Assembly: GCA_902605645.1 (NCBI GenBank)
Contig: CACLDE010000002.1
Location: forward strand, 62,001-126,000
DNA from: an uncultured Pelagibacteraceae bacterium
GTDB lineage: Bacteria > Pseudomonadota > Alphaproteobacteria > Pelagibacterales > Pelagibacteraceae
Direction of reading: 5' to 3'
DNA length: 64,000 nucleotides
In this document: positions 1 through 64,000 of the stretch, one piece after another
Position numbering within the stretch: the stretch's first letter is position 1
Layout: each line of letters begins with the position of its first letter
Translations under genes and position numbers: made by a program
The notes under the pieces: model-generated
The model's input: the letters and a program-made list of their open reading frames with translations, nothing else
Database searches by the model: none
What the model was told of the DNA's origin: nothing

Positions 1-763
1 AGAGAACAGTTCCTCGACCATTTTGATATGTATCCAGAACTCTTTGAGATGCTGCCATATCAAAATAAATTCCATCTACATTTTTATAAAGAAAATTACT
101 CCCTCTCTCGTTTGCAGCAAATATATCAATTTTGTTTGATAAAATATGCCCTGAAACTACAGAGCGACCACCAGTAATTTTGTCTAATCCTAATTCACTT
201 GCTTTATCAGTTATTTTCTTATTAGACATCTCATAAAATCTTGTCGGTCCACCATAATTTGCAACATAAAAACCATACATGCCATCACCTTTTCTATCAA
301 CACATGCAACTGATCTTCCGGCAGTTAAATTTAGATTTTCTTTATTAATTTCTTGTTCAAATAAATCAATATATTTATTATTTTTTAAATCAATTAATCG
401 GTCAGAATATCTTTTTACACCGCTATAGGTATCAGTATTTAAAAAATAGATTTCTTCGAAACCATCACCGTCAATATCACACGATGCAACACCTATCGTT
501 AGTTTCTCTCTATCTGTAAATACTTTACTCTTTGCTACATTAATTAATTTTCCATTAGCAGAAGATAAAGCCAAATTTTTATTACCAAATCCAGTTACTA
601 TAAATTCATAATTACCGTCATTATTCGTATCGGAGACTGCCACTCCGTAACTAAGTCTATCACCCTGATTTAAAATTTGATTACTAATATCTTTAAAAAA
701 TTCGGATGAATTAGCTAAGTTAAAACTAGCTAAAAAAATTGAGATTAAATATACTAAACGCAT
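1..763 (-). CDS. FG-GAP/VCBS-repeat secreted protein, 3' end beyond window
   Basis: The reading frame starts at ATG 763-761 on the minus strand and runs open off the left edge, giving about 254 residues of an incomplete protein. The first ~20 residues form a signal peptide (MRLVYLISIFLASFNLANS). Calcium-binding FG-GAP-type repeats follow, with DTNNDGNYEF near residue 45 and DIDGDGFEEIYF near residue 97, as in beta-propellers of the VCBS/CRTAC1 type. This suggests an exported propeller protein; its ligand is unknown. It is the last visible gene of the minus-strand run that begins with aceE, 8 bp downstream of the thioesterase. The missing C-terminus could carry an ASPIC/UnbV domain, but that cannot be seen here. 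Confidence 0.75.
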   Translation of the reverse strand, partial: MRLVYLISIFLASFNLANSSEFFKDISNQILNQGDRLSYGVAVSDTNNDGNYEFIVTGFGNKNLALSSANGKLINVAKSKVFTDREKLTIGVASCDIDGDGFEEIYFLNTDTYSGVKRYSDRLIDLKNNKYIDLFEQEINKENLNLTAGRSVACVDRKGDGMYGFYVANYGGPTRFYEMSNKKITDKASELGLDKITGGRSVVSGHILSNKIDIFAANERGSNFLYKNVDGIYFDMAASQRVLDTYQNGRGTVL

Positions 764-771
764 AGAAAATA

Positions 772-1164
772 TTACAATAGTATTTTCCAGGTTCCTGAGG
801 CTGTAGCAACTATTCCTTTAGAATTTAAGATCTTACAATTTATAAAAACTAAAGTTTTTGTTTTTTTAAGTATTTCTACTTTTCCTACGAGAATATCACC
901 TTGTTTGCCAGCAGAGATAAATTTTATATCTAAATTTACTGTAACTGATCTTATGTTACCAGCTGCTATGTGAGCAGCATTTCCCATACCAGTATCAGCT
1001 ACAGTTGCAATAAAACCCCCATGGGCGATTTTGCCTGTATTAAGAAATTTTTCCTCTACTTTAATGCTAAATTCGTAATTTGTTTCGTCTATCTTTTTAA
1101 AAGAAAGATCACCGATATTTTGCATAAAACCTTTTTTAGTTTCGTCCATATATTTTTTTACCAT
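772..1164 (-). CDS. PaaI-family hotdog-fold acyl-CoA thioesterase
   Basis: This is a 130-residue single hotdog domain. It has the PaaI/YdiI signature HGGFIATVADTGMG, in which the HGG and following Asp form the acyl-CoA thioesterase active site, and a C-terminal strand ending ATASGTWKILL. It probably hydrolyses an acyl-CoA; the substrate cannot be read from sequence. I chose ATG 1164 because the longer frame begins with TTG at 1176; ATG 1149 (MDETKKGF) is equally possible. The start lies inside the end of the upstream EamA gene, so the two are probably translationally coupled. Confidence 0.85.
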   Translation of the reverse strand: MVKKYMDETKKGFMQNIGDLSFKKIDETNYEFSIKVEEKFLNTGKIAHGGFIATVADTGMGNAAHIAAGNIRSVTVNLDIKFISAGKQGDILVGKVEILKKTKTLVFINCKILNSKGIVATASGTWKILL

Positions 1165-2038
1165 AAATTGGTGCAAGTTGAGAGAAAATAACCGCAGACA
1201 ATATTATTATAATCCCTAAAACTTTGAACTCATTAAGATATTGATCTAGTAAAATCCATGCCGCAACAGATGCGAATACTCCTTCTAGAGAGAAAATTAT
1301 TGCGGCAGGAGCGGGTGATAGATGTTGTAGCGCTATAATTTGAAGTAAAAATGCTAAGCCACTTGATAGAACACCTGCGTACAAAAGCTCACCAGCCTCT
1401 AAAGATAACAGTTTAAAAGAAATGAATTCAATTGAAATTGCAGGCACAGCCGAAAACATTGCTGCGATTAAACACTGAAACGCAGCTATAGTTATCGGGT
1501 AATTAAATATTTTTAAAAATTTTGATACGTAGACAATATGAAGTGCCCAAAAAAAAGCTCCAATTACTACGAGAGAGTCTCCAAGTCTTACCCTATAGTT
1601 ATTTAATTCGCTTAAAAGCAAACCTCCTAATAAACACATTATTACTGCAGGCCAAACAGATTTATGTATTTTCTTTGAAAAAAGAAAATAAGCTAATACT
1701 GGAACTATCACTACATATAAAACAGTGAATACTGCTGAGTTAGCCACATCTGTATAAATTAGAGAAATTTGTTGAAATATATTTCCCCCTGCTAAAAAAA
1801 ATCCTAACAAAAGCATATTGAAAATAATGATTTTAAAGTTCGACTTGATTTTCTTTATTTCTTTAAATTCAAAAATAAAAAAAAAAGGCAATAAAGCAAA
1901 AAAACCTAAAAGCAATCTTGCAGCTGAGAAAGTCCAAGGTCCAATGTAATCCATTCCAGTATCTTGTGCTATAAATGCTGTACCCCATAAAAAGGAGCAA
2001 GTGATAGCACAGGTTAAAGCTATGAAATTTCTACTCAT
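1136..2038 (-). CDS. EamA/DMT-superfamily permease
   Basis: This 300-residue inner-membrane protein has about ten hydrophobic helices arranged as two EamA repeats. The first opens with CSFLWGTAFIAQDTGMDYIGPWTF and the second contains APAAIIFSLEGVFASVAAWILL. These are typical of drug/metabolite transporters. The direction and substrate (amino acid, nucleoside or other metabolite) cannot be inferred. It sits 23 bp after aceF on the same strand and overlaps the thioesterase gene, which suggests a shared transcript with the pyruvate dehydrogenase genes but not a shared pathway. Confidence 0.9.
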   Translation of the reverse strand: MSRNFIALTCAITCSFLWGTAFIAQDTGMDYIGPWTFSAARLLLGFFALLPFFFIFEFKEIKKIKSNFKIIIFNMLLLGFFLAGGNIFQQISLIYTDVANSAVFTVLYVVIVPVLAYFLFSKKIHKSVWPAVIMCLLGGLLLSELNNYRVRLGDSLVVIGAFFWALHIVYVSKFLKIFNYPITIAAFQCLIAAMFSAVPAISIEFISFKLLSLEAGELLYAGVLSSGLAFLLQIIALQHLSPAPAAIIFSLEGVFASVAAWILLDQYLNEFKVLGIIIILSAVIFSQLAPIYGKKIYGRN

Positions 2039-2061
2039 GCTCTTTATTATTGTAATTTAAA

Positions 2062-3303
2062 TTAAACGGCAAGCTTGAAAGCAAAATCTTTACCTAAGCT
2101 TTTGTTCAAATGAACACAAAATCTTACACCCTCAGCACCATCTATTATTCTGTGATCATAAGATAAAGAAATTGGCAAAATTTTTCTTGAAACTATTTGG
2201 CCTTTAATTTTAACAAGCCTATCAAAACTTTTTCCAACTCCTAGGATAGCTACTTCAGGTGGATTGATTATAGGTGTAAAAAAAGTTCCACCTATTCCTC
2301 CTAAACTTGAAATAGTCATTGATCCACCGAAAAATTCTTTTTTGTTAATTTTTAAATCTCTACACTCTCTACTTACTCTTCTTAACTCATGTCCTATTTC
2401 TTTTATATTCATTTGGTCAACATCTCTTAACTTTGGAACCATTAATCCATGAGGTGTATCCACTGCAAAACCAACGTGATAGTATTTTTTATAAACTATT
2501 TTATTTTGCTCAGGATCAATGGAACAATTAAAATTAGGAAAATCTTTTAAAGCATTTACTACTGCCCTAGTTATAAAAGCTAAAGGTGTTACAGAAATTT
2601 TTTCTCCGGTAAAATGATCAAATAATGATGTTCTGAATTGTTCCATTTCCGTAATATCAATTTCATCATGTTGAGTTACATGCGGTATTTCAGTCCAAGA
2701 TCTTACTAGTTGAGGCCCTGAAAGCTTTTTTACTCTTGGCATGTCTTTAATCTCAATTTCTCCAAATTCTTCATGGGAATATTCATCTTTATATTTTTTT
2801 GGTTCAACTTTACCCTGATTTACAGATACTTGAGACTTTACGAATTTTTTAACATCATCTTCTGTTACTCTTCCCAATCTCTGCGAACCTTTTATTTGAG
2901 TTACATTTGCACCAAGTTCTCTTGCAAATTTTCTGACTTTAGGACTAGCTAATTTTATCTCTGAAGTAGATCGAGTAATTGGTGAAGTAACTGGATCTGG
3001 GTTTTTTGTTACTATCTCTTTAATTTTATCTTTTTGAATAGGTTTTTCTTCCACATCTATTTTTGATTCTACATTTACAGTAAGTATAAGATCACCTTCG
3101 CTTACTTTATCACCTATTTTGATTTTAATTTTTTCTATAATTCCATCTGACGTAGAAGGTACCTCTACGCTAGATTTGTCGCTTTCAATTGTAATTAAAG
3201 AGTCATTTTTTTTTATTTTTTGTCCAGCTTTTACCAAAACTTCAATGACTTCAACATCTTTAAAATCACCTATGTTTGGAACTAAGATATCTTTAGAGGA
3301 CAT
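2062..3303 (-). CDS. aceF: Pyruvate dehydrogenase E2, dihydrolipoyl acetyltransferase
   Basis: E2 accepts the acetyl group from E1 on lipoyl-lysine and passes it to CoA. The 413 residues comprise one lipoyl domain (about 1-80, lipoyl Lys in ESDKSSVE at ~K43), a Pro/Lys/Ser-rich linker, a peripheral-subunit (E3) binding domain at ~120-158 (ASPKVRKFARELGANV) and a catalytic domain from ~190. The active-site motif SYDHRIIDGAEG is intact. One lipoyl domain instead of the three of E. coli AceF makes it short. The lipoyl domain is the GDFKDVEVIEVLVK type seen in betaproteobacterial complexes. It starts 1 bp after the aceE stop, so both are translated from one mRNA. No E3 (lpd) gene is present nearby. 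Confidence 0.95.
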   Translation of the reverse strand: MSSKDILVPNIGDFKDVEVIEVLVKAGQKIKKNDSLITIESDKSSVEVPSTSDGIIEKIKIKIGDKVSEGDLILTVNVESKIDVEEKPIQKDKIKEIVTKNPDPVTSPITRSTSEIKLASPKVRKFARELGANVTQIKGSQRLGRVTEDDVKKFVKSQVSVNQGKVEPKKYKDEYSHEEFGEIEIKDMPRVKKLSGPQLVRSWTEIPHVTQHDEIDITEMEQFRTSLFDHFTGEKISVTPLAFITRAVVNALKDFPNFNCSIDPEQNKIVYKKYYHVGFAVDTPHGLMVPKLRDVDQMNIKEIGHELRRVSRECRDLKINKKEFFGGSMTISSLGGIGGTFFTPIINPPEVAILGVGKSFDRLVKIKGQIVSRKILPISLSYDHRIIDGAEGVRFCVHLNKSLGKDFAFKLAV

Positions 3304-3304
3304 T

Positions 3305-6300
3305 TTATAATTTCGTTGGAAACACTTTATCTTTATCTATTTTGTATTTTTTAATCGCTTTTTCTGCATGCTTAGATGCAATTAATTGTTCTTTTGCTAA
3401 TGCACTTAGAGTGTAAGCAACAATATGTTCTTTATCAACTTCAAAAAATTTTCTCAGATTTTTTCTTGTATCACTTCTTCCATATCCATCTGTACCGAAC
3501 GAATAGAAAGGTTTATTTACATATGGTCTAAGCTGATCTGAAAATGATCTAATATAATCAGAAGCTGCAAACACAGGGCCTTCCCTTTTTTCCAAACATT
3601 TTTCAACGTATGATTTCTTCTTTTTTTCATCAGGATTTAGCAAGTTCCATCTTTCTGTTTCCATACCATCTCTTCTTAGTTCATTAAAACTTGTGACACT
3701 CCAAATATCTGAGTCAATTCCATATTCTTTAGAAAGAATTTCAGCAGCATCCATTACTTCACGCAAGATTGTACCAGAGCCTAGAAGTTGGACTCTAGTA
3801 TTGCTTTTATTTCTTGTCTCTTTCAGCAAATACATTCCTTTTAAAATACCCTCGTCTGCATTTTTAGGTTTTTCAGGATGAGGATAGTTTTCATTCATTG
3901 CTGTAATATAATAAAAAATATTTTCTTTTTTTTCGTGCATCCTTTTCATTCCATCTCTTAAAATAACTGCCATTTCGTAAGCAAACGTTGGATCATAACT
4001 CACGCAGTTTGGTATATTAGATGCCATTAAATGGCTATGGCCGTCCTGGTGTTGTAACCCCTCTCCGGCTAAAGTTGTTCTGCCGGCAGTAGCTCCGATT
4101 AAAAAACCTCTAGCTTGCGAGTCTCCAGCCGCCCAAGCCAAATCCCCAACTCTTTGAAATCCAAACATGGAGTAGAATATATAGATTGGTATCATTTCAA
4201 TATCGTGGTTTGTGTAGGCTGTACCAGCTGCTATCCAAGAGGACATAGCGCCAGACTCAGTTATACCTTCTTCTAATACTTGACCACTTTTATCTTCACG
4301 GTAAGAACTTAGTTGCTCTGAGTCCACGGGCTCATATTTTTGACCTTCATGTGCATATATTCCTATTTTTTGGAAAAAACCTTCCATACCAAATGTTCTA
4401 GCTTCATCAGGAATTATTGGCACTAATCTAGGAGAAACATTTTTATCTCTTAATAGTGCGGTAAGCATTCTTACTAGCGCCATTGTAGTTGACATTTCTT
4501 TGTCTCCAGTTGATTTCATAAAATTCTCAAAAATATCTTTTGGAGGAGTTTTAATCGCTTTAGCAAAAGATGTTCTTTCAGGAATAAATCCACCTAATTT
4601 TACTCTGCAATCTTTTAAATATTTTATTTCCTCAGATTTTTCATCAGGTCTATAATATTCTATGTCTTTAACTTGTTTATCAGTTAATGGTACTCCAAAT
4701 CTGTCTCTGTAGTATAATAAGTCTTCCTCGTCCATTTTTTTTTGCTGATGGGTAGTGTTTATACTTTCACCTGATTTACCCATTCCGTACCCTTTAATAG
4801 TTTTAGCAATAATTACTGTTGGAGTTCCTTTATTTTGCATTGCTGCATGATAGGCAGCATAAACTTTATGTGGGTCGTGACCACCTCGGTTTAGTCGCCA
4901 GATATCTTTATCAGTCATGGTATAAACCAATTCTTTAAGCTCAGGGTATTTTCCAAAAAAATGTTCTTTTACATATGCTCCACCTTTAGCTTTAAAAGCT
5001 TGATACTCACCGTCAACACATTCATTCATTCTCTTAATCAATAGCCCACTTTTATCTTTTGCTAACAGTTTATCCCAATATGAACCCCAAATTACTTTAA
5101 TTACATTCCAACCAGTCCCTCTAAAGCTACCCTCAAGTTCTTGAATAATTTTTCCATTTCCTCTTACCGGACCATCTAATCTTTGAAGATTACAATTAAT
5201 TACAAAAATTAAATTGTCTAATTTTTCTCTTGCTGCTAAACCTATTGCACCCAAAGATTCTGGTTCATCCATTTCACCATCACCAAGAAATACCCAAATT
5301 TTTCTTCCTTCGTCTTTTATTAAGCCTCTATTAATTAAATATTTTAAAAATCTCGCTTGATAGATTCCCATGATTGGGCCTAGACCCATTGATACGGTTG
5401 GAAACTGCCAAAAGTTTGGCATTAACCATGGATGAGGATAAGAAGATAATCCGTCTTTACCAACCTCTTGTCTAAAACCATCTAGTTGTTTAGTAGAAAG
5501 TCTTCCTTCAAGGAATGCTCTAGCGTACATACCTGGAGCCGAATGTCCTTGGAAATAAACTAGATCACCTCCAAATTTATTATTTTTTGCTCTCCAAAAA
5601 TGATTCATTCCGACGTCATATAAAGTTGCAGCTGAAGCAAAAGTTCCAATATGACCACCTAGCTCAGAGCTTTTTTTATTAGCTTTAACAACCATCGCAG
5701 CTGCATTCCATCTTATGTAAGCTCTTATTTTTTTTTCAATATTTTGATCCCCAGGAGATTTAACTTCAGTTTCAGGTGGAATTGTATTGATATAGGGTGT
5801 TGTTCTAGTATCAGGCAGAACAAGACCCGCTTTATAAGCTTGATCAATAACTTTGTTTAACAAATAGCTAGCTCTTGATGACCCATCATTTTCTATAACC
5901 GAGTTAAGAGATTCTATCCATTCATTAGTTTCTAATGGATCTATATCGTCTTTGGAGGCTGGTTCTGCAAAAACTTTTTTAATTTGTTTTAATGGTTGAG
6001 ATGTAACTATATTTCCATTTGTTTTTGGCTTTTCTTTTTTTACTTCTTTTTGAATTTTTTGTTCTTTCTCTATTTCTTTACTTTGAATTTTTTGGGTCTC
6101 TTTTGACTCTAAAGTTACCAATAGACTTCCTTCAGATACTTTATCGCCAACTTTTACTTTAAGATCTTTTATCTGACCCGCAGATGGAGATGGTATTTCT
6201 ACACTTGATTTATCACTTTCTATTGTTACCAGTGGATCATTTTTATTAATTTGATCTCCAGGTTTTACTAATACCTCTATTACTTCAACATCTTTAAAAT

Positions 6301-6334
6301 CACCGATATCTGGAACTGCAATATTTTGAGCCAT
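3305..6334 (-). CDS. aceE: Pyruvate dehydrogenase E1, homodimeric type, with N-terminal lipoyl domain
   Basis: E1 decarboxylates pyruvate with ThDP and reductively acetylates lipoyl groups. The protein has 1009 residues against ~887 for E. coli AceE. The surplus is a complete lipoyl domain at residues 1-76 (lipoyl Lys42 in ESDKSSVE) and a charged Lys/Glu linker at ~77-130. The AceE core begins near DDIDPLETNEWIESLNSVI. The ThDP motif is clear (FLGDGEMDEPES ... NCNLQRLDGPVRGN). The lipoyl domain closely resembles that of the adjacent E2 and looks like a domain duplication. ATG 6334 lacks a good Shine-Dalgarno and follows a 30-codon ORF by 2 bp, which may couple its translation. Confidence 0.95.
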   Translation of the reverse strand: MAQNIAVPDIGDFKDVEVIEVLVKPGDQINKNDPLVTIESDKSSVEIPSPSAGQIKDLKVKVGDKVSEGSLLVTLESKETQKIQSKEIEKEQKIQKEVKKEKPKTNGNIVTSQPLKQIKKVFAEPASKDDIDPLETNEWIESLNSVIENDGSSRASYLLNKVIDQAYKAGLVLPDTRTTPYINTIPPETEVKSPGDQNIEKKIRAYIRWNAAAMVVKANKKSSELGGHIGTFASAATLYDVGMNHFWRAKNNKFGGDLVYFQGHSAPGMYARAFLEGRLSTKQLDGFRQEVGKDGLSSYPHPWLMPNFWQFPTVSMGLGPIMGIYQARFLKYLINRGLIKDEGRKIWVFLGDGEMDEPESLGAIGLAAREKLDNLIFVINCNLQRLDGPVRGNGKIIQELEGSFRGTGWNVIKVIWGSYWDKLLAKDKSGLLIKRMNECVDGEYQAFKAKGGAYVKEHFFGKYPELKELVYTMTDKDIWRLNRGGHDPHKVYAAYHAAMQNKGTPTVIIAKTIKGYGMGKSGESINTTHQQKKMDEEDLLYYRDRFGVPLTDKQVKDIEYYRPDEKSEEIKYLKDCRVKLGGFIPERTSFAKAIKTPPKDIFENFMKSTGDKEMSTTMALVRMLTALLRDKNVSPRLVPIIPDEARTFGMEGFFQKIGIYAHEGQKYEPVDSEQLSSYREDKSGQVLEEGITESGAMSSWIAAGTAYTNHDIEMIPIYIFYSMFGFQRVGDLAWAAGDSQARGFLIGATAGRTTLAGEGLQHQDGHSHLMASNIPNCVSYDPTFAYEMAVILRDGMKRMHEKKENIFYYITAMNENYPHPEKPKNADEGILKGMYLLKETRNKSNTRVQLLGSGTILREVMDAAEILSKEYGIDSDIWSVTSFNELRRDGMETERWNLLNPDEKKKKSYVEKCLEKREGPVFAASDYIRSFSDQLRPYVNKPFYSFGTDGYGRSDTRKNLRKFFEVDKEHIVAYTLSALAKEQLIASKHAEKAIKKYKIDKDKVFPTKL

Positions 6335-6336
6335 AA

Positions 6337-6429
6337 TTAATATTTTAATCTTTTGGAATTTATTAAAAATTTATCCAATAATAAATGCAAAAATTGAAGC
6401 AATTTTAACACTTGATCATTTTTTGACAC
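6337..6429 (-). CDS. Possible 30-aa leader peptide or coupled small ORF upstream of aceE
   Basis: A GTG-initiated frame of 30 codons (begins MSKNDQVLKLLQFLHLLL, ends NSKRLKY) is preceded by AGGAG at 6440-6436, six bases before the GTG. Its TAA ends 2 bp before the aceE ATG. The site has a far better ribosome-binding site than aceE itself. It could be a leader peptide, a translational-coupling device or a small protein. It is rich in Leu and Lys codons with no run of a regulatory amino acid apart from Leu. No homologue is recognised, and chance in an AT-rich region cannot be excluded. Confidence 0.45.
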   Translation of the reverse strand: MSKNDQVLKLLQFLHLLLDKFLINSKRLKY

Positions 6430-6472
6430 ATTTATCTCCTTTTTTGGCCAATAAAAATTAGAAAATAAAGTT

Positions 6473-6574
6473 ATGAAATGGATTATTAACATACTTTTTA
6501 AAAAAAAGGACTATAACCCTCAAAGTGAACATTTGGTTCAAAAAATCTTGCTTAAAAAATATCTTTTAAGATAA
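6473..6574 (+). CDS. Possible 33-aa hypothetical peptide
   Basis: An ATG-to-TAA frame of 34 codons (begins MKWIINILFKKKDYNPQSEH) lies divergent to aceE and convergent with the HDAC gene that ends at 6586. It has a short hydrophobic start followed by a basic tail. No clear Shine-Dalgarno precedes it, so support is weak. The 6430-6472 interval between this ORF and the aceE leader would have to hold both promoters. Confidence 0.3.
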   Translation: MKWIINILFKKKDYNPQSEHLVQKILLKKYLLR

Positions 6575-6585
6575 GCAATTTATTA

Positions 6586-7479
6586 TCAAATCATTTGAGC
6601 ACAATTTTTGTGAAGCATAGAATGAAGCTCAATGAGTTTATCGAAACTTCTATTATAACCTCCACCTAAGACTCCACATAAAGGAATATTTTTTTTATGA
6701 AAATTTTCAATTACAATTTGATCTCTAGTATTTATACCCTCATCTGTAATTTTTAGTTTACCTAACCTATCTTCAAAATGGATATCAACACCAGCAACAT
6801 AAAATACAAAATCATAATTATTTTCATTTAACTTTTTCAAATTTTTATTGAGAATATTTATATATTCTTTGTCCTCCATATTTTCAGCAAGTTCAATATC
6901 AATATCACTTTTAGATTTTTTAGCAGGATAATTTGAAGCGCAATGCATACTAAAAGTTAACACATCTTTATCATTTTTAAATATCTCAGAATTTCCATTA
7001 CCTTGGTGAACATCTAAATCCAAAATAAGAATTTTTTTAGAATAACGTTTATTCTTAAGATAGTTTGCAGCTACAGCAACATCATTAAACACACAATAAC
7101 CTGCACCAAAATTAAAAGTAGCATGGTGACTACCACCTGCAGTATTACAAGCAAGTTTAGATTCTAATGCAAGCTTACTGGCTAAAACAGTTCCTCCGGT
7201 TGCTACAAATGATCTTCTAACGACACTATCATTTATCGGAAAACCAATTTTCTTTTGAGACTGTAGATCTAAAGTTTTGTTTTTAATATCATTAATATAT
7301 TCTATAGAATGGGAAGTTTTCATTGTTTCAATTGAACATTCTTTTGGGATGTGAAATTTTTTGACAATTTTATTTTTAATAAGATGATTGGCTAAAGCAC
7401 CAAATTTTTTAATAGGGAATTTATTGTCATCATTAATTTTAGCAACATAATCTGGATGATTGACAACAGGTAGCTGCAT
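6586..7479 (-). CDS. HDAC-superfamily (class-II-like) deacetylase
   Basis: A 297-residue member of the arginase/deacetylase fold, predicted to remove acyl groups from lysine or acetyl-polyamine substrates with a Zn2+ ion. Visible active-site elements are TAGGSHHA (tandem His), the metal-binding LDLDVHQGNG, VAGVDIHFEDRLG (second metal Asp) and LGGGYN (catalytic Tyr). It follows a thiolase gene and a 44-aa membrane peptide on the same strand, with 6 bp to the latter. The thiolase neighbour may hint at acetyl-CoA-linked metabolism, but the substrate is unknown. A second, different HDAC is encoded at 48277-49203. Confidence 0.9.
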   Translation of the reverse strand: MQLPVVNHPDYVAKINDDNKFPIKKFGALANHLIKNKIVKKFHIPKECSIETMKTSHSIEYINDIKNKTLDLQSQKKIGFPINDSVVRRSFVATGGTVLASKLALESKLACNTAGGSHHATFNFGAGYCVFNDVAVAANYLKNKRYSKKILILDLDVHQGNGNSEIFKNDKDVLTFSMHCASNYPAKKSKSDIDIELAENMEDKEYINILNKNLKKLNENNYDFVFYVAGVDIHFEDRLGKLKITDEGINTRDQIVIENFHKKNIPLCGVLGGGYNRSFDKLIELHSMLHKNCAQMI

Positions 7480-7485
7480 TAAGTT

Positions 7486-7620
7486 TTAATTATAAGCTAG
7501 ATATATTGAAATTATCACTGCCCAAAAAAAAGCGTAATATAAAATGTACCCTTTAGGTGTAAAAGGCATCTTTCTTAATTTACGTCTCCCTTTTCCTTTA
7601 TATGGTTTAGAAATTTCCAT
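7486..7620 (-). CDS. 44-aa single-membrane-span protein
   Basis: ATG 7620-7618 overlaps the thiolase stop as TAATG, a strong sign of translational coupling. The 44 residues have a basic N-terminus (MEISKPYKGKGRRKLRKMP) and one C-terminal hydrophobic span (GYILYYAFFWAVIISIYLAY), giving a predicted N-in inner-membrane topology. It lies between the thiolase and HDAC genes in one minus-strand run. The family is not recognised and no function can be assigned. Confidence 0.7.
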   Translation of the reverse strand: MEISKPYKGKGRRKLRKMPFTPKGYILYYAFFWAVIISIYLAYN

Positions 7621-8795
7621 TATCGTTCTATACACATAGCAATACCCATTCCTCCACCAATACACAATGTGGCCAAACCTCTCTTTGAGTCTCGCTTAAT
7701 CATTTCATGTATAAGAGTTACTAGAATTCTAGTACCAGACGCTCCTATTGGATGGCCTAGGGCAATTGCACCTCCATTTACGTTTACTTTTTCCTCTTGA
7801 ATTCCTAAAGTTTTTAAAACCGCAATACTTTGAGCGGCAAAAGCCTCATTGACTTCTAAAAGATCTAAATCACCAACTTTCCATCCAGCTAATTCTAACG
7901 CTTTTTTAGAAGCAGGAATTGGTCCAGTACCCATAAGCGATGGATCTACACCACAACTAGCCCAAGACTTTATAGTCACTAACTTATCCAAACTTCTCTT
8001 TTTTGCTTCTTCATCTGACATTAATGTAACTGCTGCAGCACCATCATTTATACCAGAAGCATTACCTGCGGTCACAGTTCCTTCTTTTTGAAAAAAAGGT
8101 TTTAATCTAGTAAGGCCATCTAAACTAATACCTTCTCTTGGATGTTCATCTTTATTAAAATCTATTTCTGCTTTTTTCGATTTAACCTTTACATTCGTAA
8201 TTTCTTCCTTAAATTTATTTTCTTTTATTGCTTCTAAAGCTTTCTCTTGCGAATTAAGTGCAAATTTATCTTGTTCTTGTCTTGTGACTTGAAATTTGGT
8301 TGCTACATTTTCTGCAGTTACTCCCATATGATAGCCATGAAACGCATCCCAAAGCCCATCTTTAATCATAGTATCAATCAGTTCTGCATCACCTAGTTTT
8401 TTACCATCTCGTAAATGAATAGCGTGAGGTGCAAGCGACATACTTTCTTGTCCTCCAGCAACAACTATTTTTGAGTCGCCCGAGTTAATACTCTGGAAAC
8501 CAGAAGCAACGGATCTAATTCCTGAGCCACAAACTTGATTGACCACATAAGCAGGTTTTTCTTTTGGAATACCAGATTTCATTGCTGCTTGACGTGCAGG
8601 ATTTTGACCTGTCCCGCCTGTCAAAACTTGACCCATTATTACCTCATCCACATCACCAGGCTTTATTTTCGATCTTTGAATAGTCTCTTTTATTACTATT
8701 GATCCTAGCTCATCCCCAGATATATTTTTAAGAGACTTGCCTAATGATCCTATAGCAGTTCTTGCAGCAGAAGTTATTACAACTGATTTACTCAT
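7620..8795 (-). CDS. phaA: Acetyl-CoA acetyltransferase (thiolase)
   Basis: This 391-residue thiolase interconverts two acetyl-CoA and acetoacetyl-CoA. The acyl-accepting cysteine is in NQVCGSGIRSV (~Cys89), the HDSF-equivalent segment is EVNEAFAAQS, and the C-terminal GHPIGASGTRI and LCIGGGMG loops carry the catalytic His and Cys. Length and motifs fit the short-chain biosynthetic PhaA/AtoB class. No reductase or polymerase for polyhydroxybutyrate lies next to it, so the symbol describes the enzyme class rather than a PHB role. AAAGGT lies a few bases upstream of the ATG. Confidence 0.93.
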   Translation of the reverse strand: MSKSVVITSAARTAIGSLGKSLKNISGDELGSIVIKETIQRSKIKPGDVDEVIMGQVLTGGTGQNPARQAAMKSGIPKEKPAYVVNQVCGSGIRSVASGFQSINSGDSKIVVAGGQESMSLAPHAIHLRDGKKLGDAELIDTMIKDGLWDAFHGYHMGVTAENVATKFQVTRQEQDKFALNSQEKALEAIKENKFKEEITNVKVKSKKAEIDFNKDEHPREGISLDGLTRLKPFFQKEGTVTAGNASGINDGAAAVTLMSDEEAKKRSLDKLVTIKSWASCGVDPSLMGTGPIPASKKALELAGWKVGDLDLLEVNEAFAAQSIAVLKTLGIQEEKVNVNGGAIALGHPIGASGTRILVTLIHEMIKRDSKRGLATLCIGGGMGIAMCIER

Positions 8796-8857
8796 ATTAC
8801 CTTTATAAATTAAAAGCCTTTTATTTCAACAATATATTTGATAATTGATATATAATT

Positions 8858-8934
8858 GCGCCTGTAGCTCAACTGGATAGAGCGCTTGGCTACGGACCAG
8901 GAGGTTCTGGGTTCAAATCCTAGCAGGCGCACCA
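8858..8934 (+). tRNA. tRNA-Arg (anticodon ACG)
   Basis: The 77 nt fold as a cloverleaf. The acceptor pairs GCGCCTG with CAGGCGC, the D-loop holds the canonical GG, the anticodon loop is CTACGGA with ACG, and the T-arm is CTGGG-TTCAAAT-CCTAG. CCA is encoded. The wobble A34 is expected to be edited to inosine by TadA and to read CGN codons. A 25-codon ORF begins 9 nt after the CCA. Confidence 0.97.
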
Positions 8935-8943
8935 AAGGAATTT

Positions 8944-9021
8944 ATGAGTTTAAACAAAGCAGTAATAATTTTTTTTATTTTAGTTTTTGTCGTGATTTTA
9001 TCGCTGACAGTTATTTTATAA
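8944..9021 (+). CDS. 25-aa membrane peptide directly downstream of tRNA-Arg
   Basis: ATG 8944 is preceded by AAAGGA at 8934-8939, whose first A is the last base of the tRNA CCA. The peptide begins MSLNKAVIIFFILVFVV and continues hydrophobic to its end, so it is a single predicted membrane helix after a 5-residue N-terminus. Its TAA abuts the uppP stop (9022) on the opposite strand. It resembles in design the 18-aa ORF after tRNA-Ser. The family is not recognised. The good ribosome-binding site and the in-frame fit to the gap support it, but it is too short for coding statistics. Confidence 0.5.
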   Translation: MSLNKAVIIFFILVFVVILSLTVIL

Positions 9022-9783
9022 TCAACCTTGATAAGCAAAAATTAAGATTAAGACACCTAAAACAATTCTATATAGAACAAAAACATCAAGACTTGCTTTC
9101 TTTATATAACCTAAAAAAGCCACCATCGTTACATATGAAAAAATAAAGGACAATATAATACTGCTAAAATTCAATCTTATAATGTCAAAACTGTCAGTTA
9201 TGTAAATATTATAAATTCCAAAAACTGATACTGCTAACAAAGTGGGTATCGATAAAAGAAATGAAATTTTAGCAGCATTAACCCTATCAAATTTTAAAAA
9301 CCTTGCTGCAGTTATAGCAATTCCAGAACGACTTACGCCTGGTATAAGGGAAAAAATATGTAAAAAACCTATTATTAAAGCTGACTTAATATCTAAATTA
9401 ATTTCAAGGTTTTTTTCATTTTCCATTTTATCTGAAAAATATAACAAAATTCCAAATAACACTGTGGTCCATCCTATTATTTTAAGAGACCTTAAATCAT
9501 TTATGATACCAGATTGGGCAATAAGATAACCACATAAAATTATCGGTAAAGATGCTATAATAATTAACATAAAAACTTTTCTATATATAAAAAAGCTTAA
9601 TATTTCTTTTCGGAAAAAAACAAGCACAGCCAAAAATGAACCGATATGTAAACTTACATTAAGTATAAGATCTTCACTAATGAAATTCATAAACTTAGAA
9701 AACAGAATAATGTGTGAGGAGGAACTTATTGGCAGAAACTCTGTGACACCCTGAACCAAGGAAAGTATAAGAATCTCTAACAT
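9022..9783 (-). CDS. uppP: Undecaprenyl-diphosphatase
   Basis: UppP (BacA) dephosphorylates undecaprenyl diphosphate to regenerate the lipid carrier for peptidoglycan and glycan assembly at the inner membrane. About 253 residues with multiple hydrophobic helices carry both family signatures, QGVTEFLPISSSSH near the N-terminus (catalytic Glu and Ser-rich loop) and PGVSRSGIAITAARFL in the middle (catalytic Arg). I chose ATG 9783 (MLEILILSLVQGVTE) because family members start there. An upstream ATG at 9837 would add 18 residues. Confidence 0.93.
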   Translation of the reverse strand: MLEILILSLVQGVTEFLPISSSSHIILFSKFMNFISEDLILNVSLHIGSFLAVLVFFRKEILSFFIYRKVFMLIIIASLPIILCGYLIAQSGIINDLRSLKIIGWTTVLFGILLYFSDKMENEKNLEINLDIKSALIIGFLHIFSLIPGVSRSGIAITAARFLKFDRVNAAKISFLLSIPTLLAVSVFGIYNIYITDSFDIIRLNFSSIILSFIFSYVTMVAFLGYIKKASLDVFVLYRIVLGVLILIFAYQG

Positions 9784-9911
9784 TCCTATCTTTATTAAAC
9801 TTTTAGATTGAATTCCAAAGATATAATTTAAAAGCATAGCTGATATGCATAAAAAAAACCCCAGAAAGCTTAAATATCAACAAATTTAAGTAAATAATAT
9901 TGACTTAAATA

Positions 9912-9945
9912 GTGTTCCAATTTCACTCATTTTAGCCTAGAACAC
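9912..9945. promoter_or_regulatory. Inverted repeat GTGTTC-N22-GAACAC before gltD
   Basis: GTGTTC (9912-9917) and GAACAC (9940-9945) form a perfect 6-bp inverted repeat ending 7 bp before the gltD start. It could be an operator or a 5'-UTR hairpin for the ammonia-assimilation operon. A TTGACT hexamer sits just upstream at 9900-9905, but no -10 box at proper spacing is evident. The function is inferred from position only. Confidence 0.3.
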
Positions 9946-9952
9946 CAAAATC

Positions 9953-11398
9953 ATGAGTAAAAAAATGTTAAAATTTGTTGATGTGAGTCAGGAGACCCCT
10001 GTTAAAAGAAAAACCGACAGTAGGAAGAAAGATTTTAATGAAATTTACGATCAATATATAACTGATAAAGCTAAAGAGCAGTCTAGCAGATGCTCTCAAT
10101 GCGGAGTACCTTTTTGCCAAATACATTGTCCTTTACAAAATAATATTCCAGATTGGTTAAAGCTCACTGCTGAAGGTAGATTGAAAGAGGCCTATGAAAT
10201 TTCACAAAGCACCAACAATATGCCAGAGGTCTGCGGAAGAATTTGTCCGCAAGATAGATTATGTGAGGGAAATTGTGTTATTGAACAATCTGGCCATGGA
10301 ACTGTAACAATAGGTTCAGTCGAAAAATATATTACAGACACTGCATGGGACAAAGGTTGGGTTAAACCTTTAAAAATTTCTAAAGAGTTAAAAGAAAGCA
10401 TTGGAGTAATTGGAGCAGGTCCAGCAGGTCTCGCATGCGCTGAGGAAATGAGGAAGTACGGGTATCAAGTTACCGTTTACGATCGTTACGATAGGCCTGG
10501 AGGGTTACTAATATATGGAATACCTAATTTTAAATTGGAAAAATATGTTGTTGAAAGAAGAACTAAGCTTTTAAAAGAGAGCGGTATAAAATTTGTACAA
10601 AATTTTGAAGTAGGAAAAGATAAAACTTTAGAGGAACTAAAATCCGAACACGATGCAATTCTTATAGCAACTGGGGTATATAAGGCTAGACAAATTGAAA
10701 TTCCAGGATCAAATTTAGAAAATATTTTTCCTGCAATGGATTTTTTAACAGCTTCAAATAGAAAAGGTTTAGGAGACAAAGTAAAACTATTTGATGATGG
10801 AACTTTGAACGCTGAAGGAAAGAATGTTGTGGTAATCGGTGGAGGTGATACTGCTATGGATTGCGTGAGAACTGCAGTGAGACAGAAAGCAAAATCTGTT
10901 AAATGCTTATATAGAAGAGATAAAGCAAATATGCCAGGATCTGCTAGAGAAGTTGGAAACGCTGAGGAAGAAGGAGTTGATTTTGTATGGCTAACCAGTC
11001 CAAAATCATTTATTGGAGATAAAAAAATTAATGAAGTAGAAGTGAGCAAAATGGAGCTTGGAGAACCAGACGCGTCAGGAAGAAGACGACCGATACCTGT
11101 AAAAGATGGTGAGTTTAAAATTAAAGCTGATCTTGTAATTAAATCACTTGGTTTTGATCCAGAAAATATTCCAAAACTATTTAATAGTGAAGATCTTGCA
11201 GTTTCGAAATGGGGTACTATTAAAATTGATCTTAAAACTATGCAAACGAATATTGATGGAGTATTCGCTGCAGGAGATATTGTGAGAGGTGCATCACTAG
11301 TAGTGTGGGCGATTAGGGATGGAAGAGATGCTGCAGAACAAATAGATAAATATATTTCCGCAAGGAGAGAAAAGAATAAAAAAGAACATGCTGCATAA
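9953..11398 (+). CDS. gltD: Glutamate synthase (NADPH) small subunit
   Basis: GltD supplies electrons from NADPH through FAD and iron-sulfur clusters to GltB for glutamate formation from glutamine and 2-oxoglutarate. The 481 residues show N-terminal cysteine motifs for Fe-S binding (CSQCGVPFCQIHCP, CGRICPQDRLCEGNC), the FAD-binding GAGPAGLACAEEM at ~155, the NADPH-binding GGGDTAMDCVRTA at ~295 and the C-terminal AAGDIVRGASLVVWAI. The order gltD-gltB is the reverse of E. coli. Its TAA overlaps the gltB ATG as TAATG. Confidence 0.96.
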   Translation: MSKKMLKFVDVSQETPVKRKTDSRKKDFNEIYDQYITDKAKEQSSRCSQCGVPFCQIHCPLQNNIPDWLKLTAEGRLKEAYEISQSTNNMPEVCGRICPQDRLCEGNCVIEQSGHGTVTIGSVEKYITDTAWDKGWVKPLKISKELKESIGVIGAGPAGLACAEEMRKYGYQVTVYDRYDRPGGLLIYGIPNFKLEKYVVERRTKLLKESGIKFVQNFEVGKDKTLEELKSEHDAILIATGVYKARQIEIPGSNLENIFPAMDFLTASNRKGLGDKVKLFDDGTLNAEGKNVVVIGGGDTAMDCVRTAVRQKAKSVKCLYRRDKANMPGSAREVGNAEEEGVDFVWLTSPKSFIGDKKINEVEVSKMELGEPDASGRRRPIPVKDGEFKIKADLVIKSLGFDPENIPKLFNSEDLAVSKWGTIKIDLKTMQTNIDGVFAAGDIVRGASLVVWAIRDGRDAAEQIDKYISARREKNKKEHAA

Positions 11399-14300
11399 TG
11401 AAACAATATTTAAAAAATAAAAAACATCTTACTGAGAATAATGCTTACGATCCTTCATTAGAACACGAAGCATGTGGAGTAGGGTTAATAGCTACTACGG
11501 ATGGTAAAAAAAGTCGTAAAGTTGTTGAGTATGGAATTGAAGCGTTAAAAGCTGTATGGCATAGAGGTGCTGTTGACGCTGATGGTAAATCTGGAGATGG
11601 AGCAGGTATAAAATTAGAAATTTCACCTGATTTTTTTATAAAAAAAATATTAGAAACTGGTCACAAACATGATCAAAATAAAAGAATTTGTGTTGGAATG
11701 GTTTTCATGCCTCGTAATGATTATACTGATCAAGAAAAATGCAGATCAATTATTGAGACGGTTTTACTTAGTAAAAATTATTATATTTATGGCTGGAGGC
11801 AAGTTCCTGTTAATCCAAAAGTCTTAGGTCCTACAGCAGACTCGAACCGTCCAGAAATTGCACAAGTTCTTTTTAGAAAAAATGAATCAGTTAAAACCAA
11901 TGATTTAGAGAGGGATCTATACGAGGCTAGAAAAAAAATAGAAAAACATGCCAGAGAAAACCAATTAAATAGTCTTTATCTATGTTCTTTAAGCTCTAGA
12001 TCTATAGTTTATAAAGGCATGTTTTTGGCCGAGGCTTTATCTGATTTTTATTTAGACTTAAACGATGAAGCTTTTAAATCTCGATTTGCAATATTCCACC
12101 AAAGATACTCCACAAATACTTTCCCAAGTTGGGATTTAGCACAACCTTTTAGGACCTTAGCTCATAATGGTGAAATAAATACTTTAAAAGGAAATGTAAA
12201 TTGGATGAGAATTCATGAACAAGACATGACTAGCAAACTTTTTAAAAATGTTGAAGATTTAAAACCAGTAATAATTCCCGGTAATTCTGACTCAGCATCA
12301 TTAGATAATGTATTCGAATTATTAACTCACTCTGGAAAACTTGCTCCACTAATAAAATTAATGATGATACCTGATGCATGGTCTAAACGAAGTAAAACAG
12401 TACCTAAAAGTCACCAACAATTATTTAACTTTTTAAATAGTACAATTGAACCTTGGGACGGTCCCGCTGCAATTTGTGCAACAGACGCAAAATGGATTTT
12501 AGCAGCTGTAGATAGAAATGGATTAAGACCTCTTAGATACTCAATAACTTCAGATGGTTTAATATTTGCAGGTTCAGAAACTGGAATGATAAAAATTCCA
12601 GAAGTAAATATAATAAAAAAAGGAAGACTTGGCCCAGGTGAATTAATAGCTGTAGATTTAAAAGAGGGCAAACTTTACCAAGATAAAGAAATTAAAGACT
12701 ATATATCAAAAGAGTATAAGCAGTTCAATAGTCAAATAATAGATCTCGATAAAAAATTAAAAGTAAATGATGAGGAAATAAATTATTCAGGTAACGAATT
12801 AAGAAGAAGACAATATTTATCTGGTTATAGCGTGGAAGATTTAGAGTTAATTCTGCATCCTATGGTCGAAGAAGGTAAAGAGGCAACCGGATCCATGGGT
12901 GATGACACTCCGGTAGCAGTTTTATCTAGTCACTTTAGACCTATATCACATTACTTTAGACAAAATTTTAGCCAGGTCACGAATCCACCAATCGACTCAT
13001 TAAGAGAAAATAAAGTTATGAGCTTGAAGACAAGATTTGGTAATTTAGGTAATATTCTAGATTTTAATAATCTTACCCAAGAAGATATTTTTGTTTTAGA
13101 TAGCCCGATACTTACAAATTCTCAATTGAAAAAATTTAAAAAACTTTTCTCAAAAAAAATCAAGGTAATCGATTGCACGTTTAACGTTAATGAAACTTTA
13201 AAAGACAATCTTAAAAAAATTCAAGAAGAGTCCGAGGTTGCTGTAAGAGAGGGCAGCACCACTTTGGTCTTAAGTGATAAAAATATTTCTGAAAAAAGGG
13301 CTAATGTTCCAATGGCTTTAGCAGTAGGGGCAATTAATTCTAATTTAGTAAATTTAGGACTTAGAGGATACTGCTCTTTAAATGTCGAAACGTCAGAGAC
13401 CTTAGATACCCACTCGTTTGCAGTATTAATTGGTGTTGGAGCTACAACTATAAACCCTTATTTAACTATAGATAGCATTCATCAAAGATTTGAAAAAAAT
13501 TTATTTGGTAAATATAAATTTAATGAGTGTGTAGAAAGATTCAAAAATTCTATCGAAAATGGTTTATTAAAAATTATGTCTAAGATGGGTATTTCAGTTA
13601 TAAGTTCTTATCGAGGAGGATGTAACTTTGAAACAGTTGGACTAAGTAGAGCTTTAGTATCAGATTATTTTCCAGGAATGATATCAAGAATTTCTGGTAT
13701 TGGTTTAATTGGAATAGAAAAAAAAATTAAAGAACTTCACGAGAAAGCTTATAAAAAAGATGTTCAAATATTACCAATTGGGGGAATTTATAAGTACAGA
13801 AAAACTGGAGAAAATCACCAGTTTCAAGGAAAATTGATTCACACATTGCAACATGCTGTAACAGTTGGCTCTTATGAAACATTTAAAAAATATACCGACG
13901 GTATAAATAATATGTCACCGATCAACTTGAGAGACCTTTTGGACTTTAAAAAATCTAATAGTCCTATTGATTTAAAAGAAGTTGAGCCTGTAGAAAATTT
14001 AACTAAAAGGTTTGGTAGTGGAAGCATGTCTCATGGTGCTTTGTCTGCTGAAGCACATGAAACATTAGCTGTTGGTATGAATAGAGTTAAGGGTGCCTCT
14101 TGTAGTGGCGAAGGAGGTGAGGATGCTGCTAGATTTAAAATTCAAGAAAATGGTGATAGTGCAAATTCTAGAGTAAAACAAGTTGCATCAGCAAGATTTG
14201 GTGTAACTATTGATTATCTTAATAATTGCAATGAGATTGAAATTAAAATTGCTCAAGGCGCTAAACCAGGCGAAGGAGGACAGTTACCAGGGTTTAAGGT

Positions 14301-15897
14301 TACAAAAGAGATAGCTAGACTAAGACACTCAACACCTGGTGTAACTCTTATTTCACCGCCTCCACATCATGATATTTATTCAATAGAGGATTTAGCTCAG
14401 CTCATTTATGATTTAAAACAGATAAATCCAAAAGCTCGGATTGGTGTGAAATTAGTTGCAGCTACCGGAATCGGAACAATAGCAGCAGGAGTAGCCAAAG
14501 CAAAGGCAGACGTAATTCTAATATCTGGTCACTCAGGAGGAACTGGTGCGAGTCCACAAACGAGTGTTAAGTATGCTGGAATTCCCTGGGAGATGGGTTT
14601 AACTGAAGCAAATCAGATTTTAACTCTTAATAATTTAAGACATAAAGTTACTTTAAGAACAGACGGTGGAATTAAAACAGGTAGAGACGTAATAATCGCT
14701 GCAATGATGGGCGCTGAGGAATTTGGAATGGGCACCTCATCTTTAATTGCTATGGGATGCATAATGGTAAGACAATGTCACTCAAATACTTGTCCGGTTG
14801 GAGTTTGCTCTCAAGATGAAGAATTAAGAAAAAAGTTTACTGGAACACCCGAAAAAGTTGTAAACTTTTTTAGATTTGTTGCTGAAGAAGTAAGAGAGAT
14901 TTTGGCCTCACTAGGATTTAAAAATCTAAATGAAATAATTGGAAGAACAGATCTTTTAAAACAAATTAGCAGAGGTTCCTCAAATCTAGATGACTTAGAT
15001 TTAAATCCTTTACTTGTAAAAACCGACCCAGGTGAAAACTTAAGATATTGTGAGAAAAGAGAAATTAATTCTGTTCCAGATACTTTAGATGAAAAAATTT
15101 GGGAGGATATAAAGAATAAAATGAGCGAAGATAAAGTAACCGAATGCGAGTATTATGTTGAAAATACTCATAGAGCAGTAGGAACAAGATTATCTCACCA
15201 TGTTTACAAAAAATTCGGCAATAATGCTTTAAAAGAAAATACTTTAATTGTAAATTTAAATGGTTCAGCAGGACAATCATTAGGAGCTTTTTTAGCTAAA
15301 GGAATTAAGATAATTGTTAATGGAGACTCCAACGATTACGTGGGCAAAGGATTATCTGGTGGATCAATAGTTGTTAAGCCAATTAAAGACAGTAAATTAA
15401 TTTCAAATCAAAACACAATAATAGGAAACACAGTTTTATACGGAGCTACTAAGGGTAAACTTTTTGCATCTGGTAAAGCAGGTGAAAGATTTGCAGTCAG
15501 AAATTCCGGCGGAGTAGCAGTGGTAGAGGGATGTGGATCGAACGGATGTGAGTATATGACTGGAGGTAAAGTTGTAATACTTGGAGACGTGGGAGATAAT
15601 TTTGCAGCAGGTATGACTGGTGGAATGGCATTTATTTATGATCCTGATAAAAAATTTGAAAATTATGTAAACTCCCAATCTGTTATTTGGCAGAATGTAG
15701 AAACAGATTATTGGAAAAAATATTTAAAAGATTTAATAACTGAATATAGCCAAGAGACTAACTCAAAGATTTCAAAAAAGATTATTAATAATTATGAAAA
15801 TGAATTAAAAAATTTCATTCAAGTTTGCCCTTTAGAAATGTTAGATAAATTAGATAACCCGATTTCATTAAAAGAAATAAAATCTAAGTCAGCATAA
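11398..15897 (+). CDS. gltB: Glutamate synthase (NADPH) large subunit
   Basis: This 1499-residue protein is the full-length GOGAT alpha subunit. It has an N-terminal glutaminase with the Ntn nucleophile cysteine after a ~26-residue propeptide (EHEACGVGLI), then a central domain, an FMN-binding synthase domain (GEGGEDAARF, LISGHSGGTGASP), a 3Fe-4S cysteine cluster (CIMVRQCHSNTCPVGVC) and the C-terminal GXGXG beta-helix region (GGSIVVKP ... GGVAVVEGCGSNGCEYMTGG). With GltD it forms the main route of ammonia assimilation together with glutamine synthetase, which lies elsewhere. Confidence 0.97.
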   Translation: MKQYLKNKKHLTENNAYDPSLEHEACGVGLIATTDGKKSRKVVEYGIEALKAVWHRGAVDADGKSGDGAGIKLEISPDFFIKKILETGHKHDQNKRICVGMVFMPRNDYTDQEKCRSIIETVLLSKNYYIYGWRQVPVNPKVLGPTADSNRPEIAQVLFRKNESVKTNDLERDLYEARKKIEKHARENQLNSLYLCSLSSRSIVYKGMFLAEALSDFYLDLNDEAFKSRFAIFHQRYSTNTFPSWDLAQPFRTLAHNGEINTLKGNVNWMRIHEQDMTSKLFKNVEDLKPVIIPGNSDSASLDNVFELLTHSGKLAPLIKLMMIPDAWSKRSKTVPKSHQQLFNFLNSTIEPWDGPAAICATDAKWILAAVDRNGLRPLRYSITSDGLIFAGSETGMIKIPEVNIIKKGRLGPGELIAVDLKEGKLYQDKEIKDYISKEYKQFNSQIIDLDKKLKVNDEEINYSGNELRRRQYLSGYSVEDLELILHPMVEEGKEATGSMGDDTPVAVLSSHFRPISHYFRQNFSQVTNPPIDSLRENKVMSLKTRFGNLGNILDFNNLTQEDIFVLDSPILTNSQLKKFKKLFSKKIKVIDCTFNVNETLKDNLKKIQEESEVAVREGSTTLVLSDKNISEKRANVPMALAVGAINSNLVNLGLRGYCSLNVETSETLDTHSFAVLIGVGATTINPYLTIDSIHQRFEKNLFGKYKFNECVERFKNSIENGLLKIMSKMGISVISSYRGGCNFETVGLSRALVSDYFPGMISRISGIGLIGIEKKIKELHEKAYKKDVQILPIGGIYKYRKTGENHQFQGKLIHTLQHAVTVGSYETFKKYTDGINNMSPINLRDLLDFKKSNSPIDLKEVEPVENLTKRFGSGSMSHGALSAEAHETLAVGMNRVKGASCSGEGGEDAARFKIQENGDSANSRVKQVASARFGVTIDYLNNCNEIEIKIAQGAKPGEGGQLPGFKVTKEIARLRHSTPGVTLISPPPHHDIYSIEDLAQLIYDLKQINPKARIGVKLVAATGIGTIAAGVAKAKADVILISGHSGGTGASPQTSVKYAGIPWEMGLTEANQILTLNNLRHKVTLRTDGGIKTGRDVIIAAMMGAEEFGMGTSSLIAMGCIMVRQCHSNTCPVGVCSQDEELRKKFTGTPEKVVNFFRFVAEEVREILASLGFKNLNEIIGRTDLLKQISRGSSNLDDLDLNPLLVKTDPGENLRYCEKREINSVPDTLDEKIWEDIKNKMSEDKVTECEYYVENTHRAVGTRLSHHVYKKFGNNALKENTLIVNLNGSAGQSLGAFLAKGIKIIVNGDSNDYVGKGLSGGSIVVKPIKDSKLISNQNTIIGNTVLYGATKGKLFASGKAGERFAVRNSGGVAVVEGCGSNGCEYMTGGKVVILGDVGDNFAAGMTGGMAFIYDPDKKFENYVNSQSVIWQNVETDYWKKYLKDLITEYSQETNSKISKKIINNYENELKNFIQVCPLEMLDKLDNPISLKEIKSKSA

Positions 15898-15899
15898 TA

Positions 15900-16769
15900 A
15901 TGAAAAAAGATAAATTCTTTTTTTTTGGATTTGGTCAGACTGCTAAGTATTTTGTAAATAATTTAAAACAATCAAAAAAAAAATTTATTTTTGATGCCAC
16001 GAATACCAAAAAAACAAATTTTAAAACCTTTGGTAAAAAGAAATTCAAATCTTTTAAGTTTAAGGATAATTTTTTTGATAAAAAATTGATCGAGAAGTTA
16101 AATCAAGCTGATTATATACTAATATCGATACCTCCAAAAAAAAAAAGAGATCTTGTTCTTAAAAGCTTTGGCAAGATATTAAAAAAATCAAAATTTAAAA
16201 AAATAATTTATTTATCTGCAACAAGTGTTTATGGAAATCATAATGGGAAATGGGTTAATGAAAACTCTAAACTTAAAGGCAGAACCAGATTTGGCTTAGG
16301 TAGAAAAATTGTTGAAGATACTTGGATAAAATTTAGTAAATTAAACAATTTAAATATAAATATTCTACGTGTTTCAGGAATCTACTCAAAAGAAAACAAT
16401 GTTCTTAAAAAAATATCTAAGTCAAATATTTATGTTAAAGAAAAAAAATATTTTTCAAGAATAAGAATAGAAGATTTAGCTCAAATTATCAAAAAAATGT
16501 TTTACTCAAAAAGAAATTTTCTAGTACTTAATGCCTCAGATGATAGGCCTGCAACAAATATAGAAGTTGCAAATTTTGCGGCAAAACTTTTAAAAATTAA
16601 GAGTCTGCAACCAATGTCTATTTCAAATTTCAAAAACAAGATGATAAAAGAATTTTATAAAGACTCAAAAAAAGTAAGCAATAAGAAAATGAAAAATAAA
16701 TTAAATATAAAATTAAGATATCCTACTTATAAAGAGGGATTAAGAAATATTTTTAATAATACTAGATAA
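15900..16769 (+). CDS. NAD(P)-dependent epimerase/dehydratase, YeeZ-like atypical SDR
   Basis: This 289-residue Rossmann-fold protein opens with a nucleotide-binding GFGQTAKYF, has a second segment YILISIPP and a catalytic-region strand IIYLSATSVYGNHNGKWVNE. The canonical YxxxK is replaced by a GRKIVED segment, as is common in atypical SDRs of the YeeZ group. It starts 2 bp after gltB and so is probably cotranscribed. The substrate is unknown. It is Lys-rich like its neighbours. Its 3' end overlaps the convergent hydrolase gene by 30 bp. Confidence 0.75.
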   Translation: MKKDKFFFFGFGQTAKYFVNNLKQSKKKFIFDATNTKKTNFKTFGKKKFKSFKFKDNFFDKKLIEKLNQADYILISIPPKKKRDLVLKSFGKILKKSKFKKIIYLSATSVYGNHNGKWVNENSKLKGRTRFGLGRKIVEDTWIKFSKLNNLNINILRVSGIYSKENNVLKKISKSNIYVKEKKYFSRIRIEDLAQIIKKMFYSKRNFLVLNASDDRPATNIEVANFAAKLLKIKSLQPMSISNFKNKMIKEFYKDSKKVSNKKMKNKLNIKLRYPTYKEGLRNIFNNTR

Positions 16770-17504
16770 TTCATTCTTCATCATTTTAAGAGATTTTGAG
16801 TCTGAAAGACTATGATCTCCATTTTTAATTATTATTAACTTTTTTTTTGCCTTTTGAAAAATAGACAAAACCTTTCTCGAGAAAGAAATCGGAACGACCT
16901 CATCTTTTTTCCCATGAAACATTGAAATTTGAATTTTTTTAAAAATCTTTTTTGAAAAAACTTTATTTTTTCTTCCATCTTTAATTAATTGATACGAAAT
17001 TGGATATTGATATTTTACTTTGTCTCCATGACTAATATTTGACATACCTTTATTTAATATTTCATTTTTCACTTTTTTTGGAAATTTATTCCACATTAAC
17101 CTATCTAAAAATTCTGGGGCTGAACCTATGCCTAACATACCCACTATTTGATTCTTAAAATATTTAAATTGGTTGAGCGCTATCCAAGCTCCCATACTAG
17201 AACCAATGATAAGAAAATTGTTTTTTTTAACAATTTTTTTAATTATTTTTTTAGCATCATTAGTCCAAGAGCTTATATTGCCTTTAATAAATTTTCCTGA
17301 TGATTTTCCGTGACCAGAGTATTCAATTGCTAAAAAACCAATTTTCCCCTTATTAGCAAATGAACGAAAAGAATTTGGTTTTTTACCTTCAATATCTGAC
17401 ATAAAGCCAGGCAAAAAAACTATGTAAGGATTTTTGCTAAAATTATTGGTTGAATATCTCAGCTTTTTATATTTAGAGACTTTGAGGTATTTAAATTTTT
17501 TCAT
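16740..17504 (-). CDS. Alpha/beta hydrolase, ABHD10-like
   Basis: The 254 residues form an alpha/beta-hydrolase fold: an oxyanion segment VFLPGFMSDIEGKK, a strand ending IEYSGHGKSSG, the nucleophile elbow GSSMGAW (Ser), an acid-bearing segment FHGKKDEVVPIS (Asp) and the catalytic His in NGDHSLSD. The pattern resembles the ABHD10/BPHL group of serine esterases or thioesterases, common in alphaproteobacteria, but the substrate is not evident. It is transcribed divergently from the glycosyltransferase gene with only 38 bp between them. Confidence 0.82.
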   Translation of the reverse strand: MKKFKYLKVSKYKKLRYSTNNFSKNPYIVFLPGFMSDIEGKKPNSFRSFANKGKIGFLAIEYSGHGKSSGKFIKGNISSWTNDAKKIIKKIVKKNNFLIIGSSMGAWIALNQFKYFKNQIVGMLGIGSAPEFLDRLMWNKFPKKVKNEILNKGMSNISHGDKVKYQYPISYQLIKDGRKNKVFSKKIFKKIQISMFHGKKDEVVPISFSRKVLSIFQKAKKKLIIIKNGDHSLSDSKSLKMMKNELSSIIKNIS

Positions 17505-17542
17505 ATTAAGTTATTTAACTTGATATTATATTATCTTAACAT

Positions 17543-18700
17543 ATGGCATCCAATTTTAAAGTAATGCAAGTTATCCCAAAGCTAGGCTACGGTGGCGCTG
17601 AAACTGGTTGTTATGATGTAGCTCATTTTCTAGCAGAAAAGGATTGTAAATCAGTTATTGTTACTAGTGGAGGTCCATTAATAAAGTTTGTAAAAAAGAA
17701 AAGAGTAAAAGTAATTAAACTACCAGTACATCTGAAAAATCCATTTGCACTTATATTTAACACTTTTGTTTTAATCTTATTACAGATTCTTTATAGAATT
17801 GACATTGTCCATGCAAGAAGTAGAGCTCCAGCATGGTCTTGTTATTGGTCAACTTTTATTACCAGAAGAAAGTTTGTAACAACTTTTCATGGAACATATA
17901 ATTTTAAAAGTAAATTTAAAAAGTTTTATAACAGTGTAATGGTAAAATCAAAGTTAACAATAGCTGGATCAAATTTTATTTTTAATCATATTAATGAAAA
18001 TTACGAGAAATATTTGAAACCTAAAAACAAACTTCTGGTTATTTTTAGAGGTATAAATTTAAATTATTACGATCCCAAAAATATATCAGACATCAAACTT
18101 CTAAAATTAAAAAAAGATTGGGGAATAGATGATGATATGTTTAAAATTCTTTTACCCGGAAGATTAACAAATTGGAAAGGACAACTAAATTTTATCGAAG
18201 CTTTAAATATTTTAATTGAAGATTATAAAAATGACAAGTTTCAGGCAATTATATTAGGATCAGATCAAGGTAGAAAGGTATATAAAAAAAAACTGCAAAG
18301 TCTGATAGATAGATATAATATTAATAAAAAAATTATATTTGCTGAGCAGTGCAATGAAATGCCCTTGGCTTATGCCACATCAGATATTGTGGTTTCAAGT
18401 TCAATTGAACCAGAGGCTTTCGGTAGAGTTGCTGTAGAAGCTCAAGCTATGCAAAAGCCGATTATTGCAACTAAATTAGGAGGATCAATGGAAACGGTCC
18501 TCAATAATAAAACTGGTATTCTTTATAAGTTTGACGATCCTCGAGAATTAGCTAAAAATATTAATTCTTTTATGGAAACAGATAAATTGGCATTGAATAT
18601 AATGGGAGTTGAGGGTAGAAAAAACGTAGTGAAAAAATTTGATGTTGAAAAAATGTGTCAAAGTACATTTAACGAATATAAGAAGCTTCTTAATTTATAA
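17543..18700 (+). CDS. Glycosyltransferase family 4
   Basis: This 385-residue GT-B protein has an N-terminal acceptor domain (VIPKLGYGGAETGCYDVA) and a C-terminal nucleotide-sugar domain with LPGRLTNWKGQLNFIEAL and the E-x7-E motif EPEAFGRVAVE. It is predicted to transfer a sugar from an NDP-donor during lipopolysaccharide or surface-glycan assembly on the cytosolic face of the membrane. Its TAA overlaps the thrS ATG (TAATG), so it heads, or runs into, the translation operon. Donor and acceptor are unknown. Confidence 0.88.
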   Translation: MASNFKVMQVIPKLGYGGAETGCYDVAHFLAEKDCKSVIVTSGGPLIKFVKKKRVKVIKLPVHLKNPFALIFNTFVLILLQILYRIDIVHARSRAPAWSCYWSTFITRRKFVTTFHGTYNFKSKFKKFYNSVMVKSKLTIAGSNFIFNHINENYEKYLKPKNKLLVIFRGINLNYYDPKNISDIKLLKLKKDWGIDDDMFKILLPGRLTNWKGQLNFIEALNILIEDYKNDKFQAIILGSDQGRKVYKKKLQSLIDRYNINKKIIFAEQCNEMPLAYATSDIVVSSSIEPEAFGRVAVEAQAMQKPIIATKLGGSMETVLNNKTGILYKFDDPRELAKNINSFMETDKLALNIMGVEGRKNVVKKFDVEKMCQSTFNEYKKLLNL

Positions 18701-20619
18701 TGCCAGATATACAACTTCTTGACGGAAAAAAAATTCCTTTTGATAAAAAGATTAATGGTTTCGACCTAATTAGTAAAATAAGTAAATCTCTAGAAAAAAA
18801 AGCACTTATTATGGCAGTGGACGGAAATTTAAAAGATTTAAGTTTTGAAATTACAAAAAGCTGCAAAGTAAAAATAATTACAGCTGATGAGAAAGATGGT
18901 TTGGATGTTTTAAGACATGATGCAGCCCATATAATGGCCATGTCTGTTCAAGAACTATTTCCTGGAACACAAGTCACAATAGGACCAGTAATTGAAAATG
19001 GATTTTATTACGATTTTGCAAGAAAAGAACCATTTACTTCTGAGGATTTAGATAAAATTGAAAAAAAAATGTCAGAAATAATAGATAGAAATGTCAAGAC
19101 AAGAAGAGAAGTTTGGGAAAGAGATAAAGCAATTAAACATTTTAAAAAAATTGGAGAAAGATATAAAGCTGAAATAATTGAAAGTATTCCGAAAAGCGAA
19201 GAACTTTCTATTTATTACCATGGTGATACTTGGCACGACTTATGTAGAGGACCTCATTTAGCTTCATCTGGAAAAATTGGTAAAGCTTTTAAACTAACAA
19301 AAGTTTCAGGTGCTTATTGGAGAGGGAATTCTAATAATGAAATGTTACAAAGAATATATGGAACATGTTGGAGCAATAAAGAGCAATTAAAATTACATTT
19401 AGAGAGGCTACAAGAGGCGGAAAAAAGAGATCACAGAAAATTGGGGAAAGAGATGGATTTATTTCATTTTAGAGAGGAAAGTCCCGGATCTGTATTTTGG
19501 CATGAAAAAGGATGGATTTTATTTCAGAGACTTGTGGAATATATGAGATTTAGACAAAGATTGGATGGTTATAAAGAGATTAATACACCTGAATTGTTAG
19601 ATAAATCTCTTTGGGAAAAATCTGGTCATTGGGAAAAATTTGCAGAACACATGTATACATCTGAAACTCCTGATGAAAAAGTTTTCGCAATTAAACCAAT
19701 GAATTGTCCAGGATGTGTTCAGATATTTAATCAGGGTCTTAAAAGTTATCGTGATCTCCCGTTAAAACTTTCTGAATTTGGAAAGGTCCACAGATACGAG
19801 CCTTCAGGAGCTTTGCATGGATTGCTTCGAGTTAGAGCTTTTACCCAAGATGATGCACATATATTTTGTACTGAAGATCAAATTACTCAAGAATGCTTAA
19901 GTGTTACAAATTTAATAATAGATATTTATAAAAATCTTGGTTTTGAAAAAGTAATTTTAAAATATTCTGATCGACCAGAAAAAAGAGTTGGCGATGACGA
20001 AATTTGGGATAAATCAGAAACTGCATTATTGACCGCAATCAAAAAATCAAAACTCGAATATTCAATTAACAAAGGAGAGGGAGCATTTTACGGGCCAAAG
20101 ATTGAATTTGTTTTACAGGATGCAATTGGTAGGGACTGGCAGTGTGGAACATTGCAAGTAGATTTTAATTTGCCAGGCAGACTTGGCGCTTCTTATGTTA
20201 ATAGGTCAGGAGAAAAACAAGTTCCAGTCATGTTACACAGAGCTCTATTCGGTTCTCTAGAGAGATTTATAGGTATTTTAATTGAGAATTACGCCGGCAA
20301 ACTTCCATTTTGGCTATCACCTTCACAAGCAGTGGTATGTTCAATAGCCGAGGATAATAATAATTACGCAAAAAAGTTATTTGAAGATCTGTTCAAAGAG
20401 AGTATAAAATGTGAGGTGGATTTAAGAAATCAAAAAATTAGTTATAAAATAAGGGAACATTCTTTAGCCAAAGTTCCGATGATCTTGGTGTGCGGAAAAA
20501 AAGAGGAGAAGGACAAGACTGTTACAGTAAGAACTTTAGGATCAGATAAACAAGAAACATTCAAAAGAGACGAATTAATTAAACATATTGCTCAATCAAA
20601 TAAGATGCCAGCTAATTAA
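18700..20619 (+). CDS. thrS: Threonyl-tRNA synthetase
   Basis: ThrRS charges tRNA-Thr. The 639 residues contain a TGS domain (1-60), an editing domain with HDAAH (HxxxH) and DLCRGPHL, and a class II core with motif 2 near KVHRYEPSGALHGLLRVRAFTQDDAH. The catalytic zinc ligands are kept: Cys of NCPG, His of DDAHIFC and His of VMLHRALFGS. The usual NCPGH motif reads NCPGC here, which is unusual. The gene directly abuts infC. Confidence 0.97.
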   Translation: MPDIQLLDGKKIPFDKKINGFDLISKISKSLEKKALIMAVDGNLKDLSFEITKSCKVKIITADEKDGLDVLRHDAAHIMAMSVQELFPGTQVTIGPVIENGFYYDFARKEPFTSEDLDKIEKKMSEIIDRNVKTRREVWERDKAIKHFKKIGERYKAEIIESIPKSEELSIYYHGDTWHDLCRGPHLASSGKIGKAFKLTKVSGAYWRGNSNNEMLQRIYGTCWSNKEQLKLHLERLQEAEKRDHRKLGKEMDLFHFREESPGSVFWHEKGWILFQRLVEYMRFRQRLDGYKEINTPELLDKSLWEKSGHWEKFAEHMYTSETPDEKVFAIKPMNCPGCVQIFNQGLKSYRDLPLKLSEFGKVHRYEPSGALHGLLRVRAFTQDDAHIFCTEDQITQECLSVTNLIIDIYKNLGFEKVILKYSDRPEKRVGDDEIWDKSETALLTAIKKSKLEYSINKGEGAFYGPKIEFVLQDAIGRDWQCGTLQVDFNLPGRLGASYVNRSGEKQVPVMLHRALFGSLERFIGILIENYAGKLPFWLSPSQAVVCSIAEDNNNYAKKLFEDLFKESIKCEVDLRNQKISYKIREHSLAKVPMILVCGKKEEKDKTVTVRTLGSDKQETFKRDELIKHIAQSNKMPAN

Positions 20620-21165
20620 GTGTCAAATTTTAAGCCAAACTATTTTCAAAGACGAAGTAAGCCTCAAGGACCAAAGGCAAACGAGCGGATTAAAGCTTTA
20701 GACGTTCAAGTAATTGGAAGTGAGGGAAATAATTTAGGTGTAATGCAATTAAAACAAGCGATTCAAATGGCTAAAGACGAAGGTCTAGATTTAATTGAAA
20801 TCTCGCCTAATGCTAATCCACCAGTCTGCAAAATCATGGACATGGGAAAATATAAATATGATTTACAAAAAAAGGCCAATCAAGCTAAGAAAAAACAAAA
20901 AATTGTATCACTTAAAGAAATAAAATTAAGACCAGGAACAGAAATTCATGATTACAATTTTAAAATTAAAAATGCTAAAAAATTTATTACAAAAGGTGAC
21001 AAAGTAAAATTTACAGTCAAATTCAAAGGAAGAGAGATGCAACATATAGAATTAGGAAAAGATCTCATGAAAAGAATTATTGATGATACTAAAGATATCG
21101 GCAAAGTAGAAACACATCCAAAATTTGAGGGCAGACAAATGATAATGATAATTCAGCCCAATTAA
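20620..21165 (+). CDS. infC: Translation initiation factor IF-3
   Basis: IF-3 binds the 30S subunit, blocks premature 50S joining and proofreads the start codon. The 181 residues include the N-terminal domain (ERIKALDVQVIGSEGNNLGVM, EISPNANPPVCKIMDMGKYKY) and the C-terminal domain (KEIKLRPGTEIHDYNFKIKNA). The start is GTG at 20620, immediately after the thrS TAA. A non-ATG start is common for infC, where IF-3 autoregulates from a weak codon, though E. coli uses AUU. Confidence 0.96.
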   Translation: MSNFKPNYFQRRSKPQGPKANERIKALDVQVIGSEGNNLGVMQLKQAIQMAKDEGLDLIEISPNANPPVCKIMDMGKYKYDLQKKANQAKKKQKIVSLKEIKLRPGTEIHDYNFKIKNAKKFITKGDKVKFTVKFKGREMQHIELGKDLMKRIIDDTKDIGKVETHPKFEGRQMIMIIQPN

Positions 21166-21182
21166 TCTTGAATATTAGCGTC

Positions 21183-21211
21183 TTGTAAAAAAAAGGTAAT
21201 GTATATATAAC
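21183..21211 (+). promoter_or_regulatory. Candidate sigma-70 promoter for rpmI-rplT
   Basis: TTGTAA (21183-21188) and TATAAC (21206-21211) are separated by exactly 17 bp in the 57-bp gap between infC and rpmI. Transcription would start near 21218, only about 5 nt before the rpmI ATG, leaving almost no leader. No L20-type leader fold is apparent in so short a region. Predicted only. Confidence 0.45.
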
Positions 21212-21222
21212 CCGAGTAATTT

Positions 21223-21429
21223 ATGCCAAAATTAAAAACTAAAAGCTCTGCTAAAAAAAGATTTAGAATAACTGCTAAAGGCAAAGTTAAAATGCCCCAA
21301 GCTAATAAAAGACATGGTATGATTAAAAGAACTAATAACCAAATAAGAAAACAAAGGGGTACTACGATAATGTCAAAACAAGATTCAAAAATTGTTAAGT
21401 CGTATATGCCTTATAATTTAAGAGGATAG
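21223..21429 (+). CDS. rpmI: 50S ribosomal protein L35
   Basis: The 68 residues match L35 throughout ([20 protein letters not shown], with a conserved [19 protein letters not shown] region). It is a small, basic protein of the large subunit. It lies between infC and rplT in the standard infC-rpmI-rplT order, with 1 bp to rplT. A promoter-like pair directly upstream would make its mRNA nearly leaderless. Confidence 0.97.
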
Positions 21430-21430
21430 T

Positions 21431-21787
21431 ATGGCTAGAACTAAACGTGGAGTAACAAGTAAATCAAAACATAAAAAAGTTTTAAAAGCTGTAAAAGGTC
21501 AATACGGTCGAAGAAAAAATACTATTCGTGTAGCAAGACAAGCTATGGAAAAAGCAATGCAATATGCTTACAGAGATAGAAAAGCTAAAAAAAGAGATTT
21601 TAGGTCATTGTGGATTCAGAGAATAAATGCTGGTGTGAGAACCGAAGGTCTAACATATTCAAGATTTATTAATGGTTTAGCTAAGTCTAAAATCAAATTA
21701 GACAGAAAAGTATTGGCAGAACTGGCTTATAACAACCCAGAAGTATTCAAATCTATTGTAAAAAAAGTTCAATCATCCCTTAACTAA
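21431..21787 (+). CDS. rplT: 50S ribosomal protein L20
   Basis: The 118 residues are typical for L20 ([40 protein letters not shown]). It binds 23S rRNA early in 50S assembly and in many bacteria represses the rpmI-rplT mRNA. It follows rpmI by 1 bp, with a 46-bp gap to pheS. Confidence 0.97.
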
Positions 21788-21833
21788 TTAAGGTCTTTGA
21801 TTTATCTTATAAATTATAGAAGAATCAAAATTT

Positions 21834-22901
21834 ATGAGTGATCTAAATAATATTTTAAGCAGTTTTGAGAATAAATTTACGTCGATCAAAAATAAAAATG
21901 ATCTTCAAAATTTGAAATCAGAATTTTTTGGAAAGAATGGATCTATATCTCTTCAATTTAAAAAAATGGGCTCACTTAATCCTGAGGAAAGAAAAAATTT
22001 TGCTAAAGAATTAAATACAATAAAAGATCAATTAACATCCAAAATAGAAAAAAAATTTAAAGATTTTGAAAATCTTGAGATAAATCAAAAACTTAAAGAT
22101 GAAAAAATAGATATTACTTTACCAACAAGACCTATTCAACGCGGTAAAATTCATCCTGTTTCACAAGTTATTGACGAAATATCTTCTATTTTTTCTGAGG
22201 TTGGCTTTTCAGTTGCTGAGGGTCCTGATGTAGAGTCTGAACAAAATAATTTTACAGCTTTAAATACTCCCGAAGACCATCCAGCAAGAGATATGCACGA
22301 CACTTTTTATCTTGATAGAGATAAAAAAACACTATTAAGAACTCACACTTCTCCTGTTCAAATAAGAACTATGCTTAACGGTAAACCGCCATTTAAAATT
22401 ATTGTACCTGGTAGAACCTATAGATGCGACAGTGATCAAACTCACGCACCTATGTTTCATCAATTAGAGGGTCTACATATAGATAAAGATATAACCATGG
22501 GTCATCTTAAAGGATGTCTAAATTATTTCATAAGAGAGTTTTTTGAGGTAAAGAAAATAAAAATGAGATTTAGGCCTAGCCATTTTCCATTTACAGAACC
22601 GTCTGCTGAGGTAGATATTGGTTACAAAATTGATAACGGTAAAATTGTAATTGGAGAGGGTGACAAATGGTTAGAGATTTTAGGTTGCGGAATGGTTCAC
22701 CCTAATGTTTTAAAAAATACTAAAGTTGACCCTAAAAAATACCAGGGCTTTGCTTTTGGAATGGGTATCGATCGACTAGCGATGCTAAAATATGGAATAA
22801 ATGATTTAAGAGCATTTTTTGAAACTGATTACAGATGGCTTAATCATTTTGGTTTCGATCCACTAGATGTTCCAACAAATTATAGAGGATTGAGTAGATG
22901 A
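21834..22901 (+). CDS. pheS: Phenylalanyl-tRNA synthetase alpha subunit
   Basis: PheS carries the catalytic site of the alpha2-beta2 PheRS. The 355 residues have an N-terminal coiled coil (~1-90) that contacts tRNA, followed by the class II core: [19 protein letters not shown], motif 2 around [21 protein letters not shown] and motif 3 [18 protein letters not shown]. Its TGA overlaps the pheT start (ATGA). Its tRNA substrate, a tRNA-Phe with an odd elbow, is also in this window at 60676. Confidence 0.97.
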
Positions 22902-25297
22902 TCCTAACATTATCTTGGTTAAAAAATCATTTAAACACAAAAGCAAGTATAAATGAAATAATTGAAAAATTAACAGATATTGGATTAGAAGTTGAAGGTA
23001 TTAAAGAGGGATCTGGTAATTTGTCAGAATTTAAGATTGCAAAAATATTAAAAACCAAAAAACATCCAAATGCGGATAAGCTGAAGCTTTGTGATATAAC
23101 TACAGGCGGATCCTCTGTTGTTAAGGTTGTCTGTGGCGCAGATAATGCAAGAGATGGTTTAATCACGGTTTATGCTCCTCCTGGAGCTACAATACCTAAG
23201 TCGAAAATGAAATTAAAAATAGCAAAAATTAGGGGAGTAGAGTCTAGAGGAATGCTTTGTTCTGAGAGTGAACTTAATTTATCAGAGGAAAGCGCTGGGA
23301 TTATAGAACTTAAGAATATGTCTAATAAAATAGGTAAAAGTTTTTTTAAAAGTTCTAATGAAAAAGTTATAGATTTATCTATAACTCCTAATCGCCCTGA
23401 CTGTTTAGGAATACGAGGAATAGCTAGAGATCTGGCGGCTGCTGGGATTGGAAAATTATTAGACATAAAAAAAAATAAGATTAATCAAAAAACAAATCAG
23501 AATATCAAAATTTCAATAACTAAAGAAAAAAATCAAGGATGCTTAGCATTTGGCAGTTGTTTAATTACAGGTATAAAAAATCAAGAAAGCCCTAAATGGT
23601 TGAAAGATAAAATTGATTCCTTAGGTCTTAAACCAATTTCAGCAGTAGTAGATATTACTAATTACGTTATGTTTGACATGAACAGGCCTTTACACGCTTA
23701 TGATGCTGATAAGATTGACAATGAAATTATTGTTAGAAACTCAAAAAAGGGTGAAAGTTTTATGGCTCTTGATGATAAGAAATATATTCTTCAAAAAGAT
23801 ATGTGCGTTATAGCTGATAAAAGTGGGGTTCTGGGTTTAGGAGGTGTTATTGGTGGAACAAGATCTGGAACAGAAATAGAGACAAAAAATATTTTATTAG
23901 AGTCAGCTTATTTCCTTCCAGCATCAATAAGAAAAACTTCAAAAATACTAGGTCTCGAGACTGACGCTAAATATAGGTTTGAAAGAGGAATAGATCCTAA
24001 TTCGATGATCGATGGCTTGCAAATTGCTACAGATTTGATTTTAAAAATTTGTGGAGGTAAAGCAAGTAAGTTTAATATTTCAGGGAAGAAAGAATATAAA
24101 AATAAATCAATTGATCTTGAGGTAGACAAATTTAAAAAAACAATAGGTTTTGCTTTAAAAGAAAGTGAAATAAAAAAAATATTAAATTCCCTTGGATTTT
24201 TAACTAAATCTGGAAAAAAAACTCTCAAAGTTCTTATCCCAACATGGAGACCAGACGTGAGTCAAGAAATAGATTTAATAGAGGAACTAATAAGAATAAA
24301 AGGATTTGATAAGATAAATCTTGTAGAGCCTGAAAAAGTAAGAAATAAAGAAACACTCAACTTCCAACAAAAATTATTTCATCTTGGTCAACGATCCATC
24401 TCCAATAAAGGCTATTTTGAGGCCGTCACCTGGTCATTTACGGATCAAAAAATTGATGATTTAGCTAATAACATTACAAATCCAATTTTTATAATCAATC
24501 CGATTTCTAAAGAATTAAATGTATTAAGAAGGTCAATATTTTCAAATTTACTTTTTTATTTAAAAAAAAACCATGACAGAGGATTTCAAGATATTTCTTT
24601 ATTTGAAATTGGACCAGTTTTTTTTGGAAAAAAACCTGGAGAACAACAAACTGTAATAGGAGCAGTCAAGTCTGGACAAATAAATAAAAAAAGTTGGTCT
24701 GAAAAAACTAGAAATGTAGATATTTTTGATATGAAGACAGATGTAATAAAAACTTTAATTGAGATGGGAATTAATGAAGATTATTTAATAGTTAGCGATA
24801 AAACAAAAAATTGCTACCATCCAGGCAGATCAGGTTCAGTAAACTTTAAAACAAACGATGGAATATTGTTGGCTCAATTTGGAGAAATTCATCCATCAAT
24901 CATCTCTAAATTGGATTACAAAGAAAAAAATATTTATGGATTTGAAATTTTTTTAGACAATATCCCAAAACCAAATACAAAAATGAGAGTCTCAAAGGAA
25001 AACTTTAAATTCTCTGATTTCCAAATTTCTGAGAGAGATTTTGCTTTTGTAATCGATAAAGATTATCAAGTGGGCAGATTAGATAAGATTATCAAAGATC
25101 TAGACAAAAATATCAGATCGGTAAACATATTTGATGTTTTTGTAGGTGGAAATTTACCATCAGATAAAAAATCTATAGCTATTAACGTCTCTTTACAAGC
25201 AGAGGACAGAACTCTTTCCGATAGTGATTTGAATCAAATTAGTGAAAAAATTATCGAAGAAGTAGAGACTAAAACTGGCGGGAATATCAGATCGTAA
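22898..25297 (+). CDS. pheT: Phenylalanyl-tRNA synthetase beta subunit
   Basis: The 799 residues show the usual PheT order: an N-terminal tRNA-binding OB domain ([19 protein letters not shown]), the B3/B4 editing region ([20 protein letters not shown]), the B5 domain, a degenerate class II core and a C-terminal ferredoxin-like anticodon-binding domain ([12 protein letters not shown]). It contributes to tRNA binding and editing of Tyr-tRNA-Phe. It overlaps pheS by 4 bp and lepA by 1 bp (TAATG). Confidence 0.97.
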
Positions 25298-27108
25298 TGT
25301 CAGATATAGATAGAATTCGTAATTTTTCAATAATTGCGCATATAGATCATGGTAAATCAACTATAGCGGACAGAATAATTCACAAATGCGGTGGTTTAAC
25401 AGATCGTGAAATGAAACAGCAAGTTCTCGACTCTATGGATATCGAAAGAGAAAGAGGAATAACAATTAAAGCACAAACAGTAAAATTAAAATATAAATCC
25501 AAAGAGGGGAAAGAATACACACTTAATATCATTGATACCCCCGGACACGTAGATTTTGGCTATGAAGTTAGTCGTTCTCTCTCAGCCTGTGAAGGATCAT
25601 TATTAATTGTTGATAGCACACAAGGAGTAGAAGCTCAAACCTTAGCTAATGTTTATCAAGCATTGGAAATTAATCATGAGGTAATTCCTGTTTTAAATAA
25701 AATTGACTTACCTGCCTCTGATATAGATAAAACCAAGAAAGAAATAGAAGATGTCGTCGGAATTGACACTTCAAACTCCATTTCATGTTCAGGAAAAACT
25801 GGTGAGGGGATTGATGAAATTTTAGAAGCTATAGTAAATAATCTACCAGCACCAAAAGGTGCCCAAGATAAAAGATTAAAGTCTTTATTGGTTGATAGCT
25901 GGTATGATAGTTATCTTGGAGTTGTAATTCTTGTTAGAATTATAAATGGAAAAATTAAAAAAAATATGAAAATCAAATTAATGTCTAATAACCAGGAGTA
26001 CATAGTTGAAAAAGTCGGTGTATTTACTCCTAAAACAGAAGACATGAATGAACTTAACTCAGGTGAAATAGGTTTCATTATAACTGGTATTAAATCTCTT
26101 TCTGAGACAAAAGTAGGAGATACAATTTGTGATGCGGAAAATCCTATAAATGATCCTTTACCAGGTTTTAAACCAAGTAAACCTGTAGTATTTTGCGGCT
26201 TATTTCCAGTTGATAGTTCAGAGTACCAAAAACTTAAAGATGGGTTGGCAAAACTTAAACTTAATGATTCGAGCTTTTCTTATGATCCTGAGTCATCTAG
26301 TGCGCTAGGACTAGGCTTCAGATGCGGTTTTTTAGGATTATTACACCTTGAAATTATTACAGAAAGATTAGAGAGAGAATTTGACGTTAATTTAATAACT
26401 ACAACCCCTGGGGTAATTTACAAAGTACACAAAGTAAAAGGAGAAGTAATTGATTTACAAAACCCAACAAATATGCCGGATCCTTCACAAATTTTAAAGA
26501 TAGAAGAACCATGGATAAAAGCTACTATAATTACCCCTGATGAATACTTAGGTTCAATTATAAAGATTTGTCAGGACAAAAGAGGAATTCAAAAAGATCT
26601 TAGCTATTCTGGAAATAGAGCAGTACTTACATATGACATACCGCTTAACGAAGTTGTTTTTGATTTTAATGATAGGCTGAAGTCGGTTTCAAGCGGTTAC
26701 GCAAGCTTTGATTATGAAATTTCCGGTTATAGAGAGGGCAATTTAGTTAAATTAGGAATACTTGTTAATACCGAGCCTGTAGATGCTCTTGCAATGATAA
26801 TACATAAAGATTTTGCTCAAAAAACAGGAAGACAAGTTTGTGAAAAACTAAAAGATTTGATCCCTAGGCATAATTTTATGATCCCAGTTCAGGCTGCAAT
26901 TGGTAGTAAAGTTGTAGCTAGGGAGTCGATTAAAGGGTTTAAAAAAGATGTTTTAACAAAAATTCATGGAGGCGGAGCTTCTGATAGAAAAAGAAAATTA
27001 CTAGAAAAGCAAAAAAAAGGTAAGGCTAGAGCGAAACAGTTTGGCAAAGTTGAAATTCCTCAGGAGGCATTTATTGGAGTATTAAAAATTAATAAAAATG
27101 ACTCTTAA
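25297..27108 (+). CDS. lepA: Translation elongation factor 4 (LepA)
   Basis: LepA is a ribosome-binding GTPase linked to back-translocation or 30S biogenesis. The 603 residues include the G1 motif [12 protein letters not shown], switch region [11 protein letters not shown]3 [11 protein letters not shown] and G4 NKIDLP, followed by EF-G-like domains and the LepA-specific C-terminal domain ([27 protein letters not shown]). It starts in the pheT stop. The acyltransferase gene follows after 2 bp. Confidence 0.97.
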
Positions 27109-27110
27109 AT

Positions 27111-29153
27111 ATGAATTTTAAATATAGACCAGAAATTGACGGATTACGAGCTCTAGCAGTAATTTCAGTAATTCTATTTCACGCTGGAATACCTTTATTT
27201 AAAGGTGGTTTTGTTGGGGTAGATATCTTTTTTGTAATAAGCGGTTATCTTATCACATCTATAATTTTGAAAGATATAGATAAAAATAATTTTAAGATTT
27301 TAAAATTTTACGAAAGAAGAGCTAGACGAATTTTACCTGCATTAATTATAATAGTAATTTTCTCTTCAATTTTTTCTTTAATTTTATTTAATTCAGAGGA
27401 TCTAATTTTTTTCTTTAAAAGCACCATTTCTTCCCTTACATTCTGGTCAAACTTACAGTTTCATAATGAAGCTGATTATTTTGCAAAAACAAGTGAGTTT
27501 AAGCCGTTATTGCATACCTGGAGTTTATCGATTGAGGAACAATTTTACATTATTTTTCCTTTACTGGTAATTCTAATATTAAGTTTAAATAAAAAGCTTT
27601 TACTAATAACAACAATTTTAATTTTCTTTTTAAGCTTAATGTTTGCACAATGGTCTGGAAATTTATCTAGAAACTTTCCATTTTTCGATGCTGATTTGAA
27701 TTTTTTATCTAAATCAGAATATTCAACGTTTTTTATGCCTTTTGGAAGAATATGGGAAATTGCTCTTGGATCTATCTGCGCTTTAATTTTACGAAAGAAT
27801 ATTTTGAAAAAAAATCAATTTTCAAATCTAATTTCTTTGACAGGTTTTATACTTATTATAATTTCAATTTTTTACTTGTCTGAAAATTTCCCTTTTCCCT
27901 CATTTTATACTTTGATTCCTGCGTTAGGCACAGCTCTAATAATATTATTTACTTTTGAAAGTGATGTAATCTCAAAATTATTGAGAATAAAAATCCTCGT
28001 TTTTCTTGGACTTATTTCATATAGTTTATATCTTTTTCACTTTCCTATTTTTACTTTTTTCAAACACAGCAACATAGAAATTAATTACCTTATACTTTCT
28101 TTCTTAATATTGACTACTTTTATTTTGTCTTTTCTTAATTGGAAATTTATTGAAAAACCTTTTAGATCTAAAAAAATAAATTTGAATAAATTTATTTATT
28201 TTATTTCTGCATCATATTTGATTATTTTTCTTACATCTCTCTATGCCTTAAATTTTAAAATACCTAATAAATTATATGTTGAAGATTTATCAACTAATCT
28301 TCAAAAATCACTAGTATCTAAAATTCAAAATAAAGAATGTTTGGACACAATTAGAGTGCAAGAGGATTTTAACCAAAAAGGTCTTTGTTATTTAGGTGAT
28401 AAAAATCAAAAAAAAACTAACCTCATAATATTTGGCGATAGTCATACGCTACCTTTTTATCAGCTATTAAACGATTATTTCAAAAGATCAAATAAAAAAG
28501 CTTTATTAACGGGGTATTCAGGCTGCCCTCCTTTGATTGGTGTTTACTCCATTAGAAGTGATCAAATGAATAAAAACTGCAAAGAATTGAATAATAAAAT
28601 TTTTGAATTTGCAAAAAATAATAATATAAAAAATATTTTACTTATATCTCGCTGGACTTACTACACTGGAGAGGAACTTCCAAATGGTGAGTTTAATGCA
28701 ATTAATAAATCATTAAATTATAATACTAATGTAAAAACTTCAAAAATAAATTTTAAAAAAGCAGTAGAAGAAACATTTAAAAAATATGGGTCGATTAATA
28801 TAAATGTATTTGTTATAGAGCAAGCTCCTTTTCATTATTTCACACCCTCTCAAGCTTATTTAAGGTCCTACGATATTGATAAAAATTATTTTAAAAATAG
28901 ACTAAACTCATATTCAATAAAATATGATGAATTTCAAAATAATCAAAATTTTAGTAGATCTATTTTATCATCCAATGCATCAAAATATGAAAATATAAAT
29001 TTTTTAGGAATTAGTGATATATTTTGTTTAAATATAGTAAAAGTTTGTAAAATAGGAGATCACGATAAATCTTTTTATAGAGATAAAAACCACCTAAACC
29101 AATATGGTGCGGATCTTTTAAAGGAAAGAATATTAGAAAATATTGATAAATAA
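27111..29153 (+). CDS. Acyltransferase-3 / SGNH O-acyltransferase (OafA/YrhL-like)
   Basis: The 680 residues combine an N-terminal integral-membrane acyltransferase-3 domain of about ten helices (YRPEIDGLRALAVISVILFHAG, FVGVDIFFVISGYLI) with a C-terminal extracytoplasmic SGNH hydrolase-like domain (FGDSHTLPF near residue 443, DKNHLNQYGADLL near the end). Such two-domain proteins O-acetylate lipopolysaccharide O-antigen, peptidoglycan or other glycans. The following glycosyltransferase supports a surface-glycan role. The acceptor is unknown. It is 2 bp from lepA. Confidence 0.9.
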   Translation: MNFKYRPEIDGLRALAVISVILFHAGIPLFKGGFVGVDIFFVISGYLITSIILKDIDKNNFKILKFYERRARRILPALIIIVIFSSIFSLILFNSEDLIFFFKSTISSLTFWSNLQFHNEADYFAKTSEFKPLLHTWSLSIEEQFYIIFPLLVILILSLNKKLLLITTILIFFLSLMFAQWSGNLSRNFPFFDADLNFLSKSEYSTFFMPFGRIWEIALGSICALILRKNILKKNQFSNLISLTGFILIIISIFYLSENFPFPSFYTLIPALGTALIILFTFESDVISKLLRIKILVFLGLISYSLYLFHFPIFTFFKHSNIEINYLILSFLILTTFILSFLNWKFIEKPFRSKKINLNKFIYFISASYLIIFLTSLYALNFKIPNKLYVEDLSTNLQKSLVSKIQNKECLDTIRVQEDFNQKGLCYLGDKNQKKTNLIIFGDSHTLPFYQLLNDYFKRSNKKALLTGYSGCPPLIGVYSIRSDQMNKNCKELNNKIFEFAKNNNIKNILLISRWTYYTGEELPNGEFNAINKSLNYNTNVKTSKINFKKAVEETFKKYGSININVFVIEQAPFHYFTPSQAYLRSYDIDKNYFKNRLNSYSIKYDEFQNNQNFSRSILSSNASKYENINFLGISDIFCLNIVKVCKIGDHDKSFYRDKNHLNQYGADLLKERILENIDK

Positions 29154-29157
29154 TTTT

Positions 29158-30180
29158 ATGAGTGAACATAACCTTATAATTATTACTAATGAAAAAATAT
29201 CCAATAAAAATGAAAGTTATTATTGTGATAACATTGACATCAAAATTACAGCCCAAAAATTACAAAGCTTTTATGACGTTACTTTAGTGGGTAGAAAATC
29301 TAAAAGTGAGCGCGCGCACAGATTGATACTTAATGATATTTCAACATTTAATAATTTTTTTTCTTTTCTAATAAATTTAAAAAAATTCAAGATTAATCCC
29401 AGTACAAAATTTTTGGTAATTTCGTTGACACCATTTTCTTTTTGCATAACTGTTATACTTTGGTTAATAAATAAAAGAGTTTTCTTATATTTCAGAAGTG
29501 ATGGGTTTAAAGAATACGAAAAGATACTTGGTTTTCTTGGTCCCTTAATTTACGGCTGTATGTTTTCAATATCTACAAAAATTTCCACTCTCATTAGTTG
29601 TCAAAAATATATATTAAGAAAAAAAATAGGTTTTTTGGTAGAACCTTCACAATTAAATAACAAATGGTTTGAAAACACCTCTACCCCATCCTTAAAAAAT
29701 ATAAATCTGCTTTATGTCGGTAGAATTAAAATTGAAAAAGGAATATTTGATTTAATAGAGTTTATTGAAAATAAAGAGAATATAAAATTAACTATAGTTG
29801 GAGCAAGTGATAATAAAAAAAACGAAATTAGGAGAGAAAATATAGATGTTTTTAGCATTGAAACAGAGGAAAAAAGATTAATAGAGCATTACGACAAATG
29901 CAATATATTCGTTCTTCCATCCTTTACAGAAGGATATCCTCAGGTTTTAATTGAAGCTTTAGCGAGGTTAAGACCAGTGATCATTTTCAAAGAAATTCAA
30001 CATGTGGTTGGAAAATTTAATGGAATTTTTGTTGCAGAAAGAAATTATTCCAGTCTTGAAGAAAAAATAAATTATATAAAAAAAAATTATAGATCTATTC
30101 AAGCAGACATGAAAAAAAATCAATTACCCACGAATAATAAATTTATTGAGCAAATAAAAGAAATTATTTCACAAAATTAA
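29158..30180 (+). CDS. Glycosyltransferase family 4-like
   Basis: This ~340-residue GT-B protein has a degenerate N-terminal half and a recognisable C-terminal donor domain: [20 protein letters not shown], a short linker and the acidic motif [26 protein letters not shown] 29158 is chosen over an in-frame TTG at 29143 that would overlap the acyltransferase stop. It probably adds a sugar to the same surface glycan that the preceding gene acylates. Donor and linkage are unknown. Confidence 0.82.
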
Positions 30181-30219
30181 AAATGTAAGAGCAATGAACA
30201 TATTATTCGGAAATAAATT

Positions 30220-30309
30220 GGAGAGGTGGCCGAGTGGTTGAAGGCGCACGCTTGGAAAGCGTGTAAACGGGAAACCGTTTCGAGGGTTCGAATCCCTCTC
30301 TCTCCGCCA
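30220..30309 (+). tRNA. tRNA-Ser (anticodon GGA)
   Basis: This 90-nt class II tRNA has acceptor GGAGAGG paired with TCTCTCC (one G-T pair), the serine-type long variable arm and anticodon loop TTGGAAA with GGA. The D-loop GG and T-loop TTCGAAT are canonical. The discriminator is G and CCA is encoded. It lies 39 bp after the glycosyltransferase stop and 51 bp before an 18-codon ORF. Confidence 0.97.
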
Positions 30310-30360
30310 TATTTTTATGTTATGCTAGTTTATTATTAACTGATTCGCAAAGGAGGAAAA

Positions 30361-30417
30361 ATGAGTGGCTTTGAGATTTTCTTAGTCGTATTTGTTATTT
30401 ACGCAATAACTTCTTAA
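30361..30417 (+). CDS. 18-aa membrane peptide with perfect Shine-Dalgarno
   Basis: The ORF encodes MSGFEIFLVVFVIYAITS, essentially one short hydrophobic helix. AAAGGAGG at 30349-30356, an exact anti-SD complement and one of the two best ribosome-binding sites seen in this window, lies 4 nt before the ATG. It follows tRNA-Ser on the same strand and precedes a methyltransferase gene. Tiny hydrophobic subunits of this size exist in respiratory and transport complexes, but no such partner is adjacent and no family is recognised. Confidence 0.6.
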   Translation: MSGFEIFLVVFVIYAITS

Positions 30418-30459
30418 TATAAAATTGCGCTATTAGTCCCTTTAAACTAAATTCATCGT

Positions 30460-31197
30460 ATGGGCATAGATGAAATATTAAAAAAAATAAAGTTTCAAAT
30501 AAATCCAAATGATGATTATAGAAAAGCATATGTATTTAGATTTAAAAAGGGTCTTTATAAACTATTTAGTTTAGATAAAAAATTTACTTTTGATAACTGC
30601 ATTTTAGATCAAGAAGTTGAAAATATCATTTTAAAGAATGCATTGTTAAATATAGACAGTATGTCCACTTATGCGATAGGCCATCTAGTGAACCAAATTT
30701 GTGTGCGCCTATCTAAACATCAAACATATTTAAATATTGGTTGTTGGAAAGGATTTACATTAATTTCTGGAATGATAGGCACATCCTGCAAAGTAATTGG
30801 CGTAGACAATTTTTCACAATTTAATAGTCCAAAAGAAGAATTTTTTTCGAATTTTAAAAAGTATCAGAATAAAGAAAAACATTTTTTTTACGATGAAGAT
30901 TATAAAGTTTTTTTCAAGAATTTTGAAAAGAGAAATGAGTTGGTAAATTTTTATTACTACGACGGTGAACACTCTTATAAAAATCAATACGAAAATCTTA
31001 AAATAGCAGATAATTTTTTAGACAAAGGATCGATAGTTTTAATAGATGACATTAATTTTCCTGAAGTAGAAAATGGCACTAAGGATTTTTTAAATAAAAC
31101 AAAATCAGAATATAAAGTCTTAAAAGAAATTAAAACAGCTAATAATCATTGTCATCCTAGTTTTTGGAACGGGATAATGATCTTAGAAAAGAAATGA
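30460..31197 (+). CDS. Class I SAM-dependent methyltransferase (Methyltransf_24-like)
   Basis: The 245 residues contain a SAM-binding Rossmann core: YLNIGCWKGFTLISGM (motif I, with Gly-Cys-Trp-Lys-Gly), VIGVDNFSQF (acidic end of strand 2), VNFYYYDGEHSYKNQYENL and GSIVLIDDINFPEVENGTKDF. The YYDGEHSY and DDIN segments are typical of Methyltransf_24/TylF-like enzymes, often sugar or small-molecule O-methyltransferases. With the acyltransferase and glycosyltransferase upstream it may modify a surface glycan; this is inference from position. Confidence 0.75.
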   Translation: MGIDEILKKIKFQINPNDDYRKAYVFRFKKGLYKLFSLDKKFTFDNCILDQEVENIILKNALLNIDSMSTYAIGHLVNQICVRLSKHQTYLNIGCWKGFTLISGMIGTSCKVIGVDNFSQFNSPKEEFFSNFKKYQNKEKHFFYDEDYKVFFKNFEKRNELVNFYYYDGEHSYKNQYENLKIADNFLDKGSIVLIDDINFPEVENGTKDFLNKTKSEYKVLKEIKTANNHCHPSFWNGIMILEKK

Positions 31198-31264
31198 TAA
31201 ATTATCCACATACAACCAAAAAGAGTCTTAAGGCAAAAGTCAGAATCATATAAATTACAATTAT

Positions 31265-31295
31265 GGGCAGCCGAGGGAGACTGAGGCTGCCTTTA
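31265..31295. terminator. GC-rich hairpin between convergent genes
   Basis: GGCAGCC (31266-31272) and GGCTGCC (31285-31291) form a 7-bp stem around a 12-nt loop, followed on the plus strand by TTTATC. The stem is strikingly GC-rich for this genome. It lies between the convergent methyltransferase and NlpC/P60 genes, where it could terminate transcription from one or both sides. The T-run is short, so its efficiency as an intrinsic terminator is uncertain. Confidence 0.55.
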
Positions 31296-31299
31296 TCAT

Positions 31300-32040
31300 T
31301 TAGGGTCTTTTAATTCCAATCACTTTTAAATTTGCTGTATGCTTTATTTTTTGAATAGTTTGGTTGATTCCCATAATAACTGTTTTTTTCATGGGTCCGT
31401 AAGCATGAATTAGTTTTTTATTTGATACAACTACTGCAACGTGACCTTTCCAAAAAATAAGATCGTTTTTTTTAATTTTTTTTAATTTAATATTTTTTCT
31501 AAAATATTTTACTTGATCTTTGGCATCTCTTGGACAATATTTTCTGTTAAAATTTAAAAAAACCTGAACCAGGGCAGAGCAGTCAATTCCTTTAAAAGAT
31601 TTACCTCCCCATTTATATTTTATATTTTTAAAAATACTAATCTTATTAAAAATATTTTTATCTTTATATGAAAGTGGTTTTACATCTTTTGAACTTATCC
31701 AACCCTTTTCAAACTTGATAAAATTTGCTTTTTTATCTAAAATTTTTATTTTTGAGCCAAAAGTTAACTCGCTGATCTCATTCCGTTTGTTTGGAAATTT
31801 ATAAACTTTTGCTTTTAAAATCCCAATTTTATGAGATGGTTTGAGGTACTGAGAAAAGTTTTTATTAATTACATAGCCTTTATAATTGTCTTCTTTAATT
31901 TTTACTTTAAGCCATTTTTTAGTTTTCTTTGTAAGTGAAAAACTATCTCCATAAAGCATTTGTGTTACTATTTTAGACTTACTAGATGGGTTTTTGTACA
32001 GGTTAATAATCGAAAAGTTATTTGTTAAGTATTTAGTCAT
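31300..32040 (-). CDS. NlpC/P60 peptidase with SH3b domains
   Basis: The 246 residues contain two SH3-like segments in the N-terminal half (ITLKYKN-type spacing ending KWLKVKIKEDNYKGYV, and FEKGWISSKDV) and a C-terminal NlpC/P60 papain-like domain with catalytic Cys in GIDCSALVQ, His in GHVAVVV and a third polar residue at LIHAYGP. Enzymes of this layout cleave gamma-D-Glu-diamino acid bonds in murein peptides. No signal peptide is seen, which favours a cytoplasmic recycling role. It overlaps the AmpG-like gene by 8 bp. Confidence 0.87.
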   Translation of the reverse strand: MTKYLTNNFSIINLYKNPSSKSKIVTQMLYGDSFSLTKKTKKWLKVKIKEDNYKGYVINKNFSQYLKPSHKIGILKAKVYKFPNKRNEISELTFGSKIKILDKKANFIKFEKGWISSKDVKPLSYKDKNIFNKISIFKNIKYKWGGKSFKGIDCSALVQVFLNFNRKYCPRDAKDQVKYFRKNIKLKKIKKNDLIFWKGHVAVVVSNKKLIHAYGPMKKTVIMGINQTIQKIKHTANLKVIGIKRP

Positions 32041-33406
32041 TTAATTTAAGTTTATCTTTAATCATATAAAGAAAGATAAGAGAGGGTATCACCATTATCG
32101 CAGTGATCACAAAGAAAATACCCCAGTCCCCATTTAACCAATCAACTAATGCACCAGATGATGAAGCCAAAGTTGTTCTTCCGGCTGTACCGATGGAGGC
32201 AAGAAGGGCGTATTGAGTTGCAGTGTAAGTTCTATCTACAAGCATTGAAATGAAAGCAACAAAAGCAACTGTTGCAAATGCTGCCGCCATGTCATCAAAT
32301 ATAACTGCAATAGCAAATAACAACTCAGATTTTCCTGACCATGCTAACATAGAAAATAATAAATTAGTTAAAGCCATCAAAATTCCTGATACAAACATCG
32401 CCTTGATAACACCAGAGCGAATTGCGAACAGCCCTCCAAGAAGGGTGAAAATTACTGTTGTAATCCATCCGAGTCCCTTTGAATAAATAGCAATATCAGT
32501 TTTTGTAAATCCAATTTCTTTATAAAAAATTACTGACATTCTGCCTAAAAAGGCCTCACCAATTTTAAAAAGAAAGACAAAACCTAGAATTGCTATTGCA
32601 ATATTAAAACCATTTTTAGTGAAAAAACTAATTACGGGTCCGACTACAGTTCCAGTTAACCATGCAAAGATTTTTGTCATAATATTTGATGAACCCATTT
32701 TATCTTCGATCATTTTATCATTTTGTTGCTGGCTTTTTGCCCTATCATTTGATTGTGTTTCATTAACAAACATAAGACAGATGTTGCAAAAGATAATGAT
32801 TATTCCCAAAACTAAGAAAGTTATTTGCCAATAGTTTGAAAACCCAGCTTGTTGAAAGAATTCAGCTGAGTTAAGAGCCACCACACCACCTAACTTATAT
32901 CCTGTCCACCAACCAACTACAGCCATCGCTGCACCAGCTTGCATTGACTTGCCTTCGTGCTCACCAATTTGTTCAATTCTTAAAGCATCTACAGTTATAT
33001 CTTGAGTTGCTGATGCAATTGCAATTATAAGACCTATGCTAATTACCATTGTTAAATTTGCCGTCGGATTTAATAAGCTCCAACTTACCAAGCTTATTAA
33101 TATTATGGTTTGCATAACAATAATCCATCCACGTCTATGACCTACTTTTTTTGTTAACCAAGGAATTCTTATTCTGTCTATGATTGGTGCCCAAAGATAA
33201 TTAAAAGCATATACGGCGAATATCAAACCTGCCCAACCTATAGTGCTTCTACTTAAACCGTCTTCTTTTAACCAAAGACTCAGACTGCTTCCAATAATAA
33301 CCCAAGGGAAGCCACTTATTGCACCTAGCAATAAAATTTTGATCATCCTTTTATCAAAATAAACAGAGAAAGTTTCTGACAAAGTTTGTTTTTTATATAT
33401 TTCCAT
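32033..33406 (-). CDS. AmpG-like MFS transporter
   Basis: This 457-residue membrane protein has about twelve helices. The AmpG-family start (ILLLGAISGFPWVIIGSSLSLWLKEDGLSRSTIGWAG) and the loop YLWAPIIDRIRIPWL with GHRRGWIIVMQ are clear. AmpG imports anhydromuropeptides for cell-wall recycling, while other family members carry other solutes. Its 8-bp overlap with an NlpC/P60 peptidase gene supports a muropeptide substrate. Three bp separate it from trkH upstream. Confidence 0.85.
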   Translation of the reverse strand: MEIYKKQTLSETFSVYFDKRMIKILLLGAISGFPWVIIGSSLSLWLKEDGLSRSTIGWAGLIFAVYAFNYLWAPIIDRIRIPWLTKKVGHRRGWIIVMQTIILISLVSWSLLNPTANLTMVISIGLIIAIASATQDITVDALRIEQIGEHEGKSMQAGAAMAVVGWWTGYKLGGVVALNSAEFFQQAGFSNYWQITFLVLGIIIIFCNICLMFVNETQSNDRAKSQQQNDKMIEDKMGSSNIMTKIFAWLTGTVVGPVISFFTKNGFNIAIAILGFVFLFKIGEAFLGRMSVIFYKEIGFTKTDIAIYSKGLGWITTVIFTLLGGLFAIRSGVIKAMFVSGILMALTNLLFSMLAWSGKSELLFAIAVIFDDMAAAFATVAFVAFISMLVDRTYTATQYALLASIGTAGRTTLASSSGALVDWLNGDWGIFFVITAIMVIPSLIFLYMIKDKLKLND

Positions 33407-33409
33407 AAT

Positions 33410-34858
33410 TTAATTTCTCCAGAATGACGGAAAAAATAAAACTAAAATAGCAAATAATTCTAATCTACCTAATAACATTCCAAATGATAGAATCCATTTT
33501 GAAACATCGGGAATATTTTTATAATTACCATCTGGACCTATCATTTCCCCTAAACCTGGCCCCACATTTGAAATTGCACTTGCTGCCCCGGAAATAGCTG
33601 TTAAAAAATCTAGACCTGTTAATGACAACATTAATGCTAAAATTAAAAAAATTAATAAAAAGGAAAAAATAAAAGTTATTACAGATTTCATAAAATCGTC
33701 TGAAATTTTTTGATTATTATATTTTACTATAATCACACTATTAGGTGAAATAAGTTTTTGGATTTGGTTTTTTAAAAAAACTAGTAGCATTTGAAGTCTG
33801 AATATTTTTATTCCACAAGCAGTTGATCCAGCACATCCCCCTATAAACATTAAAAACAAAAAGAATATTAACGAAAATTTCCCCCATAAACCAAAATCGT
33901 CAGTTACATAACCCGTACCTGATAAAATAGATATAACATTAAAAAAAGAAATTCTGAAATTATCTATTATTGATGTTTCGTCACTTATTATAAAAAGATA
34001 AACAAACATAATTAAAATTGAAAAACACAAAATACTTATTAAGCCTTTAATTTGAATATCGTGTAAAAAAATTTTTCTGTTTCCTTTAATAAATTTAAGA
34101 TAGGTAATAAAAGGGATACTTCCTAAAATTATAAAAACACTTGCCACTATTTCTATGTTAGAATTTTTGAAAAATCCAATTGACTCATTGTGAGTAGAAA
34201 AACCTCCTGTAGCAAGCGTTGTCATAGAGTGGGCTATGCTGTCAAAAATTGACATCCCAAAAAACCAATAAAAAAAGGCACACAGTGAAGTTAAAACTAA
34301 ATAAGTTAATATAAGTATTGTGGCCACTTCTAAAGTCCTTGGCAGAATCTTTTCTGTAGAAAGCGGTCCCTCCATTTTAAAAAGTTGCATTCCACCAACT
34401 TTTAATAAAGGAAGAATTGTAATTGCCATTACTATTATTCCAATTCCTCCTAGCCACTGCATAATAGCTCTCCACAATAAAATACTTTTTGGTGTGTCAT
34501 CTAAATTAGTGATCACAGTTGCTCCAGTCGTCGTTATACCTGACATACTTTCAAAAAATGCTTCACTTATTGAAAATGATATTGGCGATAGTAAAAAAGG
34601 CAAGCATCCAAATGTTGCGATAAGGAACCAAGCTAGTGCTGAAAATAAAAAAGTTTGTTGCAAGTTGAGTTTAAATTGTTTTTCTAAATTCGAAAGAATA
34701 AACAAAATACCTATAAAAATAGTGATAAATGAGGCACCTATAAAACTGTGGCTATTTTCCATCTGAATAACTTGCACAGCATAAGGAATAAGCATAGACG
34801 ATCCTAGAATAGTAAGCAAAACACCTATTAAGAAAAAAACTGTTTTATTTGATGACAT
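33410..34858 (-). CDS. trkH: Trk-type potassium uptake protein TrkH
   Basis: TrkH is the K+-translocating subunit of the Trk system. The 482 residues contain repeated pore-loop signatures, including SGITTTGATVITNLD, MTTLATGGFSTHN, LSGTGYVTDDFG and ISNVGPGLGEMIGP, each after a pore helix. The regulatory TrkA subunit is not adjacent and is presumably elsewhere. It is the first gene of a three-gene minus-strand run with the AmpG-like and NlpC/P60 genes, and is divergent from lysK. Confidence 0.94.
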   Translation of the reverse strand: MSSNKTVFFLIGVLLTILGSSMLIPYAVQVIQMENSHSFIGASFITIFIGILFILSNLEKQFKLNLQQTFLFSALAWFLIATFGCLPFLLSPISFSISEAFFESMSGITTTGATVITNLDDTPKSILLWRAIMQWLGGIGIIVMAITILPLLKVGGMQLFKMEGPLSTEKILPRTLEVATILILTYLVLTSLCAFFYWFFGMSIFDSIAHSMTTLATGGFSTHNESIGFFKNSNIEIVASVFIILGSIPFITYLKFIKGNRKIFLHDIQIKGLISILCFSILIMFVYLFIISDETSIIDNFRISFFNVISILSGTGYVTDDFGLWGKFSLIFFLFLMFIGGCAGSTACGIKIFRLQMLLVFLKNQIQKLISPNSVIIVKYNNQKISDDFMKSVITFIFSFLLIFLILALMLSLTGLDFLTAISGAASAISNVGPGLGEMIGPDGNYKNIPDVSKWILSFGMLLGRLELFAILVLFFPSFWRN

Positions 34859-34949
34859 TAAATTGAGATTATTTAAATACTAAAAAAATTCAACTGTATT
34901 TAATAAATTAAAACTGTATTTTATAAAGAAAATTTTATAAACCTCTATT

Positions 34950-36512
34950 ATGCTTAATAATAATGTGATTCAATCTGCTTCTGCCTGGCCTTTTGTAGAA
35001 ATAAGAAAATTACTAAGAGATAGAAAAGCCTTAATAAGAGCAAAAAAAAAGATTATTTTTCAGACAGGTTATGGGCCGAGTGGCCTACCACATATTGGGA
35101 CTTTCGGCGAAGTATCTCGAACAACGATGATGATAAATGCCTTACGTCATATTGAAAAAATTGGTACTGAATTAATTACTTTTTCTGATGATATGGATGG
35201 TTTGAGAAAAGTGCCAGAAAATATTCCAAACAATGAAATTTTAAAAAAAAATATTGGAAAACCCCTTACGGCTATACCAGATCCTTTTGGAAAGTTTAAA
35301 AGTTTTGCTGAGCATAATAATGAGATGTTACAACAATTTTTAAAAAAATTTAATTTCGAATTTTCTTTTAAAAGCTCTACTCAAAATTACAAGGATGGTA
35401 CTTTTAATGAGTCTCTTAAAAGAGTGGCGGAAAAGTACGAAGAAATAATGGACATTATTTTACCAACACTTAGATCTGAAAGAAGAAAGACTTATAGTCC
35501 ATTTTTACCATTGTGCCCAGATACTGGTAAAGTTTTAGAAATTCCAATATTAAATTTAGATAAAAAAACAGGCAAAATAACTTTCAATAATAAAGGTAGA
35601 AAAATCGAAACAAGTATTTTTGACGGAAATTGTAAATTACAATGGAAAGTTGATTGGGCAATGCGGTGGTTTACTTTTGACGTAGATTTTGAAATGTTCG
35701 GAAAAGATCTAACTGAAAGTGCAATACTATCAAGCAAAGTTTGTAAAATTTTAGGAAAAACACCACCTAATGGCTTTGCTTACGAACTTTTCTTAGATGA
35801 AAAGGGAGAAAAAATTTCAAAATCTAAAGGAAACGGTATAACTATAGAAGAGTGGTTAAATTACGCTTCTCCTGAAAGCCTCTCACTATATATGTATCAA
35901 AATCCTAAAAGAGCAAAAAAGCTTTATTCAGAAGTTGTCCCGAAAGCTGTTGATGAATATTTATCATTCATAGAAAAGTTTCCAGAACAAAAAGAACAAG
36001 ATCAATTATCAAATCCTGTTTGGCACGTTCATAACGGAAAGCCACCTAAAGAAAGTATAGTAATGTCTTTTTCCATGCTTTTAAACCTAGTGGGCTCAAG
36101 TAATACAGATGATAAAAAAACATTATGGAAATTTATCAATAGGTTTCACAAAAATGTGAAACCAGAAAGCAATCCAATATTAGACAAACTTACAGGGCAC
36201 GCCATAAAATTTTTCAAAGATAAATTAAAACCAAATAAGATTTATAAAAAACCTAACGAACAAGAAAAAAAAGCATTATTAAATCTTGCAATTAAAATTG
36301 AAAAAATTAATGAAGATATGCCACCAGAGGAGATCCAAACAATTGTATACTCCGTAGGCAAAGAAAATGGATATGAAAAAAACCTTAGAGAATGGTTTAA
36401 ATTAATTTATCAAGTTTTATTTGGTGATATAGATGGACCAAGAATGGGATTTTTTGTCAGCTTTTTTGGTGTGAAAGAAACTGTAAAACTGATAGAAAAT
36501 AAAATTAATTAA
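34950..36512 (+). CDS. lysK: Lysyl-tRNA synthetase, class I
   Basis: The 520 residues form a class I (Rossmann) LysRS rather than the more common class II enzyme. The HIGH-equivalent is in TGYGPSGLPHIGTFGEV, the KMSKS-equivalent is KISKSKGNG at ~285, and the C-terminus is an alpha-helical anticodon-binding cage. Class I LysRS is normal in archaea, spirochaetes and most alphaproteobacteria, so it supports the taxonomic call. It is directly followed by pyrD with no gap. Confidence 0.95.
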   Translation: MLNNNVIQSASAWPFVEIRKLLRDRKALIRAKKKIIFQTGYGPSGLPHIGTFGEVSRTTMMINALRHIEKIGTELITFSDDMDGLRKVPENIPNNEILKKNIGKPLTAIPDPFGKFKSFAEHNNEMLQQFLKKFNFEFSFKSSTQNYKDGTFNESLKRVAEKYEEIMDIILPTLRSERRKTYSPFLPLCPDTGKVLEIPILNLDKKTGKITFNNKGRKIETSIFDGNCKLQWKVDWAMRWFTFDVDFEMFGKDLTESAILSSKVCKILGKTPPNGFAYELFLDEKGEKISKSKGNGITIEEWLNYASPESLSLYMYQNPKRAKKLYSEVVPKAVDEYLSFIEKFPEQKEQDQLSNPVWHVHNGKPPKESIVMSFSMLLNLVGSSNTDDKKTLWKFINRFHKNVKPESNPILDKLTGHAIKFFKDKLKPNKIYKKPNEQEKKALLNLAIKIEKINEDMPPEEIQTIVYSVGKENGYEKNLREWFKLIYQVLFGDIDGPRMGFFVSFFGVKETVKLIENKIN

Positions 36513-37559
36513 ATGTTTTCAATACTAAAGCCATTTATTTTTAAAATAGATCCGGAAATGGCTCATGATTTAGCTATCAAATCTTTAAAGTACAACTTTT
36601 TGCCAGAAGAAATATTTAAAGTAGAAAATGAGTCAATCCTGGAGACGAAAATATTTGGTCAAAAAATTAAAAACCCAATCGGCCTAGCTGCTGGATTTGA
36701 CAAAAGCGCAGAAGTTTATAATCCATTGTTCAAATTTGGCTTTGGATTTATTGAAGTAGGAACAGTCACACCAAAAAAACAATTCGGCAATCCAAAACCC
36801 CGAGTTTTTAGACTTGAAAATGACCATGCACTAATTAACAGACTGGGTTTTAATAATGATGGTTTAGAAAAAGTTGCTAAAAGACTTCAGAAAAATTCCC
36901 CAACCGACTTTTTAGGTGTAAATGTTGGTCCAAATAAAGATAGCAAAAATAAAATTGATGATTATTTAAAATGTATTAAAGAAATTTACAATTATGCAGA
37001 TTACATTACTATAAATATTTCTTCACCAAATACTCCTGGTTTGAGAGACTTTCATGACAAAAATTCTTTGCATCAGCTCTTGAAAATAGTCACTGAATTT
37101 ACAAAAAAAAATAAAATACAAAAACCTCTAATGCTAAAAATTTCTCCCGATCTAGCAAATAGTGACATAGGAAATGTTATTGAGTTGTTAAAAAAATTTA
37201 ACATTAATGGTGTCATAATTTCGAACACAACAGATAAGAATAGAGAAAATTTGACAGGAAAATTTAAGAGTGAATTTGGAGGTTTATCTGGAGAGCCATT
37301 AGCCAAAATATCAAATGATTTAATAAAAAAATTTTATAAAGAAATTAAAGGTGAAATAACAATTATCGGAGTTGGGGGCATAAATTCAGGTATGACTGCC
37401 TATGAAAAATTAAAATCAGGTGCTAGCTTGTTACAATTATACACGGGTATGGTTTATGAGGGACCAGGAATAGTAAAAAAGATTAAAACTGAATTAGTAG
37501 ATATATTGGAAAAAGAAAAAATTAAAAATATAAATGATATTGTTGGCACTGGTTCATAA
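36513..37559 (+). CDS. pyrD: Dihydroorotate dehydrogenase (quinone), class 2
   Basis: PyrD oxidises dihydroorotate to orotate in pyrimidine synthesis and passes electrons to quinone. The 348 residues include the N-terminal membrane-associating helices, NPIGLAAGFDKSAEV, the catalytic serine region NISSPNTPGLRDFHDK and the FMN phosphate loop GVGGINSG. A Ser base and N-terminal extension define class 2. It begins right after the lysK TAA. Confidence 0.96.
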   Translation: MFSILKPFIFKIDPEMAHDLAIKSLKYNFLPEEIFKVENESILETKIFGQKIKNPIGLAAGFDKSAEVYNPLFKFGFGFIEVGTVTPKKQFGNPKPRVFRLENDHALINRLGFNNDGLEKVAKRLQKNSPTDFLGVNVGPNKDSKNKIDDYLKCIKEIYNYADYITINISSPNTPGLRDFHDKNSLHQLLKIVTEFTKKNKIQKPLMLKISPDLANSDIGNVIELLKKFNINGVIISNTTDKNRENLTGKFKSEFGGLSGEPLAKISNDLIKKFYKEIKGEITIIGVGGINSGMTAYEKLKSGASLLQLYTGMVYEGPGIVKKIKTELVDILEKEKIKNINDIVGTGS

Positions 37560-37566
37560 TTAACTC

Positions 37567-37595
37567 TTGACCAAATTAAAGCTTACAACTATACC
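37567..37595 (+). promoter_or_regulatory. Candidate sigma-70 promoter for rpmB
   Basis: TTGACC (37567-37572) and TATACC (37590-37595) are spaced by 17 bp in the 46-bp gap between pyrD and rpmB. Transcription is predicted near 37602, about 4 nt before the ATG, so the mRNA would be leaderless or nearly so. Predicted from sequence only. Confidence 0.5.
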
Positions 37596-37605
37596 TTACA
37601 TTAAT

Positions 37606-37884
37606 ATGACAAAAAAATGTGAATTAACTGGAGTTTTACCTTTAAAAGGACATAACGTTAGTCACGCTAATAACAAAACTAAAAGACGTTTCTTACCAAA
37701 TCTTAAAAAAATTTCTTTTAAAAGCGACATTCTTAAGAGAAATATCAGACTTAATGTAAGTAATGCAGCCCTTAGAACAGTTGATTTTAAAGGAGGCCTA
37801 GATAAATTTTTAAAAACGGCTAGAAAAAAAAATTTATCAAAAAGAGTTCAGAAATTGAAGTTTTCAATCTCTTCACAAAAGTAG
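37606..37884 (+). CDS. rpmB: 50S ribosomal protein L28
   Basis: About 92 residues matching L28, with MTKKCELTGVLPLKGHNVSH and the conserved NKTKRRFLPNLK segment. ATG 37606 is chosen because it gives the family start; an in-frame TTG at 37567 lies within the -35 element and would add 13 unlikely residues. The usual partner rpmG is not adjacent. Confidence 0.95.
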   Translation: MTKKCELTGVLPLKGHNVSHANNKTKRRFLPNLKKISFKSDILKRNIRLNVSNAALRTVDFKGGLDKFLKTARKKNLSKRVQKLKFSISSQK

Positions 37885-37889
37885 TTAAA

Positions 37890-38474
37890 ATGCTGGCAAA
37901 CTCAAAAAGAAAATTATTTTTTGTATTATCTTTTTTCATGGGATTTATAGTTATCGCATCTAATTATCTCGTGCAATTTCCTGTAAAATTTTACGAATTA
38001 GAAAATTTACTTACTTATGGAGCTTTTAGTTACCCAATTACCTTTTTAATTACAGATTTAGCGAACAGATCTTTTGGAAAAAGAACTGCCAGATATGTTG
38101 TTCTTATTGGTTTTTTTATAGGAATAATTTTAACATTTTTTGTTTCAACGAATTTCAGTGACATAATATCTGTTAGAATTGCTATAGGTTCAGCCACAGC
38201 ATTTATAATAGCTCAAAATTTAGATGTAAGTATATTTGATTTATTAAGAAAGAAATCATGGTATGTGGCTCCATTAACTTCCTCAATTTTGGGTTCAATT
38301 ATTGATACTTTCTTATTTTTCTCAATAGCATTTTACAATACCGGCATCCCTTGGGTTACTCTAGCTCTAGGCGATCTTGCAGTAAAACTATTCGTTGCAT
38401 TAATAATGTTAATACCCTTCAGATTATTTATAAATAAAATTAATAATTTCACAGATTTAAAAATTAAAATTTAA
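37890..38474 (+). CDS. yhhQ: Queuosine-precursor transporter (YhhQ/VUT family)
   Basis: This 194-residue protein has about six membrane helices. The VUT/YhhQ signature is visible in NYLVQFPVKF...LTYGAFSYPITFLITDLANRSFGKRTAR and in the C-terminal half SILGSIIDTFLFFSIAF. Members import preQ0 or preQ1 for queuosine tRNA modification, which suits an organism salvaging precursors. It starts 5 bp after rpmB and is convergent with cobT. Confidence 0.88.
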   Translation: MLANSKRKLFFVLSFFMGFIVIASNYLVQFPVKFYELENLLTYGAFSYPITFLITDLANRSFGKRTARYVVLIGFFIGIILTFFVSTNFSDIISVRIAIGSATAFIIAQNLDVSIFDLLRKKSWYVAPLTSSILGSIIDTFLFFSIAFYNTGIPWVTLALGDLAVKLFVALIMLIPFRLFINKINNFTDLKIKI

Positions 38475-38478
38475 GTTA

Positions 38479-40272
38479 TTAATTTAAAACTCTCTTGTCG
38501 TCTTTAAACAGGTCAGTTAATTGGTTTATCATCACATCGCCCAGATCCTGAACGTCCGTAATTTTTACAGCTTTCTTATAATATCTTGTAACGTCATGCC
38601 CAATACCAATAGCCAGAAGTTCAACATTGGATTTATTTTCAATCCACTGTACGGTATTTTTTAAATTTGCCTCTAAAAAATCACTTGAATTTGTAGATAG
38701 CGTAGAATCATCCACAGGGGCCCCGTCAGAGATTACCATTAAAATTTTTCTCTCTTCTTTTCGTTTTGACATTTTTTCAAACGCCCACTTTAAAGCTTCC
38801 CCATCAATGTTTTCTTTAAGCAATCCCTCTTTCAACATTAATCCCATATTTTTTTTTGCCAATCTCCATGGTGTATCAGCAGACTTATATATAATGTGTC
38901 TAAGGTCATTTAGTCTTCCAGGAGATCTTGGCTTATCATTTTTCATCCATAATTCTCTACTTGATCCACCCTTCCAATGTTTAGTAGTAAATCCAAGAAT
39001 TTCTACTTTTACCGAGCATCTTTCTAAGGTCCTAGATAAAATATCAGCACAAATTGCAGCCACAGAAATTGGTTTACCCCTCATCGAACCAGAATTGTCT
39101 ATGAGAATAGTTACCAAGGTATCTTTAAACTCTGTGTCTTTCTCTTTTTTAAATGATAAAGAGTTTAAAGGATCTATAACAATTCTAGATAATTTTGAGG
39201 TATCTAGAGTCCCTTCTTCTAAATCAAAATCCCAAGATCGATTTTGCTTGGCCAACAATTTTCTTTGTAATTTATTAGCAAGTTTTGAGATAAAACTCTT
39301 CAATTGTAACAATTGCTGATCCAAATTTTGTCTTAACCTAAATAATTCCTCTTCGCTATCAAGATCTTCTGCAAATATTATTTCATCAAATTCTTTTGTG
39401 TAAAACTTATATTTTTGATCCCCAAAACTATTTTTAGATCTCTTTCTCTCTTCAGAATCATTTGATGCATTTTCAATTTCAATTTCATTAGAATCTTTAT
39501 CATTTTCATCTGCTAAATTATCAAGTTCTGGAATGCTAGTATCTATAGCCATTTCTTGATTTTCATCAAATTTAGTCTCTTTTTTGTGGTTAGCATCATC
39601 TTTATTACTAACTTCTTTATTATTATCTTCTTCTTTTTTATTATCCATTTCCTCATAATCAGAGGTATCTTCTATATCTAATTTTTGTATTATTTTGGAA
39701 ATAGTGGCGTTAAAATTTTTCTGATGATTTATATTTTGTTTAATCTCATTAATTTGGGTTTTAAAAGCTTTGTCGAAATTATTTTTAAATTTTACTAAAA
39801 TCTTCTCTGATTTAAATTTTTTATTCGAGTCAAAAAATTCTTTCCTTAAGTAATTTTCAAACGCAAAATAAATATCATCTTGTTTATTCGGAGGTGATTT
39901 TCTGTTAGAATAATAATTTACCAAGTTTTCTTTAATTCCTTGATATTCTTGAACACCAACAGACTCATACCTAATTTTTTCTGCGATTTCGTATAATTTT
40001 TTAGCTTTAGAACCTGCTGGTTCATAATTTTTTAATATTTTCTTGCTACTATATTTTAATTTAAGCGATTCAGAATCCGCTATAGCTCTTGTAAGATCAA
40101 AATTAATTTTATTTTGAAATTCATTTATTTCAGGTAATCTTAGTTTATTGTTTTCACTTAATATGTCTTGACCACCAAAACTAATTTCAATATCGTCTTT
40201 ATTTGATATTGACTTAATTGTTGACTTAATCGCAGTTTTGAAATTTTCAAGTATTTCTTCTTTTTTTTGCAC
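38479..40272 (-). CDS. cobT: CobT-type VWA subunit of an AAA+ chelatase-like complex
   Basis: The 597 residues match the CobT layout: an N-terminal helical domain, a strongly acidic Asp/Glu/Asn-rich stretch (~205-285) and a C-terminal von Willebrand A domain with MIDAS motif [10 protein letters not shown] and further metal-site region [10 protein letters not shown]. In aerobic cobalamin synthesis CobS-CobT drive cobalt insertion by CobN. No cobN or other cobalamin gene is present here, so a separate MoxR/VWA-like remodelling role is possible. It follows cobS by 1 bp. Confidence 0.92.
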
Positions 40273-40273
40273 T

Positions 40274-41251
40274 TTATATTTTCACGTTGATAGAAGATTC
40301 AGGCAATTCTTCTCCAAAACATCTTTGATAGTATTCTGAAATTATTTTTTTTTCAATTTCATCACACTTATTTAAAAACGTAACTCTAAAAGCATAACCT
40401 TTATCTTTGAAAATACTGGCATTTTCTGCCCAATGCATAACAGTCCTAGGACTCATTACTGTAGATATATCTCCAAGCATAAAACCTTTTCTTGTTAAAT
40501 CCGCAACTTTAATCATATTTGATAAATCTTCTTTTCCCTCTTTATTATTATATTTTTTATTTTTAGCTAAAATAATTTCTAATTCCTTTTCACTTGAAAG
40601 ATAATTCAATGTTGAAACAATATTCCATCTGTCCATTTGACCTTGATTTATTTGTTGGGTCCCATGATACAATCCTGTTGTATCACCTAAACCCACGGTA
40701 TTTGTTGTTGCAAACATTCTGAAAAAATCATGTTGCTCAAGAACTTTATTTTTATCTAACAGTGTAAAATTTCCTTCACTCTCCAAAACTCTTTGAATGA
40801 CAAACATCACATCAGGTCTTCCAGCATCATATTCATCAAATACAAGCGCAACTGGATTTTGAATAGACCAAGGCAAAATACCTTCCTTAAATTCTGTTAC
40901 TTGTTTACCGTCTTTAAGAATTATTGCATCTTTTCCAATTAAATCTATTCTACTTATATGGCTATCTAGATTTACTCTAACACACGGCCAATTCAATCTT
41001 GCAGCCACTTGTTCAATATGAGTAGATTTTCCTGTTCCATGATAACCTTGTATCAAAACTCTTTTATTAAAAGAAAAACCAGCTAAAATTGCCAAAGTAG
41101 TATCTTTATCAAATTTATAATCAGGATCAATTTTTGGAACATATTCATTTTTTTTAGAGAACCCATTTAGTTCCATATTGCTATCAAATCCAAAGGTTTG
41201 TTTAACAGAAATTTTTATATCTGGTTTTGCTACAAATTGTGATGAACTCAT
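40274..41251 (-). CDS. cobS: CobS-type AAA+ ATPase (MoxR-like)
   Basis: This 325-residue AAA+ protein has Walker [14 protein letters not shown], Walker [14 protein letters not shown], sensor-1 region [19 protein letters not shown] and a MoxR-like arrangement. The N-terminal segment ([16 protein letters not shown]) is the one found in CobS. It should form a hexameric ring with CobT. The J-domain gene lies 2 bp upstream and cobT 1 bp downstream, so the three form one operon. Confidence 0.94.
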
Positions 41252-41253
41252 AA

Positions 41254-41769
41254 TTATTTTTTCCTCAAATTCATTTTTAATTGACTGTAAGCCAAAGTAA
41301 TCTTTTTTAGCTTATCTTCATATTTTTTGCTACCTTGGTTTTTATCAGGATGATATTTCTTTACAAGATATTTAAATTTTTGTTGGATTTCTTGCCATTT
41401 TGCGGAATAATTTAATTCCAGTATATCAAATGCATCTTTTTCCTTTGAAGACAAATTGGATTTTTTAAAATCTTTAAAACTGGTAGTTTTAAAAATATTT
41501 AGCTTATCTTCAAGCGCATTATTCCATAATAAATTAAAAAAATTTTCTGAAGATCCAAAACTTTTAGTTGATTTATGCCATGTCAAATCTGATTTAAGAA
41601 AATATTCAATTTCTTCATTATTCATATTTTCAAAATAGTTCCAGTTTTTATTAAAAATTTTTATATGCTTTAAACAAAGCAATCGATACTTTCTAACATT
41701 ATCTCTTTCTACTGGAGCTTTATAACTTCCTTGTTCTTTACAGTTTTCCCAATCACAAATAATTTTCAT
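41254..41769 (-). CDS. J-domain (DnaJ-like) protein of the cobST operon
   Basis: The 171 residues carry a C-terminal J-domain from ~115, with the diagnostic HPD in YLVKKYHPDKNQGSKKYED. The N-terminal region has a possible zinc site (CDWENC ... CLKH). It would recruit a DnaK/HscA-type chaperone. J-domain genes upstream of cobS-cobT are a known alphaproteobacterial arrangement. It is divergent from bolA with only 31 bp between them. Confidence 0.9.
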   Translation of the reverse strand: MKIICDWENCKEQGSYKAPVERDNVRKYRLLCLKHIKIFNKNWNYFENMNNEEIEYFLKSDLTWHKSTKSFGSSENFFNLLWNNALEDKLNIFKTTSFKDFKKSNLSSKEKDAFDILELNYSAKWQEIQQKFKYLVKKYHPDKNQGSKKYEDKLKKITLAYSQLKMNLRKK

Positions 41770-41800
41770 AATTAATTTTTTTATATATAATGTATTTTTT

Positions 41801-42055
41801 ATGAATCTTTATATAAACCAAATTAAAAAAAAAATAAAAAAAAAAATTCAATTAGAAGAAATTGAAATAATAGATAATTCAAGCGCTCACAGAAATCACA
41901 AATCTTTTCAAAAAGGTAAACTTCATTTAATTTTAGAAATTAAATCAAATTATCTCAACAATCTTAAAAGACTTGAAGCTGAAAAAATTTTAATGAAAAT
42001 TTTTAAAGATGAATTTCATGAAAAATTACATGCACTTGAAATACGATTAAAATAG
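41801..42055 (+). CDS. bolA: BolA-family protein
   Basis: The 84 residues fit BolA in length and core: LEEIEIIDNSSAHRNHKSFQKGKLHLILEIKSNYL ending in HALEIRLK, with the conserved His in the final helix. BolA proteins pair with monothiol glutaredoxins to handle [2Fe-2S] clusters and also act as regulators. Its position opposite the J-domain-cobS-cobT operon hints at a functional link. The last 9 bp overlap the convergent aroB. Confidence 0.9.
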   Translation: MNLYINQIKKKIKKKIQLEEIEIIDNSSAHRNHKSFQKGKLHLILEIKSNYLNNLKRLEAEKILMKIFKDEFHEKLHALEIRLK

Positions 42056-43141
42056 ATCTTTAATTAAATTCTCAATTTGATTAATTTTATATTTAAATTT
42101 TCCTGGAACTGTTGTTTTTCCAATATTGTTTAACAAGATCAAACTAACCTTTTCATCATCCTTTTTTTTATCATTTTTCATGAATTTTATAGATTTTAAA
42201 ATTTCTTTTTTTTTAAAATATTTATTTAAATTTTTTGTTAATGAAAACTTTTGATAAAGATTTTCTACTTGAGCAAGTGTATTATTAGAGCACAGATTTT
42301 TAAATTTTGAAACTCTTGTAGCTATTAACATACCGATTAAAACCGCCTCGCCATGATTTAATTTATTAGAGTATTTATTTTGAATTTCTAACGCATGTGC
42401 AAAAGTATGTCCAAAGTTAAGCCTCATTCTCAAACTTTTTTCTTTAAAATCTTTTTCAGTAAAATTTAATTTAATTTTACAACTTTTTAAAATACTTTGA
42501 TTTAAAGTTTTATTTTCAAGTAATATTAAATTCTTTGTATTTTTTTTTAAAAAATTAAAAAATTTTTTATCGTTAATAATAGCATGTTTTAAGATTTCAG
42601 CGTAACCACAAATAATTTCTCTTTTTGGTAATGACTTTAGTAATTCAGTCTCCGAGATTACTACTTTAGGATTATAAAACGATCCTATTAAATTCTTGCC
42701 ATGTTTCGAATTTATACCGGTCTTTCCGCCTATGCAAGAGTCTACTTGAGAAAGAAGAGTACTTGGTAAATTTATAAAATTTATACCTCTTTTAAAAATA
42801 CTAGCAACAAAACCAGTCATATCACCAATAATTCCTCCGCCCAATGCAATTATTAAATCTGATCTATTGAAATTAAGTTCAAGCAACTTATTTATAAGAA
42901 AATTTGTTTGTTCTAAATTTTTAATTTTTTCAGAAGAAGAAATAAAAAAAATAAAAACTTTATATTTTTTTAAATTTTTTTTTATTCTTACTAAAAATTT
43001 TTTTGGTATTTTCTTATCAATTACCACAGCAATCTTTTTACATTTAGGACAATGGTTTCTAACTTCAGAAGCTAAGCAGGATATAGAATTTTTTCCTACT
43101 AAAATTGAATAATTTTTGGCTTTTAACTGATTAATTTCCAT
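42047..43141 (-). CDS. aroB: 3-dehydroquinate synthase
   Basis: AroB makes 3-dehydroquinate from DAHP in the shikimate pathway, using NAD+ and a divalent metal. The 364 residues show IALGGGIIGDMTGFVASIFKRG (NAD-binding), the substrate loop LLSQVDSCIGGKTGIN, and metal ligands in EILKHAI and NFGHTFAHALE. It overlaps aroK by 11 bp in the common aroK-aroB order. Confidence 0.96.
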   Translation of the reverse strand: MEINQLKAKNYSILVGKNSISCLASEVRNHCPKCKKIAVVIDKKIPKKFLVRIKKNLKKYKVFIFFISSSEKIKNLEQTNFLINKLLELNFNRSDLIIALGGGIIGDMTGFVASIFKRGINFINLPSTLLSQVDSCIGGKTGINSKHGKNLIGSFYNPKVVISETELLKSLPKREIICGYAEILKHAIINDKKFFNFLKKNTKNLILLENKTLNQSILKSCKIKLNFTEKDFKEKSLRMRLNFGHTFAHALEIQNKYSNKLNHGEAVLIGMLIATRVSKFKNLCSNNTLAQVENLYQKFSLTKNLNKYFKKKEILKSIKFMKNDKKKDDEKVSLILLNNIGKTTVPGKFKYKINQIENLIKDLF

Positions 43142-43637
43142 AAAAATTTAAAATTTTTTTCACTACTTTTGTTTTATCAATATTATCACAGTTTATTTTA
43201 AAATTAGCCAAACTGTAAATTTTTTTTCTCGATTGGTATATTTTTTTGACATCAGTATTTAATTTTTTTTTATCCAATAATGGTCGTTTATCATTCTTAT
43301 TATAACGTCTAATAAGCTTATCAAGATCAACCTTTAACCACACACTCACACATGAACTCAATACTTTTTCTCTAATTTCGTTGTTAATAAAGGCACCTCC
43401 ACCAAGAGCAATTACGGATTTATTATTTTTAAGAATTTTTAAAGTAGTTTTTTCCTCTAATATTCTAAAATATTTTTCACCATGATCTTCGAATATCCGC
43501 TTAATAGTTTTTTTTTCCTTTTTTTCAATAATTTTATCTACATCAATAAACTTAATTTTAAGTCTATTAGCTACTAATCTGCCGATTGTAGACTTCCCCA
43601 CACCCATCATTCCAGTTAAAACAAGGCTTTTATTCAA
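43131..43637 (-). CDS. aroK: Shikimate kinase
   Basis: AroK phosphorylates shikimate at the 3-OH. The 168 residues contain Walker A GMMGVGKSTIGR, the shikimate-binding Asp in FIDVDKIIEKKE, GGGAFIN and the lid region RRYNKNDKRPLL. It is the first gene of the aroK-aroB pair, divergent from the small membrane protein at 43711 with 73 bp between. Confidence 0.96.
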   Translation of the reverse strand: MNKSLVLTGMMGVGKSTIGRLVANRLKIKFIDVDKIIEKKEKKTIKRIFEDHGEKYFRILEEKTTLKILKNNKSVIALGGGAFINNEIREKVLSSCVSVWLKVDLDKLIRRYNKNDKRPLLDKKKLNTDVKKIYQSRKKIYSLANFKINCDNIDKTKVVKKILNFYGN

Positions 43638-43710
43638 ATATAATCCTAATTAAAAATTTGATTTATCACAAATTTGTCTTATTTTCCGAGTTTAAATATA
43701 TTTTTTAACT

Positions 43711-43893
43711 ATGCAACTTAAATTCAATCGTCAAAAAAGTTTAAGAGACTCTATGATGCAAAAACTGTTAAAGCTAATAGTTTTTGCAGGCCTTTTAATT
43801 TTGATAGTTTTTTTATTAGAAAAAATAGATTTTTCAAAACCTGACAAAAAATTCAATACTGATATAACAAATGAAATTATCAGACTTAAGTAA
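43711..43893 (+). CDS. 60-aa single-span membrane protein
   Basis: The 60 residues have a basic start (MQLKFNRQKSLRDSMMQK), one hydrophobic helix (LIVFAGLLILIVFLL) and a short polar tail outside. It overlaps the following 577-aa exported protein gene by 23 bp in another frame, so the two are probably translated together and may work together at the envelope. Family not recognised. The layout is typical of a bitopic anchor with an N-in orientation. Confidence 0.65.
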   Translation: MQLKFNRQKSLRDSMMQKLLKLIVFAGLLILIVFLLEKIDFSKPDKKFNTDITNEIIRLK

Positions 43894-45604
43894 ATTATTA
43901 TTTTTTTTAATTATCTTGATAAACTTTAATAATTCTTATGCAGAGGATGAGATTGATATTTGGAAAAAAAAATCTTCAAACGATATAAATAAAAAGATAG
44001 AAAATAAAAAAAAAAAAATCGAAAGTCCATTAATAAATAAAAATACAATTACAACTAACAATATTATTCAAGAGCAGAGCTTTCCAGAAAATAATGATGA
44101 TGATTCACTTTATGGAATTTGGGATCCTGACAAATATAATTTTGAATTATCTATGTGGGCTAATACAGACGGTAAAAACATACAAAAAACAATATCACGT
44201 ATAAATAAATTAGAATTATCTAAAACGGCAGAAAATATATTGCTGAATACCTTATTTTCATATTCTTATGCTCCAGAAAATTTAAGTGAAAAAGACTTTT
44301 TAGAAATTAAAATAAATTGGTTAATAAAAAATAAAAAGGATAATCTTATAGAACAGTTTTTAATAAAAAATAACGACTTTCCAAATAAAAATAAAATTAT
44401 TCAGTATCTAGTTGACAGAAATATTTCAAATTCTAACATTAAAATTGGTTGTGAAAAAGTTAATTTTATTGGAAAAGATATTAAAGACCCTTATCTAGAA
44501 AAATTTAAGATTTACTGTTTAGTTTTTAATAATAAAAAAAGTCAAGCACAACTTCTTCATGATATTTTAAAAGAACAAAATCAATCTGATAAATTTTTTG
44601 ATAACGCCTTCAATGTTTTACTTGGAGTTTCAGAAAATAAAAATAAAAAAATTAAAGATGATAATTTATTAAACTTTTATTTATCAAGTATAACTTTTCC
44701 AAATTTTAAATATGAACCAAACGATAAAACAAAGAAAAGTATTTGGGAATACATGAATTCTGCTAATTTGATCAAGATAGATGACATTACTGACAAAAAG
44801 AAAATTCAAAATATAGAAATTGCAGCCCAAAAAAATCAAGTAGATAAAAGTCAAATTTTTAAAATATATAAACAAATACCGTTCGAGCTTAACACTTTAA
44901 TAAACGCTCAAACTGTTTATCAATCTCTTGATAAAATTGAAAGCAGGGCATTAGTATATCAAAAATTTCTTCTATCTGATAATACTAAAAATAAATTAGA
45001 TCTACTTTTTTTATTAAAAGATCTTTTCAAGAAAGATAACTTGTCAAATATATATACAGAATTTTTAAGCGATAAACTTAAGGAGTTAGAGTTAAGCGAA
45101 ATTCCTGAAAATTATTTAAGTACAGTTGAAAAAAATATAATTTCTAATCAGAGCTTAAATCAACAAAAAATTAAGTTTGATGATAAAACTTTACATAGAT
45201 CTAAACTTATAAGATATTTCTATGAGAAAGACTATCCAATCAAAAAAACTCAAAAAGAATTAGAGAACATTCATAAAAAAATTAAAAGAAATAGAAACTA
45301 TTTTTATTCTGCCAAAGATGTTGCTGTTCTAGAGTCTCTAGAGAATGATGGAATTGTAATTCCAAAAGAAATTAATCACAAAGGCTTATCAGAAAACTAT
45401 AATATTCCAGACAGTTTAAATGATCTGGCTATAAAAGGTGAAAAAGGATATTTGGCATTAAAAATTGTTGAGATTATAGGTGAAGATGAAGTAAATAATT
45501 TAGATCCTGAAACAATATATTTTATTACAAATTTATTAAATAAATTAAACTTGAAAGAATTTAGAAATGAAATTCTCTCTACCGCTCTACCTTTGAGAAT
45601 ATAA
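43871..45604 (+). CDS. Exported alpha-helical hypothetical protein
   Basis: The 577 residues start with a signal peptide (MKLSDLSKLLFFLIILINFNNSYA, cleavage after SYA likely). A Lys/Asn-rich low-complexity stretch (~30-75) and a long mainly helical region follow, suggesting a solenoid. No catalytic motif is seen and the family is not recognised with confidence; similar large exported helical proteins occur beside aro or def-fmt genes in alphaproteobacteria. It is followed by def after 17 bp and overlaps the 60-aa gene upstream. Confidence 0.75.
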   Translation: MKLSDLSKLLFFLIILINFNNSYAEDEIDIWKKKSSNDINKKIENKKKKIESPLINKNTITTNNIIQEQSFPENNDDDSLYGIWDPDKYNFELSMWANTDGKNIQKTISRINKLELSKTAENILLNTLFSYSYAPENLSEKDFLEIKINWLIKNKKDNLIEQFLIKNNDFPNKNKIIQYLVDRNISNSNIKIGCEKVNFIGKDIKDPYLEKFKIYCLVFNNKKSQAQLLHDILKEQNQSDKFFDNAFNVLLGVSENKNKKIKDDNLLNFYLSSITFPNFKYEPNDKTKKSIWEYMNSANLIKIDDITDKKKIQNIEIAAQKNQVDKSQIFKIYKQIPFELNTLINAQTVYQSLDKIESRALVYQKFLLSDNTKNKLDLLFLLKDLFKKDNLSNIYTEFLSDKLKELELSEIPENYLSTVEKNIISNQSLNQQKIKFDDKTLHRSKLIRYFYEKDYPIKKTQKELENIHKKIKRNRNYFYSAKDVAVLESLENDGIVIPKEINHKGLSENYNIPDSLNDLAIKGEKGYLALKIVEIIGEDEVNNLDPETIYFITNLLNKLNLKEFRNEILSTALPLRI

Positions 45605-45621
45605 TTATTGTAAAATCTCTA

Positions 45622-46146
45622 ATGGCAAAAAAACAAATATTAATTATACCAGATCCATTACTAAGAAAAGTTTCTGAACCTGTTAGCTCAGTTAATACAG
45701 AAATTAAAAATTTAATGGATGACATGTTAGAGACTATGTATGCAGCTCCTGGTATTGGATTAGCAGCTGTTCAAATTGGAGTATTAAAAAGAATTATTGT
45801 AATTGACTTGTCAAAGGACGGTGAAAAAAAAAACCCCTTATTTATTGTAAACCCTGAAATTACTTTCAAATCAAATGAGCTAATCTCATACGAAGAGGGT
45901 TGCCTCTCTATACCCAATCAATTCGCTGAAGTTAAAAGACCAAGTTCATGCAAAGTAAATTTTTTGGATTATAATGGTAAAAAAAAGAAGATTAATGCAA
46001 ATGGTCTTTTAGCTACTTGCATTCAACATGAAGTTGATCATTTAGATGGAATATTATTTATTGATCACTTGTCAAAACTTAAAAAAGATTTAATTATAAA
46101 AAAAACCAAAAAACAAAAAAAAGAAATTGATAGGGTAATAGTTTAA
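45622..46146 (+). CDS. def: Peptide deformylase
   Basis: Def removes the formyl group from nascent N-terminal Met. The 174 residues carry all three motifs: GIGLAAVQIG, EEGCLSIP (metal Cys) and QHEVDHLDGILFID (HEXXH). It precedes fmt by 13 bp in the classic def-fmt pair, so addition and removal of the formyl group are encoded together. Confidence 0.97.
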   Translation: MAKKQILIIPDPLLRKVSEPVSSVNTEIKNLMDDMLETMYAAPGIGLAAVQIGVLKRIIVIDLSKDGEKKNPLFIVNPEITFKSNELISYEEGCLSIPNQFAEVKRPSSCKVNFLDYNGKKKKINANGLLATCIQHEVDHLDGILFIDHLSKLKKDLIIKKTKKQKKEIDRVIV

Positions 46147-46159
46147 CTTCAAAAATCAA

Positions 46160-47077
46160 ATGTCATTGAAAATTGTTTTCATGGGGACCCCAGAGTTCTC
46201 TATACCATCCTTAAAAATTTTAAAACAATCAGATCATAAAATTGTTTGTGTTTATACCCAACCACCTAAAAAAAAATCTAGAGGTCAAAAAATACTCAAA
46301 ACTGCTGTGCATGTCTTTTCTGAAAATGAAGGAATAAAAGTGAATACAAATAATTTAGATAATGAAAAAGAATACAAAAACTTTATAAGATTAAATCCAG
46401 ATCTTGTAGTAGTAGTAGCTTACGGTCAAATAATCCCTAATATTTATCTTAAAAATCCTGATCTAATTTTTTTAAATTTGCATGCCTCACTACTACCTAA
46501 ATGGAGAGGTGCTGCACCTATAGAAAGATCTATTTTAAATAAGGATAAAGAAACGGGAATTTCGATTATGAAAATAGAGAAAAAACTTGATGCGGGACCT
46601 TTTGTTAAACAAGTTAAAGTAAAGATTAATGAAGAGACTACAAGTGGTGAATTAAGTAAAAAGTTATCTGTTTTAGGGGCTGAAGCATTAAAAGACTCAA
46701 TTGAATTAATATCTTCAAGAAAAGTGAGTTTTAAAAAACAAAATGAAAAAAATGCAACATACGCAAAAAAAATAAACAAAATTGAAACCCAAATTAATTG
46801 GAAAGACAAAGCTGAAAATATAATTGCAAAAATAAATGCTTTTAACCCGAAACCAGGTGCTTGGTTTTTTCTAAAAAATGAAAGAATTAAAATTCTTAAA
46901 GCAAAGGAAATTATTCAAAAAGGTGAAGAGGGAAAAGTGCTTGATGATAAATTAACTGTGGGGTGCTCAGTAAATGCAATACAAATTTTAAAAATACAAA
47001 GAGAGGGTAAAAAAGAGATGGACGCAGCTGAATTTTTGTTAGGCAACAACCTTAAGAAAGGAATTAAATTAAATTGA
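46160..47077 (+). CDS. fmt: Methionyl-tRNA formyltransferase
   Basis: Fmt formylates initiator Met-tRNA with 10-formyl-THF. The 305 residues show MGTPEFSIPSLKIL, the catalytic segment LHASLLPKWRGAAPIERSI and a C-terminal OB-fold (FNPKPGAWFFLKNERIKIL). The downstream truA starts at a TTG overlapping its TGA stop. Confidence 0.96.
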   Translation: MSLKIVFMGTPEFSIPSLKILKQSDHKIVCVYTQPPKKKSRGQKILKTAVHVFSENEGIKVNTNNLDNEKEYKNFIRLNPDLVVVVAYGQIIPNIYLKNPDLIFLNLHASLLPKWRGAAPIERSILNKDKETGISIMKIEKKLDAGPFVKQVKVKINEETTSGELSKKLSVLGAEALKDSIELISSRKVSFKKQNEKNATYAKKINKIETQINWKDKAENIIAKINAFNPKPGAWFFLKNERIKILKAKEIIQKGEEGKVLDDKLTVGCSVNAIQILKIQREGKKEMDAAEFLLGNNLKKGIKLN

Positions 47078-47814
47078 AGTCAAATTATCAAATAATCATT
47101 GAATATGATGGTACGAACTATAATGGCTGGCAGTATCAAAAAAATGGGTCTTCAATTCAAAATGAGATAGAGAAAGTTTTGAAAAAATTGTTAAAGAAAA
47201 AAATACGAGTTATTGGCTCAGGAAGAACTGATGCCGGGGTGCATGCAGTTGGCCAATCAGCAAATTTCTTTTGTGATAAAATAGATAACGATAAAAACTT
47301 TTTAAACTCTTTAAACTTTTTTTTAAGTAAGAAAGATATAAGTATCAGCTTAATTAAAAAGAAAAATTTAAATTTTCATTCAAGATTTGATGCAAAAAAA
47401 AGAACCTATAAGTATATTATAGTTAACAGAAAAAACTTTTTAGTATTAGATAAGAATAGAGCTTGGTTGGTTAAGAAAAAATTAAATATCAATAATATGA
47501 GGAAAGCTATAAAATTATTTTCTGGAACTCATAATTTTAATGCCTTTAGATCATCATCTTGCAGTGCAAAATCGCCAATAAGAACTATTGAAAAATCTTC
47601 TCTTATAAAAAAAGGTGATAAAATTATAATGATTTTTTCATCTAAGTCATTCTTACAACATCAAGTGAGGTCTATGGTAGGTTGTTTAAAGTTTATTGGA
47701 GAGGGTAAATGGAATATCGATAAATTAAAAAGATTATTTAAATCAAGAAAAAGATCTCATTGTGCACCACCTGCCCCTTCAAGCGGATTATACTTATACA
47801 AAGTTACTTACTAG
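47074..47814 (+). CDS. truA: tRNA pseudouridine(38-40) synthase
   Basis: TruA makes pseudouridine at tRNA positions 38-40. The 246 residues include the catalytic-Asp motif GSGRTDAGVHAVGQ and FLQHQVRSMVG. Start is TTG 47074, overlapping the fmt stop as TTGA, because the family N-terminus (YQIIIEYDGTNYNGWQYQ) follows at once and no ATG is available. Its 3' end overlaps the convergent SET gene by 11 bp. Confidence 0.95.
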   Translation: MKSNYQIIIEYDGTNYNGWQYQKNGSSIQNEIEKVLKKLLKKKIRVIGSGRTDAGVHAVGQSANFFCDKIDNDKNFLNSLNFFLSKKDISISLIKKKNLNFHSRFDAKKRTYKYIIVNRKNFLVLDKNRAWLVKKKLNINNMRKAIKLFSGTHNFNAFRSSSCSAKSPIRTIEKSSLIKKGDKIIMIFSSKSFLQHQVRSMVGCLKFIGEGKWNIDKLKRLFKSRKRSHCAPPAPSSGLYLYKVTY

Positions 47815-48274
47815 TAGATTTTCTCTTCCTCAATTTTTTTATCCTCCATCTTGACTGCGAATTTACGATAAAGCCAACACATTTTTTTGCACCACATCTA
47901 CAAGGAAAATCTTTATAATCTTTATCAAAGCTAAAACCATAGTCATAAGTTAGCTCCTCATTTTTTTTAATATCTTTAACAGCATAGATCCACAATTTAA
48001 GACCAACACCATCAACTTCACAATTGGGATCACAAGAGTGATTTATAAGTCTAGCAATATTATACTTAAAATCTCCATCTAAATCGTATTTCTTATTTAA
48101 GTTAAATAAATAGATAGCTTTATCATTATCAAATTTTGGATTAGTTTCCGTTTCTTTAACAGTAATAATTTTTCCCTTGTACTCAATAATTTTAGTATTC
48201 TTTTTTATATTTGTAGCAGCATATAAACCTCTATTATCTATCTTTGATTTTTTTATTTTATAAAGTTTTTTCAT
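47804..48274 (-). CDS. SET-domain protein-lysine methyltransferase with post-SET motif
   Basis: The 156 residues form a minimal SET domain: the N-terminal SET-N strand SKIDNRGLYAATNIKKNTKIIEYKG, the SAM/active-site motif RLINHSCDPNC, then EELTYDYGFSF (catalytic Tyr), and a zinc-type post-SET tail CRCGAKKCVGFI. Such proteins methylate lysine on a protein. Substrates of bacterial SET proteins are mostly unknown. It follows an HDAC-family gene by 2 bp in the same operon, which suggests linked lysine modification. Lengths and motifs look complete. Confidence 0.92.
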   Translation of the reverse strand: MKKLYKIKKSKIDNRGLYAATNIKKNTKIIEYKGKIITVKETETNPKFDNDKAIYLFNLNKKYDLDGDFKYNIARLINHSCDPNCEVDGVGLKLWIYAVKDIKKNEELTYDYGFSFDKDYKDFPCRCGAKKCVGFIVNSQSRWRIKKLRKRKSTSK

Positions 48275-48276
48275 GA

Positions 48277-49203
48277 TTAAAATTCTATAAGTGCTTTAAT
48301 GTGTTCTTCTGTACTTTCTGCTAATGCATTTAAATCGTAACCACCTTCAAGAATAGAAACAATATTTCCTTTGCAATAATCTTTAGAAGCTATCAATGTT
48401 CTTTTTGTAATTTCATAATAATCTTGAGATTTTAAATTGATATTCGAAAGAGGATCATCTTTATGCGCATCAAAGCCCGCTGAAAAAAAAATAAATTCTG
48501 GTCTAAATTCATTTAGTTTTTTTAAAACATGTTCATACGCATCAAAATATTCATTAGAATTAGTTCCTGCAGGCAAGGGTAAATTAAATATATTATTATG
48601 AGATCCTTTCTCGTGACTTGCACCAGTCCCAGGAAAATGAGGGTATTGATGTGTGGAAATATATAAGACTTTTTTATTTGAATAAAAAATATTTTGTGTA
48701 CCATTACCATGATGAACATCGAAGTCTATTATTGCAACTCTTTGTAATTTATATTTTTCAATTAAATAATTAGCACCTACAGCCACATTATTAAAGATAC
48801 AGAACCCCATTGCTTTGTCGTATTCAGCATGATGACCTGGTGGTCTCACTGCACAAAATGCATTCTTTAATTTTTTATTTTTCACAGAGTCTATTGCTGA
48901 TATGATCGAGGATACAGCATCATAAGAAGCTTCTTTGCTTCCAGGAGAAACTACAGTATCGCCGTCTAAAAAAAATTTTCCTTTAGTTGGAAAGGCTTTA
49001 TTAACTTCATCAATATAAAGACTGTTATGTGTTTTATTGAGATAGGATTTATTAAACTTCACTGGCTTGCTCCATTCGAGATCTGAAAAATTCTTTTTTT
49101 CTAATCTTTCTAAAATAGATTTTATTCTAAATTTATTTTCTGGATGACCATCACCAGTATCGTGATTTAATGAGCTTTTAGAAGATATAAATCCAGTTTT
49201 CAC
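48277..49203 (-). CDS. HDAC-family deacetylase (class II/acetoin-utilisation type)
   Basis: The 308 residues show an intact HDAC active site: VRPPGHHAEYDKAMGFCIFNN (tandem His), IDFDVHHGNGTQNIFY (metal ligands), FFSAGFDAHKDDPLS (metal Asp) and LEGGYDLNAL (catalytic Tyr). The gene start MKTGFISSKSSLNHDTGDGHPEN fits the HdaH-like group. It overlaps dapE by 4 bp and is followed by the SET gene after 2 bp. It may act on acetyl-lysine or on a small acetylated amine. Confidence 0.94.
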   Translation of the reverse strand: MKTGFISSKSSLNHDTGDGHPENKFRIKSILERLEKKNFSDLEWSKPVKFNKSYLNKTHNSLYIDEVNKAFPTKGKFFLDGDTVVSPGSKEASYDAVSSIISAIDSVKNKKLKNAFCAVRPPGHHAEYDKAMGFCIFNNVAVGANYLIEKYKLQRVAIIDFDVHHGNGTQNIFYSNKKVLYISTHQYPHFPGTGASHEKGSHNNIFNLPLPAGTNSNEYFDAYEHVLKKLNEFRPEFIFFSAGFDAHKDDPLSNINLKSQDYYEITKRTLIASKDYCKGNIVSILEGGYDLNALAESTEEHIKALIEF

Positions 49204-50357
49204 TTAAAAAACTCGAGTAAAAAATTATAATAAATCTTTTTCAAATTACTTAAATCTTTCAAAGAAACACACTCATCTACTTTATGCATAGTTTTATTAA
49301 CTAATCCAAATTCAAGACATGGAGCAATTTTTTTTATAAATCGCGCGTCTGAAGTACCTCCAGTAGTAGAAAAAATAGGATTAACTTTGGTGATTTTCTT
49401 AATAATTTTTCTTGCTAAAAAAATATTTTTTCCCGGCTTTGTTAAAAAAGAATCACCATTTTCTAAAAAATTTACTTTGTAATTACATTTGTTCTTTTTT
49501 GAAATCTTTTTAATAGTTGAATTAATTTTTTTTTTTAGTTTTGATGCTGTCTGAAGATTATTATATCTGACATTAAACTGAGTTTTAGCAGATGACGGAA
49601 TTACATTATGTGCTTTATTATCTACATAAAGACTTGTGAATTCTAGATTTGAAGGTTGAAAATTTTTGTTCCCTTTATCTAATTTTTTGCTTTTTAGTTC
49701 AGAACAGATTTTTACTAATGTGTTAATAGGGTTATTTGATAGATGTGGATATGCAATATGACCTTGAGTTCCAAATATTTCCAATTCAGCTGTAAGACTA
49801 CCTCTACGTCCAATTTTAATCATTTCACCCAATTTTTTTGGGTTTGTTGGTTCTCCAACTATACAAAAATTTATCTTCTCTTTTTTCTTTTTTAAATAAT
49901 CAACAACTTTTTTGGTTCCATTAGTAGCATATCCCTCCTCATCTCCAGTGATAAGAAAACTTATTGAACCATTGAAATTTTTGTTTTCTTTTACAAATTT
50001 ACTAACAGCAGAAACAAAACAAGCAATTGAACTTTTCATATCATTTGCTCCTCTACCAATCAAATAACCTTTTTTAACTTGAGGTTTAAAAGGATTCACT
50101 GTCCAATCACTATAATTTCCTGGAGGAACAACATCTGTATGTCCCGCGTAACATAGATTAGGTTGTTTCTTACCTAATCTAGCATAAAGATTTTTTATTG
50201 GTTTACCTTTTCCTTTTTTAAACTCCAGGATTTTACAATCGAAACCTAATGACTTTAACTTTTTACTAAGAAATTTTATTGCACCTGCATCGATAGGAGT
50301 AATGCTTGGAAATTTAATTAAATCTTTTGATAGGGTTAACTCGTTAATTAATTGCAT
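49200..50357 (-). CDS. dapE: Succinyl-diaminopimelate desuccinylase
   Basis: DapE hydrolyses N-succinyl-LL-diaminopimelate in the lysine/peptidoglycan pathway. The 385 residues have the M20 dinuclear zinc motifs CYAGHTDVVPPG, GRGANDMKSSI, ITGDEEGYA and CIVGEPT, and a dimerisation domain. It overlaps dapD by 1 bp and the HDAC gene by 4 bp. Confidence 0.96.
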   Translation of the reverse strand: MQLINELTLSKDLIKFPSITPIDAGAIKFLSKKLKSLGFDCKILEFKKGKGKPIKNLYARLGKKQPNLCYAGHTDVVPPGNYSDWTVNPFKPQVKKGYLIGRGANDMKSSIACFVSAVSKFVKENKNFNGSISFLITGDEEGYATNGTKKVVDYLKKKKEKINFCIVGEPTNPKKLGEMIKIGRRGSLTAELEIFGTQGHIAYPHLSNNPINTLVKICSELKSKKLDKGNKNFQPSNLEFTSLYVDNKAHNVIPSSAKTQFNVRYNNLQTASKLKKKINSTIKKISKKNKCNYKVNFLENGDSFLTKPGKNIFLARKIIKKITKVNPIFSTTGGTSDARFIKKIAPCLEFGLVNKTMHKVDECVSLKDLSNLKKIYYNFLLEFFK

Positions 50358-51184
50358 TAGTCCCTTAGTAAATCATTAATTGAGGTTTTGCTTCTAGTTT
50401 TTTCATCTACCTTTTTGACGATAACTGCACAATACAAACTTGGCCCATCAGGAATTTTTTTATTTGGTATACTTCCCGGTACCACTACTGAGTATGCCGG
50501 AACTTTTCCATAAGTTATTTCACCAGTGTTCCTGTCTATAATTTTGGTTGATGCGCCAATGTAAACACCCATAGAAATAACTGCTCCTTTTTCAACAAGG
50601 ACTCCTTCAGCTATTTCTGATCTAGCACCTATAAAGCAATCATCCTCTATGATAACCGGTCCCGCTTGTAGAGGCTCTAAAACTCCCCCAATCCCAGCAC
50701 CACCTGAAACATGACAGTTTTTTCCTATTTGTGCACATGAACCAACAGATGCCCAAGTATCTATCATTGTTCCTTCGTCTACATATGCACCCAAGTTAAC
50801 AAAACATGGCATTAGGACGACATTTTTTGCAATGTAAGAACCTCTTCTTACAACTCCATTAGGAACATGTCGATAACCAGCTTTTTTCCAATCAGCTTCA
50901 TTCCAACTAACTGATTTGCCTGGAATTTTATCATACCAAGTTGTGTATGGACCTTTAGACATTGTCATTTTGTTTATTCTGAAACTTAGTAAGATTGCCT
51001 TTTTAACCCATTGATTTACAGACCATTTGCCATCTTTCTTTTCTGCTACTCTTATTGATCCTTTGTCAGTTAAATTAATTGTTTCATTTATAGCATCTAA
51101 AATTTTCTTATCCGAAGAGTCCGATATATTTTGTTTATCCTCAAATGCATCATTAATTATTTTTTCTAGTTCATTTACTTTCAT
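50357..51184 (-). CDS. dapD: Tetrahydrodipicolinate N-succinyltransferase
   Basis: DapD succinylates tetrahydrodipicolinate with succinyl-CoA. The 275 residues show the left-handed beta-helix of hexapeptide repeats ([60 protein letters not shown]). Its start overlaps the HAD gene end by 14 bp, and it forms consecutive pathway steps with dapE. Confidence 0.96.
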
Positions 51185-51836
51185 TTATCTCCTTTAAAAA
51201 TTTTGACAATTTATCTGTCCTATAGTTAATAAAACTTGAGTTTGAAAACTCAGCAGCCCAAGGCTCGTCATTTATTATCCATACAGTTTTCATTCCTAGT
51301 TCGTGAGCGGGTTTTAAATTTCGCGCAATGTCCTCAATAAATATACTATATTGTGGCTCAATTTTGTATTTTTCTATAATTTTTTTGTAAGTTTCAATAG
51401 AAGGCTTGGGTATAAAGTCCGCACTTACTATGTCAAAAATGTCATCGAAATGCCTTTCTATTCCAAGTCTTTTTGTTACATTTTTAGCATGCGCTAGTGA
51501 CCCATTAGTAAATATAATTTTTCTGCCCTCAATTTTTTCGATTTGCTCATCTAATTGCCTGTCTTCTTTCAAAAAGCTTAGATCAATATCATGAACAAAT
51601 TCTAGAAATTCGTTTGCATCAATTTTATGATTTTTAATCATACCATTTAGTGTTGTGTTATATTCCACAAAATAATTTTTTTGAATTTTTCTTGCCTCTT
51701 CTTTGCTGATATTCAATTTCGAAGAAATATAATAGGTCATTTTTTTATCAACTTGTTCAAAAACTTTAGTGGCTCCTGAATATAAAGTATTATCAAGATC
51801 AAAAAGCCAAAATTTTATGTTTTTCAATTCTTTCAT
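51171..51836 (-). CDS. HAD-superfamily phosphatase, pyrimidine 5'-nucleotidase type
   Basis: The 221 residues have HAD motif [13 protein letters not shown], motif [14 protein letters not shown], a Lys in [11 protein letters not shown] and motif [13 protein letters not shown]. The DLDNTLY form and helical cap match the Sdt1/SSM1-like pyrimidine 5'-nucleotidase group usual at this locus in alphaproteobacteria. The real substrate is unproven. It overlaps argB by 4 bp and dapD by 14 bp. Confidence 0.87.
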
Positions 51837-52702
51837 TTTCTTATCAGCGTTCCTGAACCTTTATCCGAAAATATTTCATCTAAAATTGAATGAGGTTTTC
51901 TCCCATCAAGTATAACAACACCCCTAACTCCATTTTCGACTGCATCTATACAATTTTTTATTTTAGGAATCATTCCTCCTTGTACTATTTTTAATTTAAC
52001 TAAATTCTCGATATCAAAAGGTTTAATTTCAGATATTAAAGTTTTTCTATCGTCATAAACTCCCTCAACATTTGTCATAAGCAAAAGTCTTCTTGATCTA
52101 AGTTTTTTTGCTATCGCACTAGCCGCAGTATCGCCATTGATGTTGTAAGTATTTTTATTTTTATCAATTCCCAAGGGAGCTATAACTGGTATCTGTTTTT
52201 TATTTATAATTTCTTTAAGAAATTCAATGTTTATGCTGTCTGGAATACCAACAAATCCAAGTTCTTTATTATCAGGAACAACATTAATTACATTATTAGA
52301 TTTTGATGTAATCGTAACAGCTTCTGAACCTTTTTTTTTCAAAGAGTCTACAATATCCTTGTTAAAATCAATTAATACATTCTCAACTATAGAAATTACT
52401 TTTTCATCAGTAACTCTTAATCCATTAATAAATTTTGTTTGAATATTTTCCTCTTTTAACTTTCTTTCTATTCTTGGACCTCCTCCGTGCACAACAATAA
52501 TTGAAAGTCCTAATTTATTCAAAACACTAATATCTTCGATAAAGTTATTAAAAATTTTTCTGTCAATTAAAACATTTCCACCATATTTTATTACTATAAG
52601 CTCTTTTTTATACTTATTAATATATTTTGGAACGTTATCAAAATTTGGAGCATCCTTAGGCCAAAATTTTTTTATTTCATCTACTTTTATTTCCTCAGAC
52701 AT
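51833..52702 (-). CDS. argB: Acetylglutamate kinase
   Basis: ArgB phosphorylates N-acetylglutamate in arginine synthesis. The 289 residues show VIKYGGNVLI, VVHGGGPRIERKLKE, the acetylglutamate site NGLRVTDE, NINGDTAASAIAK and VVILDGRKPHSILDEIF. It is directly adjacent to yidC, and argJ of the same pathway begins at 63788. Confidence 0.96.
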   Translation of the reverse strand: MSEEIKVDEIKKFWPKDAPNFDNVPKYINKYKKELIVIKYGGNVLIDRKIFNNFIEDISVLNKLGLSIIVVHGGGPRIERKLKEENIQTKFINGLRVTDEKVISIVENVLIDFNKDIVDSLKKKGSEAVTITSKSNNVINVVPDNKELGFVGIPDSINIEFLKEIINKKQIPVIAPLGIDKNKNTYNINGDTAASAIAKKLRSRRLLLMTNVEGVYDDRKTLISEIKPFDIENLVKLKIVQGGMIPKIKNCIDAVENGVRGVVILDGRKPHSILDEIFSDKGSGTLIRK

Positions 52703-54394
52703 TTAGTTGGTTTTAACTTTTGTTTTTTTCATAATAACCCACTGCTGAGCTATCGTGAGAATGTTATTAACCGTCCAATAAACAACTAATCCAGATGGGA
52801 AGGGTGCTAAAATAATTGTTAAAAATAAAGGAAAGAATGCAAAAATTTTAGCCTGAATCGGGTCAGCTGGTGCAGGATTTAATTTTTGTTGCACGTACAT
52901 CGAAAGCCCCATTAATATTGGCCATATACCTATAATTAGAAATCCTGGAGGATCCCAAGGTATTAATCCAAATAAATTAAAAATTGTAGTTGGATCTTTA
53001 GCAGACAAATCTTGTATCCACCCAAAAAAAGGCTGATGTCTCATCTCTAAAGATATAAATAACATTTTATATATAGCGAAGAAAAAAGGTATTTGTATTA
53101 AAATTGGCAAACATCCAGAGGCTGGATTAATTTTTTCTTTTCTATATAAAGCCATCATTTCTTGCTGCAATTTGACTTTATCCTCTTTATGAAGCTCCTT
53201 AAGCCTTGTCATTTCTGGTTGAACAGCCTTCATTTTAGCCATTGACCTAAATGAGTAGTTGGCAAGTGGAAAGAAAATTATTCTAATAGCAAGAGTTATT
53301 AAAACTATTGCTATTCCAAAATTACCAGAAAGCTTAAATAAATAATCGATTACAAAAAATAGAGGTTTAGTGAAAAAATAAAACCAACCCCAGTCGATTG
53401 TTAAATCAAATTTTTCAATATTTTCACTTTCAGCATATCCGTCTACTGTTTCTACCTCTTTAGCCGCAACAAACAATCTTACCTCGTTACCAGAAGTACT
53501 CTTTGAATTAATCGTAACGGGTGAATTTAATATATAATTTGCTCTAAAATTGTCTTTATAAAGAAATGTAGATTTGAAATTTTTATCTTTTGGAGGAACT
53601 ATGGCAGTTACCCAATATTTATCTGTAATTCCTAACCAACCATTATCTGAATTTCTTACAATTTTTTTATCTTTAATATCATCATAATCATCTTCTTTTA
53701 ATTCACCATCGAATACTCCAATAAAACCTTCGTGCAAAATATAAAAACCCATTACATCGTCGGGTTTTTTGTTCCTTGTAATCTGAGAATATGGATAAAG
53801 ATTTATCTTTGAAGAAGTATTATTTTTTACCTCTTGCTTAATTTTAAACAAATATTTTTCATCTAATTTTATTGTTTTTTTAAAAACTAAACCTTTTCCG
53901 TTATTCCATTCTAGTACAACATCATTTTTTTCACTCAAAACTCTGTTTCCTTTGACTTCCCAGAGGGAGTCTACTCCAGGAACTTCAACTTCATTTCCAA
54001 CACTTGCCCATCCAGACTCTATGAAATATCCATCTTCTATATCTTTTGGATTAAGAAGCACAACAGTCTCTTCAGACTTCAAATCTTTTTTATAGTTTTT
54101 AAATGATAAGTCATCAAATATAGCTCCCTTTAATGAAATAGATCCTTTAACTTTTTCATTCTCAATAATAACTCTATCATTCTCTGTTAAAGCATCTTTT
54201 CTAGAAATTTTTTTTATAATTTTTTCTTGATTTATGTTTGGGGTTATCTCACTTTGTGTTACATCCTGGTTGGTTTGAACATTATCGAGCGTTTGATTTT
54301 CTTTTACTTGTCTTGGAGTTTCAAAGAAAGCACCCCAAAAAAGAAGAACAGCCATAGACAAAGCAATCGCTACAAAAACATTCTTATTATCCAT
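52703..54394 (-). CDS. yidC: Membrane protein insertase YidC
   Basis: YidC inserts and folds inner-membrane proteins with or without SecYEG. The 563 residues comprise an N-terminal helix (VFVAIALSMAVLLFWGAFF), a large periplasmic beta-domain (~90-330) and the conserved five-helix core (FGIAIVLITLAIRIIFFPLANYSF, GCLPILIQIPFFFAIYKML, PSGLVVYWTVNNILTIAQQW). It overlaps yidD by 8 bp. The GTPase gene engB, commonly found between yidC and argB, is absent here. Confidence 0.97.
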   Translation of the reverse strand: MDNKNVFVAIALSMAVLLFWGAFFETPRQVKENQTLDNVQTNQDVTQSEITPNINQEKIIKKISRKDALTENDRVIIENEKVKGSISLKGAIFDDLSFKNYKKDLKSEETVVLLNPKDIEDGYFIESGWASVGNEVEVPGVDSLWEVKGNRVLSEKNDVVLEWNNGKGLVFKKTIKLDEKYLFKIKQEVKNNTSSKINLYPYSQITRNKKPDDVMGFYILHEGFIGVFDGELKEDDYDDIKDKKIVRNSDNGWLGITDKYWVTAIVPPKDKNFKSTFLYKDNFRANYILNSPVTINSKSTSGNEVRLFVAAKEVETVDGYAESENIEKFDLTIDWGWFYFFTKPLFFVIDYLFKLSGNFGIAIVLITLAIRIIFFPLANYSFRSMAKMKAVQPEMTRLKELHKEDKVKLQQEMMALYRKEKINPASGCLPILIQIPFFFAIYKMLFISLEMRHQPFFGWIQDLSAKDPTTIFNLFGLIPWDPPGFLIIGIWPILMGLSMYVQQKLNPAPADPIQAKIFAFFPLFLTIILAPFPSGLVVYWTVNNILTIAQQWVIMKKTKVKTN

Positions 54395-54644
54395 TTTTTA
54401 TTTTCCTTTTTTTTGGCACCAAATCTAATCCTGAATTTCCACCTAAAGACTTGATAGGATGGCATTTAATAATTCTTTTAAAACTAAAAAAAAACCCTTT
54501 GATTAAACCGTGTTCCTCTAAACATTCGATACAGTAATCAGAACATGACGGTAAAAATCTACATTTACTTCCTAGCAGTGGAGAAAAAAAATATTTATAT
54601 ATTTTTATTAATAAAGTAGCAGCTTTTATTAAGATCTTATTCAT
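54387..54644 (-). CDS. yidD: Membrane protein insertion efficiency factor YidD
   Basis: The 85 residues match the DUF37/YidD family: an N-terminal amphipathic helix, YKYFFSPLLGSKCRFLPSCSDYCIECLEEHG with conserved cysteines, and KRIIKCHPIKSLGGNSGLDLVP. It aids insertion by YidC. It sits in the standard rnpA-yidD-yidC order with direct abutment to rnpA. Confidence 0.95.
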   Translation of the reverse strand: MNKILIKAATLLIKIYKYFFSPLLGSKCRFLPSCSDYCIECLEEHGLIKGFFFSFKRIIKCHPIKSLGGNSGLDLVPKKRKIKNG

Positions 54645-54989
54645 TCAATTTAGTTTTTTAAAACTTTTTTGCATTTCTAAAAATATTTTGTCGTACTTTT
54701 CCGTATAAGATTTTGTTTTACAAATTATTATATAAGTATAATTAGTATTAATTGCACCTTTTATTTTTAAAATTTTATGAGTTATTGCTTTCAATTTTCG
54801 CCTAATTCTATTTCTTTTTACTGCGTTACCTATTTTCTTCTTTACTACAAAGCTGACAAGTAAAGTATTTTTTTTAAGTTTTAAAAAATTTTTAGTTGCA
54901 AAAATTGAGTAACAATTTGTATGGACTTTTTTACCGTTCAGAACAAGCTTGAAATGATCGCTTTTTTTTAAACTCTCAAGCTTTATCAT
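54645..54989 (-). CDS. rnpA: Ribonuclease P protein component
   Basis: RnpA assists the RNase P RNA in 5' maturation of tRNAs. From ATG 54989 it has 114 residues beginning MIKLESLKKSDHFKLVLNGK and carrying the RNR motif GNAVKRNRIRRKLKA. I chose this ATG because it lies 1 bp after the rpmH stop; the longer open frame would overlap rpmH almost fully. Its substrate set includes the unusual tRNA-Phe at 60676. Confidence 0.93.
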   Translation of the reverse strand: MIKLESLKKSDHFKLVLNGKKVHTNCYSIFATKNFLKLKKNTLLVSFVVKKKIGNAVKRNRIRRKLKAITHKILKIKGAINTNYTYIIICKTKSYTEKYDKIFLEMQKSFKKLN

Positions 54990-54990
54990 T

Positions 54991-55125
54991 TTAGGTTGAT
55001 ATAGTTTTTCTTCCTTTTGCTCGTCTTCTAGCAATAAGCTTTCTCCCACCTTTGGTAGCCATTCTAGATCGAAATCCGTGTCTTCTTTTTCTTACTAATT
55101 TACTTGGTTGGTAAGTTCTTTTCAT
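54991..55125 (-). CDS. rpmH: 50S ribosomal protein L34
   Basis: The 44 residues are plainly L34: it begins [20 protein letters not shown] and ends [18 protein letters not shown]. The gene is the head of a tight ten-gene minus-strand run down to the SET gene, in the classic rpmH-rnpA-yidD-yidC order. It is divergent from the VTT-domain gene with 57 bp between. Confidence 0.97.
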
Positions 55126-55182
55126 AAAATAATTTTAGTTATATATTTAATAATATCACTGATGTACAGTTAAAATTATCTA

Positions 55183-55899
55183 ATGACTAAAAATATTAAA
55201 ATTGCAGTAGGCCTTATTTATATTCTTTGTTTATGTCTAATATTGTATGGATTTTTTATTTTTGTAGATGTGACCCAACTAAATGACTATAAATATATAA
55301 GAGATAAAACTCAATTTTTAATAGCTTTAAAAGATCAAAATTCGTTTTGGTTTTCCATTTTATTTTTTTTATTTACTATTATTTGGATACTATTGTTAGG
55401 TTTTGCAACACCAATTTCATTAATTTCAGGTTTTTTATTTGGAAAGTTCTATGGAACTTTAATCTCAGTTTTGGGTTTTACATTTGGATGTACGCTTTTA
55501 TATATTCTTGCCAATCAATATTTTAAAGATATCATATTAGAAAAACTTTCAAGTAAAATATCTAAATTTAAAGATATGTTTAATAGAAATGAATTTTTAT
55601 ATTTCATGATTTTTAGATTTGCCGGTGGTGGCGGGACACCTTTTGCAATACAAAATTTACTACCAGTTATTTTTAATATGAAAATTAAAAACTATTTTTT
55701 ATCAACTTTGCTCGGTCTTTTTCCTATGGTGTTTATTTTAAGCGCAATCGGTGAAGGAATTGAAAAAATTATTGAAAATAATATTGACCCAAGTTTTATA
55801 AATATGATTCAAAATCAAGAAATACTTTTTCCTATACTTGGTTTTTTTGTAATAATTATCTTTTCATTTATATTAAGAAAAATTTATTTCAAAAAATGA
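55183..55899 (+). CDS. TVP38/TMEM64-family (VTT/DedA-like) membrane protein
   Basis: This 238-residue protein has about five to six hydrophobic segments. The VTT core is visible in GFATPISLISGFLFGKFYGTLISVLGFTFGCTLLY, FMIFRFAGGGGTPFAIQNLLPVIFNM and a terminal helix. Members are probable lipid scramblases or transporters. It overlaps the downstream YyaL-like gene by 4 bp. Confidence 0.88.
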   Translation: MTKNIKIAVGLIYILCLCLILYGFFIFVDVTQLNDYKYIRDKTQFLIALKDQNSFWFSILFFLFTIIWILLLGFATPISLISGFLFGKFYGTLISVLGFTFGCTLLYILANQYFKDIILEKLSSKISKFKDMFNRNEFLYFMIFRFAGGGGTPFAIQNLLPVIFNMKIKNYFLSTLLGLFPMVFILSAIGEGIEKIIENNIDPSFINMIQNQEILFPILGFFVIIIFSFILRKIYFKK

Positions 55900-57611
55900 A
55901 AAACATTTTATCTGTAGATCCTAGTCCATACTTACAGCAACATAAAAATAATCCAGTTCATTGGCAAACTTGGAGTAAGTACTCTTTAAATTTAGCTAAA
56001 ACACAAAAAAAACCGATATTATTAAGCATTGGTTACTCAAGTTGTCATTGGTGTCATGTTATGGCCCACGAGAGTTTTGAAGATCAATCAACTGCAGATC
56101 TTATGAACAAATTTTTTATTAATATTAAAGTCGATAGAGAGGAAAGGCCTGATTTAGATTTTGTATTTCAAAGTTCTTATCAACTTTTTAACCAAAGTGG
56201 AGGTGGATGGCCATTAACAATGTTTTTGGATGAAAATGGTGTTCCTTTTATGGGGGGGACGTATTTTCCAAAAAATGAAAAACATGGTTTACCTGCATTT
56301 AAGACTATTCTTCAAAAAGTTCACGAAGCTTACACTGATCAAAGAACAAAAATAATTGAGCAAAAAAATTTAATTACAAAAAATTTACAATTAAAGAAAA
56401 CAAATGTTATAGATCAAGAACCAGAACCAATTTTAGAAAGTATTTTAAATAATTTAGACTTAAAAAATGGTGGATTTAAAGGTGCTCCAAAGTTTCCAAC
56501 TTTTTATGTTTTTGACACATTAATTTATTTTTATAATAAAACCAAAAACCCAAAATATTTAAAGCCTGTAGAATTAATATTAAAAAAACTTTGCTCCAAA
56601 GGCATTTATGATCATGTTGAGGGTGGAATTTCAAGATATACAGTAGACGAAAATTGGCTGATACCTCATTTCGAAAAAATGCTTTATGACAACGTGCAAT
56701 TTATTTCGTTGTTAGTAAAGTTTTTGAAGATAAAGCCAAATGATTATTATTTGAAAAAAGTAAAACAGACTACAAATTTTTTAAAAATAAATTTTTTAAC
56801 TAAAAACACAAATTTACTTGGATCAGCTTATGATGCTGATAGCGAAGGGGTAGAGGGAAAATATTATGTATACAGTTATGAGGAGTTAAAAAATATTAAA
56901 GATATTGAGAAATTTTTTGATATCAAACCAGAGGGAAATTGGGAAGGTAAAATCATTTTGGATGAAATTAATGAACCAAAAGGTAAAATAATAGAAGAGC
57001 TGTTAAAAATAAGAAAAAAAAGGAAAAAACCTTTTTTTGATAAAAAAAACCAATTAGATTTAAATTGTTTGTGGGTTAGCTCATTAATCTCTTTAAACTC
57101 AATAATTCCTAACCAAGGCTATTTAAAAACTGCAGAAAATTTTTACCAGAATATTGAAAAAAAATTTTGTGCAAAAAATATTTTTCATAGTTATTCTGAA
57201 GAGATTTCTTTCATAGAAGACTACGCTTATCTAATTCAGTGCTTATTAGATTTATCAGATAATTCGATGAATCCAAGCTATAGACTGTCAGCAAAAAAAT
57301 ACTGTGACGAAGCTTTGAGAAAATTTTATGATAATAGTAATAAAATCTTCCAAAAAAATGAAAAAAGTAAAAATGATATCTTTACTAACCCAATCGATAT
57401 AAGTGACAACACTTTGCCAAATGCCAACTCCATAATGTTAATTAATTTTTCAAGATTAGGCTATATGGATAAAGCAAATGAATTATCAAATAGTTTAAAT
57501 GGTTATCTAAATCTTTATAAAAGTTTAATGACAAGCTCACTTATGGCTTTAGATTTTTTTAAAGAAAATAAAACAGGTAAAAATTGCAACACAGATGGGT
57601 GTAAAATTTGA
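55896..57611 (+). CDS. Thioredoxin-domain protein, YyaL/SPATA20 family (DUF255)
   Basis: The N-terminal ~165 residues are the DUF255 thioredoxin-like domain (SPYLQQHKNNPVHWQTW, CxxC in SSCHWCHVMAHESFED, DREERPDLD). A helical (alpha/alpha)-barrel-like region follows, with GGISRYTVDENWLIPHFEKMLYDN and the cleft motif GSAYDADSEGVEGKYY. It has 571 residues, clearly shorter than the ~670-690 usual for the family, mostly in the C-terminal half. Activity is unknown. Its TGA overlaps a TTG start of the next gene. Confidence 0.9.
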   Translation: MKNILSVDPSPYLQQHKNNPVHWQTWSKYSLNLAKTQKKPILLSIGYSSCHWCHVMAHESFEDQSTADLMNKFFINIKVDREERPDLDFVFQSSYQLFNQSGGGWPLTMFLDENGVPFMGGTYFPKNEKHGLPAFKTILQKVHEAYTDQRTKIIEQKNLITKNLQLKKTNVIDQEPEPILESILNNLDLKNGGFKGAPKFPTFYVFDTLIYFYNKTKNPKYLKPVELILKKLCSKGIYDHVEGGISRYTVDENWLIPHFEKMLYDNVQFISLLVKFLKIKPNDYYLKKVKQTTNFLKINFLTKNTNLLGSAYDADSEGVEGKYYVYSYEELKNIKDIEKFFDIKPEGNWEGKIILDEINEPKGKIIEELLKIRKKRKKPFFDKKNQLDLNCLWVSSLISLNSIIPNQGYLKTAENFYQNIEKKFCAKNIFHSYSEEISFIEDYAYLIQCLLDLSDNSMNPSYRLSAKKYCDEALRKFYDNSNKIFQKNEKSKNDIFTNPIDISDNTLPNANSIMLINFSRLGYMDKANELSNSLNGYLNLYKSLMTSSLMALDFFKENKTGKNCNTDGCKI

Positions 57612-57757
57612 AAAAAAATTATTTTGAATGGTTAATTTGGTTATTTTTAGTAATTCTTTGGAATTATGGATATCCAGAAGCTACACCTTTTTACGATGTT
57701 TTGGTTGCAGTAATATTATCGTTAATTTTTGTTATTATAAAAAAATATAGAAATTAA
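57608..57757 (+). CDS. 49-aa double-span membrane protein
   Basis: A TTG start overlaps the preceding TGA as TTGA, as seen at fmt-truA. The 49 residues have two hydrophobic stretches (WLIWLFLVILW and VLVAVILSLIFVII) around a short GYPEATPFYD loop and end in KKYRN, a compact hairpin in the membrane. The overlap and tryptophan-rich first helix support a real gene. Family not recognised. Confidence 0.6.
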   Translation: MKKNYFEWLIWLFLVILWNYGYPEATPFYDVLVAVILSLIFVIIKKYRN

Positions 57758-57836
57758 TAAACCCACAGCATGAGCATTTAAGAGGGTTGCATATTTTCAA
57801 TCCAAGAAGTACAAGTATAAATATGCAGGAGCACTT

Positions 57837-58031
57837 ATGGGAATTCATTATGACTATAAATCTACACGTGGTGAAAAAGCTTTGAAGAAAGAAGCTAAAA
57901 AAAAAGCACGTTTAGAGCAAAGAAGGGCAAAAAAAACAAAAGATAACCCGTTGCCAAAAAAAGAGGAAAAGATGCATGATATTGATAAGCCAATTACTTT
58001 GGAAGATTTAACGAATCCCGATAAATCGTAA
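57837..58031 (+). CDS. 64-aa basic hypothetical protein
   Basis: The 64 residues are Lys/Arg/Ala-rich and probably helical (GEKALKKEAKKKARLEQRRA), with a short acidic tail (ITLEDLTNPDKS). GGAG at 57828-57831, 5 nt before the ATG, supports the start. It resembles short basic alphaproteobacterial proteins of unknown role; I cannot name a family with confidence. The stop overlaps the next ORF as TAATG. Confidence 0.7.
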   Translation: MGIHYDYKSTRGEKALKKEAKKKARLEQRRAKKTKDNPLPKKEEKMHDIDKPITLEDLTNPDKS

Positions 58032-58165
58032 TGCCCAAACAAATCCTCGCCCAATTTAATATAGATATGAAAAATTATGTTAAACTTCAAAAAAAAAAAA
58101 AAATTTACGAAATACGTAAAAAACTTTTAAAAAAAAATCTAAAAAAAAGAAAAATAAAGACTTAA
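58031..58165 (+). CDS. 44-aa Lys-rich hypothetical protein
   Basis: Its ATG overlaps the preceding TAA (TAATG). The 44 residues start MPKQILAQFNIDMKNYVKL and are then extremely Lys-rich, encoded by a run of 13 adenines at 58091-58103 and further A-tracts. It ends 9 bp before dcd. The A-run is prone to slippage, so the frame could be disrupted or reflect a leader rather than a stable protein. Confidence 0.4.
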   Translation: MPKQILAQFNIDMKNYVKLQKKKKIYEIRKKLLKKNLKKRKIKT

Positions 58166-58174
58166 ATAAATTAG

Positions 58175-58729
58175 ATGACAGTACTTTCTGATAGGTGGAT
58201 AAAAAAAATGTCAAAATCAACAGGTATGATCAAACCATTTGTTGACAAGCAGAATAGACGAGGAAAGGTTTCTTTCGGCTTATCTTCTTATGGATATGAT
58301 GCAAGAGTTTCAAATGAATTTAAAATTTTTACCAATGTAAACTCAGGGGTAGTTGACCCTAAAGTTTTTAAAAAAGATAGTTTTGTCACCAAAAAGTCTA
58401 AAGAATGTATTATTCCACCTAATTCTTTTGCTTTAGCAAGAACTGTTGAATATTTTAAAATTCCTAAAAATGTTCTTGTGATTTGCTTAGGAAAATCTAC
58501 CTACGCACGTTGTGGTATAATAGTAAACGTAACTCCTTTAGAACCAGGTTGGGAAGGACATGTGACATTAGAGTTTTCCAATACAACGCCTTTGCCTGCA
58601 AAAATCTATGCCAATGAAGGAGTGGCACAATTTGTTTTCATTAAAGGAAATGAAGTTCCTGACATCACTTACGACAAGAGAAAAGGTAAGTATATGAAAC
58701 AAAAAGGTGTGACGCTTCCGAAAATTTAA
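58175..58729 (+). CDS. dcd: dCTP deaminase
   Basis: Dcd converts dCTP to dUTP for thymidylate synthesis. The 184 residues include the start region [17 protein letters not shown], the signature [18 protein letters not shown], and the active-site segment [37 protein letters not shown]. It precedes murA by 6 bp. Confidence 0.96.
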
Positions 58730-58735
58730 ATTTAA

Positions 58736-59989
58736 ATGCGTAAACTTATTATAGATGGGAAAAAAATCTTATCTGGGAGTATTAAAATATCTGGTTCAAA
58801 AAACTCTGCTCTTCCAATTCTTGCTGCCTCGATATTAAACAAGGAAACAATAATAAAAAATATACCTTATGTTAACGATATTTTGACTATGTTAAATTTA
58901 CTTAAATTTATTGGATTGAAATATAAATTATTAAAAAAAAAAAATTCAGTCGTAGTCACTAATATAGATAAAAAAATTAACACCGTTGCACCTTACAAAC
59001 TTGTTAAAACAATGAGGGCTGGAGTTTTAGTGCTAGGCCCATTGCTTGCAAGATATGGCAATGCAAAAGTTTCACTTCCAGGCGGATGCGCAATAGGTAC
59101 TAGACCTGTAGACTTACATTTATTTGCTTTAAAAAAACTTGGTGCAAAAATTAAAATTAAAAATGGGTATATATTTGCTACTGCCCCTAAAGGCCTGAGA
59201 GGGTCAAGTTTTAGACTTCCATCTATATCAGTCGGGGCGACTGAAAATGTAATTTTAGCTGCTACTCATGCTGAAGGCGTCACTGTAATTGACAATTGTG
59301 CAGTTGAACCAGAAATAAAAGATTTAATTAAATTCATACAAAAATTAGGGGTAAAAATAAAAATTGATGGTAGAAAAATAACTATAGCAGGATCAATAAA
59401 AGAAAAAAAAATCACTCATAAAATAATTTGTGATAGAATTGAGCTCGGTACCTATTTAATTGGTGGTGCTTTGACTGCAAAAAAACTCAGACTTAAAAAT
59501 ATAGACCCAAAATTAATAAAAACAGAAATTTTAATTTTAAAAAAGATGGGTATTAAAATGAAAGTTGAAAAAAATTTTATAGAAATTTACAAGTCTAGAA
59601 ACATAAAAAATATTAATATAAAAACTGCCCCTTACCCGGGCTTTCCCACAGATTTACAGGCTCAAATTATGATTTTAATGACTCAAGCTAAAGGGCTTTC
59701 AAAAATTAAAGAAAATATTTTTGAAAACAGGTTTATGCATGTCCCAGAGTTAAAAAGGATGGGAGCTAAAATAGAAATACGTAATAATACTGCAAATATT
59801 TCTGGGCCATCTTTTTTGACGGGCGCAGAAGTAATGGCGACTGATTTAAGAGCATCGGTAAGCCTAGTTTTAGCTGCTCTTATTGCTGATAAAAGAACTA
59901 AAATAAATAGGATTTATCATCTTGATAGAGGATATCAAGACCTTGAAAAAAAATTAATTAAATGCAAAGCTCAAATTAAAAGAGTTTAG
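58736..59989 (+). CDS. murA: UDP-N-acetylglucosamine 1-carboxyvinyltransferase
   Basis: MurA carries out the first committed step of peptidoglycan synthesis. The 417 residues have ISGSKNSALPILAASIL, the catalytic (fosfomycin-target) cysteine in LPGGCAIGTRPVDLH at ~119, and PYPGFPTDLQAQ and ATDLRASVSLVLAALIA. The cysteine is present, so it should be fosfomycin-sensitive at the target level. It is followed by the DUF2948 gene, a common alphaproteobacterial pairing. Confidence 0.97.
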   Translation: MRKLIIDGKKILSGSIKISGSKNSALPILAASILNKETIIKNIPYVNDILTMLNLLKFIGLKYKLLKKKNSVVVTNIDKKINTVAPYKLVKTMRAGVLVLGPLLARYGNAKVSLPGGCAIGTRPVDLHLFALKKLGAKIKIKNGYIFATAPKGLRGSSFRLPSISVGATENVILAATHAEGVTVIDNCAVEPEIKDLIKFIQKLGVKIKIDGRKITIAGSIKEKKITHKIICDRIELGTYLIGGALTAKKLRLKNIDPKLIKTEILILKKMGIKMKVEKNFIEIYKSRNIKNINIKTAPYPGFPTDLQAQIMILMTQAKGLSKIKENIFENRFMHVPELKRMGAKIEIRNNTANISGPSFLTGAEVMATDLRASVSLVLAALIADKRTKINRIYHLDRGYQDLEKKLIKCKAQIKRV

Positions 59990-59990
59990 G

Positions 59991-60434
59991 GTGAAAGTTC
60001 AAAATTTAAAACTTATAGCTAGAACTATTGAAGATCTGAGAGTCATTTCTGCACACTTACAAGACTCAATAGTGAAAACATCCGATATTGCAAATTTAAA
60101 AAAAAATAGAATATTTTTAATGCAATTAAATAGGTTTATGTGGGAAGATGTTGAAAAAGGAGTTTTTAGAAAAAACAAAAGAATAAGAACGGTAATTAAA
60201 TTTGAAAATATTCTAAAAGTTGCTTCAAAAAATGTGGATCAAAATAAAAATGACAGATTTTTGGACTTTTTAGCTATTGAAACGATCAAAATGCCTGATA
60301 AAAATTATGAAATGAAATTAATATTTTCTGGGGACGTAGTCTTGAAACTTTTAGCCGAGGCTATTGAGGTAACTTTGGATGATCAAGGCTCACCTTGGGA
60401 AAGTAAAAATATACCTGAACATAAAGATTTATAA
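59991..60434 (+). CDS. DUF2948 family protein
   Basis: The 147 residues match the alphaproteobacterial DUF2948 family usually found beside murA (LKLIARTIEDLRVISAHLQDSIVK, FLMQLNRFMWEDVE, ending GSPWESKNIPEH). Start is GTG 59991, 1 bp after the murA stop. The function is unknown; the conserved linkage suggests a link to cell envelope or central metabolism. Confidence 0.88.
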   Translation: MKVQNLKLIARTIEDLRVISAHLQDSIVKTSDIANLKKNRIFLMQLNRFMWEDVEKGVFRKNKRIRTVIKFENILKVASKNVDQNKNDRFLDFLAIETIKMPDKNYEMKLIFSGDVVLKLLAEAIEVTLDDQGSPWESKNIPEHKDL

Positions 60435-60460
60435 TGATAGAATTAGGAGGAGGAAAATAA

Positions 60461-60676
60461 TTGACCAAGCAAGAAACTTTAGAGTTTAAGGGAAAAGTGA
60501 CTGAATTATTACCCAATGCAATGTTTAGAGTAAAACTTGAAAATAATCATGAAATTCTTGCTCACACGGCTGGAAAATTAAGAAAGAATAGAATAAGAGT
60601 GCTTGCCGGGGATAATGTGATGGTTGAAATGACTCCATATGATCTTACTAAAGGAAGAATAACTTTTAGATTTTAG
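60461..60676 (+). CDS. infA: Translation initiation factor IF-1
   Basis: IF-1 occupies the ribosomal A site during initiation. The 71 residues show an OB fold ([63 protein letters not shown]). The start is TTG with a very strong AGGAGGAGG at 60445-60453, 7 nt upstream. The UAG stop (60674-60676) shares its last G with the first base of the following tRNA-Phe gene, so mature tRNA production would cut through the stop codon. Confidence 0.95.
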
Positions 60677-60750
60677 GCCTTGTAGCTCAGTAGTAGAGCA
60701 GTACCCTGAAAAGGTATGTGTCGTTTGTGCGATTCAAACCAAGGCCACCA
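60676..60750 (+). tRNA. tRNA-Phe (anticodon GAA) with atypical elbow
   Basis: All four stems pair: acceptor GGCCTTG/CAAGGCC, D-stem GCTC/GAGC, anticodon stem GTACC/GGTAT around CTGAAAA, and T-stem GTTTG/CAAAC. The D-loop AGTAGTA is one base short and lacks the GG doublet. The T-loop is TGCGATT instead of TTCGATT, so position 55 (60729) is G. CCA is encoded and followed at once by a second CCA (60748-60753). Both other tRNAs in the window have canonical loops. It is probably functional but unusual. Confidence 0.93.
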
Positions 60751-60755
60751 CCAAA

Positions 60756-61199
60756 ATGAATAAAAAAGATATTTATAAAATTTTTAAACCTCAACTTACA
60801 CCAAAAAAAATGTTGGAGCTTGGTGTATTCGGTGGTTCTTATTTTATTGATGGTGACATTAAAGAGTTTCCAATCGAATGGTTTAAAAAAGCTAAAATAA
60901 GTAAACAGTTCGATGTTAACTTAAACCGATTCAAAATCGTATCTGGATTATCCAGAGAGGAGTGGATAGATAAAGGCTGGATCTTTAAGCAAGACCCTTT
61001 AGGTTGGTTTCAATGGTATTGCAGATTTAAAAATGGGAGAAGGATACCTGAAATGGATTTAATTCAAATTAAAAGATGGAAAGCTTTCGGTGATAGACAT
61101 GCACCAGCAGTTAAAAAAAATTGTGAGGAAGGTGACCTTCAGTGCAGAAAAAGACAAAGACAGGCTTTATTGCAGTGGGCATATAATCCTTTTTTTTGA
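60756..61199 (+). CDS. Conserved hypothetical protein, 147 aa
   Basis: The ATG lies 5 nt after the tRNA-Phe CCA with no Shine-Dalgarno. The protein is soluble, rich in Trp and aromatic residues, and has several motif-like segments (YFIDGDIKEFPIEWFKKAKIS, LGWFQWYCRFKNGRR, KRWKAFGDRHAPAVKKNC, RQRQALLQWAYNPFF). The WYCRFKNGRR and RQALLQWAYNP blocks look like strongly conserved cores, but I do not recognise the family with certainty. It would be read as a nearly leaderless mRNA after tRNA processing. Confidence 0.8.
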   Translation: MNKKDIYKIFKPQLTPKKMLELGVFGGSYFIDGDIKEFPIEWFKKAKISKQFDVNLNRFKIVSGLSREEWIDKGWIFKQDPLGWFQWYCRFKNGRRIPEMDLIQIKRWKAFGDRHAPAVKKNCEEGDLQCRKRQRQALLQWAYNPFF

Positions 61200-63743
61200 T
61201 TAAATAGATCCACAGCAATGTTTATATTTTTTTCCTGAACCACACGGACATTTATCATTTCGACCTATTTTTTGATTTGTCGCAGAGGGTTGTTTTTTTT
61301 GATCTGCTTCATTTTTTAAAACTAAGTTCATATTTAAAAGAAACTTAATAATATCAGTTTTAACTTTTTGCAGTAATACTTCAAAAAGAGTGAATGCCTC
61401 TTTTTTAAATTCTGACAGGGGATCTTTCTGTCCATAACTTCTAAGTCCTATTACTTGTCTTAATTGCTCTAAATACTGGAGATGAGCTCTCCAAGAAAAA
61501 TCTAGTATTTGCAAAAAAATTTTTTTTTCTAAATCTTGATATTGTTCAGCACCAATTAACTTAATTTTTTCATCTCTTTTATGATTGAAAATTTCTATAA
61601 TTTTCCTCAAAAACTGCTTATCGTCTAAATTTCCATATTTTATTAAATCTGCATCACTAATTACGTTTCCAGTAAAATTTTTAATTCCTGCTAAAAATGA
61701 TTTTTCATCATTTGATGATTTAAAATTAGATTTAGTTTCTAACAATTTTTTTGATAATTCTTCGAGAAAATCATTAATCATTTTTTTAATATTAGATTGC
61801 TTTAAAATATTTAGTCTTTGACTAAAAATCACCTGACGCTGATCATTCATTACATCATCAAATTTTATAAGAGTTTTTCTAATATCAAAATTTCTAGCCT
61901 CAACTTTTTTTTGAGCCCTTTCCATAGCCTTATTAATCCAAGGATGATCAATCGACTCATTTTCTTTAAGACCCAATTTTTTTAAAACACCATCAATTTG
62001 ATCCCCACCAAATAATCTCATCAATTCATCTTGTAAACTGATAAAAAAAATTGATGTTCCTGGATCTCCTTGTCTGCCTGATCGACCTCTAAGTTGGTTA
62101 TCTATTCTTCTACTCTCGTGTCTTTCAGTCCCTATTACACATAAACCGCCAATTGATTTGACTTTACTATCATTTAATTCTGTTTCTTTACTATCTAAAA
62201 CTTTATTATTTTGAGACTCTAATCTTCCTCCCAACTTTATATCTGTCCCTCTTCCCGCCATATTCGTAGCAATTGTTATTGCGTTTACTTTACCTGCTTC
62301 TGAAATAATTTTTGCTTCTTCCTCATGAAATTTAGCATTTAGAATATTATGTTTAAGATTTTTAGCTTTAAGAAACGAGGAGATTTTTTCAGATTTTTCT
62401 ATACTGGTTGTGCCAACTAAAATTGGTTGGCCAACTTTATTACGCTCTATTATTTTTTTTGTAATGGCATCGTACTTTTCTTTTTCTGTCCTAAATATTA
62501 AGTCATTATAATCTTTCCTTATCATTTTGTTATTAGTAGGAATTGATACAACATTTAATTTGTAAATATCAAAAAATTCTTCTGATTCGGTTATAGCTGT
62601 ACCAGTCATCCCAGATAACTTTTTATATAATCTAAAATAATTTTGATAAGTTATAGAGGCAAGAGTTTGATTTTCCTCTTGAATAATTACATTTTCTTTT
62701 GCTTCAATAGCCTGGTGAAGACCGTCAGAAAATCTTCTTCCACTTAAAATTCTCCCTGTAAACTCGTCTATAATTTGTACTTTTCCGTCTTTAACAATAT
62801 AGTCTTTATCTTTTTGAAACAACAAACTTGCTTTTAAGGATTGATTTACGTGATGAACTAAATCTAAATTTTGTGGGTCATAAAAATTATTATTCTTAAG
62901 CAACCCTTTTTGTAAAGCCAGCTTTTCAATTTTATCAATTCCAGTGTCAGTTAAAATCACATTTTTATTTTTTTCATCGAGGTCATAGTCATCTTTTTGT
63001 AACCTTGAAACAAATTGATTTGCTGAAAAATATAAGTTACTTTTATCCTCGACTTTACCAGATATTATTAATGGTGTTCTCGACTCATCTATTAAAATAC
63101 TATCTACTTCGTCTACTATACAAAAATTATGATCTCTTTGAACCATCTCACTTAAATCATACTTCATATTATCTCTCAAATAATCAAAACCTAACTCATT
63201 ATTGGTTCCGTAAGTAATATCACAATTATAATTTTTTTTTCTTTCAGCATCATCTATGTTCGAAGTTACACATCCAGTCGAAGTTCCTAAAAAATTAAAA
63301 ACTTTTCCCATCCATTCAGAATCTCTTTTAGCCAAATAATCATTAACAGTAACTATATGGACTCCCTTTCCACTTAAAGAATTTAAATAAGCTGGTAAAG
63401 TAGAAACCAGAGTTTTTCCTTCGCCGGTTTTCATTTCTGCAATTTTACCTTGGTGAAGAATCACCCCACCCGCTAACTGAACGTCAAAGTGTCGTTCACC
63501 CAACACCCTTTTAGCAGCCTCTCTGACCAAAGAAAAACTCTCTGGAATTAACTTCTCTAACTCTACACCACTTAAAACCTGTTTTCTTAAAAAATGTGTT
63601 TTTTCCTTAAATTCTTCATCCTTTAATGATAATAATGATTTCTCCCTATTATTGATATCACTTATCAAAGGTTTAATTTTGTCTAATACCTGTTGATTAC
63701 CACTTTTAAATATTTTACTAAAAGCTGCTGTAAATAAATTCAT
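61200..63743 (-). CDS. secA: Protein translocase ATPase SecA
   Basis: SecA drives protein export through SecYEG. From ATG 63743 it has 847 residues: Walker A in AEMKTGEGKTLVSTLPAYL, DEVDSILIDESRTPLIISG, GTDIKLGG and RGRSGRQGDPGTS, the helical wing/scaffold and a C-terminal zinc-binding SEC-C motif CPCGSGKKYKHCC. The longer open frame (to 63794) adds 17 non-conserved residues. It is divergent from argJ with 44 bp between. Confidence 0.97.
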   Translation of the reverse strand: MNLFTAAFSKIFKSGNQQVLDKIKPLISDINNREKSLLSLKDEEFKEKTHFLRKQVLSGVELEKLIPESFSLVREAAKRVLGERHFDVQLAGGVILHQGKIAEMKTGEGKTLVSTLPAYLNSLSGKGVHIVTVNDYLAKRDSEWMGKVFNFLGTSTGCVTSNIDDAERKKNYNCDITYGTNNELGFDYLRDNMKYDLSEMVQRDHNFCIVDEVDSILIDESRTPLIISGKVEDKSNLYFSANQFVSRLQKDDYDLDEKNKNVILTDTGIDKIEKLALQKGLLKNNNFYDPQNLDLVHHVNQSLKASLLFQKDKDYIVKDGKVQIIDEFTGRILSGRRFSDGLHQAIEAKENVIIQEENQTLASITYQNYFRLYKKLSGMTGTAITESEEFFDIYKLNVVSIPTNNKMIRKDYNDLIFRTEKEKYDAITKKIIERNKVGQPILVGTTSIEKSEKISSFLKAKNLKHNILNAKFHEEEAKIISEAGKVNAITIATNMAGRGTDIKLGGRLESQNNKVLDSKETELNDSKVKSIGGLCVIGTERHESRRIDNQLRGRSGRQGDPGTSIFFISLQDELMRLFGGDQIDGVLKKLGLKENESIDHPWINKAMERAQKKVEARNFDIRKTLIKFDDVMNDQRQVIFSQRLNILKQSNIKKMINDFLEELSKKLLETKSNFKSSNDEKSFLAGIKNFTGNVISDADLIKYGNLDDKQFLRKIIEIFNHKRDEKIKLIGAEQYQDLEKKIFLQILDFSWRAHLQYLEQLRQVIGLRSYGQKDPLSEFKKEAFTLFEVLLQKVKTDIIKFLLNMNLVLKNEADQKKQPSATNQKIGRNDKCPCGSGKKYKHCCGSI

Positions 63744-63787
63744 TAATATTCTATATATGTATTTATAACTTAAATTAAATAGTAACA

Positions 63788-64000
63788 ATGACAATAAACT
63801 TAAAAAATTTCCTTTCAGATAAAACTAAATTATCAAAAATGGGAGAATTTCAAGATCTCAAGCCTTTAGACGGTCTAGAAGTTTCTTCAATATCTGCAGA
63901 TTTATATGACAATGGAAGAGACGATTTAGCTCTTTTCTATTTTAAAGAGGGAGCTAATTATGCAACTCTTACTACTTCAAGTTCAATAGTTTCCGAAACA
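63788..64000 (+). CDS. argJ: Glutamate N-acetyltransferase/ornithine acetyltransferase, 5' part only
   Basis: The frame from ATG 63788 runs open to the right edge, giving 71 residues. MGEFQDLKPLDGLEVSSISADLYDNGRDDLALFYFKEGANYATLTTSSSI resembles the N-terminal beta-sheet start of ArgJ, which recycles acetyl groups in arginine synthesis. The catalytic Thr autoproteolysis site lies beyond the window. SecA-ArgJ divergence is familiar in alphaproteobacteria. The call rests on a short piece. Confidence 0.8.
   Translation, partial: MTINLKNFLSDKTKLSKMGEFQDLKPLDGLEVSSISADLYDNGRDDLALFYFKEGANYATLTTSSSIVSET

Follow-up and report, generated by a model that had tools for sequence, protein, structure and literature searches.

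An infA stop codon that shares its last base with a tRNA-Phe gene in a clade of SAR11 bacteria

In Escherichia coli, the polycistronic secG-leuU transcript is reportedly processed by RNase P, as described by Mohanty and Kushner in 2008. The two genes are separated by 14 nt in strain MG1655. In Alphaproteobacteria and other bacteria, the gene for tRNA-Sec is nested in or overlaps selB, and processing of the tRNA at such selB-selC loci has been proposed to yield a non-stop mRNA, with tRNA and protein as alternative products (Mukai, 2021; excerpts of PMC8124441). In human mitochondria, the in-frame stop of MT-ND2 is made with flanking TRNW sequence, and MT-ND1 with flanking tRNA fragments is also counted as encoding a stop (excerpts of PMC9674279). 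Here, the junction of infA and tRNA-Phe is described in the window, by which we mean the whole stretch of 64,000 nt of Pelagibacteraceae DNA that was analyzed. The features at this locus are as follows.

58736 to 59989, plus strand: murA, co-directional and upstream of infA
59991 to 60434, plus strand: DUF2948 gene, an open reading frame (ORF) between murA and infA
60461 to 60676, plus strand: infA (IF-1), 71 codons with a UUG start; Pfam eIF-1a, E value 4.1e-26
60674 to 60676, plus strand: infA stop codon UAG, whose G is base 1 of tRNA-Phe
60676 to 60750, plus strand: tRNA-Phe(GAA), with CCA encoded at 60748-60750
60756 to 61199, plus strand: ORF of 147 aa, starting 5 nt past the encoded CCA of tRNA-Phe

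The infA gene overlaps the 5′ end of tRNA-Phe on the same strand by a single base. This geometry, noted in the preliminary description, is borne out by the ORF, two tRNA predictions, the acceptor stem and the junctions of 54 genomes. ARAGORN placed tRNA-Phe(GAA) at 60676-60750, including the encoded CCA, and Rfam placed it at 60676-60747 with a score of 65.2 bits. Base 1 of the tRNA must be G60676, as set by pairing of the acceptor stem (GGCCTTG/CAAGGCC), so that exactly one base is held in common with infA. In isolation, the tRNA sequence folded better than 199 of 200 of its own shuffles (z −3.5). At a spacing of −1 (negative values denote shared bases and positive values the nucleotides between the genes), the infA stop codon must be TAG, since this is the only stop codon with a final G. 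No residue of the IF-1 protein is encoded by the tRNA, which contributes no more than base 3 of the stop codon. A strong Shine-Dalgarno sequence (aggaggagg) lies immediately 5′ of the infA start, and murA, the DUF2948 gene, infA and tRNA-Phe are all co-directional on the plus strand and closely spaced. In a 98%-complete congener (G159), tRNA-Phe was found once among 28 tRNAs, and the gene is apparently single-copy.

The start codon of infA in the window (60461-60463) is UUG, as it is in all 61 distinct sequences with the overlap and, as aligned, in 82 of 87 other sequences; at one locus from the second family of the order (L021), it is ATG. The long-kept weak start of an initiation-factor gene could reflect feedback control of infA. 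The tRNA-Phe of the window has a 7-nt D-loop (AGTAGTA) and a T-loop (TGCGATT) with G instead of U55, a base that is near-universal in tRNA T-loops (conventional tRNA position numbering). Among 17 distinct tRNA-Phe sequences, the 7-nt D-loop occurred with G at position 55 in 8 and an 8-nt D-loop with GG occurred with U in 9, with no exceptions. This covariation suggests that the 18-55 contact has been swapped. Further downstream, the message of the 147-aa ORF, for which a Pfam search gave no match, would be nearly leaderless once the 3′ end of tRNA-Phe is processed.

The −1/TAG junction was read directly in 54 genomes of the genus of the window (in one of them, G042, the contig ends inside the tRNA). 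Eight other genomes of the genus have a gap, of +8 nt three times (G139, G057 and G098) and of +85, +947, +1003, +1414 and +2748 nt. The preliminary description had named loss of the overlap in close relatives as an observation that would refute its interpretation, and this has come about in part: of the 62 genomes whose infA and tRNA-Phe ends were both read, 8 lack the overlap. Three further genomes (G143, G113 and G099) have only one of infA and tRNA-Phe in the stretch examined. A query made up of the infA tail and the tRNA had matches in 155 of the 169 genomes of the genus, and there was no net indel in 124 of the 128 listed matches whose single alignment spans both parts. Among the four exceptions, one (G024, L018) has a 1-nt difference elsewhere and a junction that reads −1, and the other three read +8. 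Conservation across many assemblies rules out chance or assembly error as the source of the overlap.

A scan with a pattern for infA tails near a tRNA with GTAGCTCAG gave at least 119 stretches; the scan detects only this motif and gaps of up to about 22 nt, and misses wider gaps in other SAR11 genera. Among the matches listed, 79 of 80 belong to Pelagibacteraceae, Pelagibacterales or Pelagibacter, and the exception (L103) was rejected as a chance match. These matches place the window in SAR11. Reading the junctions gave 177 rows, 71 of them at −1, duplicates included; a tmRNA locus (L031) was omitted, and L124, which sits at a locus end, does not pass the upstream filter. The loci L106 and L146 stop 50-59 nt past the infA stop and contain no tRNA according to ARAGORN. 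At the other SAR11 loci from this short-gap scan, the distance from infA to the tRNA is +1 to +8 nt and the stops are mostly TAA. None of the 10 loci read from the second family has a tRNA within 300 nt of infA; tRNA-Phe lies further downstream in 9 of the 10, and in L021 its distance from infA is roughly 1 kb.

In a tree of MurA and DUF2948 sequences, every −1 sequence falls in one part of the tree. Inside this clade are also the +8 group, a locus with infA and tRNA-Phe 1414 nt apart (L362) and one with no tRNA-Phe in the stretch examined (L366). By parsimony, the history of the overlap can be read, though not proved, as one gain and three losses, with the tree rooted on an arbitrary non-overlap tip, sequences from the other family left out, some nodes weak and a node support of 0.55 at the base of the −1 clade. 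The tree holds 118 of 213 loci (103 distinct) and an earlier one held 101 of 193 (90 distinct), the remainder being without enough MurA; 7 of the 20 added loci were unplaced, 4 of which have tRNA-Phe separated from infA.

Overlaps of this type are also present elsewhere in the genus. In a survey of tRNA spacing that used unannotated ORFs 60 aa or longer, a same-strand upstream ORF was found to enter the tRNA at 3 of the 28 tRNAs of G159 (Phe, −1; Ser(GGA), −1; Glu, −22) and at 2 of 19 in the window's own assembly (Phe, −1; Trp, −2). The TAG stop of tuf (EF-Tu) uses A1 and G2 of tRNA-Trp, a spacing of −2, in 7 of 57 loci (L278 from the window's own genome, on C21, and L338, L339 and L341-L344). 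The other 50 have TAA at +3 to +8; 2 of 59 loci (L336 and L337) yielded no row. The recJ frame, read in L202, L246-L275 and L345-L357, enters tRNA-Glu(UUC) by 22 nt in 36 of 44 loci, with a UAG stop in the D-arm, and part of the RecJ protein is encoded by tRNA-Glu sequence. The remaining loci are at −1 with TAG (2), end at 0 (4), are at +9 (1) or have a broken frame (1). This sample comprises 43 of the 44 matching genomes (G013, a partial match, is not in it) and G159; the recJ/tRNA-Glu query gave no tRNA-Glu match in the window's own assembly. In G159 (L203), a 340-aa ORF that we take to be glycosyltransferase-like ends in a TAG that shares base 1 of tRNA-Ser(GGA), at −1. Its counterpart in the window, an ORF at 29143-30180, lies 39 nt from tRNA-Ser (30220-30309). 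The infA, tuf, recJ and glycosyltransferase-like cases indicate that stop codons crept up to or into tRNA genes several times in the genus. The tRNA overlap is not special to infA.

These observations bear on the control link that the preliminary description had suggested. A dedicated switch to keep IF-1 synthesis and tRNA-Phe maturation in balance would be in keeping with the long conservation of the overlap in the genus and with the role of both products in translation, and the same idea has been proposed for selB-selC (excerpts of PMC8124441). Arguing against it are the three losses that parsimony gives within the clade, the absence of the overlap from other SAR11 loci, where the stop is intact, and the same kind of overlap at unrelated genes (tuf, recJ and the glycosyltransferase-like gene). 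Such a switch is most improbable, and the control link is not borne out. The description of IF-1 synthesis and tRNA maturation as mutually exclusive was also too strong: a transcript could be translated many times, with normal termination at UAG, before it is cut.

The reading that we prefer, to which a probability of roughly 0.6 is assigned, is that the overlap is a product of compaction inherited by one SAR11 clade, and that one transcript serves first as mRNA and then as tRNA precursor. The spacer in the run of murA, DUF2948 gene, infA and tRNA-Phe would have shrunk until base 1 of the tRNA doubled as base 3 of the infA stop. On the uncut transcript, ribosomes would terminate normally at the infA UAG; a later RNase P cut would free tRNA-Phe. 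If this cut falls at 60675/60676, the infA mRNA is predicted from the sequence to end in UA. The non-stop message put forward in the preliminary description is therefore sound provided that infA and tRNA-Phe are co-transcribed, as a cut before G60676 leaves ...UUUUA with no stop codon. Ribosomes still on the cut mRNA would reach its non-stop end and be released by tmRNA and SmpB, and the new 3′ end would be exposed to exonucleases. Co-transcription, the order of events and rescue are the parts of this scheme that we infer.

Genes for RNase P RNA, tmRNA and SmpB are present in the group. Of 25 genomes, 21 had a match for RNase P RNA, which exceeded the cut-off in 20, and tmRNA was present in 33 of 41, including all 14 of the most complete; both were found in the window's own genome. 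SmpB was found in 22 of 25 genomes, with no match in the window's own assembly, which is 72% complete. Rescue by ArfB was considered and rejected. At most two RF-1-domain matches per genome were present in 25 genomes, and their frames of 330-375 aa point to release factors, with no ArfB-sized protein among them; one RF-1-domain frame of 5795 aa, in G032, is an artefact of how frames were counted.

The UA end that cleavage would give is also the right one for completion of the stop codon in the manner of mitochondria, a route known from human mitochondrial mRNAs located directly next to tRNAs (excerpts of PMC9674279). The cut end would gain A residues to form UAA, and the infA mRNA would remain translatable. 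This is very improbable in SAR11, and three observations speak against it. A PolyA_pol-type nucleotidyltransferase was found in 20 of 25 genomes, as a single copy in 19 and, in G009, as a frame broken into two pieces, and none was found in the other 5. The one enzyme of this type that was examined scores best as CCA-adding, under the cut-offs of both the CCA and the PcnB models, which is weak counter-evidence. Addition of A residues would also provide no full rescue for recJ, whose cut message loses 7 codons besides the stop.

The scheme of a shared transcript depends on where transcription of tRNA-Phe begins. No promoter could fit between the two genes; the tRNA is either cut from infA transcripts or transcribed from a promoter inside infA. 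Transcription mainly from a promoter in the 3′ part of infA, by which most infA messages would not be a source of tRNA and the conflict would be small, is possible though doubtful. Two features in the infA tail were considered.

60624 to 60652, plus strand: candidate tRNA promoter inside infA, weak (TTGAAA, 17 nt, ACTAAA)
60648 to 60669, plus strand: possible 7-bp hairpin (CTAAAGG/CTTTTAG) shortly before the tRNA, in the tail of infA

The hairpin gives no ground for a claim; the region folds no better than shuffles (z −0.72), and the protein sequence dictates several of its bases. The candidate promoter is matched by codon usage to some degree. For this comparison, removal of duplicates from 193 IF-1 loci left 172 distinct ones. 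GTT stands at codon 55 in 53 of the 61 distinct overlap sequences, GAA at codon 56 in 59 and AAA at codon 64 in 59. Codons 55-71 are slightly less diverse synonymously than codons for the same residues elsewhere (permutation p 0.0086, for an interval picked post hoc), an effect that is absent from the 87 other sequences (p 0.69); a gene-wide test for an interval of 17 codons gave p 0.16. The second hexamer is a poor −10 element, and a scan for the sigma-70 consensus listed 4 sites across the region, where 2.6 were expected, and the infA tail contained none of them.

The copies of tRNA-Phe that are separated from infA show that a promoter can serve this tRNA. An upstream element, TRGAAAG-N14/15-TRTARA (loci L213-L218), precedes 5 of 7 such copies in its strict form, 15-29 nt before the tRNA, and 6 of 7 in a looser pattern. 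The chance of the strict form is at most 0.0005 per 100-nt stretch, as estimated with single-base shuffles for a pattern that was written after seeing the sequences. The element is missing from the infA tail of the window and from the 100 nt before its tRNA-Phe, and the strict form is absent before all 28 tRNAs of G159. That the overlapped tRNA-Phe is without the element of the freed copies fits read-through from infA, though a different promoter could serve it. Transcription start sites of SAR11 are said, in excerpts of PMC5069720, to be in its Dataset S2.

Under the preferred reading of a compaction product and a shared transcript, the overlap shows the reach of streamlining: the end of translation and the cut by RNase P would depend on shared bases at a number of core genes of ocean bacteria. 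At stake is whether non-stop messages for IF-1, EF-Tu and RecJ are routine and can be tolerated by a free-living bacterium, and what share of the load on tmRNA they would account for. The recJ/tRNA-Glu junction provides a sharper test case than infA, since its cut message loses 7 codons as well as the stop. That the tRNA-supplied stops of SAR11 (infA, tuf, recJ and others) define a class of mRNAs whose stop exists only on the uncut precursor is a tentative and rather unlikely generalization; what most deserves follow-up is the wider pattern of tRNA-supplied stop codons in this streamlined genus.

In searches on SAR11 and on streamlining, no title or abstract listed pointed to a stop/tRNA overlap, and selB-selC was the sole bacterial case recognized from titles and abstracts on such overlaps. 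As in infA, the protein ORF of selB-selC overlaps a tRNA in the same direction. Unlike infA, which shares one base, the whole or half of the tRNA is inside the selB ORF, and the two genes are a functionally matched pair. The recJ/tRNA-Glu overlap resembles the partial selB-selC overlap of Dyella and Luteibacter. Analogous to the human mitochondrial mRNAs punctuated by tRNAs, excision of the tRNA is predicted to set the 3′ end of infA mRNA and to leave its stop incomplete. In contrast to mitochondria, where the stop is completed by polyadenylation, SAR11 infA has a full UAG on the uncut transcript, and tmRNA is present with no poly(A) polymerase identified. In E. coli secG-leuU, a protein gene likewise lies directly upstream of a tRNA gene, but the 14-nt gap means that the stop survives the cut. 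The SAR11 cases differ from these known systems in that the overlap is minimal, the UAG is completed by base 1 or bases 1-2 of the tRNA, and several genes are involved.
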